Shown: piece after piece, positions 1 to 64,000 of the stretch
Numbering within the stretch: the stretch's first letter is position 1
Layout of the letters: the number at the start of each line of letters is the position of its first letter
DNA from: Acidimicrobiia bacterium
GTDB lineage: Bacteria > Actinomycetota > Acidimicrobiia > Acidimicrobiales > Poriferisodalaceae
DNA length: 64,000 nucleotides
Assembly (NCBI GenBank): GCA_022820925.1
Contig: JAJEEO010000019.1
Span: 62,001 to 126,000, forward strand
Reading direction: 5' to 3'
Translations under genes and position numbers: made by a program
The notes under the pieces: model-generated
The model's database searches: none
What the model was told of the DNA's origin: nothing
The model's input: the letters and a program-made list of their open reading frames with translations, nothing else

Positions 1-528
1 TTCGTGCTGCTGGTGGTGGCCGGCAACGAGACCACCCGCAACGCCATCTCGTGGGGGCTCAAATACCTCACCGATCATCCCGACCAGCGCGCCATCTGGG
101 CCGCCGACTTCGAGGGTGTCGCGCCCACCGCGATCGAGGAGATCGTGCGCCTGTCCAGCCCGGTCGGCTACATGCGCCGGACGCTCACCCGCGACTTCGT
201 CTTCGGGGGGCGCGAGATGAAAGAGGGCGAGAAGCTCGCGATGTTCTACGTCGCTGCCAACCGCGACCCGGCTGTGTTCGACGACCCGTACAAGTTCGAC
301 GTGCTGCGCGACCCGAACCCGCAGTACGGCTTCGGCGGCCCCGGCCCGCACTACTGCTTGGGCGCCCATCTCGCCCGCCGGGAGATGACGGTGATGTACC
401 GCGAGCTGTTCGACCGGCTGCCCGACATCGTTGCGGTCAACGAGCCCGACACGCTGCAGGCCGCGTTCATCCACGGCGTCAAGCATCTCGACGTGGAGTT
501 CACACCGACGGCACCGCTGGCCGCCTGA
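1..528 (+). CDS. Cytochrome P450, C-terminal part (5' end outside window)
   Basis: The frame is open from base 1, so this is the C-terminal 175 residues of a haem-thiolate monooxygenase. Visible are the end of the I-helix oxygen-activation motif (AGNETTR), the K-helix ExxR (EIVR) and the haem loop FGGPGPHYCLGAHLAR with the cysteine ligand. The FGGxGxHxCxG spacing, one residue longer than the commonest FGxGxHxCxG form, resembles mycobacterial CYP124/125-type enzymes that oxidise branched lipids or sterols. Substrate cannot be told from this fragment. It is followed after 57 bp by ino1 on the same strand. Confidence 0.93.
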   Translation, partial: FVLLVVAGNETTRNAISWGLKYLTDHPDQRAIWAADFEGVAPTAIEEIVRLSSPVGYMRRTLTRDFVFGGREMKEGEKLAMFYVAANRDPAVFDDPYKFDVLRDPNPQYGFGGPGPHYCLGAHLARREMTVMYRELFDRLPDIVAVNEPDTLQAAFIHGVKHLDVEFTPTAPLAA

Positions 529-585
529 ACGCTCCCGGCCCGTTGCGGGGACTTCATCGCACTGGCGCCCCGTAGCGTTGGGGTC

Positions 586-1887
586 ATGAACCAACCGCAG
601 ATCGCGCCCGCGACCGGCAAGCTGGGCGTGCTCACGCCCGGCATGGGGGCGGTGGCCACCACGTTCATCGCCGGGGTGCTGGCGGCGCGTGCCGGGCTGG
701 CTGAACCGATCGGGTCGGTCAGCCAGCTGGCCCACATCCGGCTCGGCGGCCGGACCGAGGGCCGTAACCCGCTCATCCGCGACTTCGTGCCCTTGGCCTC
801 GCTCGACGATCTGGTGTTCGGCGGCTGGGATCCGATCACGCCCAATGCGCTCGAGGGCGCCCGCACCGCAGGAGTGCTGGAAGACCGTGACCTCGGCGTG
901 ATCTCCCGCGAGCTGGAGGGCATCGTCGCGATGGACGCGGTGTTCGACAGCCGCTGGGTGAGCCGGCTCGAAGGCACCCGCACCAAGCCCCCGATGGGCA
1001 AGCTCGAAGCTGCCCAGGCGCTGATGGAGGACATCGAACGCTTCCGTGCCGAGAACGAGTGCGAACGGCTGGTGATGGTGTGGTGCGGCTCCACCGAGGC
1101 GTACCAGGAGCCGTCAGGGGTGCACGCCAGCGTCGAGGCGTTCGAAGCCGGGCTGGCAGCTGACGACGACAACATCTCGCCGAGCCAGATCTACGCCTAC
1201 GCAGCTCTGATGAGCGACGTGCCTTTCGCCAACGGCGCGCCGAACCTGTCCGTCGACATACCGGCCATGACCGAGCTGGCGCTGCGTCGCGGCGTGCCCA
1301 TCGCGGGCAAGGACTTCAAGACCGGCCAGACCTTGATGAAGACGCTCGTGGCGCCCGGCCTGAAGGCTCGGATGCTGGGCCTGCGCGGCTGGTACTCCAC
1401 CAACATCCTGGGCAATCGCGATGGCGAGGTGCTGGACGATCCCGAGAACTTCAAGACCAAGGAGACGTCCAAGCTGGGGGTGCTCGGCACGATCCTGCAG
1501 CCCGAGACCTATCCCGAGCTGTACAGCGAGATCGACCACGTGGTGCGCATCAACTACTACCCGCCCCGCGGCGACAACAAAGAGGGCTGGGACAACATCG
1601 ACATCTTCGGCTGGCTTGGCTACCCGATGCAGATCAAGATCGACTTCCTGTGCCGCGACTCGATCCTGGCGGCACCGATCGTGCTCGACCTGGCGCTGTT
1701 CTTGGACCTGGCCCAGCGTGCCGGGCAGGGCGGCGTGCAGGAGTGGCTGTCGTTTTACCTCAAGGCTCCCCAGTCGGCTGATCCGGCTGGCCCCGAGCAC
1801 GACCTGTTCATCCAGCAGACGAAGCTGAAGAACACGCTGCGCGAGTGGATGGGCGAAGAACCCGTGACCCACTCCGAGGCCGGCTGA
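586..1887 (+). CDS. ino1: Inositol-3-phosphate synthase
   Basis: A 433-residue protein of the myo-inositol-1-phosphate synthase family, which converts glucose 6-phosphate to inositol 3-phosphate with NAD+. Family motifs seen are the N-terminal nucleotide-binding GVLTPGMGAVATTF, the catalytic-domain GKDFKTGQT and the GWYSTNILGNRDG segment. Length matches the longer bacterial/eukaryotic-like versions rather than the roughly 360-residue mycobacterial form. In actinobacteria the product feeds phosphatidylinositol and inositol-based thiols or osmolytes. ATG start just after the P450; no partner genes for inositol use are adjacent. Confidence 0.93.
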   Translation: MNQPQIAPATGKLGVLTPGMGAVATTFIAGVLAARAGLAEPIGSVSQLAHIRLGGRTEGRNPLIRDFVPLASLDDLVFGGWDPITPNALEGARTAGVLEDRDLGVISRELEGIVAMDAVFDSRWVSRLEGTRTKPPMGKLEAAQALMEDIERFRAENECERLVMVWCGSTEAYQEPSGVHASVEAFEAGLAADDDNISPSQIYAYAALMSDVPFANGAPNLSVDIPAMTELALRRGVPIAGKDFKTGQTLMKTLVAPGLKARMLGLRGWYSTNILGNRDGEVLDDPENFKTKETSKLGVLGTILQPETYPELYSEIDHVVRINYYPPRGDNKEGWDNIDIFGWLGYPMQIKIDFLCRDSILAAPIVLDLALFLDLAQRAGQGGVQEWLSFYLKAPQSADPAGPEHDLFIQQTKLKNTLREWMGEEPVTHSEAG

Positions 1888-2048
1888 ACCCCACGCCTCG
1901 GCGTCGCGAAGTGTTCACGAGCTGTTTGCTCTTGCCGCGCCTGCGCTGAGGAGATCTCACCGTACTTTCAGGATTGTCTCAGGAGGCATTCAGCATCACT
2001 CGACAGAGTCTGAAGTGTCCGACTTCCCTTCCCGAAAGGAGTGACGGC

Positions 2049-2675
2049 ATGACTGAGAACGAAGCCCGAGAGACGACAGGCAGAGTTCCTGCCAAGCGGC
2101 GAACCCGACGGATTCTCATGGCGTTGTTAGCTATTGCCGCAGCGTCGGTCGTCGCAATCTCGCTCAGCACTGCAGGAGCAGCGGCCCACCACGAGGAGTC
2201 CAGGGCCCATCACGACGAGGTCGTCGGAGTTCACCACGAGGAGTCCAAGCATCATCACGACGAGACGGCCCAGGTTCACCGTGAGAGCGAGTCACGGGAT
2301 CATCGCGGCGACTGCGACCACCGCAGCGGCAAACTCGGACATCGTGCAGCGGTGACGGCGGCCGCCGAGTTGCTCGACATGGAACCCGAGGCCCTGCGAG
2401 ACCGCGTCAAGGGCGGCGAGACGCTGGCAGACATCGCGACCTCCCAAGGCGTCGAGGTGTCCGACGTGATCGACGCAATCGTGGGCGCCATCAGCGACCA
2501 CGCTGCTGAGCACGGCCATGAGATCGACAGCGAAGCATTGACCGAGAAGGTCACTGCGCTGGTGAACCGTGCGCATCCCGAGCGGCCCGAGGGCAAGGAC
2601 GGCTGGCACGGTCGCCGCGGTCCTCACCGCTGGGGCGGTCACATCGGGTCGCAGAGCGCGATCTCGACCACCTGA
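2049..2675 (+). CDS. Secreted histidine-rich protein with C-terminal helical domain
   Basis: A 208-residue protein starting at ATG 2049, chosen because AAAGGAG lies 7 nt upstream; a longer in-frame ATG at 1974 has no such site. A twin-arginine-like basic stretch (RRTRR) and a hydrophobic segment ending AGAAA form a probable signal peptide. The mature N-terminus carries a duplicated His/Glu/Asp block (HHEES..HHDE, then HHEES..HHHDE), suggesting divalent metal binding. The C-terminal half (LLDMEPEALRDRVKGGETLADIATSQGVEV in outline) matches a helical repeat common in secreted actinobacterial proteins of unknown role. The C-terminus is again rich in His, Gly and Arg. Function unknown; metal buffering is inference. 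Confidence 0.75.
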   Translation: MTENEARETTGRVPAKRRTRRILMALLAIAAASVVAISLSTAGAAAHHEESRAHHDEVVGVHHEESKHHHDETAQVHRESESRDHRGDCDHRSGKLGHRAAVTAAAELLDMEPEALRDRVKGGETLADIATSQGVEVSDVIDAIVGAISDHAAEHGHEIDSEALTEKVTALVNRAHPERPEGKDGWHGRRGPHRWGGHIGSQSAISTT

Positions 2676-2756
2676 ACGCCCCAACTCGAAGCGGGCCGGA
2701 TTCCCTCCGCCGGCCCGCTTCGGCGCGCAGTGGCGGTTCGAACGTCTGCAGAACGG

Positions 2757-3443
2757 CTATGCGACGGTGAAGGTGGCGATGCGTGTCCAGCGGTCGGGAT
2801 CGTCGGGGTCGGCGCCGCCGTAGATGGGACGCAATTCGAATTCCAGCCCGCTGATCTGCCCGGCTGAGTCGCGCTGCGCCAGCCAGTCGCCGAAGTCGAC
2901 CTCGGCGAAGTGCGCCGAGTTGATGCCCAGGCTGCAGCGGGCACCGGGTCGCGCCACCCGCAGCAGCTCGGTGACCGACTCGGGGCCGAGATGGCCGTGG
3001 GTGAACGCTCCCGCGCTCACGACGCCGGCGTAGGTCTCGCTGTCGAGATCGAGCCGGCCGGTGAGGTCGGCTTCGAAGAGCTGCCGGTAGGTCGGTCGAC
3101 CCTCGTGGGTCTTGGCGGCGGCTTTCGCCAGCATCTCCGGCGAGATGTCGATGCCGTCGATCACCGGCACGCCCAGCCGTGCCAGCTCGGCACCGACCAC
3201 GCCCGTCCCGCAGCCGACATCGAGCACCGGCCCATCGAGCCGGTCAAGGCTGTCCGCACCGCCGCAGAAGGCGGCTGCAACGTGCTGGTGGTACTCGTAG
3301 TTGTTCTCGGCCAGAAAGACCGACTCGTAGGTCTCCGCCCACGAGGCATACAGCTTGCGGTTGTCCTCGGGACCGTCGACGGCGTACGCGTCGTCGAGCC
3401 CGATGCCTGTCGTCGCAGCGTCCGCCGCAGTGTGCTCGGTCAT
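2757..3443 (-). CDS. Class I SAM-dependent methyltransferase
   Basis: A 228-residue protein with the Rossmann methyltransferase motif I (VLDVGCGTGVVG, near residue 74), an acidic motif II (IDGIDIS) and a later D-rich motif (FEADLTGRLD). The N-terminal Y-x-x-W-A-x-x-Y segment is typical of small-molecule methyltransferases of the UbiE/Methyltransf_25 type. The substrate cannot be inferred. It converges on the His-rich gene and lies 84 bp downstream of the Rieske-thiamine diphosphate gene on the same strand, so the two may be co-transcribed. Confidence 0.85.
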   Translation of the reverse strand: MTEHTAADAATTGIGLDDAYAVDGPEDNRKLYASWAETYESVFLAENNYEYHQHVAAAFCGGADSLDRLDGPVLDVGCGTGVVGAELARLGVPVIDGIDISPEMLAKAAAKTHEGRPTYRQLFEADLTGRLDLDSETYAGVVSAGAFTHGHLGPESVTELLRVARPGARCSLGINSAHFAEVDFGDWLAQRDSAGQISGLEFELRPIYGGADPDDPDRWTRIATFTVA

Positions 3444-3527
3444 CGCCGCTCGACCCTATCGCCGCCGTTCTGAGGGTGGGAATGGCGCTGTGGGCGGCCC
3501 GGTCACACTGAAAGGCCGGATGGCCCC

Positions 3528-5606
3528 TCAGACGAGCAGCGGATCGGTCAGCACTTCCACCAAGGCAGGACCTGGGTGCGCCAAGGCCTCGCTGAGCGCA
3601 GTGTCGAGCGCGTCGGACACTGTCACCTGGCGGCCCATCGCTCCGCACAGCTCTGCAAACTCAGCGAATCCAGGGTTGTGCAGCGAGGTCTGCCACACGT
3701 CGAACTCGGCTGCTCGCTGCTCCTTGGAGATCTTGCCCAGCTCGCCGTTGTTGAGCAGCACGTGGGTGATGCCCATCCCGTACTTGACGGCAGTGGTCAG
3801 CTCCATGGCGTACTGGCCGAAGCCGCCGTCGCCCGACACCGAGACCACCGGACGGCCGGCCCATCGCGAGCCCGGTGCGCGCTGGGTCGCGGCCCAGCAG
3901 CCCATAGCCGCGGGGAACGCGAAGCCGATCGACCCCAAGTATCCCGACATCAGCACGGTCTGCCCGCACGGCTCGAAATAGCGGCCGAAGGAATAGGCGT
4001 GGTTGCCGACGTCGACCGGCATGATGGCGTCCGCCGGCACCAGGCGGCTCAGCGCCTCGAACACGACCGCAGAGCTGAGGCCGCGGCCCCGGTCATCGGC
4101 GCGGCGTCGCTGCTTCTCGGCACGCCAGATGTCCCAGCGGGCTGCGACTTCGGCTGCGGCGTTGCCCGTGCCGCTTGGCCGCGGGAAGTCATCGAGTGCT
4201 TGCGGTGTGCGGGCGGCCGACGGGTTGCTGGCCCTAGTGGCGAGCGCCCCGGCCAGTGCACGGGCCGCCACACCCACATCGGCCAGCATCGGCACGGTCA
4301 CCGCATGGAACCGGCCCAGCGCCATCGGATCGAAATCCACCTGAACGATCGGCTTGTACGACGCAATCCCGGTGTGGTTGGCGAACGACACGCCGAAGGT
4401 CAGCAGTGCGTCGGCCTCGTTCATGAACCAGCTGGAGATCGGGGTGCCCGAGCGGCCGAGCACGCCGCACGCCAACGGGTGCTGGTCGGCGATGAGCCCC
4501 TTGCCCTTGAACGTGGTGGCAACAGGTGCGTCGATGGCCTCGGCCAGCGCCACAATGTCCTCGATGCCGCTGCGTGCGCCGTGGCCCACGATGATCATCG
4601 GCCGTGTCGAGCCCGACAGCACCTCTGCCGCCGCGTCGAGCGCAGCGGCGGCAGGCGACACGCCCCGATCGCCCGTGCGTCCCTGCGGCGAGCCGGCCGG
4701 CCGCTTGGGAGCAGGCGCCGGTACGACCTGCACTTCGTCAGGCAGCACGAGGTGCGCCACGTCGCGCTCCACCAGTGCCGTCTTGCAGGCCAGGTTCATC
4801 AGCTCGGCTGCGTCCGATCCCGCTTGCACCGTCGCCGAGTAGCGGGATACGTCGGCGAACGCCGCCGAGAGGTCGGTGTCCTGGAAGGCGCCCCGGCCGC
4901 GGACGCTCGACGGCACCTGCCCCGACATCGCGAGTACCGGCGCCCGGTCCATCTTGGCGTCGTACAGCCCCGTCAGCAGGTTGGTGCTCCCCGGTCCGAC
5001 GATGGCGAAGCACGCCGCCAATTCGCCGGTGAGCTTGCCGTAGGCGGTGGCGGCGAACGCTGCGGCGCCTTCGTGGCGCACCCCGATGAACTGCAGCTCA
5101 CCGCGCACCTCGGCCGCGCGCAGCGCATCGGCGAACCCCAGGTTGGAATGGCCCACCATGCCGAACACCCACGCCACCCCCCACGCCGTCATCGTCTCGA
5201 CGAGCTGATCCGACACGGTGCGGGGCCGTTCGTCCGTCGCTGGCAGCGCCACATAGACCCCGTCCGGCCGAACCTCGGTTCGGAAGGCGGGCGGTGCATC
5301 GTCGAATGGCGGCGGCGGCGTGCCGTCGAGCGGTGAGTAGTCGTAGCCATGCCATGGACAACGCAGCCAGCCTCCTTCGATGCTGCCCTCGCCGAGGGGA
5401 CCGCCCTGGTGCGGGCAGGCATTGGCCAGACAGCCGAACCCCGCCTCGGTCCGGGTGACGCACAGGCTCTCGTGGCCGACCGTCACCGTGGTGACCCGTC
5501 CCACATCCAGCTCGTCGACCCCCATCAGCCGATGCCAGGCGAACTCGCCGGCAGGCAGCGCCGGTACCACGGTGCTCGGTATCGGATGTGGGGATGTGTC
5601 GCTCAT
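3528..5606 (-). CDS. Rieske [2Fe-2S] domain fused to thiamine diphosphate-dependent enzyme
   Basis: A 692-residue two-part protein. Residues about 22-120 form a Rieske domain with C64-P-H66 and C83-P-W-H86 as cluster ligands. Residues about 128-692 are a full acetolactate synthase/pyruvate oxidase-like enzyme: the conserved catalytic Glu in RHEG (E179), a central Rossmann-like domain, and the diphosphate/Mg motif GDG at 592-594 with NN at 619-620. Such enzymes decarboxylate 2-oxo acids; the Rieske cluster could carry electrons away, making it oxidative. That role is inference. No small regulatory subunit gene is nearby, so biosynthetic acetolactate synthase is unlikely. Divergent from the 5711 operon. 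Confidence 0.85.
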   Translation of the reverse strand: MSDTSPHPIPSTVVPALPAGEFAWHRLMGVDELDVGRVTTVTVGHESLCVTRTEAGFGCLANACPHQGGPLGEGSIEGGWLRCPWHGYDYSPLDGTPPPPFDDAPPAFRTEVRPDGVYVALPATDERPRTVSDQLVETMTAWGVAWVFGMVGHSNLGFADALRAAEVRGELQFIGVRHEGAAAFAATAYGKLTGELAACFAIVGPGSTNLLTGLYDAKMDRAPVLAMSGQVPSSVRGRGAFQDTDLSAAFADVSRYSATVQAGSDAAELMNLACKTALVERDVAHLVLPDEVQVVPAPAPKRPAGSPQGRTGDRGVSPAAAALDAAAEVLSGSTRPMIIVGHGARSGIEDIVALAEAIDAPVATTFKGKGLIADQHPLACGVLGRSGTPISSWFMNEADALLTFGVSFANHTGIASYKPIVQVDFDPMALGRFHAVTVPMLADVGVAARALAGALATRASNPSAARTPQALDDFPRPSGTGNAAAEVAARWDIWRAEKQRRRADDRGRGLSSAVVFEALSRLVPADAIMPVDVGNHAYSFGRYFEPCGQTVLMSGYLGSIGFAFPAAMGCWAATQRAPGSRWAGRPVVSVSGDGGFGQYAMELTTAVKYGMGITHVLLNNGELGKISKEQRAAEFDVWQTSLHNPGFAEFAELCGAMGRQVTVSDALDTALSEALAHPGPALVEVLTDPLLV

Positions 5607-5710
5607 CGCTCACCCCTGTTCGATTCGCGCTCATCGTCGCACACCGCACCGGGGGTCCCGTCGTCGCGACGCGGCGCCGGACACTGCCGCGCGGCTCTAG
5701 CGTTCAGCGG

Positions 5711-6199
5711 GTGCTGCATCTCGTGCGTCACGCATCGGCCGGCGATCGGCACGCCTGGCGCGGCGATGACCACGCGCGGCCGCTGGATTCGGCAGGTCAC
5801 GCCCAAGCCGAGGCCATCGCATCAGCGCTCGCTGCCGCCCCAGTCCGCCGCATCCTGTCGAGCCCCAGCGTTCGCTGCATCCAGACGATCGAACCGCTCG
5901 CAGCCAAGCTCGGACTCGATATCGAGACCAGCGCCGAGCTTGCCGAAGGCGCTGACGGATGGCGGACCGAAGCCCTCCTCGAACGCCTGTGCGGCGTAGC
6001 GGGCGACAGCGTGCTGTGCAGCCACGGCGACGTCATTCCCGAGGTGCTGTGGCGCCTGTCGTACCGCGGCGTCGAAGTGAATCCGACGCGCTGCAAGAAG
6101 GCGTCCATCTGGGAACTCCACGTGCGCGACGGGGCTGTCAGCCATGGCATCTACTGGTCCCCTCGCAGTCTCGGCGCCCGGGTGGAAGGTCTGACATGA
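5711..6199 (+). CDS. Histidine phosphatase family protein (SixA-like)
   Basis: A 162-residue protein from GTG 5711, placed directly before the family's opening LHLVRHASAGDR motif carrying the catalytic RHA histidine. The second half has the LCSHGD motif with the second active-site histidine. The length matches short SixA-type phosphohistidine phosphatases. An earlier ATG at 5588 would overlap the divergent gene and add an unconserved tail. Its stop overlaps the next start (ATGA), making it first in a coupled four-gene operon. Its substrate may be a phosphoprotein or a small phosphorylated metabolite; not determinable here. Confidence 0.82.
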   Translation: MLHLVRHASAGDRHAWRGDDHARPLDSAGHAQAEAIASALAAAPVRRILSSPSVRCIQTIEPLAAKLGLDIETSAELAEGADGWRTEALLERLCGVAGDSVLCSHGDVIPEVLWRLSYRGVEVNPTRCKKASIWELHVRDGAVSHGIYWSPRSLGARVEGLT

Positions 6200-7398
6200 G
6201 GACGAGCCGGCACTACTACCTCGAGTCGTACGACGAGATCTCGTTGGTGCCGTACCGGATCAGCCGGTCGCCGTTCGCCCATCGGTACACGACCGATCAG
6301 ACCATCCACGCGGTGTACTGCAACCGGCTGTACGCAGTGAAGTCGTCACCCGATGAGAGCCCCATCGATCCCTACTGGAAGCTGCGCCGCGGCGTCATGC
6401 TCTATGACGTTCCTGAGAAGCCGCTGGAGATCGTCGGGCCCGACGCGGCGCTCCTGCTCGAGCGGGTGCTGGCGTGCAGAGTCGCCGATCTCGGCATCGG
6501 CCGCTGCCGTTACGGCCTCGCATGCAGCGACGACGGCACGATCCTGATGGACGGCGTCGTGATGCGCCTGGGGACCGACCGTTTCTGGTACGTCATCGCC
6601 AACGGCGAGTTCCTGAGCTGGCTGCGGGCTCACGCCATCGGGCTCGACGTCCGCGTCAACGACCCTCATTCTCGAGTGCTGCAGATTCAAGGCCCCAGGT
6701 CGCTCGACGTGCTCGACGCGGCCATCGGCGGCGGCCTGACGTCCGACTTCACGTACTTTCGTGCCGGCTTCTTCGAGGTGTGCGGGCAGACACTGTGGGT
6801 GTCGCGAACCGGGTGGACCGGCGAGGTGGGCATCGAGATCTACTGCAACAGCGGACCGGTGCCTACCGATCACGACGCTCTGTGGGACGGCCTGTTCGCG
6901 TGCGGCGAGCCGTTCGGCATGGAGTTCAGCACCGCATCGTCGATGGGGATACGGCGCATCGAGTCCGGCATCCTCGACAACGGCACCGACATCGAGCCAG
7001 GACTGACGCCCTACGGCGCCGGCCTCGGCCAGTTCGTCCGGCTCGACAAGGACGACTTCGTCGGCAAGGCAGCGCTGCAAGATGCCGACCGCACCCAGCT
7101 GCTGTTCGGATTGATCTGCCCCACCGCGATGCCGGAACCCCAGATGGGCGTCAGCTACGCCGATCTGCACGTGGGCCACGTGACGATCGGCACCTGGTCG
7201 CCCACGCTCGACGTCGGCGTCGGATACGTGCGATTTGACGAGCCGCTCGCGGGCGACGACTGGTTGGCCAAGGCCGTCGCGCTGCGCGACTACGAGGGCA
7301 CACAGCATGAGGCCACCGTGGACACCCTGCCGTTCGTCGACAAAGAGAAGCAGCTGCCACGCGTCGCCTGGCGGGGCCCGGGCACAGGCGCGGGGTGA
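6196..7398 (+). CDS. Aminomethyltransferase (GcvT) family protein, DmdA-like
   Basis: A 400-residue folate-dependent methyltransferase-type protein. The N-terminus (SPF..VYCNRLY..YWKLRRGVMLYDV), the central LQIQGPRS and the IRRIESGILDNGTDIEPGLTPY-type segment align, from memory, better with the dimethylsulfoniopropionate demethylase/DmdA branch than with classical glycine-cleavage GcvT, and no gcvH or gcvP is present. It probably moves a methyl or methylene group from a methylated substrate to tetrahydrofolate. The start ATG overlaps the upstream stop and its own stop overlaps the cyclodeaminase-like gene, so the genes are translationally coupled. Confidence 0.82.
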   Translation: MRTSRHYYLESYDEISLVPYRISRSPFAHRYTTDQTIHAVYCNRLYAVKSSPDESPIDPYWKLRRGVMLYDVPEKPLEIVGPDAALLLERVLACRVADLGIGRCRYGLACSDDGTILMDGVVMRLGTDRFWYVIANGEFLSWLRAHAIGLDVRVNDPHSRVLQIQGPRSLDVLDAAIGGGLTSDFTYFRAGFFEVCGQTLWVSRTGWTGEVGIEIYCNSGPVPTDHDALWDGLFACGEPFGMEFSTASSMGIRRIESGILDNGTDIEPGLTPYGAGLGQFVRLDKDDFVGKAALQDADRTQLLFGLICPTAMPEPQMGVSYADLHVGHVTIGTWSPTLDVGVGYVRFDEPLAGDDWLAKAVALRDYEGTQHEATVDTLPFVDKEKQLPRVAWRGPGTGAG

Positions 7399-8336
7399 TG
7401 CTGACGCTCGACGCGGCGGCGGTACGAGAGGCCACGCCGTGGAACGAGCTGATCGAGGCCATCGCAGAACTGCTCGCCGGCGGCACCGCCAACGTTCCCC
7501 AACGGGAGATACACGACATCGGGCTGCCGGATGGCGGCACCGGCTCGCTGCTGGTCATGCCCGCATGGGTGGACCGCGAGGTGCTCGGCGTGAAGGCGGT
7601 GACCTACTTCCCCTCCAACGCGGGCACGGACCTGCCCACCATCAACGCCGGCTACCTGTTGTTCGACGGCAGGACCGGGCAGCTGTGCGCCACCCTCGAC
7701 GGCGACGAGCTCACGCTGCGACGCACGGCGGCCGTCTCGGCGCTGGCCGCCGATCGCTTGGCGCGCCCCGATGCCAGCGGGTTGCTGGTTGTCGGCACCG
7801 GCAAGCTGGCGCCCAACCTGGCGCTCGCCCATGCCGCTGTCCGTGAACTCGAGGTGATCGAGGTGTGGGGCCGCACGGCGGGCAATGCCGCCGAGACGGC
7901 TCGGCGGCTGGTCGGCGAAGGTCTGCCTGCACGACCCGTCGAAGCACTCGACGACGCCATCGGGCGAGCCGACATCGTGACGTGCGCCACCGGTGCGACC
8001 AGCTCGCTGGTATGCGGAGAGCTGCTCGCGCCCGGCACCCACCTGGATCTGGTGGGGAGCTTTCGCGCCGACATGCGCGAGGCCGACGACGCAGCGGTGC
8101 TGGCTGCCACGCTGTTCGTGGACACGCTGGAGGGAGCAGTGCTGGCCGGCGATCTGGCCCAACCGCTCGTCTCCGGAGTGATCTCCAACTCCGACATCGC
8201 CGCCGACCTGGCGTCGCTGGTCACCGGCAGCCACCCCGGCCGGACCTCGGACGCCGAGATCACACTGTTCAAGTCCGTCGGCTTCGCGCTGAGCGACCTC
8301 GCAGCAGCCAGCCTCGTGTATCGCCGCCTCTCGTGA
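7395..8336 (+). CDS. Ornithine cyclodeaminase/mu-crystallin family protein
   Basis: A 313-residue NAD(P)-binding protein. Diagnostic features are the Rossmann loop VVGTGKLAPNLALAH, the LRRTAAVSALAA segment and the C-terminal TLFKSVGFALSDLAAA signature of ornithine cyclodeaminase, ketimine reductase and related imine reductases. GTG 7395 gives a GTGA overlap with the upstream stop; ATG 7398 is an equally good start. Together with the DmdA-like methyltransferase and an EamA exporter it suggests handling of an N-methylated or cyclic imino acid, which is inference. The true substrate may be ornithine, alanine or delta-1-pyrroline-2-carboxylate. Confidence 0.87.
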   Translation: MMLTLDAAAVREATPWNELIEAIAELLAGGTANVPQREIHDIGLPDGGTGSLLVMPAWVDREVLGVKAVTYFPSNAGTDLPTINAGYLLFDGRTGQLCATLDGDELTLRRTAAVSALAADRLARPDASGLLVVGTGKLAPNLALAHAAVRELEVIEVWGRTAGNAAETARRLVGEGLPARPVEALDDAIGRADIVTCATGATSSLVCGELLAPGTHLDLVGSFRADMREADDAAVLAATLFVDTLEGAVLAGDLAQPLVSGVISNSDIAADLASLVTGSHPGRTSDAEITLFKSVGFALSDLAAASLVYRRLS

Positions 8337-9211
8337 TCGGCCGTAACGGCGGCCGCCGCTTCGGCTGGGGTCTCGCGGCACTCGGCATGCTGCTGGTGTC
8401 AACTGACTCGTTGTGGGTGCGCGTCTCGGGAGCCGATGCACTGACGATCGCCTTCATCGTGAGCGTGCTGTCACTGTTGCTCTACGGCGCCATGGCCCTC
8501 CGCCAGGCGCCGGCCTCGTGGGCATCGCTGCGGGCCGACACCTGGCCGCTGCTGGCGGTCGGCGTGCTCGGAGCCATCAGCCAGCTCGCATTCATCTCGG
8601 CGATCACCCATACCGAGGTGCCCAACGTGGTGGCGATCGTGGCGTCCACGCCGGTGCTCGGAGCGGCATTCGCGTGGGTGGGCCTGCGTGAGCGGACGTC
8701 ACCTCGCGTCGCGGTAGGCATCGCCCTCACCGTGGTGGGTATCGGCATGGTGGTGTCCACGTCGATCGGTTCGCCCAACCTCCTCGGGGATTTCCTGGCG
8801 CTCGTCGCGGTGATCTGCTTCGCCGCCAGCACGGTCATTTGGCGCCGCCATCGGGACATGAACCGCCTCATGGGGCTGGCCCTGGCGGCGTTGCTGGTGA
8901 TAGTCCCCACCGCCTTCGTGGCCGATCCGGGGGCGCTTGGCGCCCCAGCCTGGTTGGCCATCTTGGCCATGGGCCTGGTGTGCAACCCGCTCGGCCGCCT
9001 GTCTTACAGCACCGCACCCAAGTACGCGCCCGCCAGCGAGGTGGCGCTCTTCGCTCCGGTGGAGACCGTGGCGGGCATCGTCTGGGCGGCAGTCTTCCTG
9101 AGCGAGTACCCAGCTCCCGTCACGGTGGCAGGGGCCGTCGTCGTGATCTTCGGCATGCTGTACGCCACGGTGCTCGACCGCAAAGGCGCAGCGGCGTTCG
9201 GCAGCGACTGA
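8333..9211 (+). CDS. EamA/DMT family transporter
   Basis: A 292-residue integral membrane protein with about ten hydrophobic segments arranged as two EamA repeats, the drug/metabolite transporter fold. The second repeat ends in the usual P-V-E-T-V-A-G-I-V and LSEY-type motifs. GTG 8333 overlaps the stop of the cyclodeaminase-like gene (GTGA). As the last gene of the coupled operon it probably exports or imports the metabolite processed by the two enzymes before it. Cargo unknown. Confidence 0.85.
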   Translation: MIGRNGGRRFGWGLAALGMLLVSTDSLWVRVSGADALTIAFIVSVLSLLLYGAMALRQAPASWASLRADTWPLLAVGVLGAISQLAFISAITHTEVPNVVAIVASTPVLGAAFAWVGLRERTSPRVAVGIALTVVGIGMVVSTSIGSPNLLGDFLALVAVICFAASTVIWRRHRDMNRLMGLALAALLVIVPTAFVADPGALGAPAWLAILAMGLVCNPLGRLSYSTAPKYAPASEVALFAPVETVAGIVWAAVFLSEYPAPVTVAGAVVVIFGMLYATVLDRKGAAAFGSD

Positions 9212-9286
9212 ACGCGGCAGATCTGAGAGGATCCCCCGACCGCCCGAGTCCTCGCCCCACCGTGCGCTCGGATACTGTCCGAAGCC

Positions 9287-10108
9287 ATGGGGTCCCCTGA
9301 CGACGCTCGTGCCGGACCTCCGAAGCGCAAGAGCCGCGTGCCGCGCCAGAAGTACGAGCGTGAGCTTGCACTGCTGCAACAGGAGCTGGCCAACCTCCAG
9401 CGCTGGATCCAGCACCAGGGGCTCAAAGTCGTCGTCATCTTCGAGGGCCGCGATGCCGCAGGCAAGGGCAGCACGATCAAGCGCATCATCCGACGGCTGA
9501 ATCCCCGCATAGTGCGCGTCGTGGCACTGGGCACACCCAGCGACCGGGAGAAAACCCAGTGGTGGTTTCAGCGCTACGTCGAAGAACTGCCGGCGGCCGG
9601 CGAGATGGTGATCTTCGACCGCAGCTGGTACAACCGCGGCCTCGTCGAGCCGGTCATGGGCTTCTGCACAGACGACGAGTACGAGGAGTTCCTGCGCTCG
9701 TGCCCAGAGTTCGAGCGGATGCTGGTGCGCTCGGGCATCATCCTCATCAAGTACTGGTTCTCGATCAGTGACGAAGAGCAGGAGCGCCGATTCCAACGAC
9801 GCATCGTCGACCCGGCGCGCCGCTGGAAGCTCTCACCGATGGATCTCGAAGCCCGTACGCGCTGGGTGGACTTCTCGCGCGCCAAGGACACACTGTTCGC
9901 ACATACCGACATCAAGCAGGCACCGTGGTGGGTTGTCGAAGCCGACGACAAACGCGCCGCACACCTCAACTGCATCGCCCACCTGCTGTCGCAGATTCCT
10001 TATGAGGCGGTGCCCTGGGAGCATGTCGATCTGCCTGACCGGGGTGCGGCCAGCGGTTATGTGCGGCCGCCGATCACCGACCAGACCTTCGTGCCCGAGC
10101 TGTACTGA
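9287..10108 (+). CDS. ppk2: Polyphosphate kinase 2
   Basis: A 273-residue PPK2 family kinase, which transfers phosphate between polyphosphate and nucleotides. The Walker A motif is GRDAAGKGS (residues 54-62), the Walker B-type VIFDRSWYNR follows near 107-116, and the lid region contains RRxxDPxRxWKLSPMDLE. Its length fits single-domain class I enzymes that phosphorylate nucleoside diphosphates. A small hairpin (TCGGA..TCCGA) lies just upstream at 9268-9282. It converges on the SulP gene. Confidence 0.93.
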   Translation: MGSPDDARAGPPKRKSRVPRQKYERELALLQQELANLQRWIQHQGLKVVVIFEGRDAAGKGSTIKRIIRRLNPRIVRVVALGTPSDREKTQWWFQRYVEELPAAGEMVIFDRSWYNRGLVEPVMGFCTDDEYEEFLRSCPEFERMLVRSGIILIKYWFSISDEEQERRFQRRIVDPARRWKLSPMDLEARTRWVDFSRAKDTLFAHTDIKQAPWWVVEADDKRAAHLNCIAHLLSQIPYEAVPWEHVDLPDRGAASGYVRPPITDQTFVPELY

Positions 10109-10130
10109 ACCGTTGTCGCGCCCTTCGTCG

Positions 10131-10145
10131 GGCCGGCTGGCGGCC
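10131..10145. terminator. Possible bidirectional hairpin between ppk2 and SulP
   Basis: In the 44-bp gap between convergent ppk2 and the SulP gene a perfect GGCCG/CGGCC stem with a 5-nt loop is present. There is no U-tract, as is usual in high-GC actinobacteria, so assignment as a terminator rests on position only. Confidence 0.3.
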
Positions 10146-10152
10146 GATCGGC

Positions 10153-11796
10153 TCAGGCCTCGGTGCGCGACTCCATGTTGATCTCGAGCAGCCGGGCGGC
10201 GATGGTGCGAGCCTCGTCGAAGCTCGCCACGAAGTGGTCGCCAGGCACGCGGTGCAGCACATCGAGAGATTGCAGGCTGCCCGAGGGCAGGCTCTCGAGC
10301 CCGATCACGATGCACTCGGTGTCGTGCTCCATCGCTGCATCGATGAGTTGCTCCACCACCAGCGCAGCGCTGTCGTCGATGTAGCTCGTCTCGGTGAAAT
10401 CCAATATGACGACTTCGTGCTCGACGATGTCCTTGCTGATGGCGATGCGCAGCCGGTTCGACGAGGCGACGGTGAAGCTGCCACGCATCTTGACCATGCC
10501 GACCCGGGCAGAGAATGCGTCGAACTGGCTGATGTCCACCCGGTCGCTGTCGGCAAAGAACACTGCGTCGAGCATTGGCACCGACAACACGCTGTCAAGC
10601 TCCAGCCGTTCGAAGCGACGGCTGGCCGCCAGTGCCGCTGCGACGACGCCGGCCGCGATGGCCACCAGCAGGTCGACGAACACCGTGAGGCCGAGCGTCA
10701 GCAGCATCACCAGCATGTGCTCGCGCTGCACCCGGTACAGGTGCGTGATGAGGCGCCAATCGATGAGCGTGAGCCCCAGCCACAGCAGGATTCCGGCGAG
10801 CACCGCATAGGGGATGGCGTCGATGAGCCCGCTGAGCACCACGATCAGCACCAGCGCCAGCGCTGCCGAGATCGCACCTGCAGCACGGGTCTGAGCCCCA
10901 GCCCGGATGTTGGCCCCGGTGGCATCGGGGGAGCCGGCGCCGGCCAGGCCGCCGAACATGGCGGCGACCGCGTTGCCGAGTCCCACGCCGATCAGCTCAC
11001 GATTGGGGTCATGCTGCTGGCCCGTCATGGAATCGGCCTGCGACGCGCTCATCAGGCTGTTCATGGCGCCGACGAGGGCGATGGTGACGGCGGCGCCCAC
11101 AGCGCCCCAGAAGCCCCCTGGGGGCATCTCCATCGCCCAGAACGACGGCGCTTCGATGACCTCGGAGATGCGTGGCGCCCCCTCGAACATGACTGCGCCC
11201 ACGATGACACCGCACGCCAGCGCGCCGGGAACTCGCGGCACGTAGCGCCGCCATCGCCTCGGCCAGCCGGCGCAGATCACGAAGGTGGTGACCGCCAGGC
11301 CGAACGCATGGAAGTCCATGTCGTTCGCGGCGTCGTCCCAATGACGGATCGAATCGATCGGGTTGCCACCGATCGGGTCAGCGCCGAAGAACGGCAGCAC
11401 CTGCATCAGCACCAGCATGACCCCGACGCCGCTGATGAAGCCCGAGGTGACCGAGTGCGGCGTGTACTGCACGAGGCTGCCGAGCCGCAGCAGTCCGATC
11501 AGCAGCTGCAAGATCCCGGCGATGAAGATGATGGCGAAGGCCTCCACTGCGGTGTCGGCGTAACGCACCAGCACGAACGACACCGCGATGGCCACCGGTG
11601 CAGTTGCAGCCGAGATCTGCACGCGGGTGCCTCCGAGCACCGCAGCGGTGAACCCGACGGCGACCGCACCCCACAGCCCGGCAATGGGACCGAGTCCGGA
11701 CACCACGCCGAACGCGAGTGCCAGCGGCAGCACGACGATCGCGGAGACAACGCCTGCTTGCAGGTCAGCACGAAGGCGCTGGGTGTCGTAGTTCAT
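10153..11796 (-). CDS. SulP family anion transporter with STAS domain
   Basis: A 547-residue protein from ATG 11796 (MNYDTQRLRADL). This start aligns with the second SulP copy at 40040 (LNYSAEQLRGDV); an in-frame GTG at 11832 would add 12 residues. About 11-12 membrane segments with the SulP signature region (LPLALAFGVVSGLGPIAGLWGAVAVG in outline, and GGTRVQISAATAP) are followed by a C-terminal STAS domain with the VVILDFTETSYIDDSAA phosphoacceptor-like loop. Likely sulfate, bicarbonate or another inorganic anion; no carbonic anhydrase is adjacent. Confidence 0.88.
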   Translation of the reverse strand: MNYDTQRLRADLQAGVVSAIVVLPLALAFGVVSGLGPIAGLWGAVAVGFTAAVLGGTRVQISAATAPVAIAVSFVLVRYADTAVEAFAIIFIAGILQLLIGLLRLGSLVQYTPHSVTSGFISGVGVMLVLMQVLPFFGADPIGGNPIDSIRHWDDAANDMDFHAFGLAVTTFVICAGWPRRWRRYVPRVPGALACGVIVGAVMFEGAPRISEVIEAPSFWAMEMPPGGFWGAVGAAVTIALVGAMNSLMSASQADSMTGQQHDPNRELIGVGLGNAVAAMFGGLAGAGSPDATGANIRAGAQTRAAGAISAALALVLIVVLSGLIDAIPYAVLAGILLWLGLTLIDWRLITHLYRVQREHMLVMLLTLGLTVFVDLLVAIAAGVVAAALAASRRFERLELDSVLSVPMLDAVFFADSDRVDISQFDAFSARVGMVKMRGSFTVASSNRLRIAISKDIVEHEVVILDFTETSYIDDSAALVVEQLIDAAMEHDTECIVIGLESLPSGSLQSLDVLHRVPGDHFVASFDEARTIAARLLEINMESRTEA

Positions 11797-11881
11797 TGCA
11801 GATCTCGCCACGTAGGTTCGCCCGCTGGTCACAGTAGTTCAGCCCCGGGCGGCTACCTATGAATCAGATCGCCTCAACCCG

Positions 11882-11952
11882 CTGTGTCCAATGGTTCGGC
11901 TGAGCAAGCTCAGCCCCTGTGTCTGATGGTGGGGTTGAGCAAGCTCAACCCC
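11882..11952. repeat. Two tandem hairpin repeats at the 3' end of the SDR gene
   Basis: Two imperfect direct copies of about 35 bp each begin CTGTGTC and end in a hairpin. The first stem is GGCTGAGC/GCTCAGCC (11898-11915), the second GGGGTTGAGC/GCTCAACCCC (11931-11952); each centre is AA. Between copies the stem pair C-G is replaced by T-A on both sides, so pairing is kept. The second hairpin overlaps the stop of the minus-strand SDR gene, consistent with a transcription terminator serving it. Confidence 0.6.
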
Positions 11953-12688
11953 ACATGCCCCCATCGACCGTGAATTCTTGGCCGGTGCAGTAGCTGCTGG
12001 CGTCGGTGGCGAGGAACAGGACGACCCGGCCGACTTCGGCGGGCTCGGCGATACGCCCCAGCGGCACCTGTCGCAGCACACGGCGGGTGCGATCGCTGTC
12101 CTCGGTGAACACGTTGGTCTGCGCCAGCATCTCGGTGTCGATGTAGCCGGGGTGCACCGAGTTCACCCGCACGTTGCGGCGGCCCAGTTCCTTGGCGGCC
12201 GACTTGGTCATGCCGCGCACCGCCCATTTGCTGGCGCTGTAGGCGAATGATCCAGCGGTGCCCATGAGTCCAGCCACCGAGCTGATGTTGACGATCGATC
12301 CTGACTGGGCCTCGGCCATCGCGGCGCCGACCTTCTGCATGCCCAGGAACACGCCGCGGGCATTGATCGCCAGCATGCGGTCGAAGTCGGCCGTGGAGGT
12401 CTTCATCAGCCCCGCGCCTTGGAAGATGCCGGCGTTGTTGACCAGCACGTCGATGCGCCCGTGGCGAGCGAGCACGTCGGCGACTACCGAGTCCCAAGCT
12501 GCCTCATCGGCCACGTCGTGATGCAGGTAGTCGCACCCCAGTTCGCCCGCGGTGCGCTCGCCCTCGTCGTCGAGCACGTCGGTGAGCACCACCGTCGCGC
12601 CCTCGCCGGCAAAGAGCTCGCCTTCGATCGCGCCCTGCCCGCGTGCGCCGCCGGTGATGATCGCAACTCGTCCGTCCAGAAGACCCAT
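11945..12688 (-). CDS. Short-chain dehydrogenase/reductase
   Basis: A 247-residue classical SDR starting at ATG 12688, which has a strong GGGGGAGA ribosome binding site 7 nt upstream; the frame extends further but without support. NAD(P) loop TGGARGQG, the NNAG motif, active-site Ser in ISSVAG and catalytic YxxxK in YSASK are all present, as is the C-terminal FTVDGGMWG typical of FabG-like/20-beta-hydroxysteroid dehydrogenase enzymes. An Asp (TDVLDDEG) after beta-2 suggests NAD preference. Substrate unknown. Confidence 0.88.
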   Translation of the reverse strand: MGLLDGRVAIITGGARGQGAIEGELFAGEGATVVLTDVLDDEGERTAGELGCDYLHHDVADEAAWDSVVADVLARHGRIDVLVNNAGIFQGAGLMKTSTADFDRMLAINARGVFLGMQKVGAAMAEAQSGSIVNISSVAGLMGTAGSFAYSASKWAVRGMTKSAAKELGRRNVRVNSVHPGYIDTEMLAQTNVFTEDSDRTRRVLRQVPLGRIAEPAEVGRVVLFLATDASSYCTGQEFTVDGGMWG

Positions 12689-12977
12689 CTGCCGTCTCCC
12701 CCTTGCTGGTACCACGCCCCTTGTCGGGACTGACGGCGAGACATTAGACGGTGAGCTCGCATCGCTCGGGTGTAGCGCGCGGCACGACACGCATCGATAA
12801 CGCAACCGGCGTCGCTGGCACCATCCTCGGCGAGCCTCCATGTCAGCGGCCCGATGCAGCCCGGGTCAGATCATGTGCAGACACCCTCATCCACAGGAGC
12901 TAATGTGAGACTTCCCTTACTGGAGGCGGGCAGCCTCAGCCATCCACATCCTCGGACGCACTGGGGCTGCCCGCCGT

Positions 12978-13100
12978 ATGGGGAACACGATGGAATTCAC
13001 GAGCGTGTGGTGGCTGATCTCCAGCCTGGCGTTCTGGACTGGCTTGGTCGTGTTGGTCGGATGGGCCGCGGCCCGGTACCGCAGGCGGCACCGCACCTGA
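12978..13100 (+). CDS. Possible small membrane protein (36-40 aa)
   Basis: In the 566-bp gap between the SDR and MFS genes a short frame encodes one hydrophobic helix followed by a basic tail: SVWWLISSLAFWTGLVVLV then ARYRRRHRT. ATG 12990 (36 residues) has GGGGA about 6 nt upstream; ATG 12978 is in frame and adds four residues. Positive-inside topology is credible for an N-out single-pass protein and resembles the membrane part of actinobacterial SHOCT-type small proteins, but without their C-terminal motif. It may be a chance frame. The rest of the gap (12689-12977, 13101-13254) shows no supportable gene. Confidence 0.35.
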   Translation: MGNTMEFTSVWWLISSLAFWTGLVVLVGWAAARYRRRHRT

Positions 13101-13254
13101 GCGACGCAGCCCTCGCACTCAGTCGCGACCGGCAGCCTGCAGCTCGCTCAGGAGGCCCGTGAGGCGCTCGCCGTCGTCGTGTGCGAACGGCGGTCGCCGG
13201 TGACCGATGCCGTCGATGCGCATCTGTGGGACGGCGGCCATAGGGTGCGCTGCG

Positions 13255-14580
13255 ATGCGGACGGGCGACGCCCCGAGCGCGACAACGGGCGCGCCTGACG
13301 AGGTCGCTGCGACCGGAGACGGTCCGATGCAGCGCTTCGGCCTGAACTTCGTGCTGGTCGCGACGATGGTGCTCGGCCCGTTCCCGATCATGGCGCCAGC
13401 GGTGGTGGCGGTCGACCTCATCGGCGATCTCGGCATCACCACCGGTGCGTTCAGCGTCGCCCTCACCGCCAACACCGTCGTCGCAGCACTCTTCGCGCCG
13501 CTGTCAGGCCGCATCACCGATCGGATCGGGCCCAAGGTGTCCACGGTGCTCACGATCGGCACGGCCAGCGTGGGTCTGTTCGGCATGGCCTTCGCACCCG
13601 ATCTGTGGTGGCTCATGGCATCGGCGGCCTTTTCGGGCCTCGGTCAAGGCTGGTGCAATCCGGCCACCAACAAGCTCATCGCCGAGCGCGTCCCGGAGGG
13701 CCGTCGCGGCACCATCACCGGCCTGAAGCAGTCCGGTGTCATGTTCGGCACGTTCCTCTCGGGTGCCACCCTGCCCACGCTGGCCACGCTGTTCGGCTGG
13801 CGCTGGGCGACCGGCGTCTACGGCGTGGTGTCGCTGGTGTGCGCGCTGGGCATCGCTCTGTGGTTGCGGCCCGACACGCACACCGACTCCGAGCCGGCGT
13901 TTGCCTACGACGCGCCATCAGGTGCAGTGTTCAGCGTGGCACCACTGGCCCCGAGGGTGGTGCGGATGACCGACTCGGAGCGTCGGTTCATCATCACCAT
14001 CGCCTGGTTCTCGCTGCTCATGGGCAGCGTCGTCGGCGGCGTCGGCCGCTTCCAGATCCTCTTCGCCGAGGAATCATTGGGCTGGTCCAATTTCTGGGCG
14101 GGAGCGGCCAGCGCACTGGCAGGCGTGACGGCCGGAGTGTCGCGCATCTGGTGGGCCCGTCTCACCGAGCGACGAGTGCACCCCGCAAGCGCGTTGGCCA
14201 TCCAATCCGCATTCACCGTGGTGGCGATGGTGCTCTTGCTCGGCGCGACCACCTTCCACGGCAGTTTGATGTGGGTGATGTCCGTGCTGGCCGGCTTCAC
14301 GATGATGTCGTGGAATGCCGTCGCGATGCTGGCCATCATCACCGGTGTTCCCGTCGCGCTGGCCGGCCGGGCGTCGGGCATTGTCATGCTCGGCTTCATG
14401 TCCGGGCTCAGCATCGGAGGGTTGGCCACCGGCTTCATCGCCGAGTGGGCGGGCGGTTTCGATTTGGTCTGGTGGGGATTCGCAGCGCTCGCTGGCGGCG
14501 CGACCTTGCTCGCGCTGATCATGCGCCGGCAGGGCCGCGGCGCCCCAAACACCTCCCCGCTGGGCTTCGAAGGGGTGTGA
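13255..14580 (+). CDS. MFS transporter
   Basis: A major facilitator protein of about 441 residues with 12 hydrophobic segments and the loop 2-3 motif GRITDRIGPKVS. ATG 13255 is used; ATG 13327 (MQRFGLNF) has GGAG upstream and may be the true start, since residues before it are polar and low in conservation-like features. The linker between halves is about residues 205-245. It precedes hmgA by 24 bp on the same strand, so a role in uptake of an aromatic acid such as homogentisate or tyrosine-derived acids is plausible but unproven. Confidence 0.85.
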   Translation: MRTGDAPSATTGAPDEVAATGDGPMQRFGLNFVLVATMVLGPFPIMAPAVVAVDLIGDLGITTGAFSVALTANTVVAALFAPLSGRITDRIGPKVSTVLTIGTASVGLFGMAFAPDLWWLMASAAFSGLGQGWCNPATNKLIAERVPEGRRGTITGLKQSGVMFGTFLSGATLPTLATLFGWRWATGVYGVVSLVCALGIALWLRPDTHTDSEPAFAYDAPSGAVFSVAPLAPRVVRMTDSERRFIITIAWFSLLMGSVVGGVGRFQILFAEESLGWSNFWAGAASALAGVTAGVSRIWWARLTERRVHPASALAIQSAFTVVAMVLLLGATTFHGSLMWVMSVLAGFTMMSWNAVAMLAIITGVPVALAGRASGIVMLGFMSGLSIGGLATGFIAEWAGGFDLVWWGFAALAGGATLLALIMRRQGRGAPNTSPLGFEGV

Positions 14581-14604
14581 TCGGCGCGACCTAGGCTGAC
14601 GGCC

Positions 14605-15927
14605 ATGGGGGACGACTTCGGCATCGAGTACCAGAGCGGCTTCGGCAATGAGCACGTCACCGAGGCAGAACCCGGTGTGCTGCCGATCGGTCAGAACAGC
14701 CCTCAGCGCGTCACCTACGACCTGTACACAGAGCAGCTGACCGGCAGCGCGTTCACCGCCCCGCGGGCGGACGCGTTGCGCACCTGGATGTACCGGATCC
14801 GACCGTCGGTACGCCACGTCACTGCGCTGCGCGACATCGAGGCCCCCAACCTGCGCACCTCGCCCTGCCGTGAAGGCACGCCGCCGGTGGCGCAGCTGCG
14901 CTGGAGCCCGATCGGGGTTCCCGGCGAGCCGCTGAGCTGGCTCGAGGGCCTGTGCACCCTCGCGGCCAACGGCGACGCTCACCTCGGCACGGGTGCCGCG
15001 ACGCACCTGTACGTCGCCAATCGCTCCATGGACGACGAGGTCTTCGCCAACGCCGACGGCGAGATGCTGATCCTGCCCCAGCAGGGCGCGCTGCGACTGG
15101 TGACCGAGCTCGGCACCCTCGCCGTCGGGCCTGCGGAACTGGCCACGGTGCCACGCGGCGTCAAGTTCCGCGTCGATCTGATGGAGGAGTCCGCCCGGGG
15201 CTACGTGTGCGAGAACTACGGTGCCCCGTTCCGGCTGCCCGATCCGGGGCTGATCGGCGTGGACGCGCTCGCCATGCCCCGCGACTTCCTGTTCCCGATG
15301 GCTGGCTACGAGACTGATGATCGACCCACCCGGCTGGTCTTCAAGCATGGCGGCCGCCTGCTCGAGACCCATCTGCCGCACTCGCCGCTCGACGTGGTGG
15401 CCTGGCACGGCAACTTCGCCCCCTACAAGTACGACCTGCGCAACTACTGCCCGCTCGGCCCGCTGCTGTTCGACCACCCGGCGCCGTCCATCTGGACACT
15501 GCTGACATCTCCATCAGACACAGCGGGCACCGCCAACGTCGACTTCGTGCTGTTCCGTGAGCGCTGGGCCGTGCAGGAGCACACGTTCCGCCCGCCCTGG
15601 TACCACTCCAACGTGATGAGCGAGCTGATGGGGCTCATCGAGGGCACCTACGACGCCAAGCCCGAGGGGGGATTCGAGCCCGGCGGCGTCAGCATCCACA
15701 ACGCCTTCCTGCCGCACGGCCCCGACATCGAGGCCTACGACGCCGGCACCACCGCCGAGCTCGAACCCCGGCGGATGGCTGACATGCTCGCCTTCATGTT
15801 CGAGTCCCGCTACCCATGGATCCCCACGGCGTGGGCGGCCGGCCTGCCTGAGCTGCAGAGCGACTACGCAGACGCCTGGACGCCGCTCGACGACCGCAGC
15901 ACCCTCCGTCGCAACGGCGACGGCTGA
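14605..15927 (+). CDS. hmgA: Homogentisate 1,2-dioxygenase
   Basis: A 440-residue enzyme opening the homogentisate ring to maleylacetoacetate in tyrosine/phenylalanine breakdown. The N-terminal YQSGFGNEH signature is present. The iron ligands known from the human enzyme can be placed: H334 in WYHSN, E340 in MSE, and H371 in LPHGPD. Full length for the family. No fumarylacetoacetase or maleylacetoacetate isomerase is adjacent; the neighbours are an MFS permease upstream and an SDR downstream, so the pathway's remaining genes must lie elsewhere. Confidence 0.95.
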   Translation: MGDDFGIEYQSGFGNEHVTEAEPGVLPIGQNSPQRVTYDLYTEQLTGSAFTAPRADALRTWMYRIRPSVRHVTALRDIEAPNLRTSPCREGTPPVAQLRWSPIGVPGEPLSWLEGLCTLAANGDAHLGTGAATHLYVANRSMDDEVFANADGEMLILPQQGALRLVTELGTLAVGPAELATVPRGVKFRVDLMEESARGYVCENYGAPFRLPDPGLIGVDALAMPRDFLFPMAGYETDDRPTRLVFKHGGRLLETHLPHSPLDVVAWHGNFAPYKYDLRNYCPLGPLLFDHPAPSIWTLLTSPSDTAGTANVDFVLFRERWAVQEHTFRPPWYHSNVMSELMGLIEGTYDAKPEGGFEPGGVSIHNAFLPHGPDIEAYDAGTTAELEPRRMADMLAFMFESRYPWIPTAWAAGLPELQSDYADAWTPLDDRSTLRRNGDG

Positions 15928-15954
15928 GCACTTGCCCCGCTGGATCGTCGACGG

Positions 15955-16767
15955 ATGACTGCGACACGGGCGACTGCGGACTTGGGCGGCCGGGTCGCGA
16001 TCGTCACCGGCGCTGGTGCACGCGGCGACGGGATCGGCAACGGCCGGGCGGCGGCGATCCTGCTGGCCGAGGCCGGTGCGCACGTGCTCGCCGTGGACCG
16101 CAAGCCCGAGCTCGCTGAAGCCACGGTGGGGATGATCACCGCCGAGGGGGGCAGCGCCGTCGCCGTCGGTGCCGATGTGACCGTCGAAGTTGACTGCGAG
16201 GCCATGGTGGAGGCCGCTCTCGACCAGTGGGGCCGGCTGGACATGTTGGTGAACAACGTCGGCATCGGCAGCGACGGCACAGTGGTGACGGGCGCTGTCG
16301 AGGCGTGGCAGCGGGTGATGGACGTGAACCTCACCTCGATGGTGCTGGCATCTCGTCACGCCATTCCGGCCATGATCGAGCACTCAGGCGGGGGAGCCGT
16401 CGTCAACATCTCGTCGATCTCGGCGCTGCGGCCCCGGGGCATGACGGCGTACTCGACCTCCAAGGGGGCGATCATGGCGCTCACCGCCGCCATGGCCGTC
16501 GATCACGGCGCCGATGGCGTACGGGTGAATTGCGTGGCCCCCGGACCCGTGCGCACACCGCTCGTCGGCGGCGACGACATGCCCCCCGAGCTCGCCGAGG
16601 CTCGTCGACGGGCCAGCGTGCTGAAGATCGAGGGCAACGGCTGGGATGTGGGTGCAGCAGTGCGGTTCCTGTGCACTGACGAGGCCCGCTATATCACCGG
16701 CCACACGCTGGTCGTCGATGGCGGCGTGACCCTGCGAGGACCTTCACGGGCCTCGCCGCGGGGCTGA
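15955..16767 (+). CDS. Short-chain dehydrogenase/reductase
   Basis: A 270-residue SDR beginning 28 bp after hmgA. The cofactor loop is extended (TGAGARGDGIGNGRA), as in SDRs acting on acyl or aromatic substrates; the NNVG motif, Ser in ISSISAL and YSTSKG supply the catalytic set. Asp in VDRKPE after beta-2 suggests NAD. C-terminal LVVDGGVTL is typical. Possibly co-transcribed with hmgA, but homogentisate breakdown does not need an SDR, so its role is open. Confidence 0.87.
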   Translation: MTATRATADLGGRVAIVTGAGARGDGIGNGRAAAILLAEAGAHVLAVDRKPELAEATVGMITAEGGSAVAVGADVTVEVDCEAMVEAALDQWGRLDMLVNNVGIGSDGTVVTGAVEAWQRVMDVNLTSMVLASRHAIPAMIEHSGGGAVVNISSISALRPRGMTAYSTSKGAIMALTAAMAVDHGADGVRVNCVAPGPVRTPLVGGDDMPPELAEARRRASVLKIEGNGWDVGAAVRFLCTDEARYITGHTLVVDGGVTLRGPSRASPRG

Positions 16768-16795
16768 GCCGGCCGCCAGCTGTCGCGCTCGTCGG

Positions 16796-18175
16796 CTACA
16801 CCCGCTGCTGGCGGAAGCCGCTGGCGTAGTGCGTCTCGGGCAGGCGCCTGCGGCCGAACAGCTTCTCGCGCAGCGTTCCCGGCTCGTAGTCCCGCTGCAC
16901 GAGGCCTCGCTCGCGCAGCACCGGCACGACACCCTCGATGAAGTCCACGAACGTGCCGGGAGTGGTGGCATACACAAGGTTGAAGCCGTCTACGCCTTGG
17001 TCCAGCCGGCGCTGCATGCCGTCGGCAATCTGCTCGGGCGACCCCACCAGGAATTGCCCGGCCATGTTCAGCTTGATGAGGTCGCCGAAAGTCCGGGTGC
17101 CCGGCCGCGCCGAGTCCAGCAGCGACTTCACCGGGCCGCGCACGCCCTCGGTGTTCAGCGTCTCGAGCGGCTGGTCGGGGTCGATGTGGCTGAGGTCCAC
17201 ATTCAGATTGCCGCTGAGGTGAGCGAGACCTGCCTCCAGCGACAGCGTCTCGAGGTAGTCGGCGTGCTTGGCTTTCGCCTCGGTTTCCGTCCCGCCCACG
17301 ATGGGCGACAGGCCGGCGATGATCTTCACCTCATCGGGGTGGCGGCCGACGGCACTCACCCTGCGTCGGATGTCTTCGGCAATGCGCGTCAAGCCCCGCG
17401 AGGCCGCCACGACAAACACGCATTCGGCGTGTTTGGCCGCGAAATCGCGCCCACGATCCGACGAGCCCGCCTGGTAGATCACCGGCGTGCGCTGCGGCGA
17501 TGGTTCGGCCAGATGAGGCCCGGCCACCGAGTAGTACGGGCCTTCGTGGTCGATCGGCCGCACCCGGTCAGGGTCGGCGTAGACACCGCGCTCGGTGTCG
17601 GCCACCACCGCATCGTCAGACCAGCTGCCCTCCCAGAGCTTGTAGCAGACGTCGAGGTAGTCCTCGGCTCGCTCGTAGCGCGTGTCGTGCTTGGGCAGCC
17701 GCGGGTAGCCGAGGCTCTGCGCGCCGTTCTGCAGGTACGAGGTGACGACATTCCAGGCCACCCGCCCGCCCGTGAGATGGTCGAGCGTGGAGATCTGGCG
17801 GGAGAAGGTGAACGGGTGCGCCTGCAGCACGTTGCTGGTGAAGGCGAACCCCAGGTGCTCGGTGACCGTGGCCATGGCCGGGATCAGCAGCATCGGGTCG
17901 TTCACGGGCACCTGTATCGCCTCGCGCAGCGAGGTGTCGGCGCTGCCCCGGTAGGTGTCGTACAGCCCGATGACGTCCGCGAGGAAGATGGCGTCGAAGC
18001 ATCCGGCCTCGCAGATCCGGGCCAGCTCCAGCCATGGCTCGAGCGAGGTGTACTCCCGCTGGCGGGTGTCGTCGCGCACCCACAGTCCCTGCTGGATGTG
18101 GCCCACGCAGTTCATGGTGAACGCGTTCAGGATGATGCGCCGACCGTGCCCGTGTGCCGCCGCTGCTGCCGCCAC
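16796..18175 (-). CDS. FMN-dependent monooxygenase, NtaA/SnaA/DszA family
   Basis: A 459-residue bacterial-luciferase-fold monooxygenase. Family marks include the N-terminal LNAFTMNCVGH, FDAIFLADV, DHLTGGRVAWNVVTS, the YLDVCYKLWEGSW segment and QAGSSDRGRDFAAKHAECVF in outline. Relatives oxidise nitrilotriacetate, dibenzothiophene sulfone or alkyl-sulfur compounds using FMNH2 from a separate reductase. A flavin reductase gene is present at 60733 but far away. Substrate unknown. The start is ATG 18175; the N-terminal poly-Ala stretch is not conserved-looking and the true start could be a few residues later. Confidence 0.88.
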   Translation of the reverse strand: MAAAAAAHGHGRRIILNAFTMNCVGHIQQGLWVRDDTRQREYTSLEPWLELARICEAGCFDAIFLADVIGLYDTYRGSADTSLREAIQVPVNDPMLLIPAMATVTEHLGFAFTSNVLQAHPFTFSRQISTLDHLTGGRVAWNVVTSYLQNGAQSLGYPRLPKHDTRYERAEDYLDVCYKLWEGSWSDDAVVADTERGVYADPDRVRPIDHEGPYYSVAGPHLAEPSPQRTPVIYQAGSSDRGRDFAAKHAECVFVVAASRGLTRIAEDIRRRVSAVGRHPDEVKIIAGLSPIVGGTETEAKAKHADYLETLSLEAGLAHLSGNLNVDLSHIDPDQPLETLNTEGVRGPVKSLLDSARPGTRTFGDLIKLNMAGQFLVGSPEQIADGMQRRLDQGVDGFNLVYATTPGTFVDFIEGVVPVLRERGLVQRDYEPGTLREKLFGRRRLPETHYASGFRQQRV

Positions 18176-18217
18176 GGGGTCAGTCTCGCACCACCGGCCG
18201 TGAGCTGTCCCGCCCCC

Positions 18218-18967
18218 TCAGCGGGAGTTGTGGCTGGGAGCTGCGAGGTAGCTGTCGACGATCTCTGCTGGGTCGCCGACGGCCCGGATGCGGCCCTCGT
18301 CCAGCCAGACCACCCGGTCGCAGAAGCGCCGGATCTCGTTCATGTTGTGGGTGACCAGCACGACCGAGCCCGAAGCGGAGCGCACGTCGTCGATGCGTTC
18401 GGCCGCCAGTCGCCGGAACTCCTCATCGCCCACGGTCAGTACCTCGTCGATCAGCAGGATCTCGGGGATGCGGGCAGTGGCGATGGCGAAGCGCAGGCGG
18501 GCCCGCATGCCCGAGGAGTACGTGCGCATGGGCCGGTCGATGTCGGCCCGCAGCCCCGCGAAGTCGATGATCTCGTCCATCCGGCGCTCTACCTCGGCAC
18601 GGGTGAAGCCCAGCGCCAGGCCGCCGATCAGGATGTTGCGCCGCCCCGACAGCGCCGGTCGCAGCACCGACGACACCCCCAGCAGTGACGGCCGCGACCG
18701 TCCCCGGATGCTGCCCGAGCGCAGCGGCAGCAGCCCGGTCATCGCGGCGAGCAGCGTCGACTTGCCCGCACCGTTCGGCCCGATCAGCCCCAGCGTCTCG
18801 CGCTCGAACAGATCCAGCGTCACACCCTGCACGGCGGGGATCATGCGGTACTGGCGGCGCATCCGGCCCCGGGCGAAGCCTTGCTTGAGACCCATGGCCG
18901 GCTCCTCGAAGACCCGGTAGCTGACATGGGCGTCCCGCACCTCGACCGTGACGGCGGGGTCGCTCAC
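18218..18967 (-). CDS. ABC transporter ATP-binding protein, polysaccharide export type
   Basis: A 249-residue ATPase with Walker A GPNGAGKST, signature YSSGMRARL, Walker B ILLIDEVL and the H-loop VTHNM. The insertion SLLGVSSVLRPALSGRRNI and overall form match Wzt/TagH/RfbE proteins that export O-antigen, teichoic acid or other surface glycans, but the C-terminal glycan-binding domain of Wzt is absent. GTG 18967 overlaps the permease stop (GTGA), placing it second in a two-gene operon with that permease. Confidence 0.88.
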   Translation of the reverse strand: MSDPAVTVEVRDAHVSYRVFEEPAMGLKQGFARGRMRRQYRMIPAVQGVTLDLFERETLGLIGPNGAGKSTLLAAMTGLLPLRSGSIRGRSRPSLLGVSSVLRPALSGRRNILIGGLALGFTRAEVERRMDEIIDFAGLRADIDRPMRTYSSGMRARLRFAIATARIPEILLIDEVLTVGDEEFRRLAAERIDDVRSASGSVVLVTHNMNEIRRFCDRVVWLDEGRIRAVGDPAEIVDSYLAAPSHNSR

Positions 18968-19842
18968 GCGCCGAGCCTCTGCTCGGACCGGTGGAACACC
19001 CAGAATCCGATTGCAGGCATCACGATGCACCACGTCACGAGACCGGCCACTACCCACAGGTCCACCGGTTCGCCCAGCAGGCACCAGCGCGCGCACGTGA
19101 TGACGTCATAGAGCGGGTTGAGCGCGAACGCACGCCGCCACGCCGCGCTCTGCACGAACGCGTCGACGCTAAAGATCACGCCCGATCCGTAGAACAGCAG
19201 CCGGAACAGGTGCGGCAGGATCTGGCGCAGGTCCGGCAGGGTGGTGCCGATGCGCGCCACGAGCAGCGCGGTGCCGAAATTGAAGGCGAACTGCGCCGCC
19301 AGCACCGCCGGCAGCACCAGCCAGCGAAGCGTCGGCAGCTCACCGGTCGCCAGCACCGCCAGGATCGCCAGCGCCAGCGCGGGCACGAACGCAGCGGTCT
19401 GGCCGTTCACCGAGGCCGCGGGCAGCAGGATGCGCGGGAACTGGATGGAGCGGATCAGGCCCATGTTCTGGGTGATCGAGGTGGATGCCTCCAAGGTGAC
19501 CCGCTGGGTGAGATGGAACAGCACCACGCCGACGATGAGAAATCCCAGGAAGTTGTCGACCCCGCGCCGGGTGTCGATGATGACACCGAACACCAGGAAA
19601 TAGACCCCGACCAGCAGCGCCGGGTTCACCAGGTGCCAGAGCTGGCCCAGCGTGGTGTCCATGTTCTGGGCCCGCAGGTCCTGCGCCGGCACCACGATGG
19701 CGAACTCGCGCCGCCTCCACGCCTCCCGCAGGTACGACCGTGCCGTCGGTCTCGATGTCAGGTCGATGAGCGGCCGGACGGGTGCATCCTCCGAACTGGA
19801 GCTGCCGGAGCCGTCGACGGCCTCAGTACTCACGCTGGTCAT
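18964..19842 (-). CDS. ABC-2 type permease, polysaccharide export
   Basis: A 292-residue protein from ATG 19842 with an amphipathic N-terminal region (LREAWRRREFAIVVPAQDLRAQN in part) and six hydrophobic segments of the ABC-2/Wzm/TagG type (LGQLWHLVNPALLVGVYFLVFG in part). It partners the ATPase immediately downstream. The longer open frame to 20019 would overlap the divergent glycosyltransferase and lacks membrane character. Together with the neighbouring glycosyltransferase it defines a small surface-glycan locus. Confidence 0.87.
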   Translation of the reverse strand: MTSVSTEAVDGSGSSSSEDAPVRPLIDLTSRPTARSYLREAWRRREFAIVVPAQDLRAQNMDTTLGQLWHLVNPALLVGVYFLVFGVIIDTRRGVDNFLGFLIVGVVLFHLTQRVTLEASTSITQNMGLIRSIQFPRILLPAASVNGQTAAFVPALALAILAVLATGELPTLRWLVLPAVLAAQFAFNFGTALLVARIGTTLPDLRQILPHLFRLLFYGSGVIFSVDAFVQSAAWRRAFALNPLYDVITCARWCLLGEPVDLWVVAGLVTWCIVMPAIGFWVFHRSEQRLGA

Positions 19843-19939
19843 CCTACGAAGGCCCCGAGGGTGGGCCGATGGGCCCCGCTGCAGGGTGGGGACCCTCACC
19901 GGGGGCATACTCACGCGGCCGAGTGATGTCCGGCGACGG

Positions 19940-22900
19940 ATGTCTGACCGCAACGGACCGCCCGTGTTCACACCGCCTCCACACCGTCCCACGCCGCCGC
20001 CCGCCGACGTGCGCGGCAATGACTGGCGCTCGCTAGGGGTAGCCCCGCTCGACGTGTTCGAGCCGCTGCTGCCGGTGACGGTGGTCGTGCCCTACTACGA
20101 GGCGCCTGATGCGCTCACGCTGACGCTGGCGGGGCTGGAGCGCCAGACCTATCCCCGGGATCTCTTCGAAGTCATCGTGGTGGACGACGGCTCGGATCCG
20201 TCCCTCGACCTTGCTGAGCTCGATCTGGCGGCGCTCGATGGAACGGGGCCGAGCCGGCTGAGCCTTCGAGTGGTCCATCAGGAAGACCTCGGGTTCGGCT
20301 TGGCCCGTGCTCGCAACAACGGCGCCTGTGCAGCCCAAGGCGATGTGCTGGTCTTCCTGGACTGCGACATGGTGCCCGAGGCCGACTGGTTGACCGCGCA
20401 CGCCCGCTGGCACCACGCCGCCAGCGACCTGCTCACACTGGGGTTCCGCCACCACGTCGATGTGGACGGCATCGGGGCGGCCGACGTTCGCGACCGGCAC
20501 GGGACACTCGCCGATCTCTTCGAGGGACGGCCGATCCAGCGTCCCGAGTGGATTGAGCGCCGTATGGAGGCCACCGACGACCTCGCCTCCGACGCCGATG
20601 ACGTCTTCCGAACGGTGACCGGCGGCAACTTCGCCGTGTCGAAGGCCTTCTTCGAGACCGCCGGCTGCTTTGACGAGACGTTCACTCAATGGGGCTCGGA
20701 GGACATCGAGTTCGGCTGGCGCGCCTACGCGCTGGGAGCGGTGCTCGTGCCCGAGCGCTCGGCGCTGTGCTGGCACCAAGGCGAAGGCGCAGTGCTCAGC
20801 GAGGACGAGACGGTCAGTCTGGCCCAGCAGCGCGACAAGCTCTCGCACCTCATTCCCGACCGGCGGCTGCGCACCTCGCCCCCCGGCCGCTCCTACACCG
20901 TGCCGCAGTTCGTGGTGACCGTGCAGCCGGGGCACGTCGACGAACCCGAGGTGCTCGACACCGTCGAGCAAGTGCTGGCCAGCAACGTCCACGACCTCGC
21001 GGTGTGGGTGGACGAGCGCCCCGGCGAGCCATTCGAACGGCTCAGTCGCCTGCTCGACCCCGATCCGCGGGTGAGCGTGGGCGAACCCGGGGGTGCGGCG
21101 CTCGCCCATCCCGCAGCGGCATTCCACGTGCGGGTTCCCGCCGGCGCGGACATCCGGCCACGAATGCTCGACCGGCTGCAGAACCAGCTCGGCACCGCCG
21201 CGGCGGGCGAATCTGATCTGGCCTCAGGTCACCGGGTGGGCATCACCCGCGGCTGGGCGGTCCACCGTGCCCGCCGCTCGGGCCGGACCGTGGCCGAGTT
21301 CGGCAGTGTCGTCGAGCTGGACGTGGACAGCCTGCAGGTCACCCAGGAGGCCAAGCCCCAAGGATGGCTCGCCGGCAAGTTGCACGGACCCGCCAAGCGA
21401 TTCCTGCGGGGGTGGATCCGCGTGCGCCGGCACCTGGGGACGCTGTTCGTGGCGGTGCGCCGCATCAGGCGGCCCGCGGATGTTGCCCGGCTCATCGCGA
21501 CCGTGGCCCGTGCGGTGTGGTGGCGGGTCAAGAACCTCCGCTGGAAGTTCCGCAGCCTGATGTGGGCCCTGCGGCGGGCCCGCAAGCAATGGCCGCGCCG
21601 GATGAAGAAGCGCCTGCGCATCTGGCTGGGTCTCCAGCCCCGCAGCCAGCGATACGTGCAGCGCCTCGCCCGCTACCCGCTCGGAGCCGAGATCGTGGCC
21701 GCCGGTCGCGAGGCATCGGCGGTCTTCGCTGCCTCCTCCAGGGTGGCAGCCCACGTCGGCGATGACGGCGATCATCACGTCGACGTCGTGGTGGCCGATT
21801 CGGCCAAGGCCGGCGAAGCGGCGCTTCGAGGGGCTCCGGTCGAACGGCGACCGGCGGTCGCCGTACTGGCGGGCATGGCACCTCTGGCGAGGGTGCAGGC
21901 CTTCAACCCCGAGGCGGTCAACCCGATCGGCTGGTCGGCCGGGTCCGAGCCGGAACCGGCGTCGGTGCGGTCGCTGCTGTCGTTGGCACGTGGCTCGATC
22001 TTCAGCCTCTGGCTGGGCGGCGAACTGCTCGCCGAACTGCGCGCCCCGCACCACCTCACCGACAGCGCCGCCGACTACCGAGACGCAGTGCAGCGGGCAG
22101 GAGCGCTGGCGGCGCTGGCCGGCGCCGGCGTCGTCGTGCGCATCGACGCACCCGATCCGCAGCTCGCCGAGACGCTCGGGCCAGCACTGCACGACCTGAT
22201 GGCGTCCGATGATGTCGCCGGTGCCGATGCCCACCGTCGCGAGCAGCTCAGCATCGAGATGCGGCGCTGCGCGCTGCGCGACCACTCGCTGCGCAGCCGA
22301 GCCCGCCAGGTCCTCTCGGCGGCGGGCGTCAGCGCCCGGCCGCCCGAGGTGTCCATCTTGGCGCCGACGAGACGGCCGGACCGTGTGGCCGATGTCATCT
22401 CGACCGCCGCCCGCCAGACCTACCCCCGCCTCGAGCTGGTGCTCGCCTTGCACGGCGATGGCTTCGACAGCGACGCGGAGATCGAGGAGCTGGCAGGCGA
22501 ACTCGGCCACCCTCTCCAGATCGTCCGCGTCGACAGCACGGAGAACCTGGGAGGGGTGCTGCGGGCTGCCGCAGAGGCGGCCGGCGGATCGCTGCTCACC
22601 AAGATGGACGACGACGACTACTACGGCGCCGAGCACCTCTGGGACCTGGTGCTCGCCCACGAGTATTCCCGGGCCGAGCTGATCGGCAAGTCCGCCGAGT
22701 ACGTGTACCTCGAACGGCTGAACACCACCGTGCGAGATCAGAACCGCCAGAGGTTCTCCGAGCGCTACATCCCCTTCGTTGGCGTCTCGGGCGGCGTGCT
22801 GATGATCTCCCGCCATGATCTCGAAGCCGCCGGTGGATGGCGACGGGTGCCCCGGCGGGTCGACATCGCCCTGGCCCACGACGTCACGCTGGCAGGCGGG

Positions 22901-23050
22901 CGCATCTACTGGACCCACGGTGCGGGCTACCTGCGGGTGCGCCACGGTGACGAGCACACCTGGAATGTCGAGGACAGCCACTTCCTGGGCCGAGCCAGCG
23001 AGGTGCGTGACGGCTGCGACCTCGGCTTCGCGGGAATCGAAGAGGCCTAA
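19940..23050 (+). CDS. Two-domain family 2 glycosyltransferase
   Basis: A 1036-residue protein from ATG 19940. Residues about 45-300 are a GT-A domain: VTVVVPYYEAP, VVDDGSDP, the metal site DCD in FLDCDMVPEADW and the GGNFAVSKAFF/WGSEDIEFGWR segment seen in GT2/GT7-like enzymes. A strongly basic middle stretch (about 470-570, many Arg/Lys/Trp) may bind membrane or polyanion. Residues about 800-1030 form a second GT2 domain (SILAPTRRPDRV, KMDDDDYYGAEHLWD). Divergent from the ABC-2 exporter, so it probably builds the exported glycan. Acceptor and sugars unknown. Confidence 0.82.
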   Translation: MSDRNGPPVFTPPPHRPTPPPADVRGNDWRSLGVAPLDVFEPLLPVTVVVPYYEAPDALTLTLAGLERQTYPRDLFEVIVVDDGSDPSLDLAELDLAALDGTGPSRLSLRVVHQEDLGFGLARARNNGACAAQGDVLVFLDCDMVPEADWLTAHARWHHAASDLLTLGFRHHVDVDGIGAADVRDRHGTLADLFEGRPIQRPEWIERRMEATDDLASDADDVFRTVTGGNFAVSKAFFETAGCFDETFTQWGSEDIEFGWRAYALGAVLVPERSALCWHQGEGAVLSEDETVSLAQQRDKLSHLIPDRRLRTSPPGRSYTVPQFVVTVQPGHVDEPEVLDTVEQVLASNVHDLAVWVDERPGEPFERLSRLLDPDPRVSVGEPGGAALAHPAAAFHVRVPAGADIRPRMLDRLQNQLGTAAAGESDLASGHRVGITRGWAVHRARRSGRTVAEFGSVVELDVDSLQVTQEAKPQGWLAGKLHGPAKRFLRGWIRVRRHLGTLFVAVRRIRRPADVARLIATVARAVWWRVKNLRWKFRSLMWALRRARKQWPRRMKKRLRIWLGLQPRSQRYVQRLARYPLGAEIVAAGREASAVFAASSRVAAHVGDDGDHHVDVVVADSAKAGEAALRGAPVERRPAVAVLAGMAPLARVQAFNPEAVNPIGWSAGSEPEPASVRSLLSLARGSIFSLWLGGELLAELRAPHHLTDSAADYRDAVQRAGALAALAGAGVVVRIDAPDPQLAETLGPALHDLMASDDVAGADAHRREQLSIEMRRCALRDHSLRSRARQVLSAAGVSARPPEVSILAPTRRPDRVADVISTAARQTYPRLELVLALHGDGFDSDAEIEELAGELGHPLQIVRVDSTENLGGVLRAAAEAAGGSLLTKMDDDDYYGAEHLWDLVLAHEYSRAELIGKSAEYVYLERLNTTVRDQNRQRFSERYIPFVGVSGGVLMISRHDLEAAGGWRRVPRRVDIALAHDVTLAGGRIYWTHGAGYLRVRHGDEHTWNVEDSHFLGRASEVRDGCDLGFAGIEEA

Positions 23051-23077
23051 GCGCTCCCGTCCTGCGAGACTGGGGCC

Positions 23078-23992
23078 ATGAGCGGCACGTTGGACCTCAC
23101 TGCGAACGAAACTGAGCTTCAGCGGTATCTCGACGAAGTCGATGAGAACGGCTACTGCATTGTCGAAGGCGCCATCGAGCCCGAGCTGGTCACCGACATC
23201 CGCGAGACCGTCGCCCGGGTCGAGGACGAGCTGAACGTGCAGCCGAAGGGCAACCGCATCGAGGGGTTCGCCACCAAGCGCATGTACAACCTGCTTCACA
23301 AGGACCGGTCGTTCTGGAAGCTGCCGGTCCACCGCAACGTGCTGCCGTTCCCGCAGCAGCTGATGGAGCCCGGGGCGATCCTGTCGGGCACCACCTGCAT
23401 GCACATCGGCCCCGGCGAGGTGCACCAGGGCCTGCATTCCGACGACGGTCTCGTCGATCAGATCGACGTGCCGAGGCCCCGCCCGCCGTTCATGGTCACC
23501 ACCATCTGGGCATTCACCGACTTCACCGACCGCAACGGCGCGACCCGTCTCGTGCCCGGCTCGCATCGCTTCGACCACGAGCCCCAGCCGGGCGAGAAGC
23601 CCGAGTACATCGCGGCCGAGATGCCGGCCGGCTCAGTGCTGATCGTGAACGGCGGCACCTGGCACTGCGGCGGCGCCAACACGTCCGAGGACGACTGGCG
23701 GCTGGGCATCAGCGTGCAGTACTGCCGTGGCTGGATGCGCCAGCAGCAGAACCAGTACTACAGCCTCGCCCCCGAAGACGTCCGTGAGATGCCCGACGAG
23801 CTGGCGGCGCTGTGCGGATTCAGCCTGTACCGGGGGATCATGGGCCACGTTGACGGCGCCAGCCCCGGCCGGTTCCTCGGGGCCGAGGGCCTCGCCGAGA
23901 CCGCGTACGCAGCCCGGATCAAGGCCATCGACGAGGGCGAGCAAGTCGGCGGCATCGGCACGGCCGAGCCTGAAGCTGCTGCTGCGGACTGA
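23078..23992 (+). CDS. Phytanoyl-CoA dioxygenase (PhyH) family protein
   Basis: A 304-residue iron(II)/2-oxoglutarate oxygenase. The facial triad can be placed at H120 and D122 (HSDD) and H196 (TWHCGG), with a likely 2-oxoglutarate-binding Arg in DDWRLGI about 12 residues later. The N-terminal DENGYCIVEGAI is characteristic of PhyH proteins. Family members hydroxylate fatty acyl groups, ectoine, phosphonates or halogenate natural products; no discriminating context exists. It starts 27 bp after the glycosyltransferase and precedes an SDR. Confidence 0.87.
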   Translation: MSGTLDLTANETELQRYLDEVDENGYCIVEGAIEPELVTDIRETVARVEDELNVQPKGNRIEGFATKRMYNLLHKDRSFWKLPVHRNVLPFPQQLMEPGAILSGTTCMHIGPGEVHQGLHSDDGLVDQIDVPRPRPPFMVTTIWAFTDFTDRNGATRLVPGSHRFDHEPQPGEKPEYIAAEMPAGSVLIVNGGTWHCGGANTSEDDWRLGISVQYCRGWMRQQQNQYYSLAPEDVREMPDELAALCGFSLYRGIMGHVDGASPGRFLGAEGLAETAYAARIKAIDEGEQVGGIGTAEPEAAAAD

Positions 23993-24100
23993 TCCGGCTG
24001 CGCGCTGCCGCTGTTCGGCACTGCCGAGAGCGACCGCGCTGCGCGACACTGAGCCGGTTCACCGCGCCGAGAGGCCGCAGACGAGCAAGGAGCGAGGGCC

Positions 24101-24877
24101 ATGGAACTGCGTGATCGGGTTGCGATCATCACGGGCGGGGGAGGCGGCATCGGCGGGGCCACAGCCCGGCGCTGGATGGCCGAGGGCGCGCGGCACATCG
24201 TCGTCGCCGATTACAAGGCCGAGGCTGCGCACGCCGTAGCGGACGAGATCGGCTGCGAGGGCGTCGGGCTCGACGTCACCGACGAAGCGGCCGTTGCCGA
24301 TCTGGTCGAACGCACGCTTGACGCGCACGGCCCGATCGACGTCTTTTTCTCCAACGCCGGCGCCGGCGCCGACGGCGGCGTGGATGCCTCCAACGACGCA
24401 TGGCAGTCCCAATGGGAGCTGCACGTGATGAGCCATGTGTACGCAGCCCGCGCCGTGCTGCCGTCGATGCTTGCCCGGGGCGAGGGCTATCTCGTGCACA
24501 CCGCCAGCGCCGCTGGATTGCTCGCAGCGATGGGCTCGGCGCCCTACTCGGTAACCAAGGCAGCCTGCATCAAGCTGGCCGAGATGGAGGCGATCCTGCA
24601 CGGCGATGACGGCATCCGGGTCTCGGTGCTGTGCCCGCAGGGCGTGAACACCGCCATGGCCCCGCAGCGACTCGCCGATGGCGGCACCGACGGAATCGTG
24701 GAGCCCGAGTTCGTCGCCGAGGTCATCACCCAAGCCATGGCCGAGGAGCGGTTTCTGATTCTCTCCCACCCCGAGGCCCAGACCTACGTCGAGCGCAAAG
24801 CCTCCGACCCCGATCGCTGGCTCAGAGGCATGCGCCGCCTCCGCCAACGCTCCCTCGATGTCGAGGAATCCGCTTAG
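24101..24877 (+). CDS. Short-chain dehydrogenase/reductase
   Basis: A 258-residue SDR with a good GGAGCGAGGG ribosome binding site. Cofactor loop TGGGGGIGG, SNAG in place of the usual NNAG, Ser in TASAAG and YSVTK are visible. The C-terminus lacks the usual VDGG and instead ends in a basic helix (RWLRGMRRLRQR), resembling SDRs of the fatty-acid/steroid-modifying type. Asp in VADYKAE suggests NAD. It sits 47 bp upstream of the selenoprotein gene and may be co-transcribed with it. Confidence 0.86.
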   Translation: MELRDRVAIITGGGGGIGGATARRWMAEGARHIVVADYKAEAAHAVADEIGCEGVGLDVTDEAAVADLVERTLDAHGPIDVFFSNAGAGADGGVDASNDAWQSQWELHVMSHVYAARAVLPSMLARGEGYLVHTASAAGLLAAMGSAPYSVTKAACIKLAEMEAILHGDDGIRVSVLCPQGVNTAMAPQRLADGGTDGIVEPEFVAEVITQAMAEERFLILSHPEAQTYVERKASDPDRWLRGMRRLRQRSLDVEESA

Positions 24878-24924
24878 CCCCTTGCGCCGAGCAAGGCAGT
24901 GCGGCAAGTCGTAGCGTTGCTGCC

Positions 24925-26070
24925 ATGGCTGATTCCGACATCAAGGCGCTGACGGGCGGTCTCGAACTGCCCGACTTTGAGTCAACCGCGTTCACCACGC
25001 CCCCGCCCCTGGCCGAAGCCAAGGTCGCCATCGTGACCTCGGCATCGCTGCACCACCCCGACCAGGACGACTTCTCGCCGATGGACACCGGTTACCGGGT
25101 GCTCGACGGCGGCCGGCGCGACTACATGTGCGGCCACTGGAGCCCCAATTTCGATGCCACGGGCATCGCGCTCGACCTCAACACCGTGTTCCCCATCGAC
25201 CGACTCGACGAACTCGCCGCCGACGGCACCATCGGCAGCGTCTCCGACATCCACCTGTCCTATGCCGGCAACCAGTTCGACCTGTCCGCCGTGCGGATGG
25301 ACTCCGGGCCGGCGGGTGCGAAGTTCCTGCGTGATCACGAGGTTGACGTCGCGCTGTTCACGCCCGTCTGACCGCTGTGCACGCGTACCGTGAGTACGCT
25401 CGCCCATGTCTTCGAGGAAGCCGGGATCGCCACGGTGGCACTGGGCTCGATCGGCGCACACATCCAGGGAACTGCCCCGCCGCGCGGGCTTTGGTGCGAA
25501 TTCCCGTTGGGACGCCCGCTCGGCAAGCCCAACGACCCGGAATTCCAGCACCGTGTCCTGGCACACGCCTTTGGGCTGCTCGGCTCGTCCGAGCCTGTCG
25601 TGGAGAAGTTCGCGGATGCGATCACCGACGACGGCACCGAAACGATGGTGTGCGAGCTGCCGCCTCGCCACGACCCCAGCCTGCATCCTGCAGTCGACGA
25701 GGCCAACGGCCTGCGCCCGGCCTACGACCGGGCGGTGGCCAAGCTCGGGAACCGCACCGGCGCCGGCCGGACCGTGGCCGCCGACGACATCGGCGCCGCC
25801 GTGCTGGCCTTCACCAAGATCGCCGAGGGCACGCCGTGGAAGGAAGCCGGCATCCCGGGCATCCCCGCACGGGTGGCCCAGGACATCCGCGGCTACTACG
25901 AGACCGCTGCGCTGGCGCTGGCCGAGCACGCTCCCGCCGCATGGGCAGGTGCTCGCTGGTTCTTCACCTCGACCGAGGCAGGGCGTGCCATCGTCGATGC
26001 CCGCCAAGCCATGGCCGACGCCGGCGAGAAGCACCCGATCTGGTTCTACATCACCCCTGGCGACATGTAG
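24925..26070 (+). CDS. Selenoprotein of the GrdB/PrdB (glycine/betaine/sarcosine/D-proline reductase) family, in-frame TGA
   Basis: One continuous frame of 381 residues if TGA at 25369-25371 (codon 149) is read as selenocysteine. The junction reads ALFTPV-U-PLCTRTV, a UxxC redox motif matching, from memory, the site in GrdB (U-G-T-C-T-R-C-G) and PrdB-like proteins. Sequence resembling this family lies on both sides: FPIDRLDELAADGTIGSVSD before and EEAGIATVALGSI after. A SECIS-like hairpin follows the TGA. In clostridia the family forms the selenoprotein subunit of Stickland reductases; here no grdA, grdC/D or prdA neighbours occur, so the reaction is unknown. Flanked by an SDR and an MFS permease. 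Standard gene calling would split it into 24925-25371 and 25390-26070. Confidence 0.85.
25383..25399 (+). promoter_or_regulatory. SECIS-like hairpin of the GrdB/PrdB-like gene
   Basis: A perfect 6-bp stem GCGTAC/GTACGC closes a 5-nt loop CGTGA, 17 nt in all. It begins exactly 11 nt after the in-frame TGA, as in the E. coli fdhF minimal SECIS, and its loop carries the GU expected for SelB contact. Two further G-C pairs below an internal 2x2 mismatch lengthen the stem. Confidence 0.75.
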
Positions 26071-26074
26071 CGGT

Positions 26075-26091
26075 TGCCGCCTCCGGCGGCA
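26075..26091 (+). terminator. Hairpin after the selenoprotein gene
   Basis: Five bases after the stop, TGCCGCC/GGCGGCA forms a 7-bp stem with a 3-nt loop. No U-tract follows. It may end or attenuate transcription before the MFS gene; position is the only support. Confidence 0.35.
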
Positions 26092-26153
26092 GGCCGCATA
26101 CATGAAGCGCTTCTCATGACAGTGACCATGAGACGGCAATCCGGCGGCCCCCC

Positions 26154-27455
26154 GTGCTGATCGGCCGTCCGTTTCACGGCTGGCGCGTGGCGTGGGCCGG
26201 GTTCTGGGTGCTGTTCATCGTCTACGGCCTGCAGTTCAGCTACGGCACGTTCGAAGGAGCCATCAGCGCAGACACCGGCTGGTCGACCAACTGGCTGCAG
26301 CTCGCGTACGCGCTGTACATCCTCAGCTACAGCGCGATCAGCGTGTGGAGCGGGCAGCTCACCGACCGCATCGGCCCCCGTCAGGTCATCGCCACCGGCG
26401 CCCTGCTGCTGGCCGGCGGCTACCTGGTGCTGTCGTCCGCGCCGAACCTGGCGCTGGTATTCGTCGGGCTGGCGGTGATCGCGCCGCTGGGCATGTCGTC
26501 GTCGTGGGTGCCCGCCAATGCGACCGTCGTGCGCTGGTTCACTGCTCGGCGCGGCTTGGCGACCGGCATCGTGGGCTCGGGTGGCAGTGCCGGGGGCATC
26601 GTCGCACCGCCGATCGCTGCGTGGCTCGTCTCGCAGTTCGGCTGGCGCACGGCAATCGCCGTGATGGCCGTTGTGGGCGGCGCATTCATGGCGGCCACGG
26701 CCATGCTGTTCGTGCGCGATCCAGAGTCGATCAGCCAGCATCCCGACGGTCGCACGCCCGCTCGCGCCGAGCGCCCCCTCGCCCGCTCGCGGGTCGTGTC
26801 GAGGCCGGCGGGATTCGTCGTGGAAGCCACCCGCGGCAGCGTCGAGGACGCCGAGAATCCCCGCACGGCGTGGACGGCCTCCGCAGCGTGGCGCACCTCG
26901 GTGTTCTGGCGCATCTTCGGCATGTTCGCCCTGACCTTCGTCGTGGTGTTCGTGCCGTTCGCGCACGGCGTGCAGTACGCCCGCAGCCTCGGCTTCTCGT
27001 TGCAGTGGGCGTCGGGCGTCATCAGCTCGGTCGGCCTCGGCGGCCTCGTGGGGCGCATCGTGACCGGCCCGCTGTCGGACCGCATCGACCGCCGCCGAGC
27101 CATCGCCCTGGCGCTGGCGGTCGAGACGCTGTCGTTCGTCGGCATCGCAGTGGCCGACACACTGGTGCTGCTGTACGTCTCGGCCATCGCGTTCGGCATG
27201 TCGTACGGCGGCAGCGTGGCGGTCTTCCCGGCGCTGGTCGCCGACTACTTCGGCCGTACCCACGCCGGTGCGATCGTCGGCCGCTTCTTCGCGACCGCCG
27301 GGTCGTGCGCCGCGATCGGGCCCTACGTGGCGCAGTTGCTGCTGAATGCCACGGGGGGCTATGGCTGGACCTTCACGATGGCGGCAGTTGCCAACGCCTG
27401 CGCACTGGGCCTGGCGTTCACGCTGCCCCGGCCCGGTCTGCTGCCCAAGCGCTGA
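26154..27455 (+). CDS. MFS transporter, monocarboxylate/oxalate-formate type
   Basis: A 433-residue, 12-segment permease from GTG 26154. The opening HGWRVAWAGFWVLFIVYGLQFSYGTF in outline, GQLTDRIGPRQV loop motif and RRGLATGIVGSGGSAGG segment are typical of the OxlT/MCT-like branch carrying small carboxylates. A long hydrophilic linker (about residues 195-250) joins the halves. It follows the selenoprotein gene by 83 bp, so it could move that enzyme's substrate or product; this is inference. Confidence 0.86.
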   Translation: MLIGRPFHGWRVAWAGFWVLFIVYGLQFSYGTFEGAISADTGWSTNWLQLAYALYILSYSAISVWSGQLTDRIGPRQVIATGALLLAGGYLVLSSAPNLALVFVGLAVIAPLGMSSSWVPANATVVRWFTARRGLATGIVGSGGSAGGIVAPPIAAWLVSQFGWRTAIAVMAVVGGAFMAATAMLFVRDPESISQHPDGRTPARAERPLARSRVVSRPAGFVVEATRGSVEDAENPRTAWTASAAWRTSVFWRIFGMFALTFVVVFVPFAHGVQYARSLGFSLQWASGVISSVGLGGLVGRIVTGPLSDRIDRRRAIALALAVETLSFVGIAVADTLVLLYVSAIAFGMSYGGSVAVFPALVADYFGRTHAGAIVGRFFATAGSCAAIGPYVAQLLLNATGGYGWTFTMAAVANACALGLAFTLPRPGLLPKR

Positions 27456-27579
27456 TTCGCAGCGTCGCGCCGAGCCAGCCAAAGGTGAGCGCTCTCGTTT
27501 CACCGGCGGCAAATCGGGCTGACGGGTAGCCTCGCAGGTGGCCGCCGCACCCGCCGCCGCGGCGCATGAGGGGGATTCG

Positions 27580-30500
27580 ATGGCTCTCGCAGACTTCAAG
27601 CTCGAAGATCGCTTCGACCGTATGGAAGGCGACGTCGCGATGTCGGGCGTGCAGGCGCTGCTGCGCGTGCTGCTGGACCAGCTTCGTGCCGACCGCCGTG
27701 ACGGGTTGAACAACGCTGCGATGGTGTCGGGCTACCGCGGATCGCCGCTGGGCGGCATCGACTCGCTGATGCTCGGCAACGCCGAGGAGCTGAAGCAGAA
27801 CAACATCATGTTCGAGCCCGGTCTCAACGAAGACCTCGGCGCCACGATCGTGTGGGGCAGCCAGCTCGCCAATCGCAACTTCCAGGGCCGCTACGACGGC
27901 GTGCTGGGCATGTGGTACGGCAAGGCCCCCGGCGTCGACCGCTCCGGCGATGCGATCAAGCACGCCAACGTCTGCGGCGTCGACCCCAAGGGCGGCGTGC
28001 TGCTCGTAGCCGGCGACGACCCGGCGTCGAAGTCCTCCACGCTGGCGTCGGAGTCCGAGCCGGTCCTGATCCACTACCAGACGCCGATCCTGTATCCCGG
28101 GTCGGTGCAGGAGGTCATCGACTACGGGCGCTGGGGCTTCGAGCTGTCCCGCTACAGCGGCTTCTGGTCGGCGCTCAAGATCGTCACCAACGTGGCAGAC
28201 GGCTACGCGACGGTGCAGGTCGGCCCTGGCCGCGTGTCGGTGGCCCGCCCTGAGTTCGACTGGGAGGGCAAGCCCTGGGCGCATACCCAGCAGGACGCCC
28301 TGTTCGGCCCCAACGCGGTGCGCATGGAGCTCGAGATCCACGAGGGCCGCATGGTCGCGGTCGACAAATTCGTCGCAGCCAACAAGCTCAACTGCCAGAC
28401 GCTTCCCACCCGCGATGCCCGGATCGGGCTCGTCGCTGCGGGCAAGACCTACTACGACCTGCGCGAGGCGCTCGACCGCATGGGACTCGACGACTTCGAG
28501 CTGGAGCGCCGGGGCGTGCGCATCTGGAAGCCAGCGGTGGTGTGGCCGCTCGAGCCCACCAGCGTGCGCGAATTCGCCGACGGGCTTGACCTGATCGTCG
28601 CCGTGGAGGAGAAGCGCTCGATCATCGAGTCGCTCATCAAGGAGAACCTCTACGGCATGCCCGACGCGCCCGTCGTGCTCGGCAAGCGCGATCAGCAGGG
28701 CGGCTTCTGGTTCCCCGGCCACGGCGAGATGGACGCCGATCTCATCGCCCGCAAGATCCGTCCGTTCCTGGTGGACCGGCTCGGTCCCGAAGGCATCGGG
28801 CCCGCTGTGCCCGAGCGCATCACGATCCCGCTCGCGGTCACCACCTCGAAGGGCGAGAAGGCCGCCGGCCGCACGCCGGGGTTCTGCTCGGGCTGCCCGC
28901 ACAACCGCTCGACCTGGGTGCCCGAGGGCTCCGAGGCAGGCGGCGGCATCGGCTGTCACGGCATGGCGGCCATGACGCCGACGCGCAACGTCCGCGGCAC
29001 CACCCAGATGGGCGGCGAGGGCTGCCAGTGGGTCGGCGCAGCGCCGTTCGTGACCATGGAGCACCGGTTCCAGAACATCGGCGACGGCACCTACCACCAC
29101 TCCGGTTCGCTGGCCCTGCGTCAGGCGGTGGCTGCAGGCACCAACGTCACCTACAAGATCCTCTTCAACGGCGCAGTGGCCATGACCGGCGGCCAGGACG
29201 TGGACGGCGGCATGGCCGTGCCCGAGCTCACTCGCTCGGTGCACGCCGAGGGCGTCGCCAAGGTGATGGTGGTCACCGACGACCCCAAGAAGTACCCCGC
29301 CGACGCGGAGTTCGCTCCCGACACCGAGATCTGGCACCGGGATCGCATGGATGAAGCACAGCGGCTGCTGCGCGACATCGAGGGCTGCACGGTGCTGATC
29401 TACGACCAGGCCTGCGCAGCCGAGCTGCGGCGCGACCGCAAGCGCGGCAAGGTGGCCGAGCCCACGATGCGGGTGTTCATCAACGAGGCGGTCTGCGAGG
29501 GCTGCGGCGACTGCGGCGAGAAGTCGAGCTGTCTGAGCGTGCAGCCCGTCGAGACCGAGTTCGGCCGCAAGACCCAGATCCACCAGTCGTCGTGCAACAA
29601 GGATTTCACCTGCCTCGACGGCGACTGCCCGGCGTTCATCGAGGTGGTGCCGGCGGGGAAGGTCCCCACCAAGGCCACCGTGGCCACCGAGCACATCGGC
29701 GACGACCTGCCCGAGCCTGACCGGATCGACGAGGGCAACATCTTGATGATGGGCATCGGCGGCACCGGGGTGGTGACCGTCAACCAGATGCTCGCCACCG
29801 CTGCGCTGCTCGACGGCAAGCAGGCCAACGGTCTCGACCAGACCGGTCTCGCCCAGAAGGGCGGCCCGGTGCTGTCGAACCTCAAGGTCCGGCGCCTCGG
29901 GGCGAACGGCGACGACACTCCCGCGGCGGATCACGACGGCGGCGACGAGGCCAACAAGGTCGGCGTCGGGGAGGCTGACGCCTACATCGTGTTCGACCTG
30001 CTGACCGGCACCAACCCGGCAAACCTCGACAAGGCGCTGGCCGGCAAGACCGTTGCCGTCGTGTCGTCGTCGAAGGTGCCCACCACGTCGATGGTGCGGG
30101 ACACCTCCGCCGAGTTCCCCGAGTGGACCGCCTTCCAGCGGGTCATCGACGAATCGACCAGCCCAGAGCGCAACGTCTACTTCGATGCGGGCACGCTGTC
30201 GGACAGCCTGTTCCGCTCGCACATGCCGGCCAACGTGCTGGTGGTGGGCGCCGCTTACCAGGCGGGCGTGGTGCCGATCAGCGCTTCTGCCATCGAGCGG
30301 GCCATCGAGCTGAACGGCGTTGCGGTGGAGATGAACACCCAGGCGTTCCGCATCGGCCGCAAGATCGTGCTCGACCCCGACTTCCTGGGGACCCTCGAGG
30401 TCGAGCGGGTCGGCAAGGTCAAGCGTGAGGTCGGACCGTCGAGGCGCGAGCAGGACCTGATCGACACGGTGCCCAACCAGTCTGAGGAACTGGCCCGGCT

Positions 30501-31101
30501 GATGCGCATCCGGGTGCCCGACCTGGTCGCCTACCAGAACCACGCATATGCAGCGGCGTACGCGTCCTTCATTGCCAAGGTGCGTGAGGCCGAGGCCGCT
30601 GCGGGCAGCGAGACGGCGCTCAGCGAGGCCGTGGCCACGTACCTCTACAAGCTGATGGCCTACAAGGACGAGTACGAGGTGGCCCGGCTGCACCGCTCGG
30701 CGGCGTTCAAGCAGGCTGTGCGCGACCAGTTCGGCGACAAGAGCGAGGTCACCTACAAGCTGCACCCGCCGATCATGCGGCGCATGGGCGTCGAGAAGAA
30801 GATCGGCCTCGGCCGCTCTGGCGACATGGCGTTCGCCTTGCTGGCGCGGATGAAGGGCCTGCGCGGCGGAGCGCTGGACGTCTTCGGCAGGACTGCACAC
30901 CGGAGGATGGAGCGGGAGCTGATCGACGAGTACCGCGGGATGATCGAGCGGGCACTCGACACGTTGGGCGCAGGCGACGATGCTGCCTACGCCCGAGCTG
31001 TGGAGATCGCGCGGCTGCCCGACATGATCCGCGGCTACGAGGAGATCAAAGAGAACAACGTCGAGCTGTTCCGGGCCCGCGCAGCCGAACTCGGCGCCTG
31101 A
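27580..31101 (+). CDS. Indolepyruvate ferredoxin oxidoreductase family protein (fused subunits)
   Basis: A 1173-residue single-chain 2-oxoacid:ferredoxin oxidoreductase. ATG 27580 has GGGGGA 5 nt upstream. Order of parts: pyrimidine-binding N-domain, thiamine diphosphate domain with FCSGCPHN (about 435), GGGIGCHGMAAM and GGEGCQWVG, a ferredoxin-like Cys cluster VCEGCGDCGEKSSC (about 638), then the gamma domain GIGGTGVVTVNQML (about 726). Such enzymes convert aryl-pyruvates to aryl-acetyl-CoA while reducing ferredoxin. An aldoxime dehydratase-like gene follows 10 bp later, suggesting a shared aromatic amino acid role. Confidence 0.9.
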   Translation: MALADFKLEDRFDRMEGDVAMSGVQALLRVLLDQLRADRRDGLNNAAMVSGYRGSPLGGIDSLMLGNAEELKQNNIMFEPGLNEDLGATIVWGSQLANRNFQGRYDGVLGMWYGKAPGVDRSGDAIKHANVCGVDPKGGVLLVAGDDPASKSSTLASESEPVLIHYQTPILYPGSVQEVIDYGRWGFELSRYSGFWSALKIVTNVADGYATVQVGPGRVSVARPEFDWEGKPWAHTQQDALFGPNAVRMELEIHEGRMVAVDKFVAANKLNCQTLPTRDARIGLVAAGKTYYDLREALDRMGLDDFELERRGVRIWKPAVVWPLEPTSVREFADGLDLIVAVEEKRSIIESLIKENLYGMPDAPVVLGKRDQQGGFWFPGHGEMDADLIARKIRPFLVDRLGPEGIGPAVPERITIPLAVTTSKGEKAAGRTPGFCSGCPHNRSTWVPEGSEAGGGIGCHGMAAMTPTRNVRGTTQMGGEGCQWVGAAPFVTMEHRFQNIGDGTYHHSGSLALRQAVAAGTNVTYKILFNGAVAMTGGQDVDGGMAVPELTRSVHAEGVAKVMVVTDDPKKYPADAEFAPDTEIWHRDRMDEAQRLLRDIEGCTVLIYDQACAAELRRDRKRGKVAEPTMRVFINEAVCEGCGDCGEKSSCLSVQPVETEFGRKTQIHQSSCNKDFTCLDGDCPAFIEVVPAGKVPTKATVATEHIGDDLPEPDRIDEGNILMMGIGGTGVVTVNQMLATAALLDGKQANGLDQTGLAQKGGPVLSNLKVRRLGANGDDTPAADHDGGDEANKVGVGEADAYIVFDLLTGTNPANLDKALAGKTVAVVSSSKVPTTSMVRDTSAEFPEWTAFQRVIDESTSPERNVYFDAGTLSDSLFRSHMPANVLVVGAAYQAGVVPISASAIERAIELNGVAVEMNTQAFRIGRKIVLDPDFLGTLEVERVGKVKREVGPSRREQDLIDTVPNQSEELARLMRIRVPDLVAYQNHAYAAAYASFIAKVREAEAAAGSETALSEAVATYLYKLMAYKDEYEVARLHRSAAFKQAVRDQFGDKSEVTYKLHPPIMRRMGVEKKIGLGRSGDMAFALLARMKGLRGGALDVFGRTAHRRMERELIDEYRGMIERALDTLGAGDDAAYARAVEIARLPDMIRGYEEIKENNVELFRARAAELGA

Positions 31102-31111
31102 GCGGGTCGGC

Positions 31112-32041
31112 ATGGCTGCCAACCGGCCCGAGGGGCATACGCCCAGCGCACCGGCGTGGTGCGTGGTCGACTTTCCCGAGCTGACGGCCTATTCGATGGT
31201 CTTCTCGAAAGGGCCTGACAACGCCGATACCTTGTCCGCGCTGCAGGCGGCATTGACAGGCGGCGAGCACCGGCCTGATCATGTCGAGCGGGCCCGGGTG
31301 GTCAACTTCACCGAGGAGGGTGACGACGCCGAGGAAGCCCAAGGCGATGCCGAGACCGTGTTCATGGCCTACTGGGTCGATCCGGCGATCTACGAGCGCT
31401 GGCGGGACGGCTGCGGCGTGCTCGAACGCGACGGGGTCTATTGCGAGACGGCCGTCATTCCGGCGGAGCGCTGGGAGACAATTGCCGGCACCAAGCGGCC
31501 GCTGCCGGGCGTGCGCAACCTGACGTCGGTGGACCTCACCGAGCTGCACGACTACTGGGGCGCTGCGCGAGATCGCATGGCCGCCAGCGCAGACGACCCG
31601 TTCGATGCCGCGCCGGGCTCGCCGCTGCCCGCCAATCTCTGCCTCATCCGCTCCGGTCAGAAGTGGGACGAGTGCCTCGACGACGAGCGCGATATGTACT
31701 TCACCGACATCGAGCCGAAGCTGCGGGCCGGCATCGAGTTCTTGGCCGCCAACCGCGACTCCGGCTGCATCTCGAGCAGATTCCTGCGAGAGCAGTCCAT
31801 CGACGGCGAGGATCTCGAGTCCACGAGCTTCGTCGGCTGGTTCGACGACTTGGCGTCACTGGAAGCCTGGTCCCGGTCGCACTCCACGCACCTGGCGATC
31901 TTCCACTCGTTCCTGTCAACAGTGCATCTGTTGGGGCGCCCGCCCAAGCTGCGGCTGTGGCACGAAGTGTCGGTGCTGCCCGAAGGCGGCGTGGAACTGG
32001 TCAATACCGAGCTGTCCCCTTTGGCCGAGCTCATCTCCTGA
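31112..32041 (+). CDS. Aldoxime dehydratase (phenylacetaldoxime dehydratase) family protein
   Basis: A 309-residue protein matching haem-containing Oxd enzymes that dehydrate aldoximes to nitriles. The C-terminal signature is seen: LEAWSRSHSTHLAIFHSF, with H257 or H260 as candidate haem ligand, and LRLWHEVSVL with H284 as candidate distal histidine. Acidic central region and length fit the family (about 350) though slightly short. It begins 10 bp after the indolepyruvate oxidoreductase. No nitrilase or nitrile hydratase is adjacent. Assignment is by motif; catalytic activity is unproven. Confidence 0.8.
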   Translation: MAANRPEGHTPSAPAWCVVDFPELTAYSMVFSKGPDNADTLSALQAALTGGEHRPDHVERARVVNFTEEGDDAEEAQGDAETVFMAYWVDPAIYERWRDGCGVLERDGVYCETAVIPAERWETIAGTKRPLPGVRNLTSVDLTELHDYWGAARDRMAASADDPFDAAPGSPLPANLCLIRSGQKWDECLDDERDMYFTDIEPKLRAGIEFLAANRDSGCISSRFLREQSIDGEDLESTSFVGWFDDLASLEAWSRSHSTHLAIFHSFLSTVHLLGRPPKLRLWHEVSVLPEGGVELVNTELSPLAELIS

Positions 32042-32094
32042 CAACCAGCCAGTGACTTCAGCACCGCCGCACGGCATTCGTAGGCTGTGATGTT

Positions 32095-33498
32095 GTGACT
32101 GACGCCCACCGGGGGCCTGCGCCGATGCCCGAGGCCCTGAAGGGCCTCGACATTGCGTCGTCGGTGCTGGACCTTGTGGGCCGCACGCCGATGGTCCGGC
32201 TGAGGAAAGTCGAGCCGCACATCGCCACGCCGGTCGTCGCCAAGCTGGAAACCACCAACCCCGGCGGCTCGGTGAAAGACCGCGCCGCGGTGGCGATGAT
32301 CGACGCCGCCGAAGCTGACGGCTCGCTGCAGCCGGGCGGCGTGATCGTGGAACCCACGTCGGGAAACACCGGCGTGGGCCTCGCCGTGGTTGCTGCGCAG
32401 CGCGGCTACCGGTGCATCTTCGTATGCACCGACAAGGTGGCGCCCGAGAAGGTGGCGCTGCTGCGGGCCTATGGCGCAGAGGTGGTGGTCTGCCCTGTGG
32501 CGGTTGCACCCGACGATCCCCGCTCGTACTACTCGACCGCGGAGCGCTTGAGGAGCGAGACGCCAGGTGCCTACTCGCCGAACCAGTACGGCAACCCGAC
32601 AAACCCCCAAGCGCACTACGAAACGACTGGACCAGAGATCTGGGCACAGACCGAGGGCCGCATCACCCACTTCGTAACGGGTGCAGGCACAGGCGGCACC
32701 GTCACCGGCGTAGGTCGCTACCTCAAAGAACAGGATCCCGGCATACAGGTCGTGATCGCCGACCCGCCCGAGTCGGTGTATGTCGGCGGCGACGGGCGGC
32801 CCTACTTGGTGGAAGGCATCGGCGAGGACTTCTGGCCGTCCACCTACGATCCCGGCGTCGTCGACCGTGGAATCCCCGTGACCGATGCCGAGTCGTTCGC
32901 GATGGCACGTCGGGTTGCCCAGCGCGAGGGCCTGCTGATCGGCGGTTCCGGCGGCACGGCTGTGACGGGCGCATTCGCCGTTGCCGCGGAACTCGATGCC
33001 GCCGGCCGCTCGGAGGAGTCGTTAGTGGTCACGCTCATTCCGGACTCGGGCCGTGGCTACCTCAGTCGGGTGTTCGACGACGAGTGGATGGCACAGATGG
33101 GGTTCCTGCCGCAGGTGCCCGGGCCCGGAACGGTGAGCAGCCTCGTCGGTGGCGAGTTCGTGTTCGTGCGGCCCGACGACACCGTGGACGCTGCGCGGCA
33201 ACGCATGGATCGAACGGGATTGCGTGCCGTTCCGGTGTGCAAAGGCGAGATGCCGCTGGCCGCTGCTCAGGTGGTGGGTTCGGTTGCCCAAGACGGGCTG
33301 CTGGCGGTGGAGGGCAGCGCCAAGGTGTCTGCGGCGATCGAACCGCCTCTGCCTGCCGTCGGCATCGGAGAACCAGTCGGTCGAATCGCCGAGCTGCTGG
33401 CCCGAGCCGACCTGCTCGCGGGACCCGAAGCGGTCGTGGTCTACGACCGAGGCAGGCCCGTCGCGACGCTCGGCGCGGACGCAATCGGAGACAGTTGA
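32095..33498 (+). CDS. cbs: Cystathionine beta-synthase
   Basis: A 467-residue PLP enzyme joining homocysteine and serine. K61 in GGSVKDRAA binds PLP, PTSGNTGVG holds the phosphate/carboxylate site, and GTGGTVTGVGRYL follows. Residues about 335-467 form the C-terminal pair of CBS domains. GTG 32095 is used; ATG at 32125 is possible. Its stop overlaps the next start (TGATG), coupling it to the cystathionine gamma enzyme, the normal pair for reverse transsulfuration. Confidence 0.92.
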   Translation: MTDAHRGPAPMPEALKGLDIASSVLDLVGRTPMVRLRKVEPHIATPVVAKLETTNPGGSVKDRAAVAMIDAAEADGSLQPGGVIVEPTSGNTGVGLAVVAAQRGYRCIFVCTDKVAPEKVALLRAYGAEVVVCPVAVAPDDPRSYYSTAERLRSETPGAYSPNQYGNPTNPQAHYETTGPEIWAQTEGRITHFVTGAGTGGTVTGVGRYLKEQDPGIQVVIADPPESVYVGGDGRPYLVEGIGEDFWPSTYDPGVVDRGIPVTDAESFAMARRVAQREGLLIGGSGGTAVTGAFAVAAELDAAGRSEESLVVTLIPDSGRGYLSRVFDDEWMAQMGFLPQVPGPGTVSSLVGGEFVFVRPDDTVDAARQRMDRTGLRAVPVCKGEMPLAAAQVVGSVAQDGLLAVEGSAKVSAAIEPPLPAVGIGEPVGRIAELLARADLLAGPEAVVVYDRGRPVATLGADAIGDS

Positions 33499-34682
33499 TG
33501 CTGGGCGGCGATCCGCAGGTGTCGGGCTTCGAGGACCCCGACGAGTTCGGCTTCGAAACGCGGGCGATACGGGCGGGCCAGCCTCACGATCCCTACACGG
33601 GCGCGGTGGTCACCCCGATCTCGCTGGCCACGACCTTCGCCCAGGAAGCGGTCGGCCAGCCGCGGCACGGCTACGAGTACGGCCGCACGGGGAACCCGAC
33701 CCGTCACGCCTACCAAGTCTGCGTGGCGTCGCTGGAAGGCGCCCGCCACGGGTTCGCCTTCGCCAGCGGGCTGGCGGCGTCGGATGCGCTGCTGCGGGTG
33801 CTGCGCCCTGGCGACAGCCTGCTGCTCGGCGATGACGCCTACGGCGGCACGTTCCGGCTCATCGCCAAGGTGTTCGGCAACGCCGGTGTCGGGCTCTCGG
33901 CGGTCGATCTCACCGCCCCCGACAAGATCCGCGACGCCTGGACGTCGAGCACCCGCATGGTGTGGCTGGAAACGCCCACCAACCCGTTGCTGACGGTGTT
34001 CGATATCGAAGCCATCTGCGCAGTCACCCATGAACTGGGCGGCATCGTGGTGGTGGACAACACCTTTGCCACGCCGTACCTGCAGCGGCCGCTGGGGCTG
34101 GGCGCCGATGCCGTGCTGCACTCGGCCACCAAGTACCTCGGCGGCCACAGCGACGTCGTCGGTGGTTTCGTAGCCACCAACGACGACGAGCTGGCCGACC
34201 ACCTGGTGTTCACCCAGAACGCCGTGGGCGCCGTGCCGAGCCCGTTCGACTGCTACCTGGCCTTGCGGGGCACCAAGACGCTCGGCGTACGGATGGACCG
34301 TCACTGCGAGAACGCGCACGCGGTGGTCGGATTGCTGGAGGAGCATCCGGCAGTGCGCTCGGTGCTGTACCCCGGCCTTCCCGATCATCTCGGACACGAC
34401 ATCGGCTGTCGCCAGATGAGCGGCTTCGGCGGCATGGTGTCGTTCCGACTGCACGGCGGGAGAGCCGCGGCCGAGCAGGTCGCAGCGTCGACCAAGGTCT
34501 TCACCCTCGCAGAGTCGCTGGGCGCAGTCGAATCGCTGATCGAGCATCCCGGCGCGATGACCCACGCATCGGCTGCTGGTTCGGCCTTGGAGGTCCCCGA
34601 CGATCTGGTTCGACTGTCGGTTGGGCTCGAGACGGAAAGCGATCTGCTGGACGACCTCGGCGCCGCCCTCGACACAGCATGA
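33498..34682 (+). CDS. Cystathionine gamma-synthase/gamma-lyase
   Basis: A 394-residue Cys/Met metabolism PLP enzyme. The PLP lysine is K212 in SATKYLGGHSDVVGG; YEYGRTGNPTR and LETPTNPLL are family motifs. ATG 33498 shares its A with the stop of cbs. Sequence alone does not separate synthase from lyase; the coupling to cbs favours gamma-lyase activity, giving cysteine from cystathionine. It completes a transsulfuration pair. Confidence 0.92.
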   Translation: MLGGDPQVSGFEDPDEFGFETRAIRAGQPHDPYTGAVVTPISLATTFAQEAVGQPRHGYEYGRTGNPTRHAYQVCVASLEGARHGFAFASGLAASDALLRVLRPGDSLLLGDDAYGGTFRLIAKVFGNAGVGLSAVDLTAPDKIRDAWTSSTRMVWLETPTNPLLTVFDIEAICAVTHELGGIVVVDNTFATPYLQRPLGLGADAVLHSATKYLGGHSDVVGGFVATNDDELADHLVFTQNAVGAVPSPFDCYLALRGTKTLGVRMDRHCENAHAVVGLLEEHPAVRSVLYPGLPDHLGHDIGCRQMSGFGGMVSFRLHGGRAAAEQVAASTKVFTLAESLGAVESLIEHPGAMTHASAAGSALEVPDDLVRLSVGLETESDLLDDLGAALDTA

Positions 34683-34773
34683 AACACGGTTATGAGCGGC
34701 TGGCCTGCAATGATGTGATGATCAGCCGCCCCATTGCCCGCTGGCGCAACTGCGCGCGACGAGGAGAGAAGTG

Positions 34774-35970
34774 ATGGAAGGCAACATTGCCTGGATACTG
34801 ACCGCAGCGGCCTTGGTGCTGTTCATGGTGCCGGGCCTGGCGCTGTTCTACGGCGGCATGGTGCGGGCCAAGAACGCGCTGAACATGCTCAACATGAACA
34901 TGTGATGCCTCGGCATCGTGCCGGTGATCTGGGTGCTCGTCGGGTACAGCCTTGCGGCGGGCGAGAGCGGCCTGCCGATCATCGGCGACTTCTCGCTGAT
35001 GGGCATGGCCGGCATTCACGACGCCGAAGGACTGGCCACGTTCGCATTCCTGATGACGTTCGCGGCCATCACCCCGGCGCTCATCTCGGGCGCGGTCGCC
35101 GACCGCATGAAGTTCTCCGCCTGGATGGTGTTTGTGCCGGTGTGGTCGCTGCTGGTGTACGCGCCGGTCGTGTACTGGGTGTACGGCGCCGATGGCTGGA
35201 TCTTCAACCTGCCCGCCCACGACTTCGCGGGCGGCACTGCGATCCACGTGAACGCGGGCGCAGCAGCGATGGCCCTGGCGCTGGTCGTCGGCCGGCGCTC
35301 CGGCTGGCCCGACAACCGGCCCGTCCCGCACAACGTGCCGTTCGTGATGCTGGGCGCGGGCATCCTGTGGTTCGGCTGGTTCGGCTTCAATGCCGGGTCG
35401 GCCCTGGCGGCCGACGGCGCGGCGGCGCAGGCGTTCGTGAACACGTTCATCGCTGCGGCGGCCGGCATGGTGGGCTGGGCGTTCGCCGAGTACGCACGGC
35501 ACCAGCGGGTGTCCACCATCGGAATCGCGTCGGGCGTCGTGGCGGCGCTGGTGGCCATCACTCCCGCGGCGGGCTTCGTGGGCTCGATGCACTCGCTGGC
35601 ATTCGGCGCGATCGCCGGTGTGGTCTGCTTCTTCGCCATCGAGGCCAAGTTCCGGGTCGGCTTCGACGACAGCCTCGACGTGGTCGGCATCCACTGGGTT
35701 GGCGGCGCAGTAGGCGGAATACTGCTCGGCTTCTTCGCCGACGCGTCTGCAGTGCCCGGCGGCGACTTCATCGACGGCGTGTTCTTCGGCGGCGGCGTGC
35801 TGCTGTGGAATCAGGTCCTGTCGATCGCCGTGGTTACCGTGTACTCGTTCGTCGCAACGTGGATCATCGCCAGCGTGATCAAGGCGACCATGGGCATCCG
35901 GGTCTCAGCAGAGGTCGAGATGGCCGGCATCGACGTGAGCGACCACGGCGAGGCCGCCTACCAGCTGTAG
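34774..35970 (+). CDS. amt: Ammonium transporter (Amt), interrupted by in-frame TGA
   Basis: From ATG 34774 (GAGGAGAG ribosome binding site) the frame encodes the Amt N-terminus with GLALFYGGMVRAKNALNML, meets TGA at 34903-34905 (codon 44), and continues in the same frame to 35970 with the rest of the channel (WVLVGYSLA, FAGGTAIHVNAG, GSMHSLAFGAIAGV, VGGAVGG). Without the TGA it would be a normal 398-residue, 11-helix Amt. The TGA falls where relatives carry an aromatic or aliphatic residue in a membrane helix. No SECIS-like hairpin sits 11 nt downstream, unlike the two selenoprotein genes. It is probably a nonsense change or sequence error; a GTG at 34918 could at most yield a truncated product. 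No glnK follows. Confidence 0.85.
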
Positions 35971-36010
35971 CGCTCCGGCGGACGGCGGGCCGCGAGCTAG
36001 GTTGCCCGCC

Positions 36011-36769
36011 GTGACACGAACCCATGAGATGCCGGAGGCGGAAGCCGACGCGGAACCCGTCTACGACGACTACGACCTCGCGCCGTCCGATACCGAAGTC
36101 CGCCAGTTCGAGCAGGAGCGGTGGATCCGGCCGCCGGGCGCCACCGAGGTGCTGCTGGTGCGCCACGGCGCCTCCCAGGCGTTCATCCCCGGCGAGCCGT
36201 TCCCGATGCTCGGCGACCAGGGCGACCCGGCACTCGCCCCGAACGGCCACGCGCAGGCTGCGGCCATGGCCAGCCGGCTGGAGCACGAGCCCATCGACGC
36301 GCTCTACGTGTCGTCGCTGCAGCGCACGCAGCAGACGTTCGCGCCGCTGGCCGAGCGGCTGGGCATGACCCCGACGGTCGAGCACGACCTGCGCGAGGTG
36401 GCCCTCGGCGAGTGGGACGGGGGGCGCATCCGCCAGTTCGCCGCCGACAACCACCCGCTGTACGAGCGCCTGCACATCGAGCGGCGCTGGGACGTCATCC
36501 CGGGCGCTGAGTCGAACGAGCAGCTCATCGGCCGGTGCATGGCAGCTCTCGGGCGCATCGCCGACGCACATCCCGACCAGCTCGTCGCCGCATGCGTGCA
36601 CGGCGGCGTCATCGGCGCGGTGCTGGCGCACATCACCGAATCCACGCCGTTCTCCTTCGGCGGCTCCGACAACTGCTCGATCACCCAAGTGGTGCGATGC
36701 GACGGCGACTGGGTGCTGCGCCGGTTCAACGACTGCTCACACCTTGACAACCACCTGCACCACGGCTGA
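36011..36769 (+). CDS. Histidine phosphatase family protein
   Basis: A 252-residue phosphoglycerate mutase-like phosphatase starting at GTG 36011. The catalytic RHG is in LLVRHGASQ and the second histidine in ACVHGGVIGAVL; LQRTQQTFAPLAE and LREVALGEWDG complete the fold. It has a 45-residue acidic N-terminal tail. Larger than the SixA-like protein at 5711. Substrate unknown. It stands alone between the ammonium transporter and the convergent aminopeptidase. Confidence 0.88.
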   Translation: MTRTHEMPEAEADAEPVYDDYDLAPSDTEVRQFEQERWIRPPGATEVLLVRHGASQAFIPGEPFPMLGDQGDPALAPNGHAQAAAMASRLEHEPIDALYVSSLQRTQQTFAPLAERLGMTPTVEHDLREVALGEWDGGRIRQFAADNHPLYERLHIERRWDVIPGAESNEQLIGRCMAALGRIADAHPDQLVAACVHGGVIGAVLAHITESTPFSFGGSDNCSITQVVRCDGDWVLRRFNDCSHLDNHLHHG

Positions 36770-36799
36770 GAAGCTCGGCAGTGCTGCAGCGCTGGGGCG

Positions 36800-38083
36800 C
36801 TAACCCTCCGCGAGGAAGGCGCCGAGCGCTGCGGTGAGCATGGCGGGGTCCTCGCAGCCGCCGAGCTCGCGGGCCGAATGCATCGAGAGCTGAGGTGAGC
36901 CCACGTCGACGACGCCCATACCCAGCCGGGAGGCCGTGATCGGCCCGATGGTCGAGCCGCACGGCAGGTCGCCCCTATGGGAATAGATCTGGTAGGGCAC
37001 ATCGGCCGCGTCGCACGCTGCCACGAAGCGGGCGTGAGTGCGCGCATCGGTGGCGTAGCGCACGTTGACGTTCGTCTTGATGACCGGGCCGCCGTTCAGC
37101 AGCGGCAGGTGTTGGGGTTCGTGACGCTCGGGGTAATTCGGATGCACCGCGTGGGCGCCGTCGGCTGAGACGCACAGCGAGCGGGCCACCGCCCGCAGGT
37201 ACTGCTCGCGGCTGGCGCCGAGAGCGGCACCGATGCGCTCGAGGGCGTCGGCAAGGATCGGGCTGCCGGCACCGGTGGCAGAGTCGCTGCCGATCTCCTC
37301 GTGGTCGAACAGCACGATGACTGCCGCAGCGTCGTCAGGCAATGCCTTCAGCCCGGCCAGGGCCTCGACGGCTGCATGGCACGAAGCGAGACTGTCGATA
37401 CGAGCGGCTGCGTACATCTCGCCGTCGCGCCCGAGTCGGGCCGGCGGCGTGAGGTCGTGTGCCATGACATCCCACGCCAGTACGGCGTCGGGCTCGACGG
37501 CGAGCTCCTCCGCCAGGAATTCACGGAATCCGTCGGCGCTCAGCCCGCCCAATCCCCAAACGGGGGTCATGTGCTGCTGGCGATCAAGCTTCAGCCCGTC
37601 GTTCGCATCCCGATCGAGGTGGATCGCCAATTGCGGGACGCGCAGCAGAGCCCGGTCGCAGCGCCACAGCACCGTCCGTGGGCCGTCGCCTGCTCCGCTC
37701 GCAACCGTGACCCGGCCCGACAGGCCGAGGTCGCGGTCGAGCCATGAGTTGAGCAGCACGCCGCCGTAGATCTCCACGCCGAGCTGGCGATAGCCGAGCG
37801 CGCCGCTGTCGGGCAGCGGGCGGATCCGAAGGTTCGGGCTGTCGGTGTGTGCGCCGATCACGCTGAAGCGCAACCGATCCGGATCGACACTCTCCGTGGC
37901 TCGCGCCGCGACCACTGTGCCGCCGTCGCGGGCCACGAAGCCCTGCGCAGCATCGAGTTCGCTCCACGAATCGCTACGGCCGGTCTCGACGAGGCCAGTG
38001 GCGACCAGTCGCTCGACCGCCGCCGCCGCCGCGTGGTACGGCGACGGCGACGCCTCGATGAACTCGAACAGCGAGTCGAGCAT
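36800..38083 (-). CDS. M18 family aminopeptidase
   Basis: A 427-residue cytosolic zinc aminopeptidase (PepC/aspartyl aminopeptidase-like, ApeB). N-terminal FIEASPSPYHA is diagnostic; metal-site motifs are IGAHTDSPN, LFDHEEIGSDSATGAG and the C-terminal SMHSARELGG. Full length for the family. Likely removes N-terminal acidic or neutral residues from peptides. The 134 bp upstream (38084-38217) hold no gene; a small AT-rich patch around 38146-38160 with a TTCTCAATTGAGA-like palindrome may be its promoter region. Confidence 0.92.
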   Translation of the reverse strand: MLDSLFEFIEASPSPYHAAAAAVERLVATGLVETGRSDSWSELDAAQGFVARDGGTVVAARATESVDPDRLRFSVIGAHTDSPNLRIRPLPDSGALGYRQLGVEIYGGVLLNSWLDRDLGLSGRVTVASGAGDGPRTVLWRCDRALLRVPQLAIHLDRDANDGLKLDRQQHMTPVWGLGGLSADGFREFLAEELAVEPDAVLAWDVMAHDLTPPARLGRDGEMYAAARIDSLASCHAAVEALAGLKALPDDAAAVIVLFDHEEIGSDSATGAGSPILADALERIGAALGASREQYLRAVARSLCVSADGAHAVHPNYPERHEPQHLPLLNGGPVIKTNVNVRYATDARTHARFVAACDAADVPYQIYSHRGDLPCGSTIGPITASRLGMGVVDVGSPQLSMHSARELGGCEDPAMLTAALGAFLAEG

Positions 38084-38217
38084 GGGGCCTCAGGAGGCTG
38101 AGCCGCCAGGCGAAGCCGTGGCCCGAGCGGCCCGCGAGCCCGTTCTCAATTGAGATTGGGAACAAGAGCGGGAAACAACTGCCTCCGCGACGGGAATGTC
38201 CATGAGTGTGCGCGTCA

Positions 38218-39066
38218 TCACGCGTCGGCGTAGGCGGTGATGATGTCCCGGCTGAAGTCATCGAAGCGGGACCGCGACATCGGATTGGTGATGAGCCGGG
38301 TGATGCCGATGGCTGCGTATTTCTCCACCCACTCGGGGGTAGCCATGCCGATCGTCGTGAAATCGAGTCGGTCGGGGTCGCGTCCTGCCTTCTCGGCGCA
38401 GCGCTTCGCATGGTCGAAGAGCATCGACATCTCTTCGAGATCGCCCGACACCGGGAAGAAGCCGTCGCCGTGCTCACCCGCGCGGCGAGCGGCACGCTTG
38501 CTGTCGCCGCCCACGATGATCGGCACCGGACCCACAGGCTGCGGCCGGCAGTAAACCCGGTCGAACGACACGTGCTTGCCCGTGTAGGAGCACACCTCGT
38601 CTCGCCACAGCGACTGGTAGGCCTCGAGGTGCTCATCGGTGATGTCGCCCCGGTCGGCGAACGACACGCCGAGCGCGTCGAATTCCTCCTCCATCCATCC
38701 GGCGCCGATGCCAAGCAGCACCCGGCCGCCCGACAGGCGGTCGAGCGTGGCCACTGCCTTCGCCGTGACAGCAAAGTTGCGCTGCGGGACGATGAGGATG
38801 CCGGTTCCCAGCTTGATCTCGGAGGTCACAGACGCCACGAAGGCCATCCACATCAGCGGGTCGGGAATGTCGATGTCGTCGCGCTTGCCGGGCATCTTGC
38901 CGTCTTCGGCGTACGGGTAGGGCGTCTGGTAGCCCTCGGGCACCACGACGTGCTCGACCGTCCACAACGACTCGAAGCCGGCTGCCTCTGCCGCTTGCGC
39001 GTAGGCAATCGCCGATTCGCCCTCGACGTTGGGACCCGTGTTGGCAAGCGTCATTCCGAATTTCAC
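38218..39066 (-). CDS. LLM class (probably F420-dependent) oxidoreductase
   Basis: A 282-residue luciferase-like protein starting at GTG 39066 with AGGAGAG upstream. MKFGMTLANTGP, ESLWTVEHVVVPEGY, the KLGTGILIVPQRN strand, LDRLSGGRVLLGIGAGW and PVPIIVGGDSKRAARRAGEHGDGFFP (in part) match the actinobacterial F420-binding group (TIGR03619-type). Such proteins reduce or oxidise unknown small molecules using F420. Monocistronic by its surroundings. Confidence 0.87.
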   Translation of the reverse strand: MKFGMTLANTGPNVEGESAIAYAQAAEAAGFESLWTVEHVVVPEGYQTPYPYAEDGKMPGKRDDIDIPDPLMWMAFVASVTSEIKLGTGILIVPQRNFAVTAKAVATLDRLSGGRVLLGIGAGWMEEEFDALGVSFADRGDITDEHLEAYQSLWRDEVCSYTGKHVSFDRVYCRPQPVGPVPIIVGGDSKRAARRAGEHGDGFFPVSGDLEEMSMLFDHAKRCAEKAGRDPDRLDFTTIGMATPEWVEKYAAIGITRLITNPMSRSRFDDFSRDIITAYADA

Positions 39067-39230
39067 AGTGCTCTCCTGTCACCCATGTGCTGGCGCGTCG
39101 CGACGGCGAAGCGAGCCTCTCGTCGGCGACGGGCGCGACCCTACTTCGGGGGTGCAGATGACTCCCGGGTGCCGTTCACTCTGCGGCAGATCTGCACGCC
39201 TGATCGCGCCTGACGGCCTACGCTGCGGGA

Positions 39231-40010
39231 ATGCGAAAGATCTTGGCTCTGTCACTCGCAATCGTGTTCTTGGCCGCTGCGTGCGGCGGCGACGACGATC
39301 CGCCTCCCGCAACCGAAGCGGCTGCGCCGACCACTGCTGCGCCGACCACCGTTGCCACGACGGAGGCCCCGCCGCCCGCGACCACCGAGGCACCGCCCCC
39401 CGCGACTACCGAGGCGCCTCCGCCGACCACGGCGGCCCCGCCGCCCGCCACCACCGAGGCACCGCCGCCCACCACTGAGGCCGCCGCTGAAGGCGTCGCA
39501 TTGCCCCCGGCGGTGGAAGGCACCCTGCTCGAAGGCCAGACACCCGAGGGCTTCGACACCCTGCAGACCGCCACCAACATTCCGCGGGCCGAGACCTGTC
39601 CAGGCACCCCGGCCTACGGCGGGCTCGTGCCGGTGGCGTATTCCGAATCCGTCTGGGCAGCCGATCCGCTCACCGGACCGTTCCTCGATGTCTCCATCTC
39701 CCGGTTCGAATCGGCCGACGTGGCTTCGCAAGCCATCAACAACTACATCGAAGAGGTCGTCGCCTGCGGTGAGTTCCCCGAGCCGTCGACCGGCGCGGTG
39801 GGTGCGTTCGTCGATGGCGAAGATCCCGGGCTGGGCGACGAGTCGTTCGGCACTGACTACACCGCCACCTTCCAGGGGCTTCCCGTCAACCGCTATGGCG
39901 TCCTCGTACGCGTCGGCGACTCGATCTACAGCTCGGGCGCGACCCACGTCTTCGTGGATCCCGACAAAGCCACCGTGCTGGAGGCGTTGAATACGTTCCT
40001 CGGGCAGTAG
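39231..40010 (+). CDS. Lipoprotein with Pro/Thr/Ala-rich linker
   Basis: A 259-residue secreted protein with a lipobox LAAAC (Cys18) and the acidic GGDDD retention-type sequence after it. Residues about 25-86 are a low-complexity linker built from repeats of APPPATTE/APPPTTE, likely spanning the cell wall. The rest is a small globular domain with two cysteines (ETCPG and VACGE) that may pair. No known domain recognised. It is followed 29 bp later by a SulP transporter gene. Confidence 0.83.
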   Translation: MRKILALSLAIVFLAAACGGDDDPPPATEAAAPTTAAPTTVATTEAPPPATTEAPPPATTEAPPPTTAAPPPATTEAPPPTTEAAAEGVALPPAVEGTLLEGQTPEGFDTLQTATNIPRAETCPGTPAYGGLVPVAYSESVWAADPLTGPFLDVSISRFESADVASQAINNYIEEVVACGEFPEPSTGAVGAFVDGEDPGLGDESFGTDYTATFQGLPVNRYGVLVRVGDSIYSSGATHVFVDPDKATVLEALNTFLGQ

Positions 40011-40039
40011 CCGATAGCTCGGCCTGACCCGGCGTTGAC

Positions 40040-41764
40040 ATGCCAACGCTGAAGGCGCCGACGCTGAACTACAGCGCAGAGCAGCTGCGCGGCGATGTCT
40101 TCGGAGGTCTCACCGCAGCGGTGGTCATGCTGCCGCTCTCGCTGGCGTTCGGCGTGGCCTCGGGTCTCGGTGCGATCGCCGGCCTCTACGGCGCCGTTGC
40201 CGTCGGGTTGCTCGCAGCGATCTTCGGCGGCACCCGGACGCAGATCTCCGGGCCCACTGCGCCCCTGTCGGTGGCGATGTCGGTGGTGGTGATCGACTAC
40301 GCCGGCGGCGACATCGAAAAAGCCCTGGCGATCGTGGTGCTCGCGGGGATTGTGCAGGTGTTGCTGGGCGCGCTGCGCCTCGGCAGCTATGTGTCGTACA
40401 CGCCGTACCCGGTGGTGTCGGGGTTCACCTCCGCTGTCGGGCTGATCATCATCGTGGTGCAGCTGATCCCGCTGCTGGGGCACGAGGTGGCGCTCGGCGG
40501 TGTGTCGGCCTCCATAGGTGCGCTGCCCGATGCCGTGGGCGATGTCGACCTCGGCGCTTTCGCTCTCGGCGTGCTCAGCATCGCCGTCTGCCTGCTCTGG
40601 CCGCGCCGCCTGCGCCAGGCGCTGCCGCCGTCGGTGGCGGCGCTGCTCGTCTGCACGGTGCTCAGCGTGCTGTGGATCAGCGACGTGGCGGTCATCGGCG
40701 ATGTTCCCTCGGGGCTGCCCGAAGTGCGGGTGCCGTCGTTCGGCTGGGGAGACGTCGGCGGGGCGATAGCGCCCGCGGTCACGCTCGCGCTGCTCGGCTC
40801 GGTCAACAGCCTGCTCACCGCGATGGTGGCCGACTCGATGACTCGCGATCAGCATCGCCCCAACCGCGAGCTGCTCGGCGTGGGAGCGGCCAACGTGCTG
40901 GTGGCGTTCATCGGTGCGGTGCCCGGCGCGGGGGCCACTTCGGCAACCGTGGCGAACGTCAAGGCAGGCGGCCGCACGCGGGTGTCTGGGGTGCTCTGCG
41001 CGGTGGTGCTGGGTGCGTTGGTGCTCGGGCTGGGACGGCTCGCCGAAGTGATCCCGCACGCGGTGCTCGCCGGCATTCTCATCAAGATCGGCTTCGACAT
41101 CGTCGACTGGGAGTACATCGCCCGCGTGCGGCGCACGCGGCTCGACCAGTACGGCGTGATGGCGCTCACCTTGACACTGTCGATCGTGTCGGATCTCGTG
41201 GTGGCCGTCGGCGCGGGCTTGATTGCTGCAGCGATGACGGGGGCCCGGCAGTTCGAGCGTCTCGAACTCGACGAGGGCGTGGTGTCGACCCCGTTGCTCG
41301 ACATGACGTTCCTGTACGCCCCCTCCAGCGACGACGCGGACGGCGACGAGCCCGGCGGCATCAGCCTGGCGAGTCTCGACCTTGACGGTGGTGACCCGTT
41401 CGCAGCGCGCACCGGCCTGCTGTCGCTGCGCGGTTCCTATACGGCGTCGTCGTCGATCAGGCTGTTCAACTCGATCAACCACGATGTCGAAGAGCACGAG
41501 GTGGTGATCTTCGACTTCAGCGAGACGCGGCACATGGACGACAGCGCCGCCTACATGATGGGCCAGCTCATCGACGTTGCTTTGGACTCGGGCGCCAAGT
41601 GCATCGTGATGGGGCTCGAAGGCTCACAGGCGACGAGCGTCAAGGAGCTCAACGTTCTGCGCAGTGTTCCCGAGGAGAACTTCGTCGACGATCTCGACGG
41701 CGCTCGGGTCGTAGCCCGCCGGCTCCTCGACGATCCCGCGGGCGACGGGGGAGACGGCGCCTAA
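40040..41764 (+). CDS. SulP family anion transporter with STAS domain (second copy)
   Basis: A 574-residue paralogue of the protein encoded at 10153-11796. LPLSLAFGVASGLGAIAGLYG and GGTRTQISGPTAPLSVAMS mark the SulP core; the NRELLGVGAANV segment matches the other copy. The STAS domain has VVIFDFSETRHMDDSAA and is preceded by a longer acidic insertion (about residues 428-450) lacking in the first copy. Anion specificity unknown. The stop overlaps by 4 bp that of the convergent repair gene. Confidence 0.9.
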   Translation: MPTLKAPTLNYSAEQLRGDVFGGLTAAVVMLPLSLAFGVASGLGAIAGLYGAVAVGLLAAIFGGTRTQISGPTAPLSVAMSVVVIDYAGGDIEKALAIVVLAGIVQVLLGALRLGSYVSYTPYPVVSGFTSAVGLIIIVVQLIPLLGHEVALGGVSASIGALPDAVGDVDLGAFALGVLSIAVCLLWPRRLRQALPPSVAALLVCTVLSVLWISDVAVIGDVPSGLPEVRVPSFGWGDVGGAIAPAVTLALLGSVNSLLTAMVADSMTRDQHRPNRELLGVGAANVLVAFIGAVPGAGATSATVANVKAGGRTRVSGVLCAVVLGALVLGLGRLAEVIPHAVLAGILIKIGFDIVDWEYIARVRRTRLDQYGVMALTLTLSIVSDLVVAVGAGLIAAAMTGARQFERLELDEGVVSTPLLDMTFLYAPSSDDADGDEPGGISLASLDLDGGDPFAARTGLLSLRGSYTASSSIRLFNSINHDVEEHEVVIFDFSETRHMDDSAAYMMGQLIDVALDSGAKCIVMGLEGSQATSVKELNVLRSVPEENFVDDLDGARVVARRLLDDPAGDGGDGA

Positions 41765-42492
41765 GCGCCGGCTTTCGCTGCAGTCTTTGATGCGGCCTTG
41801 GCGGCCCGGCGTGCTGCCATCATCTGCCGGTGCGCAAGCGTGCGCTCGATGTAGGGAGCGATGTCGGGCGTCTTGCAGCCGGTCTCGCCATGGTCGACGT
41901 GGGTCGGGCCGAGCCGGCCGGCAGCGTCGAGCACCACGCGGCGCACACTCTCGTCTCGCAGCCCGATCGCGATGAGCGCGCCGTTCATCTCGTGGCGCAC
42001 CCGGTTGGGACGCTCCGCGATCTCAGCTTCGATCTGCGTCACCAGGGCACGCAGATCGTCAGTGGACCAGATGTCGGTCTGCTCGGCAGTGCAGGCCACG
42101 ATGAACCATCCCACCGATGCCGGCCACTCCGAGGGCGAGTCACGCCACTCGTCGCTGAGCTCTCGCGCGTGCGGCGACTGCGACAGCAGCCCGCCCAGAC
42201 CCTCAGCCAGGATGTAGTTGTCGACATCGCGAAGCCACCGACGGGCTCGCGTCTTGGTCATCGCCCCAGCGTCGGCGACGCGCAGCGCCAGCACCCGGGC
42301 GTCGTGATTGCCAGAATCCCACAGCTCCGCTGCGAGCGCATGGTCGGTCTTCAGCGGCTTGGCGATGCGGCCGAGGTCCTTGTAGCTGACCCCGAAGATG
42401 GGCTCGGCGGCCCCGTGGCGCGTGTACACCTTGCGATTCTGCGCGGTGCCCGCGAGCCGCAACTGGTCCATCACGTCCTGCAGCGTCGACAT
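41761..42492 (-). CDS. DNA alkylation repair protein, AlkD-like
   Basis: A 243-residue helical-repeat protein starting at ATG 42492 (the frame extends 17 codons further upstream without support). KVYTRHGAAEPIFGVSYKDLGRIAK and LWDSGNHDARVLALRVAD (each in part) match the HEAT-like DNA alkylation repair family, which excises or senses alkylated bases. The C-terminus is a basic, Ala/Lys-rich tail (AAKAASKTAAKAG) likely to aid DNA binding. The catalytic role has not been shown for this subgroup. Confidence 0.83.
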   Translation of the reverse strand: MSTLQDVMDQLRLAGTAQNRKVYTRHGAAEPIFGVSYKDLGRIAKPLKTDHALAAELWDSGNHDARVLALRVADAGAMTKTRARRWLRDVDNYILAEGLGGLLSQSPHARELSDEWRDSPSEWPASVGWFIVACTAEQTDIWSTDDLRALVTQIEAEIAERPNRVRHEMNGALIAIGLRDESVRRVVLDAAGRLGPTHVDHGETGCKTPDIAPYIERTLAHRQMMAARRAAKAASKTAAKAGA

Positions 42493-42589
42493 GAGACTGC
42501 GCCTTTCGACCCTCGAGGTCTCTCCGCAGCGAGCCCTCGCCATGTACCGGAGTCCCCAACCCCTCCGGTCGGCCGAAAGCTAGTGGCAC

Positions 42590-43390
42590 GTGCATCCGGC
42601 CCCACCCGCCGTGCTCCTAGGGTTCAGGCTCGTGCGCAGCCTTGGACTCCGACGCAGCGGTCAGCCCATTGCGACTGTCGTGCTGGGCGGCGTCTCGGTG
42701 GTGGTCTTCTTTCTGACCCACGAGATCTCACGGATCCTCCGGTTCGCTGGATGGTCGCTGCGCGACTCCGCCTTTAGCGATTACGCCACCTACGGTCCTT
42801 TCATTGCCGAGCGAGGAGACTGGTGGCGCATCGTGACCGGCACGTTCTTGCACGCCGATCTGCGTCACCTGATCTTCAACATGCTGGTCCTGTACCTGCT
42901 CGGCCGAAGGCTGGAGCACACGGTCGGTCCCGCCCTGCTGGCGGGCACCTATGTCGTCTCGCTGCTGGGCGGTACCGCGGGCGCCCTGCTGCACAGCCCC
43001 GATGTGGCGGCTGTGGGGGCGTCAGGGGCGGTGTACGGCGTCATGGGCGCGGCCTATGTCGTGGAGTACCTGCGGGGCGGAAATCCGTGGCGGGACGGCC
43101 TGGGCAGCCTCATCATCATCAACGTCGTCATCTCGTTCCTGATTCCGGGCATCTCGATCGGCGGGCATCTCGGGGGACTGGTGACGGGCGTGGCGGTCGG
43201 CTTCGCGATCGGCGACACCAGCCGGCGGCGGCAGCCGCCGACGCTGGCAGAGCGACTGTCGAACGAGCCCATCGACACGCGGATGCGCCGCTCGCCCGTC
43301 GTGGTCTGGACCTTGGTGGCAGTGATCGGCGCGGCGGCGTTCGCCGGAGCGCTGGCTGCCGCAGCCACCTGGCGCAGCCCGCTCTTCTAG
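42590..43390 (+). CDS. Rhomboid family intramembrane serine protease
   Basis: A 266-residue membrane protein from GTG 42590. The serine-histidine dyad is S145 in GASGAVYG and H193 in IGGHLGG; H88 and N97 in the HADLRHLIFNM helix are the conserved oxyanion-region residues. Six core helices plus a C-terminal extra segment after a basic loop. Cleaves membrane protein substrates, unidentified here. Confidence 0.92.
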   Translation: MHPAPPAVLLGFRLVRSLGLRRSGQPIATVVLGGVSVVVFFLTHEISRILRFAGWSLRDSAFSDYATYGPFIAERGDWWRIVTGTFLHADLRHLIFNMLVLYLLGRRLEHTVGPALLAGTYVVSLLGGTAGALLHSPDVAAVGASGAVYGVMGAAYVVEYLRGGNPWRDGLGSLIIINVVISFLIPGISIGGHLGGLVTGVAVGFAIGDTSRRRQPPTLAERLSNEPIDTRMRRSPVVVWTLVAVIGAAAFAGALAAAATWRSPLF

Positions 43391-43415
43391 CGAGAGGCCG
43401 CCAGCGCCGAGCCGT

Positions 43416-44234
43416 TCACGGGACGACGTCGCTCGGCGCAGGGTCCGATTCCCGGTTGATCACGATCGCCGCAATCACCGCCATGATGCCCACCACCTCG
43501 CGCGCGTTCGGAACCTGCGACAGCCACATGAGCCCGATCAGCGTCGCGGTGACCGGCAGCAGTGCCTGCAGCAGGGCAAATCTCGCCCGTGCCAGCCGCT
43601 GCATCACGAGCTGGTCGATGCCATAGGGGATGACATTGGACAGCACGCCGGCCGCCACGCCCCCTGCCAGCAGCAGCGGCGCGTTCACTGCGGCGCCCAG
43701 CCCGCCGTCGCCGCCGATGAATCCCACCGGGCTGATCACGAGGGCTCCGATGAGCATGCCCACGCCGAGCCCGTCCACCGCCATGCCGGCGCGGGCTACC
43801 CGATGGCCCAGCACGATGTACCCCGCCCATAACGCTCCCGCAATCAGCGAGAACAGCGCCCCGAGCTGGGCCTGCGGCGGCGCGAATCCCGCCAGCGCCA
43901 CCACCCCGCCGACAGCCAGCGCCAGCGCCCCGCCTGACCGCAGTGTCCGGGTGCCGAATGCCGCCACGGCAATCGGCCCGATGAACTCGATAGCGACGGA
44001 ATTGCCGAGGGCCACGCGTTCGATCGCGAGATAGAAGAACAGATTCATCGCCGCCAGGGCAATTCCGAATGCCGCCGTCCACGCCAGCTCCACGGCGGAC
44101 CAGTGCCGCCGCCATGAGCGTCGGAGCAGGATGATCACCGCCCCGGCCCCCGCGACGCGCAGCAGGGCGACAGTGCCCGGCCTCAGTTCAGCGAACAGTT
44201 CGACGGCCGTGGCGGCGCCCAGATATTGCGACAC
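43416..44234 (-). CDS. EamA family transporter, RhtA-like
   Basis: At least 272 residues with nine or ten hydrophobic segments and the paired EamA repeats (LFFYLAIERVALGNSVAIEFIGP is typical of RhtA/threonine-homoserine exporters). The GTG at 44234 cuts through the first membrane helix; the frame stays open with matching hydrophobic sequence (EALFAVGA) back to a CTG at 44306, which sits 8 nt after GAGGAG. The true start may therefore be a non-standard CTG. Convergent with the rhomboid gene. Confidence 0.8.
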   Translation of the reverse strand: MSQYLGAATAVELFAELRPGTVALLRVAGAGAVIILLRRSWRRHWSAVELAWTAAFGIALAAMNLFFYLAIERVALGNSVAIEFIGPIAVAAFGTRTLRSGGALALAVGGVVALAGFAPPQAQLGALFSLIAGALWAGYIVLGHRVARAGMAVDGLGVGMLIGALVISPVGFIGGDGGLGAAVNAPLLLAGGVAAGVLSNVIPYGIDQLVMQRLARARFALLQALLPVTATLIGLMWLSQVPNAREVVGIMAVIAAIVINRESDPAPSDVVP

Positions 44235-44444
44235 GGCGCCGACGGCGAACAGCGCCTCTGGCGAGATGCTGCCCGCCCACGCACGATCTGCGGTCCCTGC
44301 GCTCAGGCGAACGGCTCCTCAATCCCGGTCACGCGACGCTGTCTCGAGCATCCTCATTGACTAGCAGGTGTGTCCCCCCCGAATGCGGGTCCGATGAAGC
44401 GATCGCGGTGGTCTAGGGTCGTTGGCACGCATTGGTTTGGCGGA

Positions 44445-44488
44445 GGACACCGCTGTCCAAGCGGTGGTGGTCCGATAACCGTGGTTAT
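44445..44488 (+). promoter_or_regulatory. Inverted repeats upstream of the ABC binding-protein gene
   Basis: The 310-bp region between the EamA GTG and the ABC operon holds three inverted repeats: GGACA/TGTCC (44445-44458), CCGCT/AGCGG (44450-44464, overlapping the first) and ATAACC-GT-GGTTAT (44475-44488). The last is a perfect 14-bp palindrome 56 bp before the start codon, placed like an operator or promoter element. Function is inference. Confidence 0.4.
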
Positions 44489-44544
44489 TGCCAGCTACGG
44501 TCGTGAACAGAGTTCGTCATGCCGCAAAACGGGGAGGAATGCAC

Positions 44545-45807
44545 ATGACAAAGAGGGTCCGCAAGCTATTGGCTCTGCTGTTTGTACCAGCCTTGATTGC
44601 CACGGCTTGCACTGGCAGCGACCGTCCTGAAGCCGGCGCGCTCGGTGTCGTCGAAGTCGAGTCCGGTTCGGCTGTCCAGGTCCGCTCGCTCAATGCGATC
44701 ACCGGCGACGTCGCCTTCTTCGGCCTGCCGCTCGAACGGTCGGTTGTGTTGGCAATCGAGGACTACGGTCCGATTCACGGCTTCGAGGTCGACTTGGGAA
44801 CCGGACTCGATGACCTGTGCTCCAATGACGGCGGCCAAGCAGCTGCGCAGATCATCGTGGCCGACGAAGACGTGCTGGGAGTGATCGGCACCTCCTGCTC
44901 GGGTGCTGCGGTGGCTGCGGCGCCGCTCATCACCGATGCCGGCATGGTGCTGATCTCGGGCGGCAACACGTCACCGGCGCTCACGTCTGACCTGGCAGGA
45001 ACAGCAGGCGAGAACTACAACGTCGGCTACTACCGCACAGCCCACAACGACCTGTTCCAGGGCGCTGCGATGGCGAAGTTCGTCTTCGGCGAGTTGGGGC
45101 TGACCACGGCCGCGGCGATCCACGACGGCGATCCGTACACCCAGGGCCTCGCACAGGCATTCGCCGACGCGTTCGAGGCCGAGGGCGGCACGGTGACCGG
45201 ATTCACGGCGGTCAACAAGGAGGACACCGACATGGTGCCGGTGCTCACCGAGATCGCTGCTGGGAGCCCGGAGGCGCTCTTCTTCCCGATCTTCCAGCCG
45301 GCCGGCGACTTCGTCGCCGATCAGGCACCGGGCGTGTCGGGTCTGGAGAACACGGTTCTGCTGGCCGCTGACGGACTGCTCAACACGAACTACCTCGCGC
45401 TGTCGCAGACTGCGGGCATGTACTTCTCCGGTCCGGACACACGCTTCGGCGAGAACGTGAACCAGAGCACCGGCAAGACCGCCCAGGACTTCCTCGCTGC
45501 GTACGAGGAACGCTGGGGCGAGGCGCCGGCAGCGCCGTTCTGGGCCCACGGCTACGACGCGACCACACTGCTCTTGGATGCGATCGCAGCGGCCTCGTAT
45601 CTCGACGGTGACACGCTGGTGGTCGACCGGCAGGGCATCCGCGACCACCTCAACAGCGTCGAGGGCTACAGCGGCCTGATCGGCACGATCAACTGCGACG
45701 ACTTCGGCGACTGCGGCGCTGCCCGCATCACCGTGGTCCAGAACATCGGCGGTGAGGAGAACGCCGAAGCCAGCATGGACAACGTCGTATTCTCCTTCGC
45801 TCCGTGA
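44545..45807 (+). CDS. ABC transporter substrate-binding protein (branched-chain amino acid type)
   Basis: A 420-residue lipoprotein from ATG 44545, 6-7 nt after GGGGAGGA; the nearer ATG 44539 is too close to it. Lipobox LIATAC is followed by a mature Leu/Ile/Val-binding-protein fold: VRSLNAITGDVAFFGLPLERSVVLA, VLGVIGTSCSGAAVAAAPL and VLISGGNTSP in outline. It heads a five-gene operon with both permeases and both ATPases. Cargo may be branched-chain amino acids, amides, urea or another compound. Confidence 0.9.
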   Translation: MTKRVRKLLALLFVPALIATACTGSDRPEAGALGVVEVESGSAVQVRSLNAITGDVAFFGLPLERSVVLAIEDYGPIHGFEVDLGTGLDDLCSNDGGQAAAQIIVADEDVLGVIGTSCSGAAVAAAPLITDAGMVLISGGNTSPALTSDLAGTAGENYNVGYYRTAHNDLFQGAAMAKFVFGELGLTTAAAIHDGDPYTQGLAQAFADAFEAEGGTVTGFTAVNKEDTDMVPVLTEIAAGSPEALFFPIFQPAGDFVADQAPGVSGLENTVLLAADGLLNTNYLALSQTAGMYFSGPDTRFGENVNQSTGKTAQDFLAAYEERWGEAPAAPFWAHGYDATTLLLDAIAAASYLDGDTLVVDRQGIRDHLNSVEGYSGLIGTINCDDFGDCGAARITVVQNIGGEENAEASMDNVVFSFAP

Positions 45808-45861
45808 GCACAGGAGGAAGGATCCTGAGTCGGTCGATCACGGCCTTCTAGGGTCAATCCG

Positions 45862-47078
45862 GTGATGGAAGAAGGGGCGCCCCCCGGCGGGGCGCCCCGC
45901 CACCGGCCCCACGACGACACCGAACAGCGGGCTCACGATGGGGCCCCGACCGGGGCGCCGCGCCGCCGGGGCCTCGGTGCCCGGCTCCTTCGGCCCCGCA
46001 CCCGGGTCGACTGGTTCCTCACCGTCATCCGGGTAGCGGTGCTGATTGTGCTGGTTGTCGGCTTTGCGGCCTTCATCGCCCAGGAGATCGACCCAGACAA
46101 TCCGTTCGCCCGCTGGGCCAATCCCGATGCCACCGGCCTCACCGGGCCGCAATTCCGCGGGCTGGTGATCTCGGGCATCGCCCAGGGCTCGATGTACGGG
46201 CTGATCGCGCTCGGGTACTCGATGGTCTACGGCGTGCTGGGGTTCATCAACTTCGCCCACGGCGAGGTGTTCATGGTGGGCGCCATGACCGGCATGATCA
46301 CCTCCAACAAGCTGGCCGACGCCGGTCTGTGGGAGTCGAACTTCATCGGCTCGCTGGTGTTCATCGTGGTGGTGTCGATCATCGTGTCGTCGCTGACGGC
46401 GGTGATCATGGAGCGGGTCGCATACCGGCCGCTGCGGGGCTCGCCGCGGCTGATCCCGCTGATCACCTCCATCGGCGTGTCGTTCTTCCTGCAGAACGCA
46501 TCGGTGGTGCTGCTGGGGCCGGCCAGCAAGTCCTACCCCGACGTGCCCGACTGGGTGAAGGCCAAGCACACGTTCCTGCAGATCGAGGGCGCCAAGATCC
46601 TGGTGATCGTCGTGGCGGCGCTCTCGATGGCGGCGCTGTGGTACTACGTCGACCGCACCAAGACCGGCAAGGCGATGCGGGCGGTGGCCGAGGACGCCGA
46701 GATAGCGGCGCTCATGGGCATCGACGTGAACCGCACCATCGTGAAGGTGTTCGCGGTGGGCGGTGCGATGGCGGGGATGGCCGGGATCCTGTGGGGAATC
46801 CTGTTCCGCAGCGTCATCCACACCACAGGCTTCCTGCCGGGCATCAAGGCGTTCAGCGCGGCCGTGGTGGGCGGCATCGGCCACCTGGGCGGTGCAATGG
46901 CCGGCGGGCTGTCGATCGGGGTGGCCGAGTCGGTCGGGCCGCTGCTGATCCTGGAGCCGCTGGGGGTGAGCGGAGTGTCGCAGCTGCGCGACGCCGTGGC
47001 GTTCTCGATGCTCATCATCGTGCTGCTGGTGAAGCCGGCCGGCCTGTTCGGCGAGCGGCTTCCGGCGGAGGACCGGGC

Positions 47079-47082
<4 letters not shown>
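45862..47082 (+). CDS. livH: Branched-chain amino acid ABC transporter permease, LivH type
   Basis: A 406-residue permease. After a polar 55-residue N-terminus, GLIALGYSMVYGVLGFINFAHGE and TGKAMRAVAEDAEIAALMGID (in part) identify LivH. GTG 45862 or ATG 45865 may start it. The N-terminal extension is absent from E. coli LivH (308 residues). The stop overlaps the start of livM (ATGA). Confidence 0.9.
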
Positions 47083-49746
<2,664 letters not shown>

Positions 49747-49750
<4 letters not shown>

Positions 49751-50529
49751 ACGACGGTGAGCGCCTCCCGCTGCTGGAGATGCGCAAGGTGAATGCGCAC
49801 TACGGGGCGGTGCACGCCCTGCGCGACGTCGACCTGTCGATCTACGAAGGCGAGCTGGTGTGCCTGCTGGGCGGCAACGCCAGCGGCAAGTCGACCACGC
49901 TCAAGACGCTGCTGGGCATGCTCAAGCCCACGTCCGGCGAGGTGGTGCTCGACGGCGAGGTCGTCAACGATCGCCCGACCAGCTACCGGGTGGCCCGGGG
50001 CATCACGATGGTTCCCGAGAACCGGCGCCTGTTCAAGCGGCTCACGGTGCGCGAGAACCTCCAGCTCGGGGCCTACCTGCGCAAGGACAGCGACGCCATC
50101 GCAACCGACATGGAGCGTGTCTACGAGCTGTTCCCGCGCGTCAAGGAGCGGTTGGCTCAGAAAGCGGGCACGCTGTCGGGCGGCGAGCAGCAGATGGTGG
50201 CCATCGGCCGGGCGCTCATGTCCCAGCCGCGGGTGTTGCTGATGGACGAGCCGTCGATGGGCTTGGCGCCGGCGCTGGTGCAGCAGAACTTCGAGCTGAT
50301 CTCCCAGATTCACGAGGCCGGCATGACCGTGTTCATGGTGGAGCAGAACGCCAACATGGCGCTCGGCATCGCCGATCGGGGCTGGGTGCTGCAGACCGGC
50401 CGTGTCGTGCTCGACGACACCGCCGAGGCCCTGCTGGCCAACCCGGCGCTGCGCACGTCCTACCTGGGCGGCGGTCAGGGCGACGGCGACAACGAGGCAG
50501 CCGAGGGACCCGCAGGGGAGTCGTCGTAG
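49747..50529 (+). CDS. livF: Branched-chain amino acid ABC transporter ATP-binding protein, LivF type
   Basis: A 260-residue ATPase with Walker A GGNASGKST, the MVPENRRLFKRLTVRENL segment typical of LivF (V-P-E-x-R), signature LSGGEQQMVAIGRAL, Walker B VLLMDEPSMGLAP and FMVEQNANMAL in place of the usual H-loop. A Gly/Asp/Glu-rich tail of about 20 residues follows the conserved end. Last gene of the transporter operon. Confidence 0.92.
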
Positions 50530-50554
50530 CAGCGAGCCTGCTAGGACTGGCGGC

Positions 50555-51427
50555 GTGAGCGAGGCTCCCGACGACACGACGCCCGACCACGCCGTGACTG
50601 GGGTTCTGCACCCTGGCGACATGGGCGTGACCGTGGCAGCTGCCTGCTCGGGCACCGTGCTGTGGGCCAGCGAGGGCCGCTCGGCCGAGTCCTGCGAGCG
50701 TGCGGCCGGCGCCGGTCTCACCGATGCGGGTGATCTGGCATCACTGGTGGCTGCGGCCGACATCGTGATCTCGATCTGCCCGCCCCACGGCGCCGAAGCA
50801 CTGGCCGCCACGGTGGCCGATGCCGGCTTTGCGGGCTGTTACGTGGACGCCAATGCTGTTTCGCCGGCAACGGTTCGGCGCATAGCAGCCCGCTTCGCGA
50901 ACTTCGTCGACGGCAGCGTGATCGGTCCGCCGGCGCGAGAACCCGGAACCACCCGGCTCTACCTCGCAGGCCCCGGCGCGGCTGGCGTTGCGGCGAGATT
51001 CGCCGGGTCGCTGCTGGACGCCCGTGTGCTGGACGGCGGCAGCATCGGGGCTGCCTCAGCGCTGAAGATGGCCTACGCGTCGTGGACCAAGGGCACCAAC
51101 GCCCTGCTGGTGGCGGTGGCGGCGATGGCCGCAGCCGAAGGCGTGTCCGACGACCTGACCGCCGAATGGGGTCTGTCCCAACACGGCCTCTCGCAGCGCT
51201 TGACCTACACGGCGATCCGGTCGGCGCCCAAGGCGTGGCGCTGGGTGGGCGAGATGGACGAGATCGCCGACACGTTCGCTGCTGCCGGCCTGCCCGACGG
51301 CTTCCACCGCGCCGCCAGCGAGGTGTTCGCGCGTCTCGGCGAGTTCAAGAACTCCCGCAGCGCCTCTGTCGAGCAGATGCTCGAGGCTCTGCTGAATTCC
51401 CCTGCAGCGGCCGAGGACGCCGGCTGA
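50555..51427 (+). CDS. NAD(P)-dependent oxidoreductase, 3-hydroxyacid/6-phosphogluconate dehydrogenase-like
   Basis: A 290-residue protein from GTG 50555. The N-terminal Rossmann domain lacks the textbook GxGxxG, reading GVLHPGDMGVTVAA, a form seen in the group with a DUF1932-type C-terminal domain. DIVISICPPHGAEALA and YVDANAVSPAT follow, then the conserved-lysine helix ASALKMAYASWTKGTNALL. Oxidises a beta-hydroxyacid or related alcohol; substrate unknown. Begins 25 bp after livF. Confidence 0.82.
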   Translation: MSEAPDDTTPDHAVTGVLHPGDMGVTVAAACSGTVLWASEGRSAESCERAAGAGLTDAGDLASLVAAADIVISICPPHGAEALAATVADAGFAGCYVDANAVSPATVRRIAARFANFVDGSVIGPPAREPGTTRLYLAGPGAAGVAARFAGSLLDARVLDGGSIGAASALKMAYASWTKGTNALLVAVAAMAAAEGVSDDLTAEWGLSQHGLSQRLTYTAIRSAPKAWRWVGEMDEIADTFAAAGLPDGFHRAASEVFARLGEFKNSRSASVEQMLEALLNSPAAAEDAG

Positions 51428-51446
51428 GGCCGAACAGGTCAGCTTC

Positions 51447-52343
51447 CTAGTTCTGCAACGGCAGGACGGCGCTGGCGACGCCTTCGAGCTCCGCGAACCA
51501 ATCGTCGGGCTCGCCCACCAGCACCGGCACGAACTTCGACGCGCCCACCTCGATGAACCGCTGGATCTGGTCGCGCAGACCGCCCCAGCCGATCGGGATG
51601 ATGTCGCCCGGTTCGGCATCGGGCGCCCGCCGTTCGAGGATGGCCTTGTAGCCGGGGCTGATTTCGCCGTGGGTGTAGGGGATGAGCACACCGAAGTGCT
51701 CAGGATCGATCCAGCGCTCGTGCTCGTCGGCGGCCTCGTTCACGATCTTCCAGCCGGCCGCGGCGATGTCGGGCGTGCAGAAGGACGGCAGCCATCCGTC
51801 GCCGAAGCGCCCGCAGCGGCGCAGCTCCACCTCGGCTGCCCCGCCGAGCCAGATGTCCATCGGCTTCTGGGCCGGCTTCGGCAGCAGCGACACCTCGTCG
51901 TAGTGGTACCAGTCGCCGTGGTGGGTGACGGGCTCGTCCTCCCAGAAGCGCTTCAGCAGCGGCAGAGCCTCGTTGAACATCTTGGCCCGCTGACGACGCT
52001 CGACGCCGAAGGCCGCCTGCTCGTGCACATCGGCCACGCCGAGCCCGAACGCGGGCAGCAGCCGGCCGTCGGACAGGCGGTCCAGGCTGGCGAGCTCCTT
52101 GGCCAGCACGGCGAGGTTGCGTCCGGGCAGCACCAGCACCGACATGCCGAACTTCATGCGCTTGGTGCGACCCGCTGCGTACGCGAGACCCACGATGGGA
52201 TCGGGGCATTCGCCGCCGAGCCGCTCGCTCAGCCACAGCGAGTCGAAGCCGTTGTCCTCCAGCGCATCCACGAACGGGTCGAAGGTGGCGTGGTCGTTGG
52301 TGAAGCTGCGCGTGCCCAGCCCGAAGCCGATCCGGATCTTCAT
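51447..52343 (-). CDS. LLM class flavin-dependent oxidoreductase
   Basis: A 298-residue luciferase-like protein. IRIGFGLGTRSF, FDSLWLSERLGGE, KFGMSVLVLPGRNLAVLAKEL (in part), LDRLSDGRLLPAFGLG and DIWLGGAAEVELRRCGRFGDGW are visible. Flavin (FMN or F420) choice cannot be settled. Convergent with the dehydrogenase at 50555 and divergent from an SDR. Confidence 0.86.
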   Translation of the reverse strand: MKIRIGFGLGTRSFTNDHATFDPFVDALEDNGFDSLWLSERLGGECPDPIVGLAYAAGRTKRMKFGMSVLVLPGRNLAVLAKELASLDRLSDGRLLPAFGLGVADVHEQAAFGVERRQRAKMFNEALPLLKRFWEDEPVTHHGDWYHYDEVSLLPKPAQKPMDIWLGGAAEVELRRCGRFGDGWLPSFCTPDIAAAGWKIVNEAADEHERWIDPEHFGVLIPYTHGEISPGYKAILERRAPDAEPGDIIPIGWGGLRDQIQRFIEVGASKFVPVLVGEPDDWFAELEGVASAVLPLQN

Positions 52344-52423
52344 GGCTCACACGCTAGGGCACTGCTGTGCGCCGTACCCTCGTGCGCTGATGGACGAACG
52401 CCGGCCGGGATGAAGGACTGTCG

Positions 52424-53218
52424 ATGAGTGAGACCGCAGCGAATGGGCAGATCGACCTGACGTCGCCGTTCCGGCTCGACGGGCAGGTCTGCTTGGTGAC
52501 CGGTGCATCGAGCGGTTTCGGGGTCCGCTTTGCCCGGGTGTTCGCAGCCGCGGGCGCCAAGGTGGCGGTGGCTGCCCGGCGGGCAGACCGGCTGGAGGCG
52601 TTGGCCGCTGAGCTGCCCGACGCGCTCGCCGTGCCATGTGATGTCGGCGACGACGACGCCTGCCGAGACCTCGTGGCACAGGTGGTGGACCGCTACGGCA
52701 AGGTCGACGTGCTGGTCAACAACGCCGGGGTGAGCGACGCCATCAACCCCGGTGAGCAGGCCGACGTCGACAGCTTCCGGCACGTCGTCGACATCAACCT
52801 CAACGCATGCTTCCTGCTGGCGGGGCTCGCTGCCGCCGACATCATCGGCCGTGAGGCGCGTGGCAGCATCATCAATGTGGCCTCGGTGCACGGACATGTG
52901 GCATCCGCTCCGAACCTGCAGCCTGCGTACGCGGCGTCAAAGGCCGGGTTGGTGAACCTCACCCGCGACTTGGCTGTGCAGTGGGCGACCCGGGGCGTGC
53001 GCGTCAACGCGCTGTGCCCCGGCTACTTCGAGACTGAGCTCACAGCGCCGATGTTCGACGACGATCGCTCGATGGCGTGGATCAGCAGGAACGCCCCGAT
53101 GCGACGTCCCGGCTCGGAGCACGAGCTGGACGGAGCGCTGCTGTTCTTGGCCAGCGACGCCAGCAGTTATGTGACCGGCAGTTCGCTGATGGTGGACGGA
53201 GGCTGGACCGCCCGATGA
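52424..53218 (+). CDS. Short-chain dehydrogenase/reductase
   Basis: A 264-residue SDR with AAGGA upstream. TGASSGFG cofactor loop, NNAGVSD, VASVHGH with the active-site Ser, YAASKAG and LMVDGGWTAR are seen. Arg residues after beta-2 (AARRADR) indicate NADPH preference, unlike the three other SDRs in the window. Substrate unknown. A diguanylate cyclase follows 46 bp later. Confidence 0.88.
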   Translation: MSETAANGQIDLTSPFRLDGQVCLVTGASSGFGVRFARVFAAAGAKVAVAARRADRLEALAAELPDALAVPCDVGDDDACRDLVAQVVDRYGKVDVLVNNAGVSDAINPGEQADVDSFRHVVDINLNACFLLAGLAAADIIGREARGSIINVASVHGHVASAPNLQPAYAASKAGLVNLTRDLAVQWATRGVRVNALCPGYFETELTAPMFDDDRSMAWISRNAPMRRPGSEHELDGALLFLASDASSYVTGSSLMVDGGWTAR

Positions 53219-53264
53219 GCATGACCCGCCGTCCCGGTACGCGCCCGCAGTGCGGGGGTGCTCG

Positions 53265-53852
53265 GTGAGCCGGCGGGATGCGTCGAGGCTGCGGGTGGGC
53301 GCAGCCGCGCTGGCGGCGGCGTTCGGCGGCGGGGTCTGGTGGGCGTCGGGCCGCCGGCGACGGGCGTGGCGCACCGATGCTCTTACGGGCATCCCGACCC
53401 GAGACGGGGCAGTGGCCCACTTGCGTGCCGAGCTGATGCGCTCTGCGAGGTCTGGTCGCGTGGTGGGTGTGGCTTTCTGCGACATCGATGCCTTCAAGCA
53501 GGTGAACGACCACCATGGCCACCTTGCGGGTGATCTGGTGCTGGTCACAGTGGCGCAGTGTCTGCAAGGCGCGGTGCGTCCGTCCGATGTCGTGGCTCGT
53601 GTCGGCGGCGACGAGTTCGTGGTGGTGTGCGGCGGGCTGCGCAGTGCCGACGACATGGAGATCATCGTCGAGCGCCTGCGCGCAGCACTGGGCGGATCGT
53701 CGGTGGCGAGCGGCACCGCCGATCCGCTCGCCGAGATGGGCGTCACGGTGAGCGTCGGCAGCGCCACCGGTCGTGGCGGCGAGGTATCGCCCGGCGCCCT
53801 GCTGCACGCAGCCGACCGGTCGATGTACCGCCACAAGGGTCAGCTGCCCTAG
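53265..53852 (+). CDS. Diguanylate cyclase (GGDEF domain)
   Basis: A 195-residue protein from GTG 53265 (GGGGGTG upstream). A single N-terminal hydrophobic segment (about 10-28) anchors it. The GGDEF domain starts at DALTGIPTRDG; the active site GGDEF is at 114-118 and an inhibitory c-di-GMP site RxxD (RPSD) is at 105-108, five residues before it as expected. Catalysis from two GTP to c-di-GMP with product inhibition is therefore likely. There is no sensor domain. Confidence 0.92.
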   Translation: MSRRDASRLRVGAAALAAAFGGGVWWASGRRRRAWRTDALTGIPTRDGAVAHLRAELMRSARSGRVVGVAFCDIDAFKQVNDHHGHLAGDLVLVTVAQCLQGAVRPSDVVARVGGDEFVVVCGGLRSADDMEIIVERLRAALGGSSVASGTADPLAEMGVTVSVGSATGRGGEVSPGALLHAADRSMYRHKGQLP

Positions 53853-53885
53853 CGCCTCACATCTGAGCCGGCGAGGAGCAGCGGG

Positions 53886-54413
53886 CTAACCCAGCGCTGG
53901 GGTGCCTTCGAAGTTGCCTGGGTCGCCCTCGGTCGGCAGTACCGGGCGCATCCGCCAGTCCATGACCTCTTCCACGCCGGTGATCACCTCGTACCACTCC
54001 TCGGCATCCCAGCCTTGGGCCGAGCCGAGCACGCTCGTATCCTGGGCGAGGTGCACGAGGGCGGGAAGCTGTTCGAGCTCCAGGGCACGGACGAACTCCC
54101 GATCGGGGTCCAGCAGCACGAGGTGCTCGTCAGCGAATCGGCCCAAGAAACTGCGGGCGCCGTCGGCATCGCTGCACACCACGAACGCGCAGCGGATGTC
54201 GGCCTCCTCGTAGTGGAACAGCACGCGCGACGCCGTGGGCAGGATCCAGCCGCTCTGGCGTGTGTACGGGTCGATGATCACCACGAGCAGGTTGAACACC
54301 ACGAGCCATTCGGCCAGCGTGTGACCGTGGCCGGTGATGGTTTCGAGCTTGATGTCGGCGGAAGGCACAGCAAGCACGGCAGGCAAGCTAGCGCTCCGCG
54401 ACGGCGTGACCAC
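53886..54413 (-). CDS. Thioredoxin-fold protein without CxxC, function unknown
   Basis: Up to 175 residues; the start is uncertain (GTG 54413, or later GTG codons). The pattern LVVFNLLVVIIDPYTRQS, RCAFVVCSDADGARSFLGRF, LVLLDPDREFVRALELEQLPALVHLAQD resembles a peroxiredoxin/thioredoxin-like fold with a cis-Pro position (LPALVHL), but the usual active-site cysteines are missing. It may bind rather than reduce. It is downstream of an eIF2B-like gene on the same strand, 34 bp away. Confidence 0.55.
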   Translation of the reverse strand: MVTPSRSASLPAVLAVPSADIKLETITGHGHTLAEWLVVFNLLVVIIDPYTRQSGWILPTASRVLFHYEEADIRCAFVVCSDADGARSFLGRFADEHLVLLDPDREFVRALELEQLPALVHLAQDTSVLGSAQGWDAEEWYEVITGVEEVMDWRMRPVLPTEGDPGNFEGTPALG

Positions 54414-54447
54414 GGCTTAGGAGGCTCGACGTGCCCGAGCTGGTGTG

Positions 54448-55239
54448 TCAGATCGGGGGCCGCAGCAGTTCGGCAGCGAGGGGGCAGTCCGACCGCTGCC
54501 AGTCGGCGGCCGGCTCGATGCCGCCCGGGCCGACGATCTGGCTGAACAGGCCGAGCGGCACGACCTCCTCGTCGCACTCCCACGGCTCGTCGGCGACCGA
54601 GGAGGCAGCGGTGTCGAAGAACTGCTGGGGCAGCGCCCGTCCCCATCCGACGACGCACCAGACCTCAGTGCTCGAGGTGTATCCGACTGCAGCAGCGGCA
54701 TGGGAGCCGCTCGCAGCTATCACGGCATCAGGGCCTGCGGCGGCGGCTTCCACCAGGATCACATCGGCGTTCGAGCACGCAGCCGCCAACCCGGCGAGCG
54801 GCACGTCGGTCACCTCGCAGCCGTTGCCCGCCAGCCGTCGGGCCAAGCCCGCGCCCTCGCCGAAGGCATCGATGATGCGCACGTCGATGTCAGAGCGGCG
54901 TCCGAGGCCATCGGCAGCAATGTCGGGCCAGCCCAGCAGGCAGACAGCGGCACCGTCGGGCAGTGCATCTGCGGCGCGATCCGCAGTGGCGTCAGCGCGC
55001 AGCTCGGAGGAGAACTCGCGTGCAGCCTGGTAGGGCTGCGCCGACGTGCACACCCGGGCCGCCATCGACCACAGTGCCCCGGCGATCGGGTACTTGTCGA
55101 GGATGCGGCGGCACACCGTGACCAGCTCCAGCGGGTCCGACGCGAGCGCGCCCAGCGCAGAAGCCGTCTCGTGCACCAGCACGTCCTGGGACAGGTCGCC
55201 CGCACGTGCCACATAGCGCAGGTGCTCGATCGGGTGCAC
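54448..55239 (-). CDS. eIF2B/MtnA-like protein, function uncertain
   Basis: A 263-residue protein from GTG 55239. The C-terminal half (IDVRIIDAFGEGAGLARRLA, GCEVTDVPLAGLAAACSNADVILVEAAAAGPDAVIAA, each in part) resembles the eIF2B-alpha/methylthioribose 1-phosphate isomerase/ribose-1,5-bisphosphate isomerase fold, including a G-x-D-A-V-like step. The N-terminal half is helical. No partner gene confirms a role. The assignment is by pattern and tentative. Confidence 0.5.
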   Translation of the reverse strand: MHPIEHLRYVARAGDLSQDVLVHETASALGALASDPLELVTVCRRILDKYPIAGALWSMAARVCTSAQPYQAAREFSSELRADATADRAADALPDGAAVCLLGWPDIAADGLGRRSDIDVRIIDAFGEGAGLARRLAGNGCEVTDVPLAGLAAACSNADVILVEAAAAGPDAVIAASGSHAAAAVGYTSSTEVWCVVGWGRALPQQFFDTAASSVADEPWECDEEVVPLGLFSQIVGPGGIEPAADWQRSDCPLAAELLRPPI

Positions 55240-55307
55240 GCGCCGAAGCTATCCCGTGCGGGTGAACCGATTCGTTGCGGGCTTGATCGGGCGCTGTGCG
55301 GCTCTGC

Positions 55308-56906
55308 TCAGGCGCTCTGGGTCTGCAGCCGGCGCGCGATCACCTTGAGGCAGAGCGTCTCGTCGGCACCCTCGAAGATCGACAGCACCCGGGCGTCCAC
55401 GAAGAGCCGGCTCACCGTGTATTCCTCGGCGAAGCCGAAGCCGCCGTGAAGCTGCTGCGCCTCGCGGGTCACCCACTCGGCTGCTTTGCACACATATGCC
55501 TTGATCATCGACGCCTCGAGCGCTCCGCCGCCCCGAGCCATCATCCGGGCCACCTCGTAGCTGTACTGGCGGGCCGCGGCAATGATCGCCGCCATGCGGC
55601 CCAGCTTCGCCTGCGTCAGCTGGTACTCGGCGATCGGCTGGCCGAACACCTTGCGCTCGTCGGCATAGGTGCGGGCCTCGTCGTAGGCCGCAGCCATGAC
55701 GCCCACCGCCCGGGCCGCTGTCTGCAGCCGCCCGTTCTCGAAGCCGGCCATCTGCAGGTAGAAGCCCTGCCCGATCCCGTCGTCGCCGCCGATGAGGTTC
55801 TCTGCGGGCACGAACCAGTCGTCGAAGGCGATCTCGAAGCTGTGCATGCCCCGGTAGCCCAGCGTGGCGATGGCCCGCCCCTCGATGGTGCCGCCCCGCT
55901 CGTCGGTGAACTGGAAGTCGTGGCCCTGCGACTGGGGCTTCGGCACGATGAACAGGCTGAGGCCCCGGTGGGCCTTGCGCCGGTCGGGATCGGTGCGGGC
56001 CAGCAGCATCAGCACGTCGGCCCGGCCGGCGAAGGTGCACCACGTCTTGGTGCCCGAGATCAGCCAGCCGCCCTCGGTGGGCGATGCCGACACGACCAGG
56101 TTGGCCACGTCGCTGCCGTAGTCGGGCTCGGTGACGGCGACGGCCACCATGGTCTCACCGGTGGCGATCTGGGGGAACCAGTGCTTCTTCTGCTCCTCGG
56201 TGCCGCCCCGCTCCAGCGCCCGGGTGAGGATCTCGGGCCGGGTGATGAGCGAGCCGCCCGCACCCAGCGATGCCCGCGACAGCTCCTCTGTGGCGATGAC
56301 CATGCCCAGGTAGTCGCTCTCGGAGCCCGAGGCGAACCCGCCGTATTCCTCGGGCACCGACAGGCCGAAGCAGCCCAGATCGGCCAGCCCGCCGATGATG
56401 TCCTCGGGGATGTCGGTGTCGCCGCGGTGGATGTGCTCTGCAGCAGGGGCAATCTTGTCCTCGCCGAAGCGGCGGAAGGTCTCTGCCACCAGCTCGAAGT
56501 CTTCGTCGAGGTGGCTGGGTGCGTCGAGGCCGGCCAGCGTGGCGACGTAGGCGGGGTTGCGGTAGGCGGCCACGAAGTCGCGGGCGCCGTCGAGTGCGCC
56601 GGGCTCGAGGCCCCACTGGGCCTCGCGGGCGAACAGCCGGGCGTGGAACTCGCCGAGGGCGTCGGCAATGAACCCGCAGGCGAGGCGGGCCTCGGCGTCG
56701 CCCAGCGCCCCCCACGCGACCAGCGAGTCGCAGATGCGCAGTGCCGAGGCGGTGTGGGCCAGGTCGTACAGGAAGCACTGGTGGTCGTCGCCCATGCCGA
56801 CCGCATGGCTGCACGCACGGTTCAACGCTGCGTTGCCCACAGCGAGTGCGTCGGCCGCGGCGGACATGTCCGGTTCGGTCACAGCAAGGCCAGCGTCGGC
56901 AGTCAT
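55308..56906 (-). CDS. Acyl-CoA dehydrogenase with extended N-terminus, methylsuccinyl-CoA dehydrogenase-like
   Basis: A 532-residue flavoprotein. Residues about 160-530 are a standard acyl-CoA dehydrogenase: VAVTEPDYGSDVANL, LISGTKTWCTFA, LGYRGMHSFEIAFDDWFVP, QLHGGFGFAEEYTVSR and SIFEGADETL with the catalytic-region Glu. The first 160 residues are an additional helical domain, as known for (2S)-methylsuccinyl-CoA dehydrogenase of the ethylmalonyl-CoA pathway. A MaoC hydratase gene lies divergently next to it, which fits mesaconyl-CoA hydration, but no ecm or ccr gene is present, so this remains tentative. Confidence 0.85.
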   Translation of the reverse strand: MTADAGLAVTEPDMSAAADALAVGNAALNRACSHAVGMGDDHQCFLYDLAHTASALRICDSLVAWGALGDAEARLACGFIADALGEFHARLFAREAQWGLEPGALDGARDFVAAYRNPAYVATLAGLDAPSHLDEDFELVAETFRRFGEDKIAPAAEHIHRGDTDIPEDIIGGLADLGCFGLSVPEEYGGFASGSESDYLGMVIATEELSRASLGAGGSLITRPEILTRALERGGTEEQKKHWFPQIATGETMVAVAVTEPDYGSDVANLVVSASPTEGGWLISGTKTWCTFAGRADVLMLLARTDPDRRKAHRGLSLFIVPKPQSQGHDFQFTDERGGTIEGRAIATLGYRGMHSFEIAFDDWFVPAENLIGGDDGIGQGFYLQMAGFENGRLQTAARAVGVMAAAYDEARTYADERKVFGQPIAEYQLTQAKLGRMAAIIAAARQYSYEVARMMARGGGALEASMIKAYVCKAAEWVTREAQQLHGGFGFAEEYTVSRLFVDARVLSIFEGADETLCLKVIARRLQTQSA

Positions 56907-57066
56907 CTCGTTCCCGTCGTCGTCACAGCCGCACAGGCTAAAGCCCGCTCCGGCGCACGGCCCGGGCGGTGGTGGGGTTGCATCCGGTCAGCGGCGACGC
57001 CGCGCCGTACGATGACTCGGTCCACGCTTCAGCACCACTGCTCCTGACCATCGCAGGGAGGTTCCT

Positions 57067-57588
57067 GTGACCGTCCATGACCGCCCGTTCGGGCGCTACT
57101 TCGAGGACTTCGAGATCGGTGACGTCTACCGGCACTGGCCGGGCAAGACCATCACCGAGGCCGACGATCACCTGTTCTGCATGATCACGATGAACCACCA
57201 CCCGCTGCACACCAACGAGTGGTTCGCCCAGCACGAAACCGTGCACGGAAAGAACGTGGTGGTGGGCAATCTCGTGTACTCGCTGGTGCTGGGCATGAGC
57301 GTGCCCGACGTGAGCGGTGCAGCCATCGCCAACCTCGAAGTCGAGACGCTGACCCACTCGCGGCCGACGTTCCACGGCGACACGATCTACGCCGTCACCA
57401 AGGTGCTCGACAAGCGCGAATCCGGCTCGCGGCCCGACCGGGGCGTGGTGACCGTAGAGACCCGGGCGTTCAACCAGCGCTCCGAAGAGGTGTGCTACTT
57501 CCGCCGCAAGGTCATGATCTGGAAGCGGGATGCTGCGCCCGAGCGGCGCTTCCCCTACAGCGATGAGGCAGCCGTCGGCGAGGGCTGA
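57067..57588 (+). CDS. MaoC family (R)-enoyl-CoA hydratase-like protein
   Basis: A 173-residue hot-dog-fold protein from GTG 57067 with GGGAGG 5 nt upstream. FEDFEIGDVYRHWPGKTITEADDHLFC contains the catalytic-region Asp and the His-containing loop follows (NHHPLHTNEWFA). It may hydrate a branched enoyl-CoA such as mesaconyl-CoA. Divergent from the acyl-CoA dehydrogenase with about 160 bp between starts; mutY follows within a few bases. Confidence 0.86.
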   Translation: MTVHDRPFGRYFEDFEIGDVYRHWPGKTITEADDHLFCMITMNHHPLHTNEWFAQHETVHGKNVVVGNLVYSLVLGMSVPDVSGAAIANLEVETLTHSRPTFHGDTIYAVTKVLDKRESGSRPDRGVVTVETRAFNQRSEEVCYFRRKVMIWKRDAAPERRFPYSDEAAVGEG

Positions 57589-57592
57589 TCGC

Positions 57593-58492
57593 TTGCGCCA
57601 CGCCGAGTCGGATGCGCGTGGCTTGCGCCACGCCGAACTGATCGGCTGGTGGCAGGCCGAGCGGCGAGATCTGCCGTGGCGGCGCACCCGAGACCCGTGG
57701 CTCGTGCTGGTCTCGGAGGTCATGCTGCAGCAGACTCAGGTGGACCGGGTGCTGCCGTATTTCGAGGAGTTCTCGGCGCGCTGGCCGACAGCGCAGCGGT
57801 GCGCGGCGGCGGAGCTGGCCGACGTGCTGGCAGCCTGGCAGGGACTGGGCTACCCCCGGCGCGCTCGCAACCTCTGGCGAACAGCGACGATCATCACCGA
57901 GCACCATGACAGCCAGGTGCCCGCCGATCTCGACGACCTGCTGGAGCTCCCGGGCGTGGGCCCCTACACCGCTCGGGCAGTGCAGGCGTTCGCCTTCGGC
58001 ATCGACACAGGCGTGGTCGATACCAACGTGGGCCGCATCCTGGCCCGCTGGATGGGTCGTCGCCTGAGCCCCAGGGAAGCCCAGCACATCGCCGACGAGC
58101 TGGTTCCCGCAGGCGAGAGCTGGGCCTGGAACCAGGCGATGATGGACCTCGGCGTCCAGGTCTGCACCAAGCGAGACCCGAGCTGCGGCCGTTGCCCTGT
58201 GCAGCCGTGGTGCACCTGGGGGAGCGTGGTCTTGGGCTCGGAGCCTTCCGGCCTGCCGGATCCGGCCGACCGCAGCGCTGGGGTCAGCACGCGTCAGGCG
58301 CCGTTCGAAGGCAGCGACCGCCAAGCCAGGGGCCGCCTGCTGGCAGCGCTGTCAGATGGCCCGCTTCCGACGGATCGGGCTGCTGCGGAGATGCGGCTCG
58401 AAGGCGACGCAGTCCGCGCTCAGCGGCTTGTCGCTGAGTTGATTGCCGAGGGTTTGGTCAGCCCAGCGGGCAGCCAGCTTCGCTTGGGCTGA
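57593..58492 (+). CDS. mutY: A/G-specific adenine glycosylase
   Basis: A DNA glycosylase removing adenine opposite 8-oxoguanine. EVMLQQTQV, the helix-hairpin-helix LPGVGPYTA, catalytic Asp in VVDTNVGRIL and the iron-sulfur motif CTKRDPSCGRCPVQPWC (C-x6-C-x2-C-x5-C) are present. The C-terminal NUDIX-like domain is replaced by a shorter, winged-helix-like region. The start is uncertain: TTG 57593 (after GAGGG), TTG 57623 or ATG 57563; a 16-bp direct repeat covers this zone and encodes LRHAE twice. Confidence 0.9.
   Translation: MRHAESDARGLRHAELIGWWQAERRDLPWRRTRDPWLVLVSEVMLQQTQVDRVLPYFEEFSARWPTAQRCAAAELADVLAAWQGLGYPRRARNLWRTATIITEHHDSQVPADLDDLLELPGVGPYTARAVQAFAFGIDTGVVDTNVGRILARWMGRRLSPREAQHIADELVPAGESWAWNQAMMDLGVQVCTKRDPSCGRCPVQPWCTWGSVVLGSEPSGLPDPADRSAGVSTRQAPFEGSDRQARGRLLAALSDGPLPTDRAAAEMRLEGDAVRAQRLVAELIAEGLVSPAGSQLRLG
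57613..57636 (+). repeat. Dispersed palindromic element, copy 1 (start region of mutY)
   Basis: The 24-bp element contains stem GCGTGGC/GCCACGC with a TTGC loop (57616-57633). It recurs with one mismatch (TTAC loop) at 61679-61702. Its second half also recurs 30 bp upstream (GCTTGCGCCACGCCGA at 57591-57606 and 57621-57636), so it lies in the 5' edge of mutY or just before it. Confidence 0.6.
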
Positions 58493-58494
58493 GC

Positions 58495-58524
58495 AGCCAC
58501 GCTGTGCTTGTTCGGCTCGTGGCT
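58495..58524. terminator. Possible bidirectional terminator between mutY and UGSC gene
   Basis: The 31-bp gap between convergent stops contains AGCCACG (58495-58501) pairing with CGTGGCT (58518-58524), a 7-bp stem with a 16-nt loop. No U-tract. Position between convergent genes is the main support. Confidence 0.35.
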
Positions 58525-59042
58525 CAAGCAGCTACGAGCTGTTCGATCAGCTCGTCGAAGGCCTTGTCGGCGATGGCGACCATCTCGTCGTCGGTGCGGT
58601 CCTGGATGGGATGCTCCACCCACACGGCCGCCGGGTCGAAGCCGAGCGCCTTGCCCTGCACCTCGGCCCCGTCGACGAACTGGACGGTGGCGACGAACAC
58701 CGACGGGATGCCGCGGCGTTCCAGATCAGCGATGTCGTGCACACTGCACGACGTGCAGCTGCCTCAATCGGCTAGCGCTTCGATCACCACGTCGCACTTG
58801 GTGGCGATCTCGTGGCGCAGGTCGACCGGGGCCGGCTTGGTGAACGTGGGCTTGGAGTAGCGCTCGACACGCAGGCCCCGCTCGGTCAGCCGTTCCTCGA
58901 GCCGGTTCAGGAAGCGGTCGCCGCGGGGCTTGCTGATGTCCAGCAGGCCCACGGTGAGGCCGTCCAGCGAATCGGGCCGGGTGACCCGTTCACGATGGGC
59001 GGGTGCCGCTTCGTTCGTCGGGTCCAAGACGACAGTGCTCAT
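58524..59042 (-). CDS. UGSC-family selenoprotein, in-frame TGA
   Basis: A 172-residue protein if TGA (complement of 58764-58766, codon 93) is read as selenocysteine. ATG 59042 has GGGGGG(A) about 6 nt upstream. The first 92 residues end in CDVVIEALAD; the TGA then gives U-GSCTSCSVHDIADLE, with U93, C96 and C99 as redox residues, followed by RRGIPSVFVATVQF. This is the hallmark of UGSC (seleno)proteins. A SECIS-like hairpin lies 11 nt after TGA. The gene is downstream of a thioredoxin-fused protein on the same strand. Function unknown; thiol/selenol redox chemistry is inferred. Standard calling would split it. Confidence 0.87.
58734..58752 (-). promoter_or_regulatory. SECIS-like hairpin of the UGSC gene
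   Basis: Read on the minus strand, GTCGTGC pairs perfectly with GCACGAC (7 bp) around a 5-nt loop AGTGT containing GU. It begins exactly 11 nt after the TGA (intervening bases 58753-58763), the same spacing as in the other selenoprotein gene of the window. Confidence 0.75.
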
Positions 59043-59098
59043 GTGGTCCCCCCTGTGTTGGATCCGGTGGGCACGTCCTGATCGACTGTAGCCGCCCG

Positions 59099-59169
59099 AG
59101 GCCCAAGCGGCCTGTGAGCGGAGCGAACAAGAGCGGTACAGCAGGCCCAAGCGGCCTGTGAGCGCAGCG
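59099..59169. repeat. Two 27-bp direct repeats between UGSC and thioredoxin-fused genes
   Basis: Copies at 59099-59125 and 59143-59169 differ at one base. Each holds a small AGGCC/GGCCT inverted repeat with a 5-nt loop. They fill the 130-bp gap between the two minus-strand genes, where they could attenuate transcription or separate expression levels of the pair. Confidence 0.6.
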
Positions 59170-59172
59170 GTG

Positions 59173-60684
59173 CTAGCGCCAGGGGTCGATCTCGACGCAG
59201 ACGGGCTGGGCGCCCACCTCGCCGTTCACCCAGCCGCCGATGACCGCCGAGAAGAGCCCCGCGCCGCCGCCGCAGTGCACCAGGTGCAGGCCTCCCTCAC
59301 GGAACTTCGGCAGATCGGCTTCGGCCAGAAAATCGGGCACACCCTCGGCGATGCCGTCGGCGCCGCGCACCAGCTCGGAGCCCGGTCGAGTCGTCAGCTC
59401 GTTGATGCGGCCAGCAGTCTGCTGGCGTGTCCAGCCGCTGTCGATGAACACGCGGGAATGGTCCGGCGCCACCGCCAGGATCGCATCGAAGCCAAGCACC
59501 AGCTTCGGGTGATGGATCGCATTGAGCGCGGCCGCCATGGTGCGGGCCAGCGACTCGGGATCGCGAGAGAGCTGGTCGACCACCGAGCGGGGCGCCTCGC
59601 CCGGGAAGGCCGTCACAGCGTTGGTGCCGGCCTCGAAGCCGAAGTCGGTGCACAGCGGGTCCCATCCGGTGCCCCCGGATTCGCCGGTGCTGCCGTCGGC
59701 AGCGGCTTCGATCTCAGCGAAGCAGAAGCCCACCTTGCCGGGCTGGCCGAGCGCTGCCCGGTCCACTTCGCCGGGGCGTCCGCCGCCCACGTTGCGGACG
59801 ATGAGCTGCACCGCCCGGCCGATCGTGCTGTTGGCCCGGTTGCCCTGGCCGAACACGTTGATCCCGTTGTTCATGCCGATCTGGCGGGCGATCGGCCCGT
59901 TCACGATGAACACCGGCCCGACCGGCATGGTCGTGGCGAGCATCCCGTGCATGTTGAACGTGTCGTTGCACACGGCGGTCAGCGCTGCGAGCACCACCGG
60001 GAAGTACTCGGGCCGGCAGCCGGCCATAACGGCGTTGACCGCAGCCTTCTCGACCGTGCAGTCGGCGAGATCGGGTGCGACATTGGCCACCACCTCGTCG
60101 GGGGCACGCGACGTGCCTGCCAGCATCGCTGCGACCCGCTCGGCGGTCGGCGGCACCAGCGGCAGGCCGTCCGACCAGCCCCGGTCGAACATCGCCTCGT
60201 GGGCGTCTTCCTGGCTGCCGAACTCGACGCGGCGAGCGCTCAGGCCCGAGCCGCCGAAGCGAGCCTCCAGGGCGTCGACGTGGGCGGGATCGACCGACAG
60301 CGAACCGCAGCCGGGACGATGTTCGGGCAGGCCGGCGCCCAAGCTGCCGAGTCCGCTGAACGATTCCCATTCGGGTCGCGACCAGCCCACGATGCGTCCA
60401 GCCTCGGCACCGTCGGCGAACCGCATCAGCGTCGGCACCGTCTCAATGTCGTGATGCCACGAGAAGCCGAGGTCGTTGTCGTGCACCCTGGCTGCGACTG
60501 CCTCGGGAAAGGCAGCATCGTCCTGGGTGAACACCGTCAGCAGGCCACGGGCTTCGATGTCTGCCAGCACCGGCGCGATGAGTTCGCACGTCGGGCAGTC
60601 CCGCTTCACCACGGCTACCAAGCCGTTCCGCGGCACGCTCGCCGCCGCATCGTCGGTCGTGTTCCCGTCAGCGCTCGAAGCCAT
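59173..60684 (-). CDS. Thioredoxin-like domain protein, partner of UGSC selenoprotein
   Basis: A 503-residue protein. Residues about 20-110 are a thioredoxin-like domain with CPTC active site (VKRDCPTCELIAP) and cis-Pro in ETVPTLMRF. The remaining 390 residues contain WSDGLPLVPPTAERVAAML, CRPEYFPVVLAALTAV, MNNGINVFGQGNRANSTIGRA and many scattered cysteines; this region recurs beside UGSC proteins in other bacteria as far as I recall, but its reaction is unknown. It probably supplies electrons to, or shares a substrate with, the downstream selenoprotein. Divergent from a flavin reductase gene 48 bp away. Confidence 0.78.
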   Translation of the reverse strand: MASSADGNTTDDAAASVPRNGLVAVVKRDCPTCELIAPVLADIEARGLLTVFTQDDAAFPEAVAARVHDNDLGFSWHHDIETVPTLMRFADGAEAGRIVGWSRPEWESFSGLGSLGAGLPEHRPGCGSLSVDPAHVDALEARFGGSGLSARRVEFGSQEDAHEAMFDRGWSDGLPLVPPTAERVAAMLAGTSRAPDEVVANVAPDLADCTVEKAAVNAVMAGCRPEYFPVVLAALTAVCNDTFNMHGMLATTMPVGPVFIVNGPIARQIGMNNGINVFGQGNRANSTIGRAVQLIVRNVGGGRPGEVDRAALGQPGKVGFCFAEIEAAADGSTGESGGTGWDPLCTDFGFEAGTNAVTAFPGEAPRSVVDQLSRDPESLARTMAAALNAIHHPKLVLGFDAILAVAPDHSRVFIDSGWTRQQTAGRINELTTRPGSELVRGADGIAEGVPDFLAEADLPKFREGGLHLVHCGGGAGLFSAVIGGWVNGEVGAQPVCVEIDPWR

Positions 60685-60732
60685 GGCGGGAGGCTACGTC
60701 GCGCACCTAGCGGCGTGTCTAGGGTTGGCGCC

Positions 60733-61227
60733 GTGACTGACGCGAGCGACCAGCCCTCCATAGACAGCCGGCTCTTCCGGGACGTGCTCGGGCACTTTCC
60801 GACCGGCGTCACCGCGGTCACCGCCGTGAACGAGGGCCGACCGGTCGGCATGGCCATCGGCTCGTTCACCTCGGTGTCGCTCGATCCGCCGTTGGTGGCA
60901 TTCCTGCCCACCAAGGACTCGTCGTCGTGGGGCGACATCCGAGCTGCAGGCTGCTTCTGCGTGAACATCATGGCCCAGGACCAGATGGCCACCTGCGGTG
61001 TGATGGCCAGCCGCGCCGACGACAAGTTCGCTGATGTCGAGTGGCGGCCGGGACCCACCGGCGCCCCGATCATCGAGGGCTCGATCGCCTACATCGACTG
61101 CACGATCGAAGCCGTGTACGACGGCGGCGATCACGACATCGTCGTCGGGCGGGTAGTCGAGCTCGAGGTGCTCGACGCGAAGGATCCGCTGCTGTTCTGG
61201 AAGGGTGGCTACGGCACCTTCGCGTGA
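60733..61227 (+). CDS. Flavin reductase domain protein
   Basis: A 164-residue HpaC/flavin-reductase-like protein from GTG 60733. FRDVLGHFPTGVTAVTA, GMAIGSFTSVSLDPPLVAFLP (in part), FCVNIMAQDQ and the C-terminal DPLLFWKGGYGTF are characteristic. Reduces FMN or FAD with NAD(P)H for a partner monooxygenase. It is divergent from the thioredoxin-fused gene and could serve the FMN monooxygenase at 16796, though there is no linkage. Confidence 0.88.
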   Translation: MTDASDQPSIDSRLFRDVLGHFPTGVTAVTAVNEGRPVGMAIGSFTSVSLDPPLVAFLPTKDSSSWGDIRAAGCFCVNIMAQDQMATCGVMASRADDKFADVEWRPGPTGAPIIEGSIAYIDCTIEAVYDGGDHDIVVGRVVELEVLDAKDPLLFWKGGYGTFA

Positions 61228-61251
61228 CGTCCGGCTGATGGGCGGGCTGCG

Positions 61252-61626
61252 GTGATCGGCACCGTCGCACGCATCGCACTGGGAGTGCTGTTCCTGGCGT
61301 CGGGCGCGCTGAAGCTGAGCGACCCGCCGTGGCCTGGCGCGGCCCGGGCGATGGGCGCTCCCCGGTGGACGGTGCCGTTGTTCGGCCCAGTCGAGATCGT
61401 GCTCGGGGCGGGCTTGGCGGCTGGCGTTGCCAAGCCGTGGCCCGCGTGGCTGGCGTTGGCGCTGTTAGTGGCGTTCAGCGCGGCACTGGCGCGGATGCTG
61501 CGACGCCCGCGTGACGAGCGGCCCGCGTGTGCATGCTTCGGCCGCTGGTCGGCGAAGCCTGTTGGCGCCGGTTCGCTGCTGCGCAACGGTTTGCTCGAGG
61601 CACTTGCCGTGCTGGCGCTCTTCTAG
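61252..61626 (+). CDS. MauE/DoxX family redox-associated membrane protein
   Basis: A 124-residue protein with four hydrophobic helices. LGVLFLASGALKLSDP at the N-terminus and the ACACFG cysteine motif (about residues 86-91) are typical of MauE/DoxX-like proteins that carry electrons or help disulfide chemistry in the envelope. It may be co-transcribed with the flavin reductase 24 bp upstream. Start GTG 61252. Confidence 0.82.
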   Translation: MIGTVARIALGVLFLASGALKLSDPPWPGAARAMGAPRWTVPLFGPVEIVLGAGLAAGVAKPWPAWLALALLVAFSAALARMLRRPRDERPACACFGRWSAKPVGAGSLLRNGLLEALAVLALF

Positions 61627-61642
61627 GCCGCCACGCGACCCA

Positions 61643-61702
61643 TGCTGTCTGCGCGTGGCTTACGCCACTCGTGCTGTCTGCGCGTGGCTTACGCCACGCC
61701 GA
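61643..61702. repeat. Tandem palindromic elements between convergent genes (copies 2 and 3)
   Basis: Two exact 26-bp copies (61643-61668, 61672-61697) fill the gap between the MauE-like gene and oligopeptidase B. Each forms a hairpin with a TTAC loop: GTGGC/GCCAC in the first, GCGTGGC/GCCACGC in the second. The second extends into a 24-bp match with the element at 57613. A bidirectional terminator role fits their position. Confidence 0.6.
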
Positions 61703-63839
61703 GCACGTCGCAGATGAACGCCAGGATGAACGCTTCATCGCGCCAGGCGTCGTAGCGGCCTGAGGGTCCGCCATGGCCGGCACCCATCTCGGTGCGCAGC
61801 AGGATCGGCTTGGTCGAGGTGGTGGTCGCCCGCAGCTTCGCCACCCACTTGGCGGGCTCCCAGTACTGCACCCGCGGGTCGGTCAGCCCGGCAGTGACCA
61901 GCACGGCAGGGTGGTCGGCCGCCTCGACGTTCTCGTAGGGCGCATACGACCGGATCGTCTCGAACGCAGTCGGGTCGTTCGGATCGCCCCACTCGTCGTA
62001 CTCGGTGACGGTCAGGGGGATGTCCGGGTCGAGCATCGTGTTCAGCACGTCCACGAAGGGCACCTCGGCGACGACACCGCAGAACAGGTCCGGGTGGCGG
62101 TTCACCATCGCCCCCATGAGCAGGCCGCCGGCGCTGCCGCCCCGGGCGCAGATCCGGCGCGGGTCTGCCCATCCCTCCAAGGCCAAGTGGCCGGCGCAGG
62201 CGGCGAAGTCATCGAACGTGTTGTGCTTGCGGTCGAGCTTGCCGCCCTCGTACCAAGCCCGCCCCAACTCGCCGCCGCCGCGCACGTGAGCGATGGCAAA
62301 CAGCACGCCCCGGTCCAGCAGCGACAGCCGGACCGTCGAGAACGACGCAGGCATGCCGATCTCATAGGCCCCGTAGCCGTACAGCAGGCAGGGCGCCGGC
62401 CAGCTGATTGCGCTCGGCTTCCACACCAGGCTGATCGGCACCGCCGTGCCGTCGGGCGCCGTGGCGGTGATGCGCTCGGTCGTGTAGGCGCTCAAGTCGA
62501 CATCGCCGAGCACCGGCAGCTGGTCGAGCAGTTCTCGCTCGCCGCTGTCGAGATCCAGCTCGAAGATCGACGGCGGCGTCACCATCGACGTGTAGCCGAA
62601 TCGGTAGCGCCGGGTGTCGAATTCGGCATTCGCCCCGCCGCCCGCCTCATAGACCGGCTCCGGCATCTCGATCTCGAACGCAGGGCCGAGCTCGCCCGCT
62701 TCAGCGCCGCGAGTGTCGTGCACCCTCAGGGTGGTCAGCCCGTCCTGCCGGTCGTGAACGACGACGAAGTCGTCGAAGCAGTCCACATCGTCGAGCCGGA
62801 TGCCGGGCCGGTCGCCGATGAGCTCGCTCCACGTGCTGAGGTCGTCGGGGCCATCACCGCCAGCCGGGTTGCTGCTTTCGCCGGGGACATCGCCGCTGGC
62901 TGGGGCGTCGCCTTCGCTCGGCACCGGGGCCTCGACCAGCCGGAAGTCCTGCGCGCCGTCGTTCGTGACGATCAGCAGCCGGTCGCCCTGGTGGTCGACG
63001 CCGTACTCGATGCCCTCGCTGCGTGCCCGCACTACCAGCGGCTCAGCATCGGGCCGGTCGGCATCCACCAGGCGGTGCTCGGAGGTGATCTTGGACTGCG
63101 AGCCGATCACCACGAACCGCTCGCTGCGGATGGCCCCGACGCCCACCCAGAACCGCTCGTCGTCCTCCCGGTAGGCCTCGAGGTCACCGGCGGGGTCGGT
63201 GCCCACGACGTGGCGGATCACCCGGTTGGGGCGCTGGGCGTCGTCGGTGCGCACGGCGAACAGCGTCGAGTTGTCGTTGGCCCACACCAGCCCGTAGCTG
63301 AGTTCGGCGAGCCCGCACCCCGCTGCGGGCACGTCGGGGCCGTCCAGCACCCGGCCGCTGGCGATGTCGACAACGGTCAGCGTGTACTTCTCGTCGCCGT
63401 CGGTGTCGGTGGTGTAGGCGAGCAGGCGGTGATCGGGGCTGACGGCCAGGTCGCCGACGGCGAAGTACTCGTGGCCCTCGGCCAGTTCGTTCTCGTCGAG
63501 CAGCACTGTCTCGTCGTCGTCGGTGCCGCCCCGGGGGCGCCGCACGTGGATGACGTACTGCAGGCCCTCCACGGTGCGGGCCCGGTACTCCCAGTCGTCC
63601 TTCGGCGTCGGCAGCGACTGGTGGGTTTCCTTGGTGCGGTCCTTGATCTCGCTGAAGATCTGCTCCCGCAGATCGGCCAGGTGGACAGTCGCGGCTTCCG
63701 TATAGGCATTCTCGGCCTCGAGGTACTCCCGCACCGCGGGGTCGTCCCGATCACGCAGCCAGTGCCAGGGGTCGTCGGTCTCGGTGCCGTGAATGCGCCG
63801 CACGTGCGGCCGCTGCGGTGCCACCGGAGGCTGCGTCAT
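61689..63839 (-). CDS. Oligopeptidase B (S9 family peptidase)
   Basis: A 716-residue prolyl-oligopeptidase-family protein. N-terminal TDDPWHWLRDRDDP begins the beta-propeller; the alpha/beta-hydrolase part has nucleophile Ser in GGSAGGLLMGAM, Asp in LTDPRVQYWEP and His in GAGHGG. An acidic Gly/Pro/Ser-rich insertion of about 25 residues near residue 310 is unusual. Cleaves short peptides after basic residues. The stop lies inside a palindromic repeat. Confidence 0.93.
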   Translation of the reverse strand: MTQPPVAPQRPHVRRIHGTETDDPWHWLRDRDDPAVREYLEAENAYTEAATVHLADLREQIFSEIKDRTKETHQSLPTPKDDWEYRARTVEGLQYVIHVRRPRGGTDDDETVLLDENELAEGHEYFAVGDLAVSPDHRLLAYTTDTDGDEKYTLTVVDIASGRVLDGPDVPAAGCGLAELSYGLVWANDNSTLFAVRTDDAQRPNRVIRHVVGTDPAGDLEAYREDDERFWVGVGAIRSERFVVIGSQSKITSEHRLVDADRPDAEPLVVRARSEGIEYGVDHQGDRLLIVTNDGAQDFRLVEAPVPSEGDAPASGDVPGESSNPAGGDGPDDLSTWSELIGDRPGIRLDDVDCFDDFVVVHDRQDGLTTLRVHDTRGAEAGELGPAFEIEMPEPVYEAGGGANAEFDTRRYRFGYTSMVTPPSIFELDLDSGERELLDQLPVLGDVDLSAYTTERITATAPDGTAVPISLVWKPSAISWPAPCLLYGYGAYEIGMPASFSTVRLSLLDRGVLFAIAHVRGGGELGRAWYEGGKLDRKHNTFDDFAACAGHLALEGWADPRRICARGGSAGGLLMGAMVNRHPDLFCGVVAEVPFVDVLNTMLDPDIPLTVTEYDEWGDPNDPTAFETIRSYAPYENVEAADHPAVLVTAGLTDPRVQYWEPAKWVAKLRATTTSTKPILLRTEMGAGHGGPSGRYDAWRDEAFILAFICDVLGVA

Positions 63840-63912
63840 GGAGCCCGCACCGTAGCGCCCGAGCTGTGTCGATCACTCCGTCAATTCGGAGGCTGACCAC
63901 TAGCGTGGCGGC

Positions 63913-64000
63913 GTGCCGATATATGCGCTTGGCGACTACGAGCCCGACATCCATCCCGATGCCTTCGTGATGCCCGAGGCGATCATCATCGGGCGGGTGA
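63913..64000 (+). CDS. Gamma-carbonic anhydrase/hexapeptide-repeat family protein (3' end outside window)
   Basis: The frame from GTG 63913 reads MPIYALGDYEPDIHPDAFV then PEAIIIGRV and runs off the window. This opening is that of YrdA/PaaY-like left-handed beta-helix proteins, whose xxIIGxV hexapeptide repeats begin here. Zinc ligands lie beyond the end, so carbonic anhydrase activity cannot be judged. Confidence 0.8.
   Translation, partial: MPIYALGDYEPDIHPDAFVMPEAIIIGRV

What the first reader, a model, noticed from the sequence alone, without database searches (positions are those of the whole stretch)
24925..26070. GrdB/PrdB-like gene reads through TGA as selenocysteine
Seen: the frame before and after TGA 25369-25371 is the same, with family-like sequence on both sides, and the junction gives U-P-L-C-T-R. 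Known: the GrdB/PrdB family carries selenocysteine in a UxxC motif. Seen: a 17-nt perfect hairpin with GU in its loop starts exactly 11 nt after TGA, as in the fdhF SECIS. Inference: a functional selenoprotein in an apparently aerobic high-GC actinobacterium, without the other Stickland reductase subunits.
Basis: partly seen in the sequence, partly recalled or inferred. Interest (0 to 1): 0.9.

Follow-up and report, generated by a model that had tools for sequence, protein, structure and literature searches.

The report
Genuine selenoprotein in an aerobic actinobacterium
The in-frame TGA in this gene is a real selenocysteine codon, kept with a covarying RNA hairpin in scores of relatives, so the gene very probably makes a selenium enzyme; such GrdB/PrdB-type selenoproteins have been known in sea bacteria since 2005, but this long, partnerless branch is not proline or glycine reductase and its substrate is unknown.

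Summary
Confirmed. TGA 25369-25371 splits one 381-codon frame (24925-26070) and is read as selenocysteine (U149-P-L-C152). All 85 relatives first fetched, down to 33% identity, carry TGA at this codon; the few found later without it have TGC (Cys), never another sense codon. The hairpin 25383-25399 meets every criterion of the published bacterial SECIS model. It covaries (14 changes of one base pair on the tree; independent supported changes compensated), its five codons are the five least variable at synonymous sites of 143 conserved codons, and it is lost in the one full-length Cys orthologue. The genome has selA, selB, tRNA-Sec and a selD with its own Sec codon. The organism (order Acidimicrobiales) has haem-copper oxidase genes, so probably respires oxygen. 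The protein belongs to the GrdB/PrdB superfamily but is neither enzyme: 108 bits against a PrdB cut-off of 300, outside a fully supported clade of true PrdB, an extra C-terminal helical domain of about 145 residues, and no PrdA partner next door. Most likely it is a stand-alone Sec/Cys reductase or nucleophilic enzyme for a small metabolite; the substrate is unknown. Marine 'PrdB' selenoproteins are known from 2005 and 2008 surveys, so this is a new member of a known kind.

The parts
24925..26070 (+). GrdB/PrdB-superfamily selenoprotein gene, 381 aa including Sec149
   Evidence: alignable end to end with relatives, start ATG agrees with relatives' MADxD start
25369..25371 (+). UGA read as selenocysteine (U149 of UPLC)
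   Evidence: 85/85 relatives TGA; the rare exceptions are TGC
25378..25380 (+). Cys152, the second residue of the UxxC redox motif
   Evidence: invariant in 28 aligned relatives
25383..25399 (+). bacterial SECIS hairpin: 6-bp stem, CGUGA loop, loop begins 17 nt after UGA
   Evidence: covariation, synonymous constraint, fits bSECIS model of PMC13188914
25627..26067 (+). C-terminal helical extension (about residues 235-381), absent from PrdB (238-position model)
   Evidence: no PDB fold match by Foldseek
23078..23992 (+). PhyH-family 2-oxoglutarate dioxygenase, conserved neighbour
   Evidence: Pfam PF05721 87.7 bits; synteny
24101..24877 (+). short-chain dehydrogenase, conserved neighbour
26154..27455 (+). 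MFS transporter of the monocarboxylate / oxalate-formate type, conserved neighbour
   Evidence: NF049980 206 bits, TIGR00890 141 bits (both under cut-off); synteny
27538..31101 (+). fused indolepyruvate ferredoxin oxidoreductase-family protein, conserved neighbour
   Evidence: NF009589 1411 bits; synteny

Best explanation
The gene encodes a functional selenoprotein. SelB binds the hairpin whose loop lies 17 nt downstream of UGA and delivers Sec-tRNA(Sec), giving a 381-residue protein with Sec149 and Cys152 at the N-terminal end of a helix that follows a beta strand of a Rossmann-like domain (shown: conservation, RNA covariation, decoding genes, structure model; inferred: actual translation). 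The Sec/Cys pair acts as a selenolate nucleophile or reductant that can form a selenenylsulfide with Cys152 and is recycled by cellular thiols, so that a small metabolite is reductively cleaved or reduced. It does this without the pyruvoyl partner (PrdA/GrdE) of Stickland reductases, its own C-terminal helical domain perhaps completing the active site (inference). The confidence refers to the selenoprotein claim; a Sec/Cys redox role is likely (about 0.8), a partnerless substrate reductase about 0.5, and no substrate can be named.
For: TGA conserved in 85/85 relatives of 33-98% identity from records labelled Actinomycetota, Chloroflexota and Pseudomonadota and in over 100 Acidimicrobiales hits. 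Hairpin: 98.1% of pair cells standard, 22 cells changed on both sides against 5.0 in shuffles; 14 changes of pair 18:28 on the tree, the 8 independent supported contrasts compensated (7.7 of 8 on average over random pairings, none the other way, median p 0.008). Codons 153-157 rank 1-5 of 143 in lowest synonymous entropy. Cys orthologue L116 keeps CPxC but lost the hairpin, 2/5 pairs. selA 395 bits, selB 272, tRNA-Sec 67 with anticodon tca, selD 356 with its own Sec codon. AlphaFold pLDDT 93.6, U149 just before helix 152-165. PrdB profile E 6.6e-31 over residues 27-215.
Against: No protein or selenium data. The window is from a draft genome assembly. The hairpin is not unusually stable against shuffles, and no Rfam family matches it. 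The function is inferred from the chemistry of relatives and from the motif; gene context is conserved only within the window's own family of bacteria.
Confidence: 0.96

Rival explanations
1. Pseudogene or sequencing error: the TGA is a true stop that truncates a Cys protein.
For: An in-frame stop is usually a broken gene; the assembly is a draft.
Against: The same TGA stands in 85/85 relatives and in independent assemblies; sequence after the TGA is conserved as protein; the RNA hairpin is under selection.
Confidence: 0.01
2. A true PrdB: the Sec subunit of a D-proline reductase, in an organism that runs Stickland-type reduction under low oxygen.
For: PrdB is the best NCBIfam match (107.6 bits); metagenome surveys call such genes PrdB (PMC1088965, PMC2398784).
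Against: Far under the 300-bit cut-off; true PrdB form a separate clade with 100% support, motif UGTCHR not UPLCTR, and PrdA within the fetched stretch in 6 of 6 loci against none of the fetched relatives; no PF09338 or GrdA hit in the genome; extra C-terminal domain.
Confidence: 0.05
3. A Sec enzyme that cleaves a C-X bond of a small carboxylate brought in by the adjacent MFS carrier, like the GrdB-like FarB of fluoroacetate reduction (a special case of the best explanation).
For: The next gene is an MFS carrier of the lactate / oxalate-formate type, conserved next to the gene in close relatives; FarA of the farACEB operon is of the oxalate/formate antiporter subfamily beside a GrdB-like selenoprotein (PMC10838667).
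Against: FarB is proposed to work with FarE, a GrdE homologue; none is found here. The carrier is not next door outside the window's own family.
Confidence: 0.2
4. A general thiol-disulfide or peroxide-defence selenoprotein, not an enzyme of a specific substrate.
For: UxxC at a helix N-terminus, as in thioredoxin-like proteins; the neighbours differ between lineages.
Against: No thioredoxin-fold match came up (weak evidence); homology is to substrate reductases; in close relatives it sits among metabolic genes.
Confidence: 0.25

Closest known systems
D-proline reductase subunit PrdB (NCBIfam TIGR04483)
   Same: Homologous core (residues 27-215, E 6.6e-31), UGA-encoded Sec in UxxC
   Different: About 145 extra C-terminal residues, UPLCTR instead of UGTCHR, no PrdA beside it, outside the PrdB clade
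Glycine/sarcosine/betaine reductase GrdB, GrdF, GrdH (PF07355, TIGR01917/01918)
   Same: Weaker homology to the C-terminal half of GrdB; UxxC Sec
   Different: Below every curated cut-off; GrdA and GrdE not found in the genome
Marine 'Proline reductase PrdB, pfam07355, UxxC' selenoproteins of Sargasso Sea and GOS (PMC1088965, PMC2398784)
   Same: Sec UxxC proteins of this superfamily, abundant in surface sea water; very likely include this kind
   Different: Those surveys assigned the name by homology; whether their set holds this long form was not checked here
'glycine/sarcosine/betaine reductase selenoprotein B family protein' of the alphaproteobacteria Roseomonas and Haematobacter
   Same: Stand-alone, no PrdA beside it
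   Different: Cys instead of Sec, shorter (about 300 aa), another branch of the tree
FarB of fluoroacetate reductase farACEB (PMC10838667)
   Same: GrdB-like Sec protein beside an oxalate/formate-type MFS carrier
   Different: Has a GrdE-like FarE and a radical-SAM partner; found in anaerobic Synergistota

Membership tests
Bacterial selenoprotein | In-frame UGA conserved across orthologues, aligned with Cys in others | tested here: met
   85/85 TGA; TGC in L116, L125, L150
Bacterial selenoprotein | SECIS right after UGA: loop 3-9 nt, stem 4-16 bp, G in first two loop positions, UGA-loop spacing 16-37 nt, MFE at most -7.5 kcal/mol | tested here: met
   loop CGUGA 5 nt, stem 6 bp, G second then U, spacing 17 nt, -11.6 kcal/mol (criteria from PMC13188914)
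Bacterial selenoprotein | selA, selB, selC, selD in the genome | tested here: met
Bacterial selenoprotein | Full-length Sec protein made in the cell | not testable with these tools
   needs mass spectrometry or 75Se labelling
PrdB (D-proline reductase) | Score above the TIGR04483 cut-off (300 bits) | tested here: not met
   107.6 bits
PrdB (D-proline reductase) | PrdA proprotein encoded beside it | tested here: not met
   tblastn of two PrdA found none in the window or relatives' flanks, but found it in 6/6 PrdB loci
PrdB (D-proline reductase) | D-proline reduction | not testable with these tools
   biochemical assay needed
GrdB (glycine reductase) | Score above Pfam/NCBIfam GrdB cut-offs | tested here: not met
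   PF07355 18 of 22 bits; TIGR01917 29 of 602, TIGR01918 31 of 65
GrdB (glycine reductase) | GrdA and GrdE in the genome | tested here: inconclusive
   no hit, but the PF09338 search rang in no control genome, and the genome is 95.6% complete; the PF09338 profile does detect PrdA
GrdB/PrdB superfamily | Significant homology with UxxC in the same place | tested here: met
   PrdB profile E 6.6e-31; all 28 aligned relatives match five GrdB/PrdB models

The most novel reading that the evidence does not exclude
A distinct, widespread subfamily of GrdB/PrdB-like selenoenzymes has cut loose from the pyruvoyl Stickland system and, with its own C-terminal domain, carries out Sec-dependent reductive chemistry on an unknown small metabolite in organisms that respire oxygen.
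Probability: 0.45. Interest if true: 0.6.

Novelty: new member of a known kind. Interest (0 to 1): 0.38.

Why it matters
A gene finder that knows only the standard stops cuts such genes at the UGA (one search shows this here). A common gene of Acidimicrobiales and other mostly uncultured bacteria is shown to be a true selenoprotein of a branch that looks like PrdB by homology although its genes lack the PrdA partner. That makes the function of a common environmental selenoprotein an open, testable question: what does a GrdB/PrdB-type selenolate do in an oxygen-respiring cell without a pyruvoyl partner?

Tried and rejected
Rfam search for a SECIS family: nothing, and SECIS_1 in the genome: nothing, controls also silent (RF00031 is, from memory, the eukaryotic model). 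Foldseek and VIA-align of the whole model: only generic Rossmann-like matches, best Z 7.6; C-terminal domain alone: no match better than E 2. PDB sequence searches: no convincing match. Gene neighbourhoods of 50-odd relatives: conserved only within the window's own family (PhyH-SDR-(EamA)-gene-MFS-IOR); elsewhere HutF/HutI, acyl-CoA dehydrogenases, or selA/selB/selD in SAR116, so context does not name a substrate. A possible second Sec in the paralogue L107 (YUVLC after residue 339) was rejected: sequence after that TGA diverges between species. Other in-frame TGAs in the window with a nearby Cys were listed; none was taken for a selenoprotein, judged by position only, not tested one by one.

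Full report
OBSERVATION. The window holds one reading frame from ATG 24925 to TAG 26068-26070, interrupted by a single TGA at 25369-25371. Read-through gives 381 residues with the motif FTPV-U149-PLC152-TRT. Eleven nucleotides after the TGA comes a perfect 6-bp stem, GCGTAC/GTACGC, around the loop CGTGA (25383-25399).

THE TGA IS A CODON. A scan of bacterial genomes with the read-through product brought in 56 loci, and a search of 397 Acidimicrobiales genomes gave matches in 156, most of those listed with '1 TGA' inside an otherwise open frame. At the residue aligned with U149, 85 of 85 loci have TGA, at 33-98% identity, in records labelled Acidimicrobiia, Chloroflexota, gamma- and alphaproteobacteria (some bin labels may be wrong). 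A wider search of the phylum found the exceptions: L116 (43% identical, full length), L125 and L150 have TGC, cysteine. No other sense codon was seen. U149 and C152 are both invariant among 28 aligned relatives.

THE HAIRPIN IS A SECIS. It meets every numerical criterion of the published bacterial SECIS model (loop 3-9 nt, stem 4-16 bp, G in the first two loop positions, spacing 16-37 nt, energy at most -7.5 kcal/mol; PMC13188914): loop 5, stem 6, G then U at loop positions 2-3, spacing 17, -11.6. Three lines show selection on the RNA. (a) Covariation: 98.1% of cells paired, 22 cells changed on both sides against 5.0 expected from shuffles, and far more than with the partner slid by 1-3 columns. 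On a protein tree built without the hairpin columns, the pair at columns 18:28 changed 14 times; of 8 independent supported contrasts, the partner base changed the matching way in 7.7 on average over random pairings and never the other way (median p 0.008). Some of these changes alter the amino acid in one codon and only a synonymous base in the other. (b) Synonymous constraint: among 143 codon positions with conserved residues, the five with the lowest synonymous entropy are codons 153-157, those of the hairpin. (c) Loss with the codon: the Cys orthologue L116 keeps CPMCTRT but only 2 of 5 inner pairs, whereas 64 of 70 distinct TGA sequences keep 5 of 5 and the rest 4 (background 1.2% with 5 of 5). 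Energy alone says nothing (z -0.24).

THE CELL CAN DECODE IT. The genome (3.28 Mb, 95.6% complete) has selA (395 bits, cut-off 268), selB (272, cut-off 242) and tRNA-Sec (67 bits; ARAGORN: anticodon tca) within about 15 kb on contig 10, and selD (356 bits) with its own in-frame TGA in GAGUACK. Two further PrdB-like genes with TGA in a UPVC motif lie on other contigs. Haem-copper oxidase genes are present and a PhyH-family (O2-dependent) dioxygenase lies two genes upstream, so oxygen respiration is likely.

WHAT THE PROTEIN IS. PrdB is the best family match (TIGR04483, E 6.6e-31, residues 27-215), but at 107.6 bits against a cut-off of 300; GrdB models match more weakly, all below cut-off. True PrdB genes, found on annotated plasmids, are about 240 codons long, read UGTCHR (one has C for U), and have PrdA in the same fetched stretch in six of six cases; tblastn with two PrdA proteins found none in the window or in any flank of the relatives. 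On a tree of the shared core, PrdB form one fully supported clade, and the window's protein lies in another (99%) with the long relatives. No GrdE/PrdA-type (PF09338) or GrdA protein was found in the genome; the PF09338 search rang in no control genome, but the profile does detect PrdA. The predicted structure is good (pLDDT 93.6): a Rossmann-like domain with U149-P-L-C152 between strand 142-146 and helix 152-165, followed by a helical C-terminal region for which Foldseek found no PDB match.

HOW IT PROBABLY WORKS. Shown: UGA is conserved as Sec and the SECIS is under selection. Inferred from established chemistry of GrdB/PrdB: Sec149 is a selenolate nucleophile that attacks or reduces a small substrate, is resolved by Cys152 and recycled by thiols. 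Without a pyruvoyl partner it cannot run the classical Stickland reaction as known. In close relatives the order PhyH - SDR - (EamA) - this gene - MFS carrier - indolepyruvate oxidoreductase is kept, which points to catabolism of a small acid or amino acid. The carrier is of the same broad type as FarA beside the GrdB-like FarB of fluoroacetate reduction (PMC10838667), a lead and not a test. Outside the window's own family the neighbours differ, so I name no substrate.

NOVELTY. 'Proline reductase PrdB' selenoproteins with UxxC were the third most abundant previously known family in the Sargasso Sea set (42 genes, PMC1088965) and 235 sequences in GOS (PMC2398784), so Sec in this superfamily in oxygenated water is known, and a 2016 survey found Sec use in aerobes as well as anaerobes (40.4% and 35.8%, PMC5029168). 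What is added here is that this long branch is separate from PrdB, has no Stickland partner beside it, and carries strong covariation evidence for its SECIS. I rate it a new member of a known kind; the open question is its substrate.

Noticed in passing
L107 1252-2268 (minus strand), own genome contig C6 around 139144-139800: A second PrdB-like gene with TGA in a UPVC motif (TIGR04483 165 bits, Pfam GRDB above cut-off); it ends at a second TGA after ...CLVCAGIDY, which is the true stop since sequence beyond it diverges between species.
   Followed up: yes
L109 1501-2115, own genome contig C7:159499-160113: A third PrdB-like gene with TGA in a UPVC motif and a hairpin CAGAC-GATCG-GTCTG in the same register as the SECIS.
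   Followed up: partly
L018 1501-2454, own genome contig C13:426129-427082: selD is itself a selenoprotein gene: TGA in GAGUACK.
   Followed up: partly
window 31112-32041: Haem-containing aldoxime dehydratase-like gene (PF13816 194 bits) 11 nt after the indolepyruvate oxidoreductase gene, perhaps the same operon.
   Followed up: no
L096-L102, L104, L106: In SAR116 and other alphaproteobacterial relatives the PrdB-like selenoprotein gene sits near selA, selB and/or selD.
   Followed up: no
L064, L068, L075, L076: In another set of relatives the neighbours include HutF, HutI, a possible 2-oxoglutarate oxygenase and an FrhB-like protein (names by eye from sequence), suggesting a link with imidazole or histidine breakdown.
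   Followed up: no
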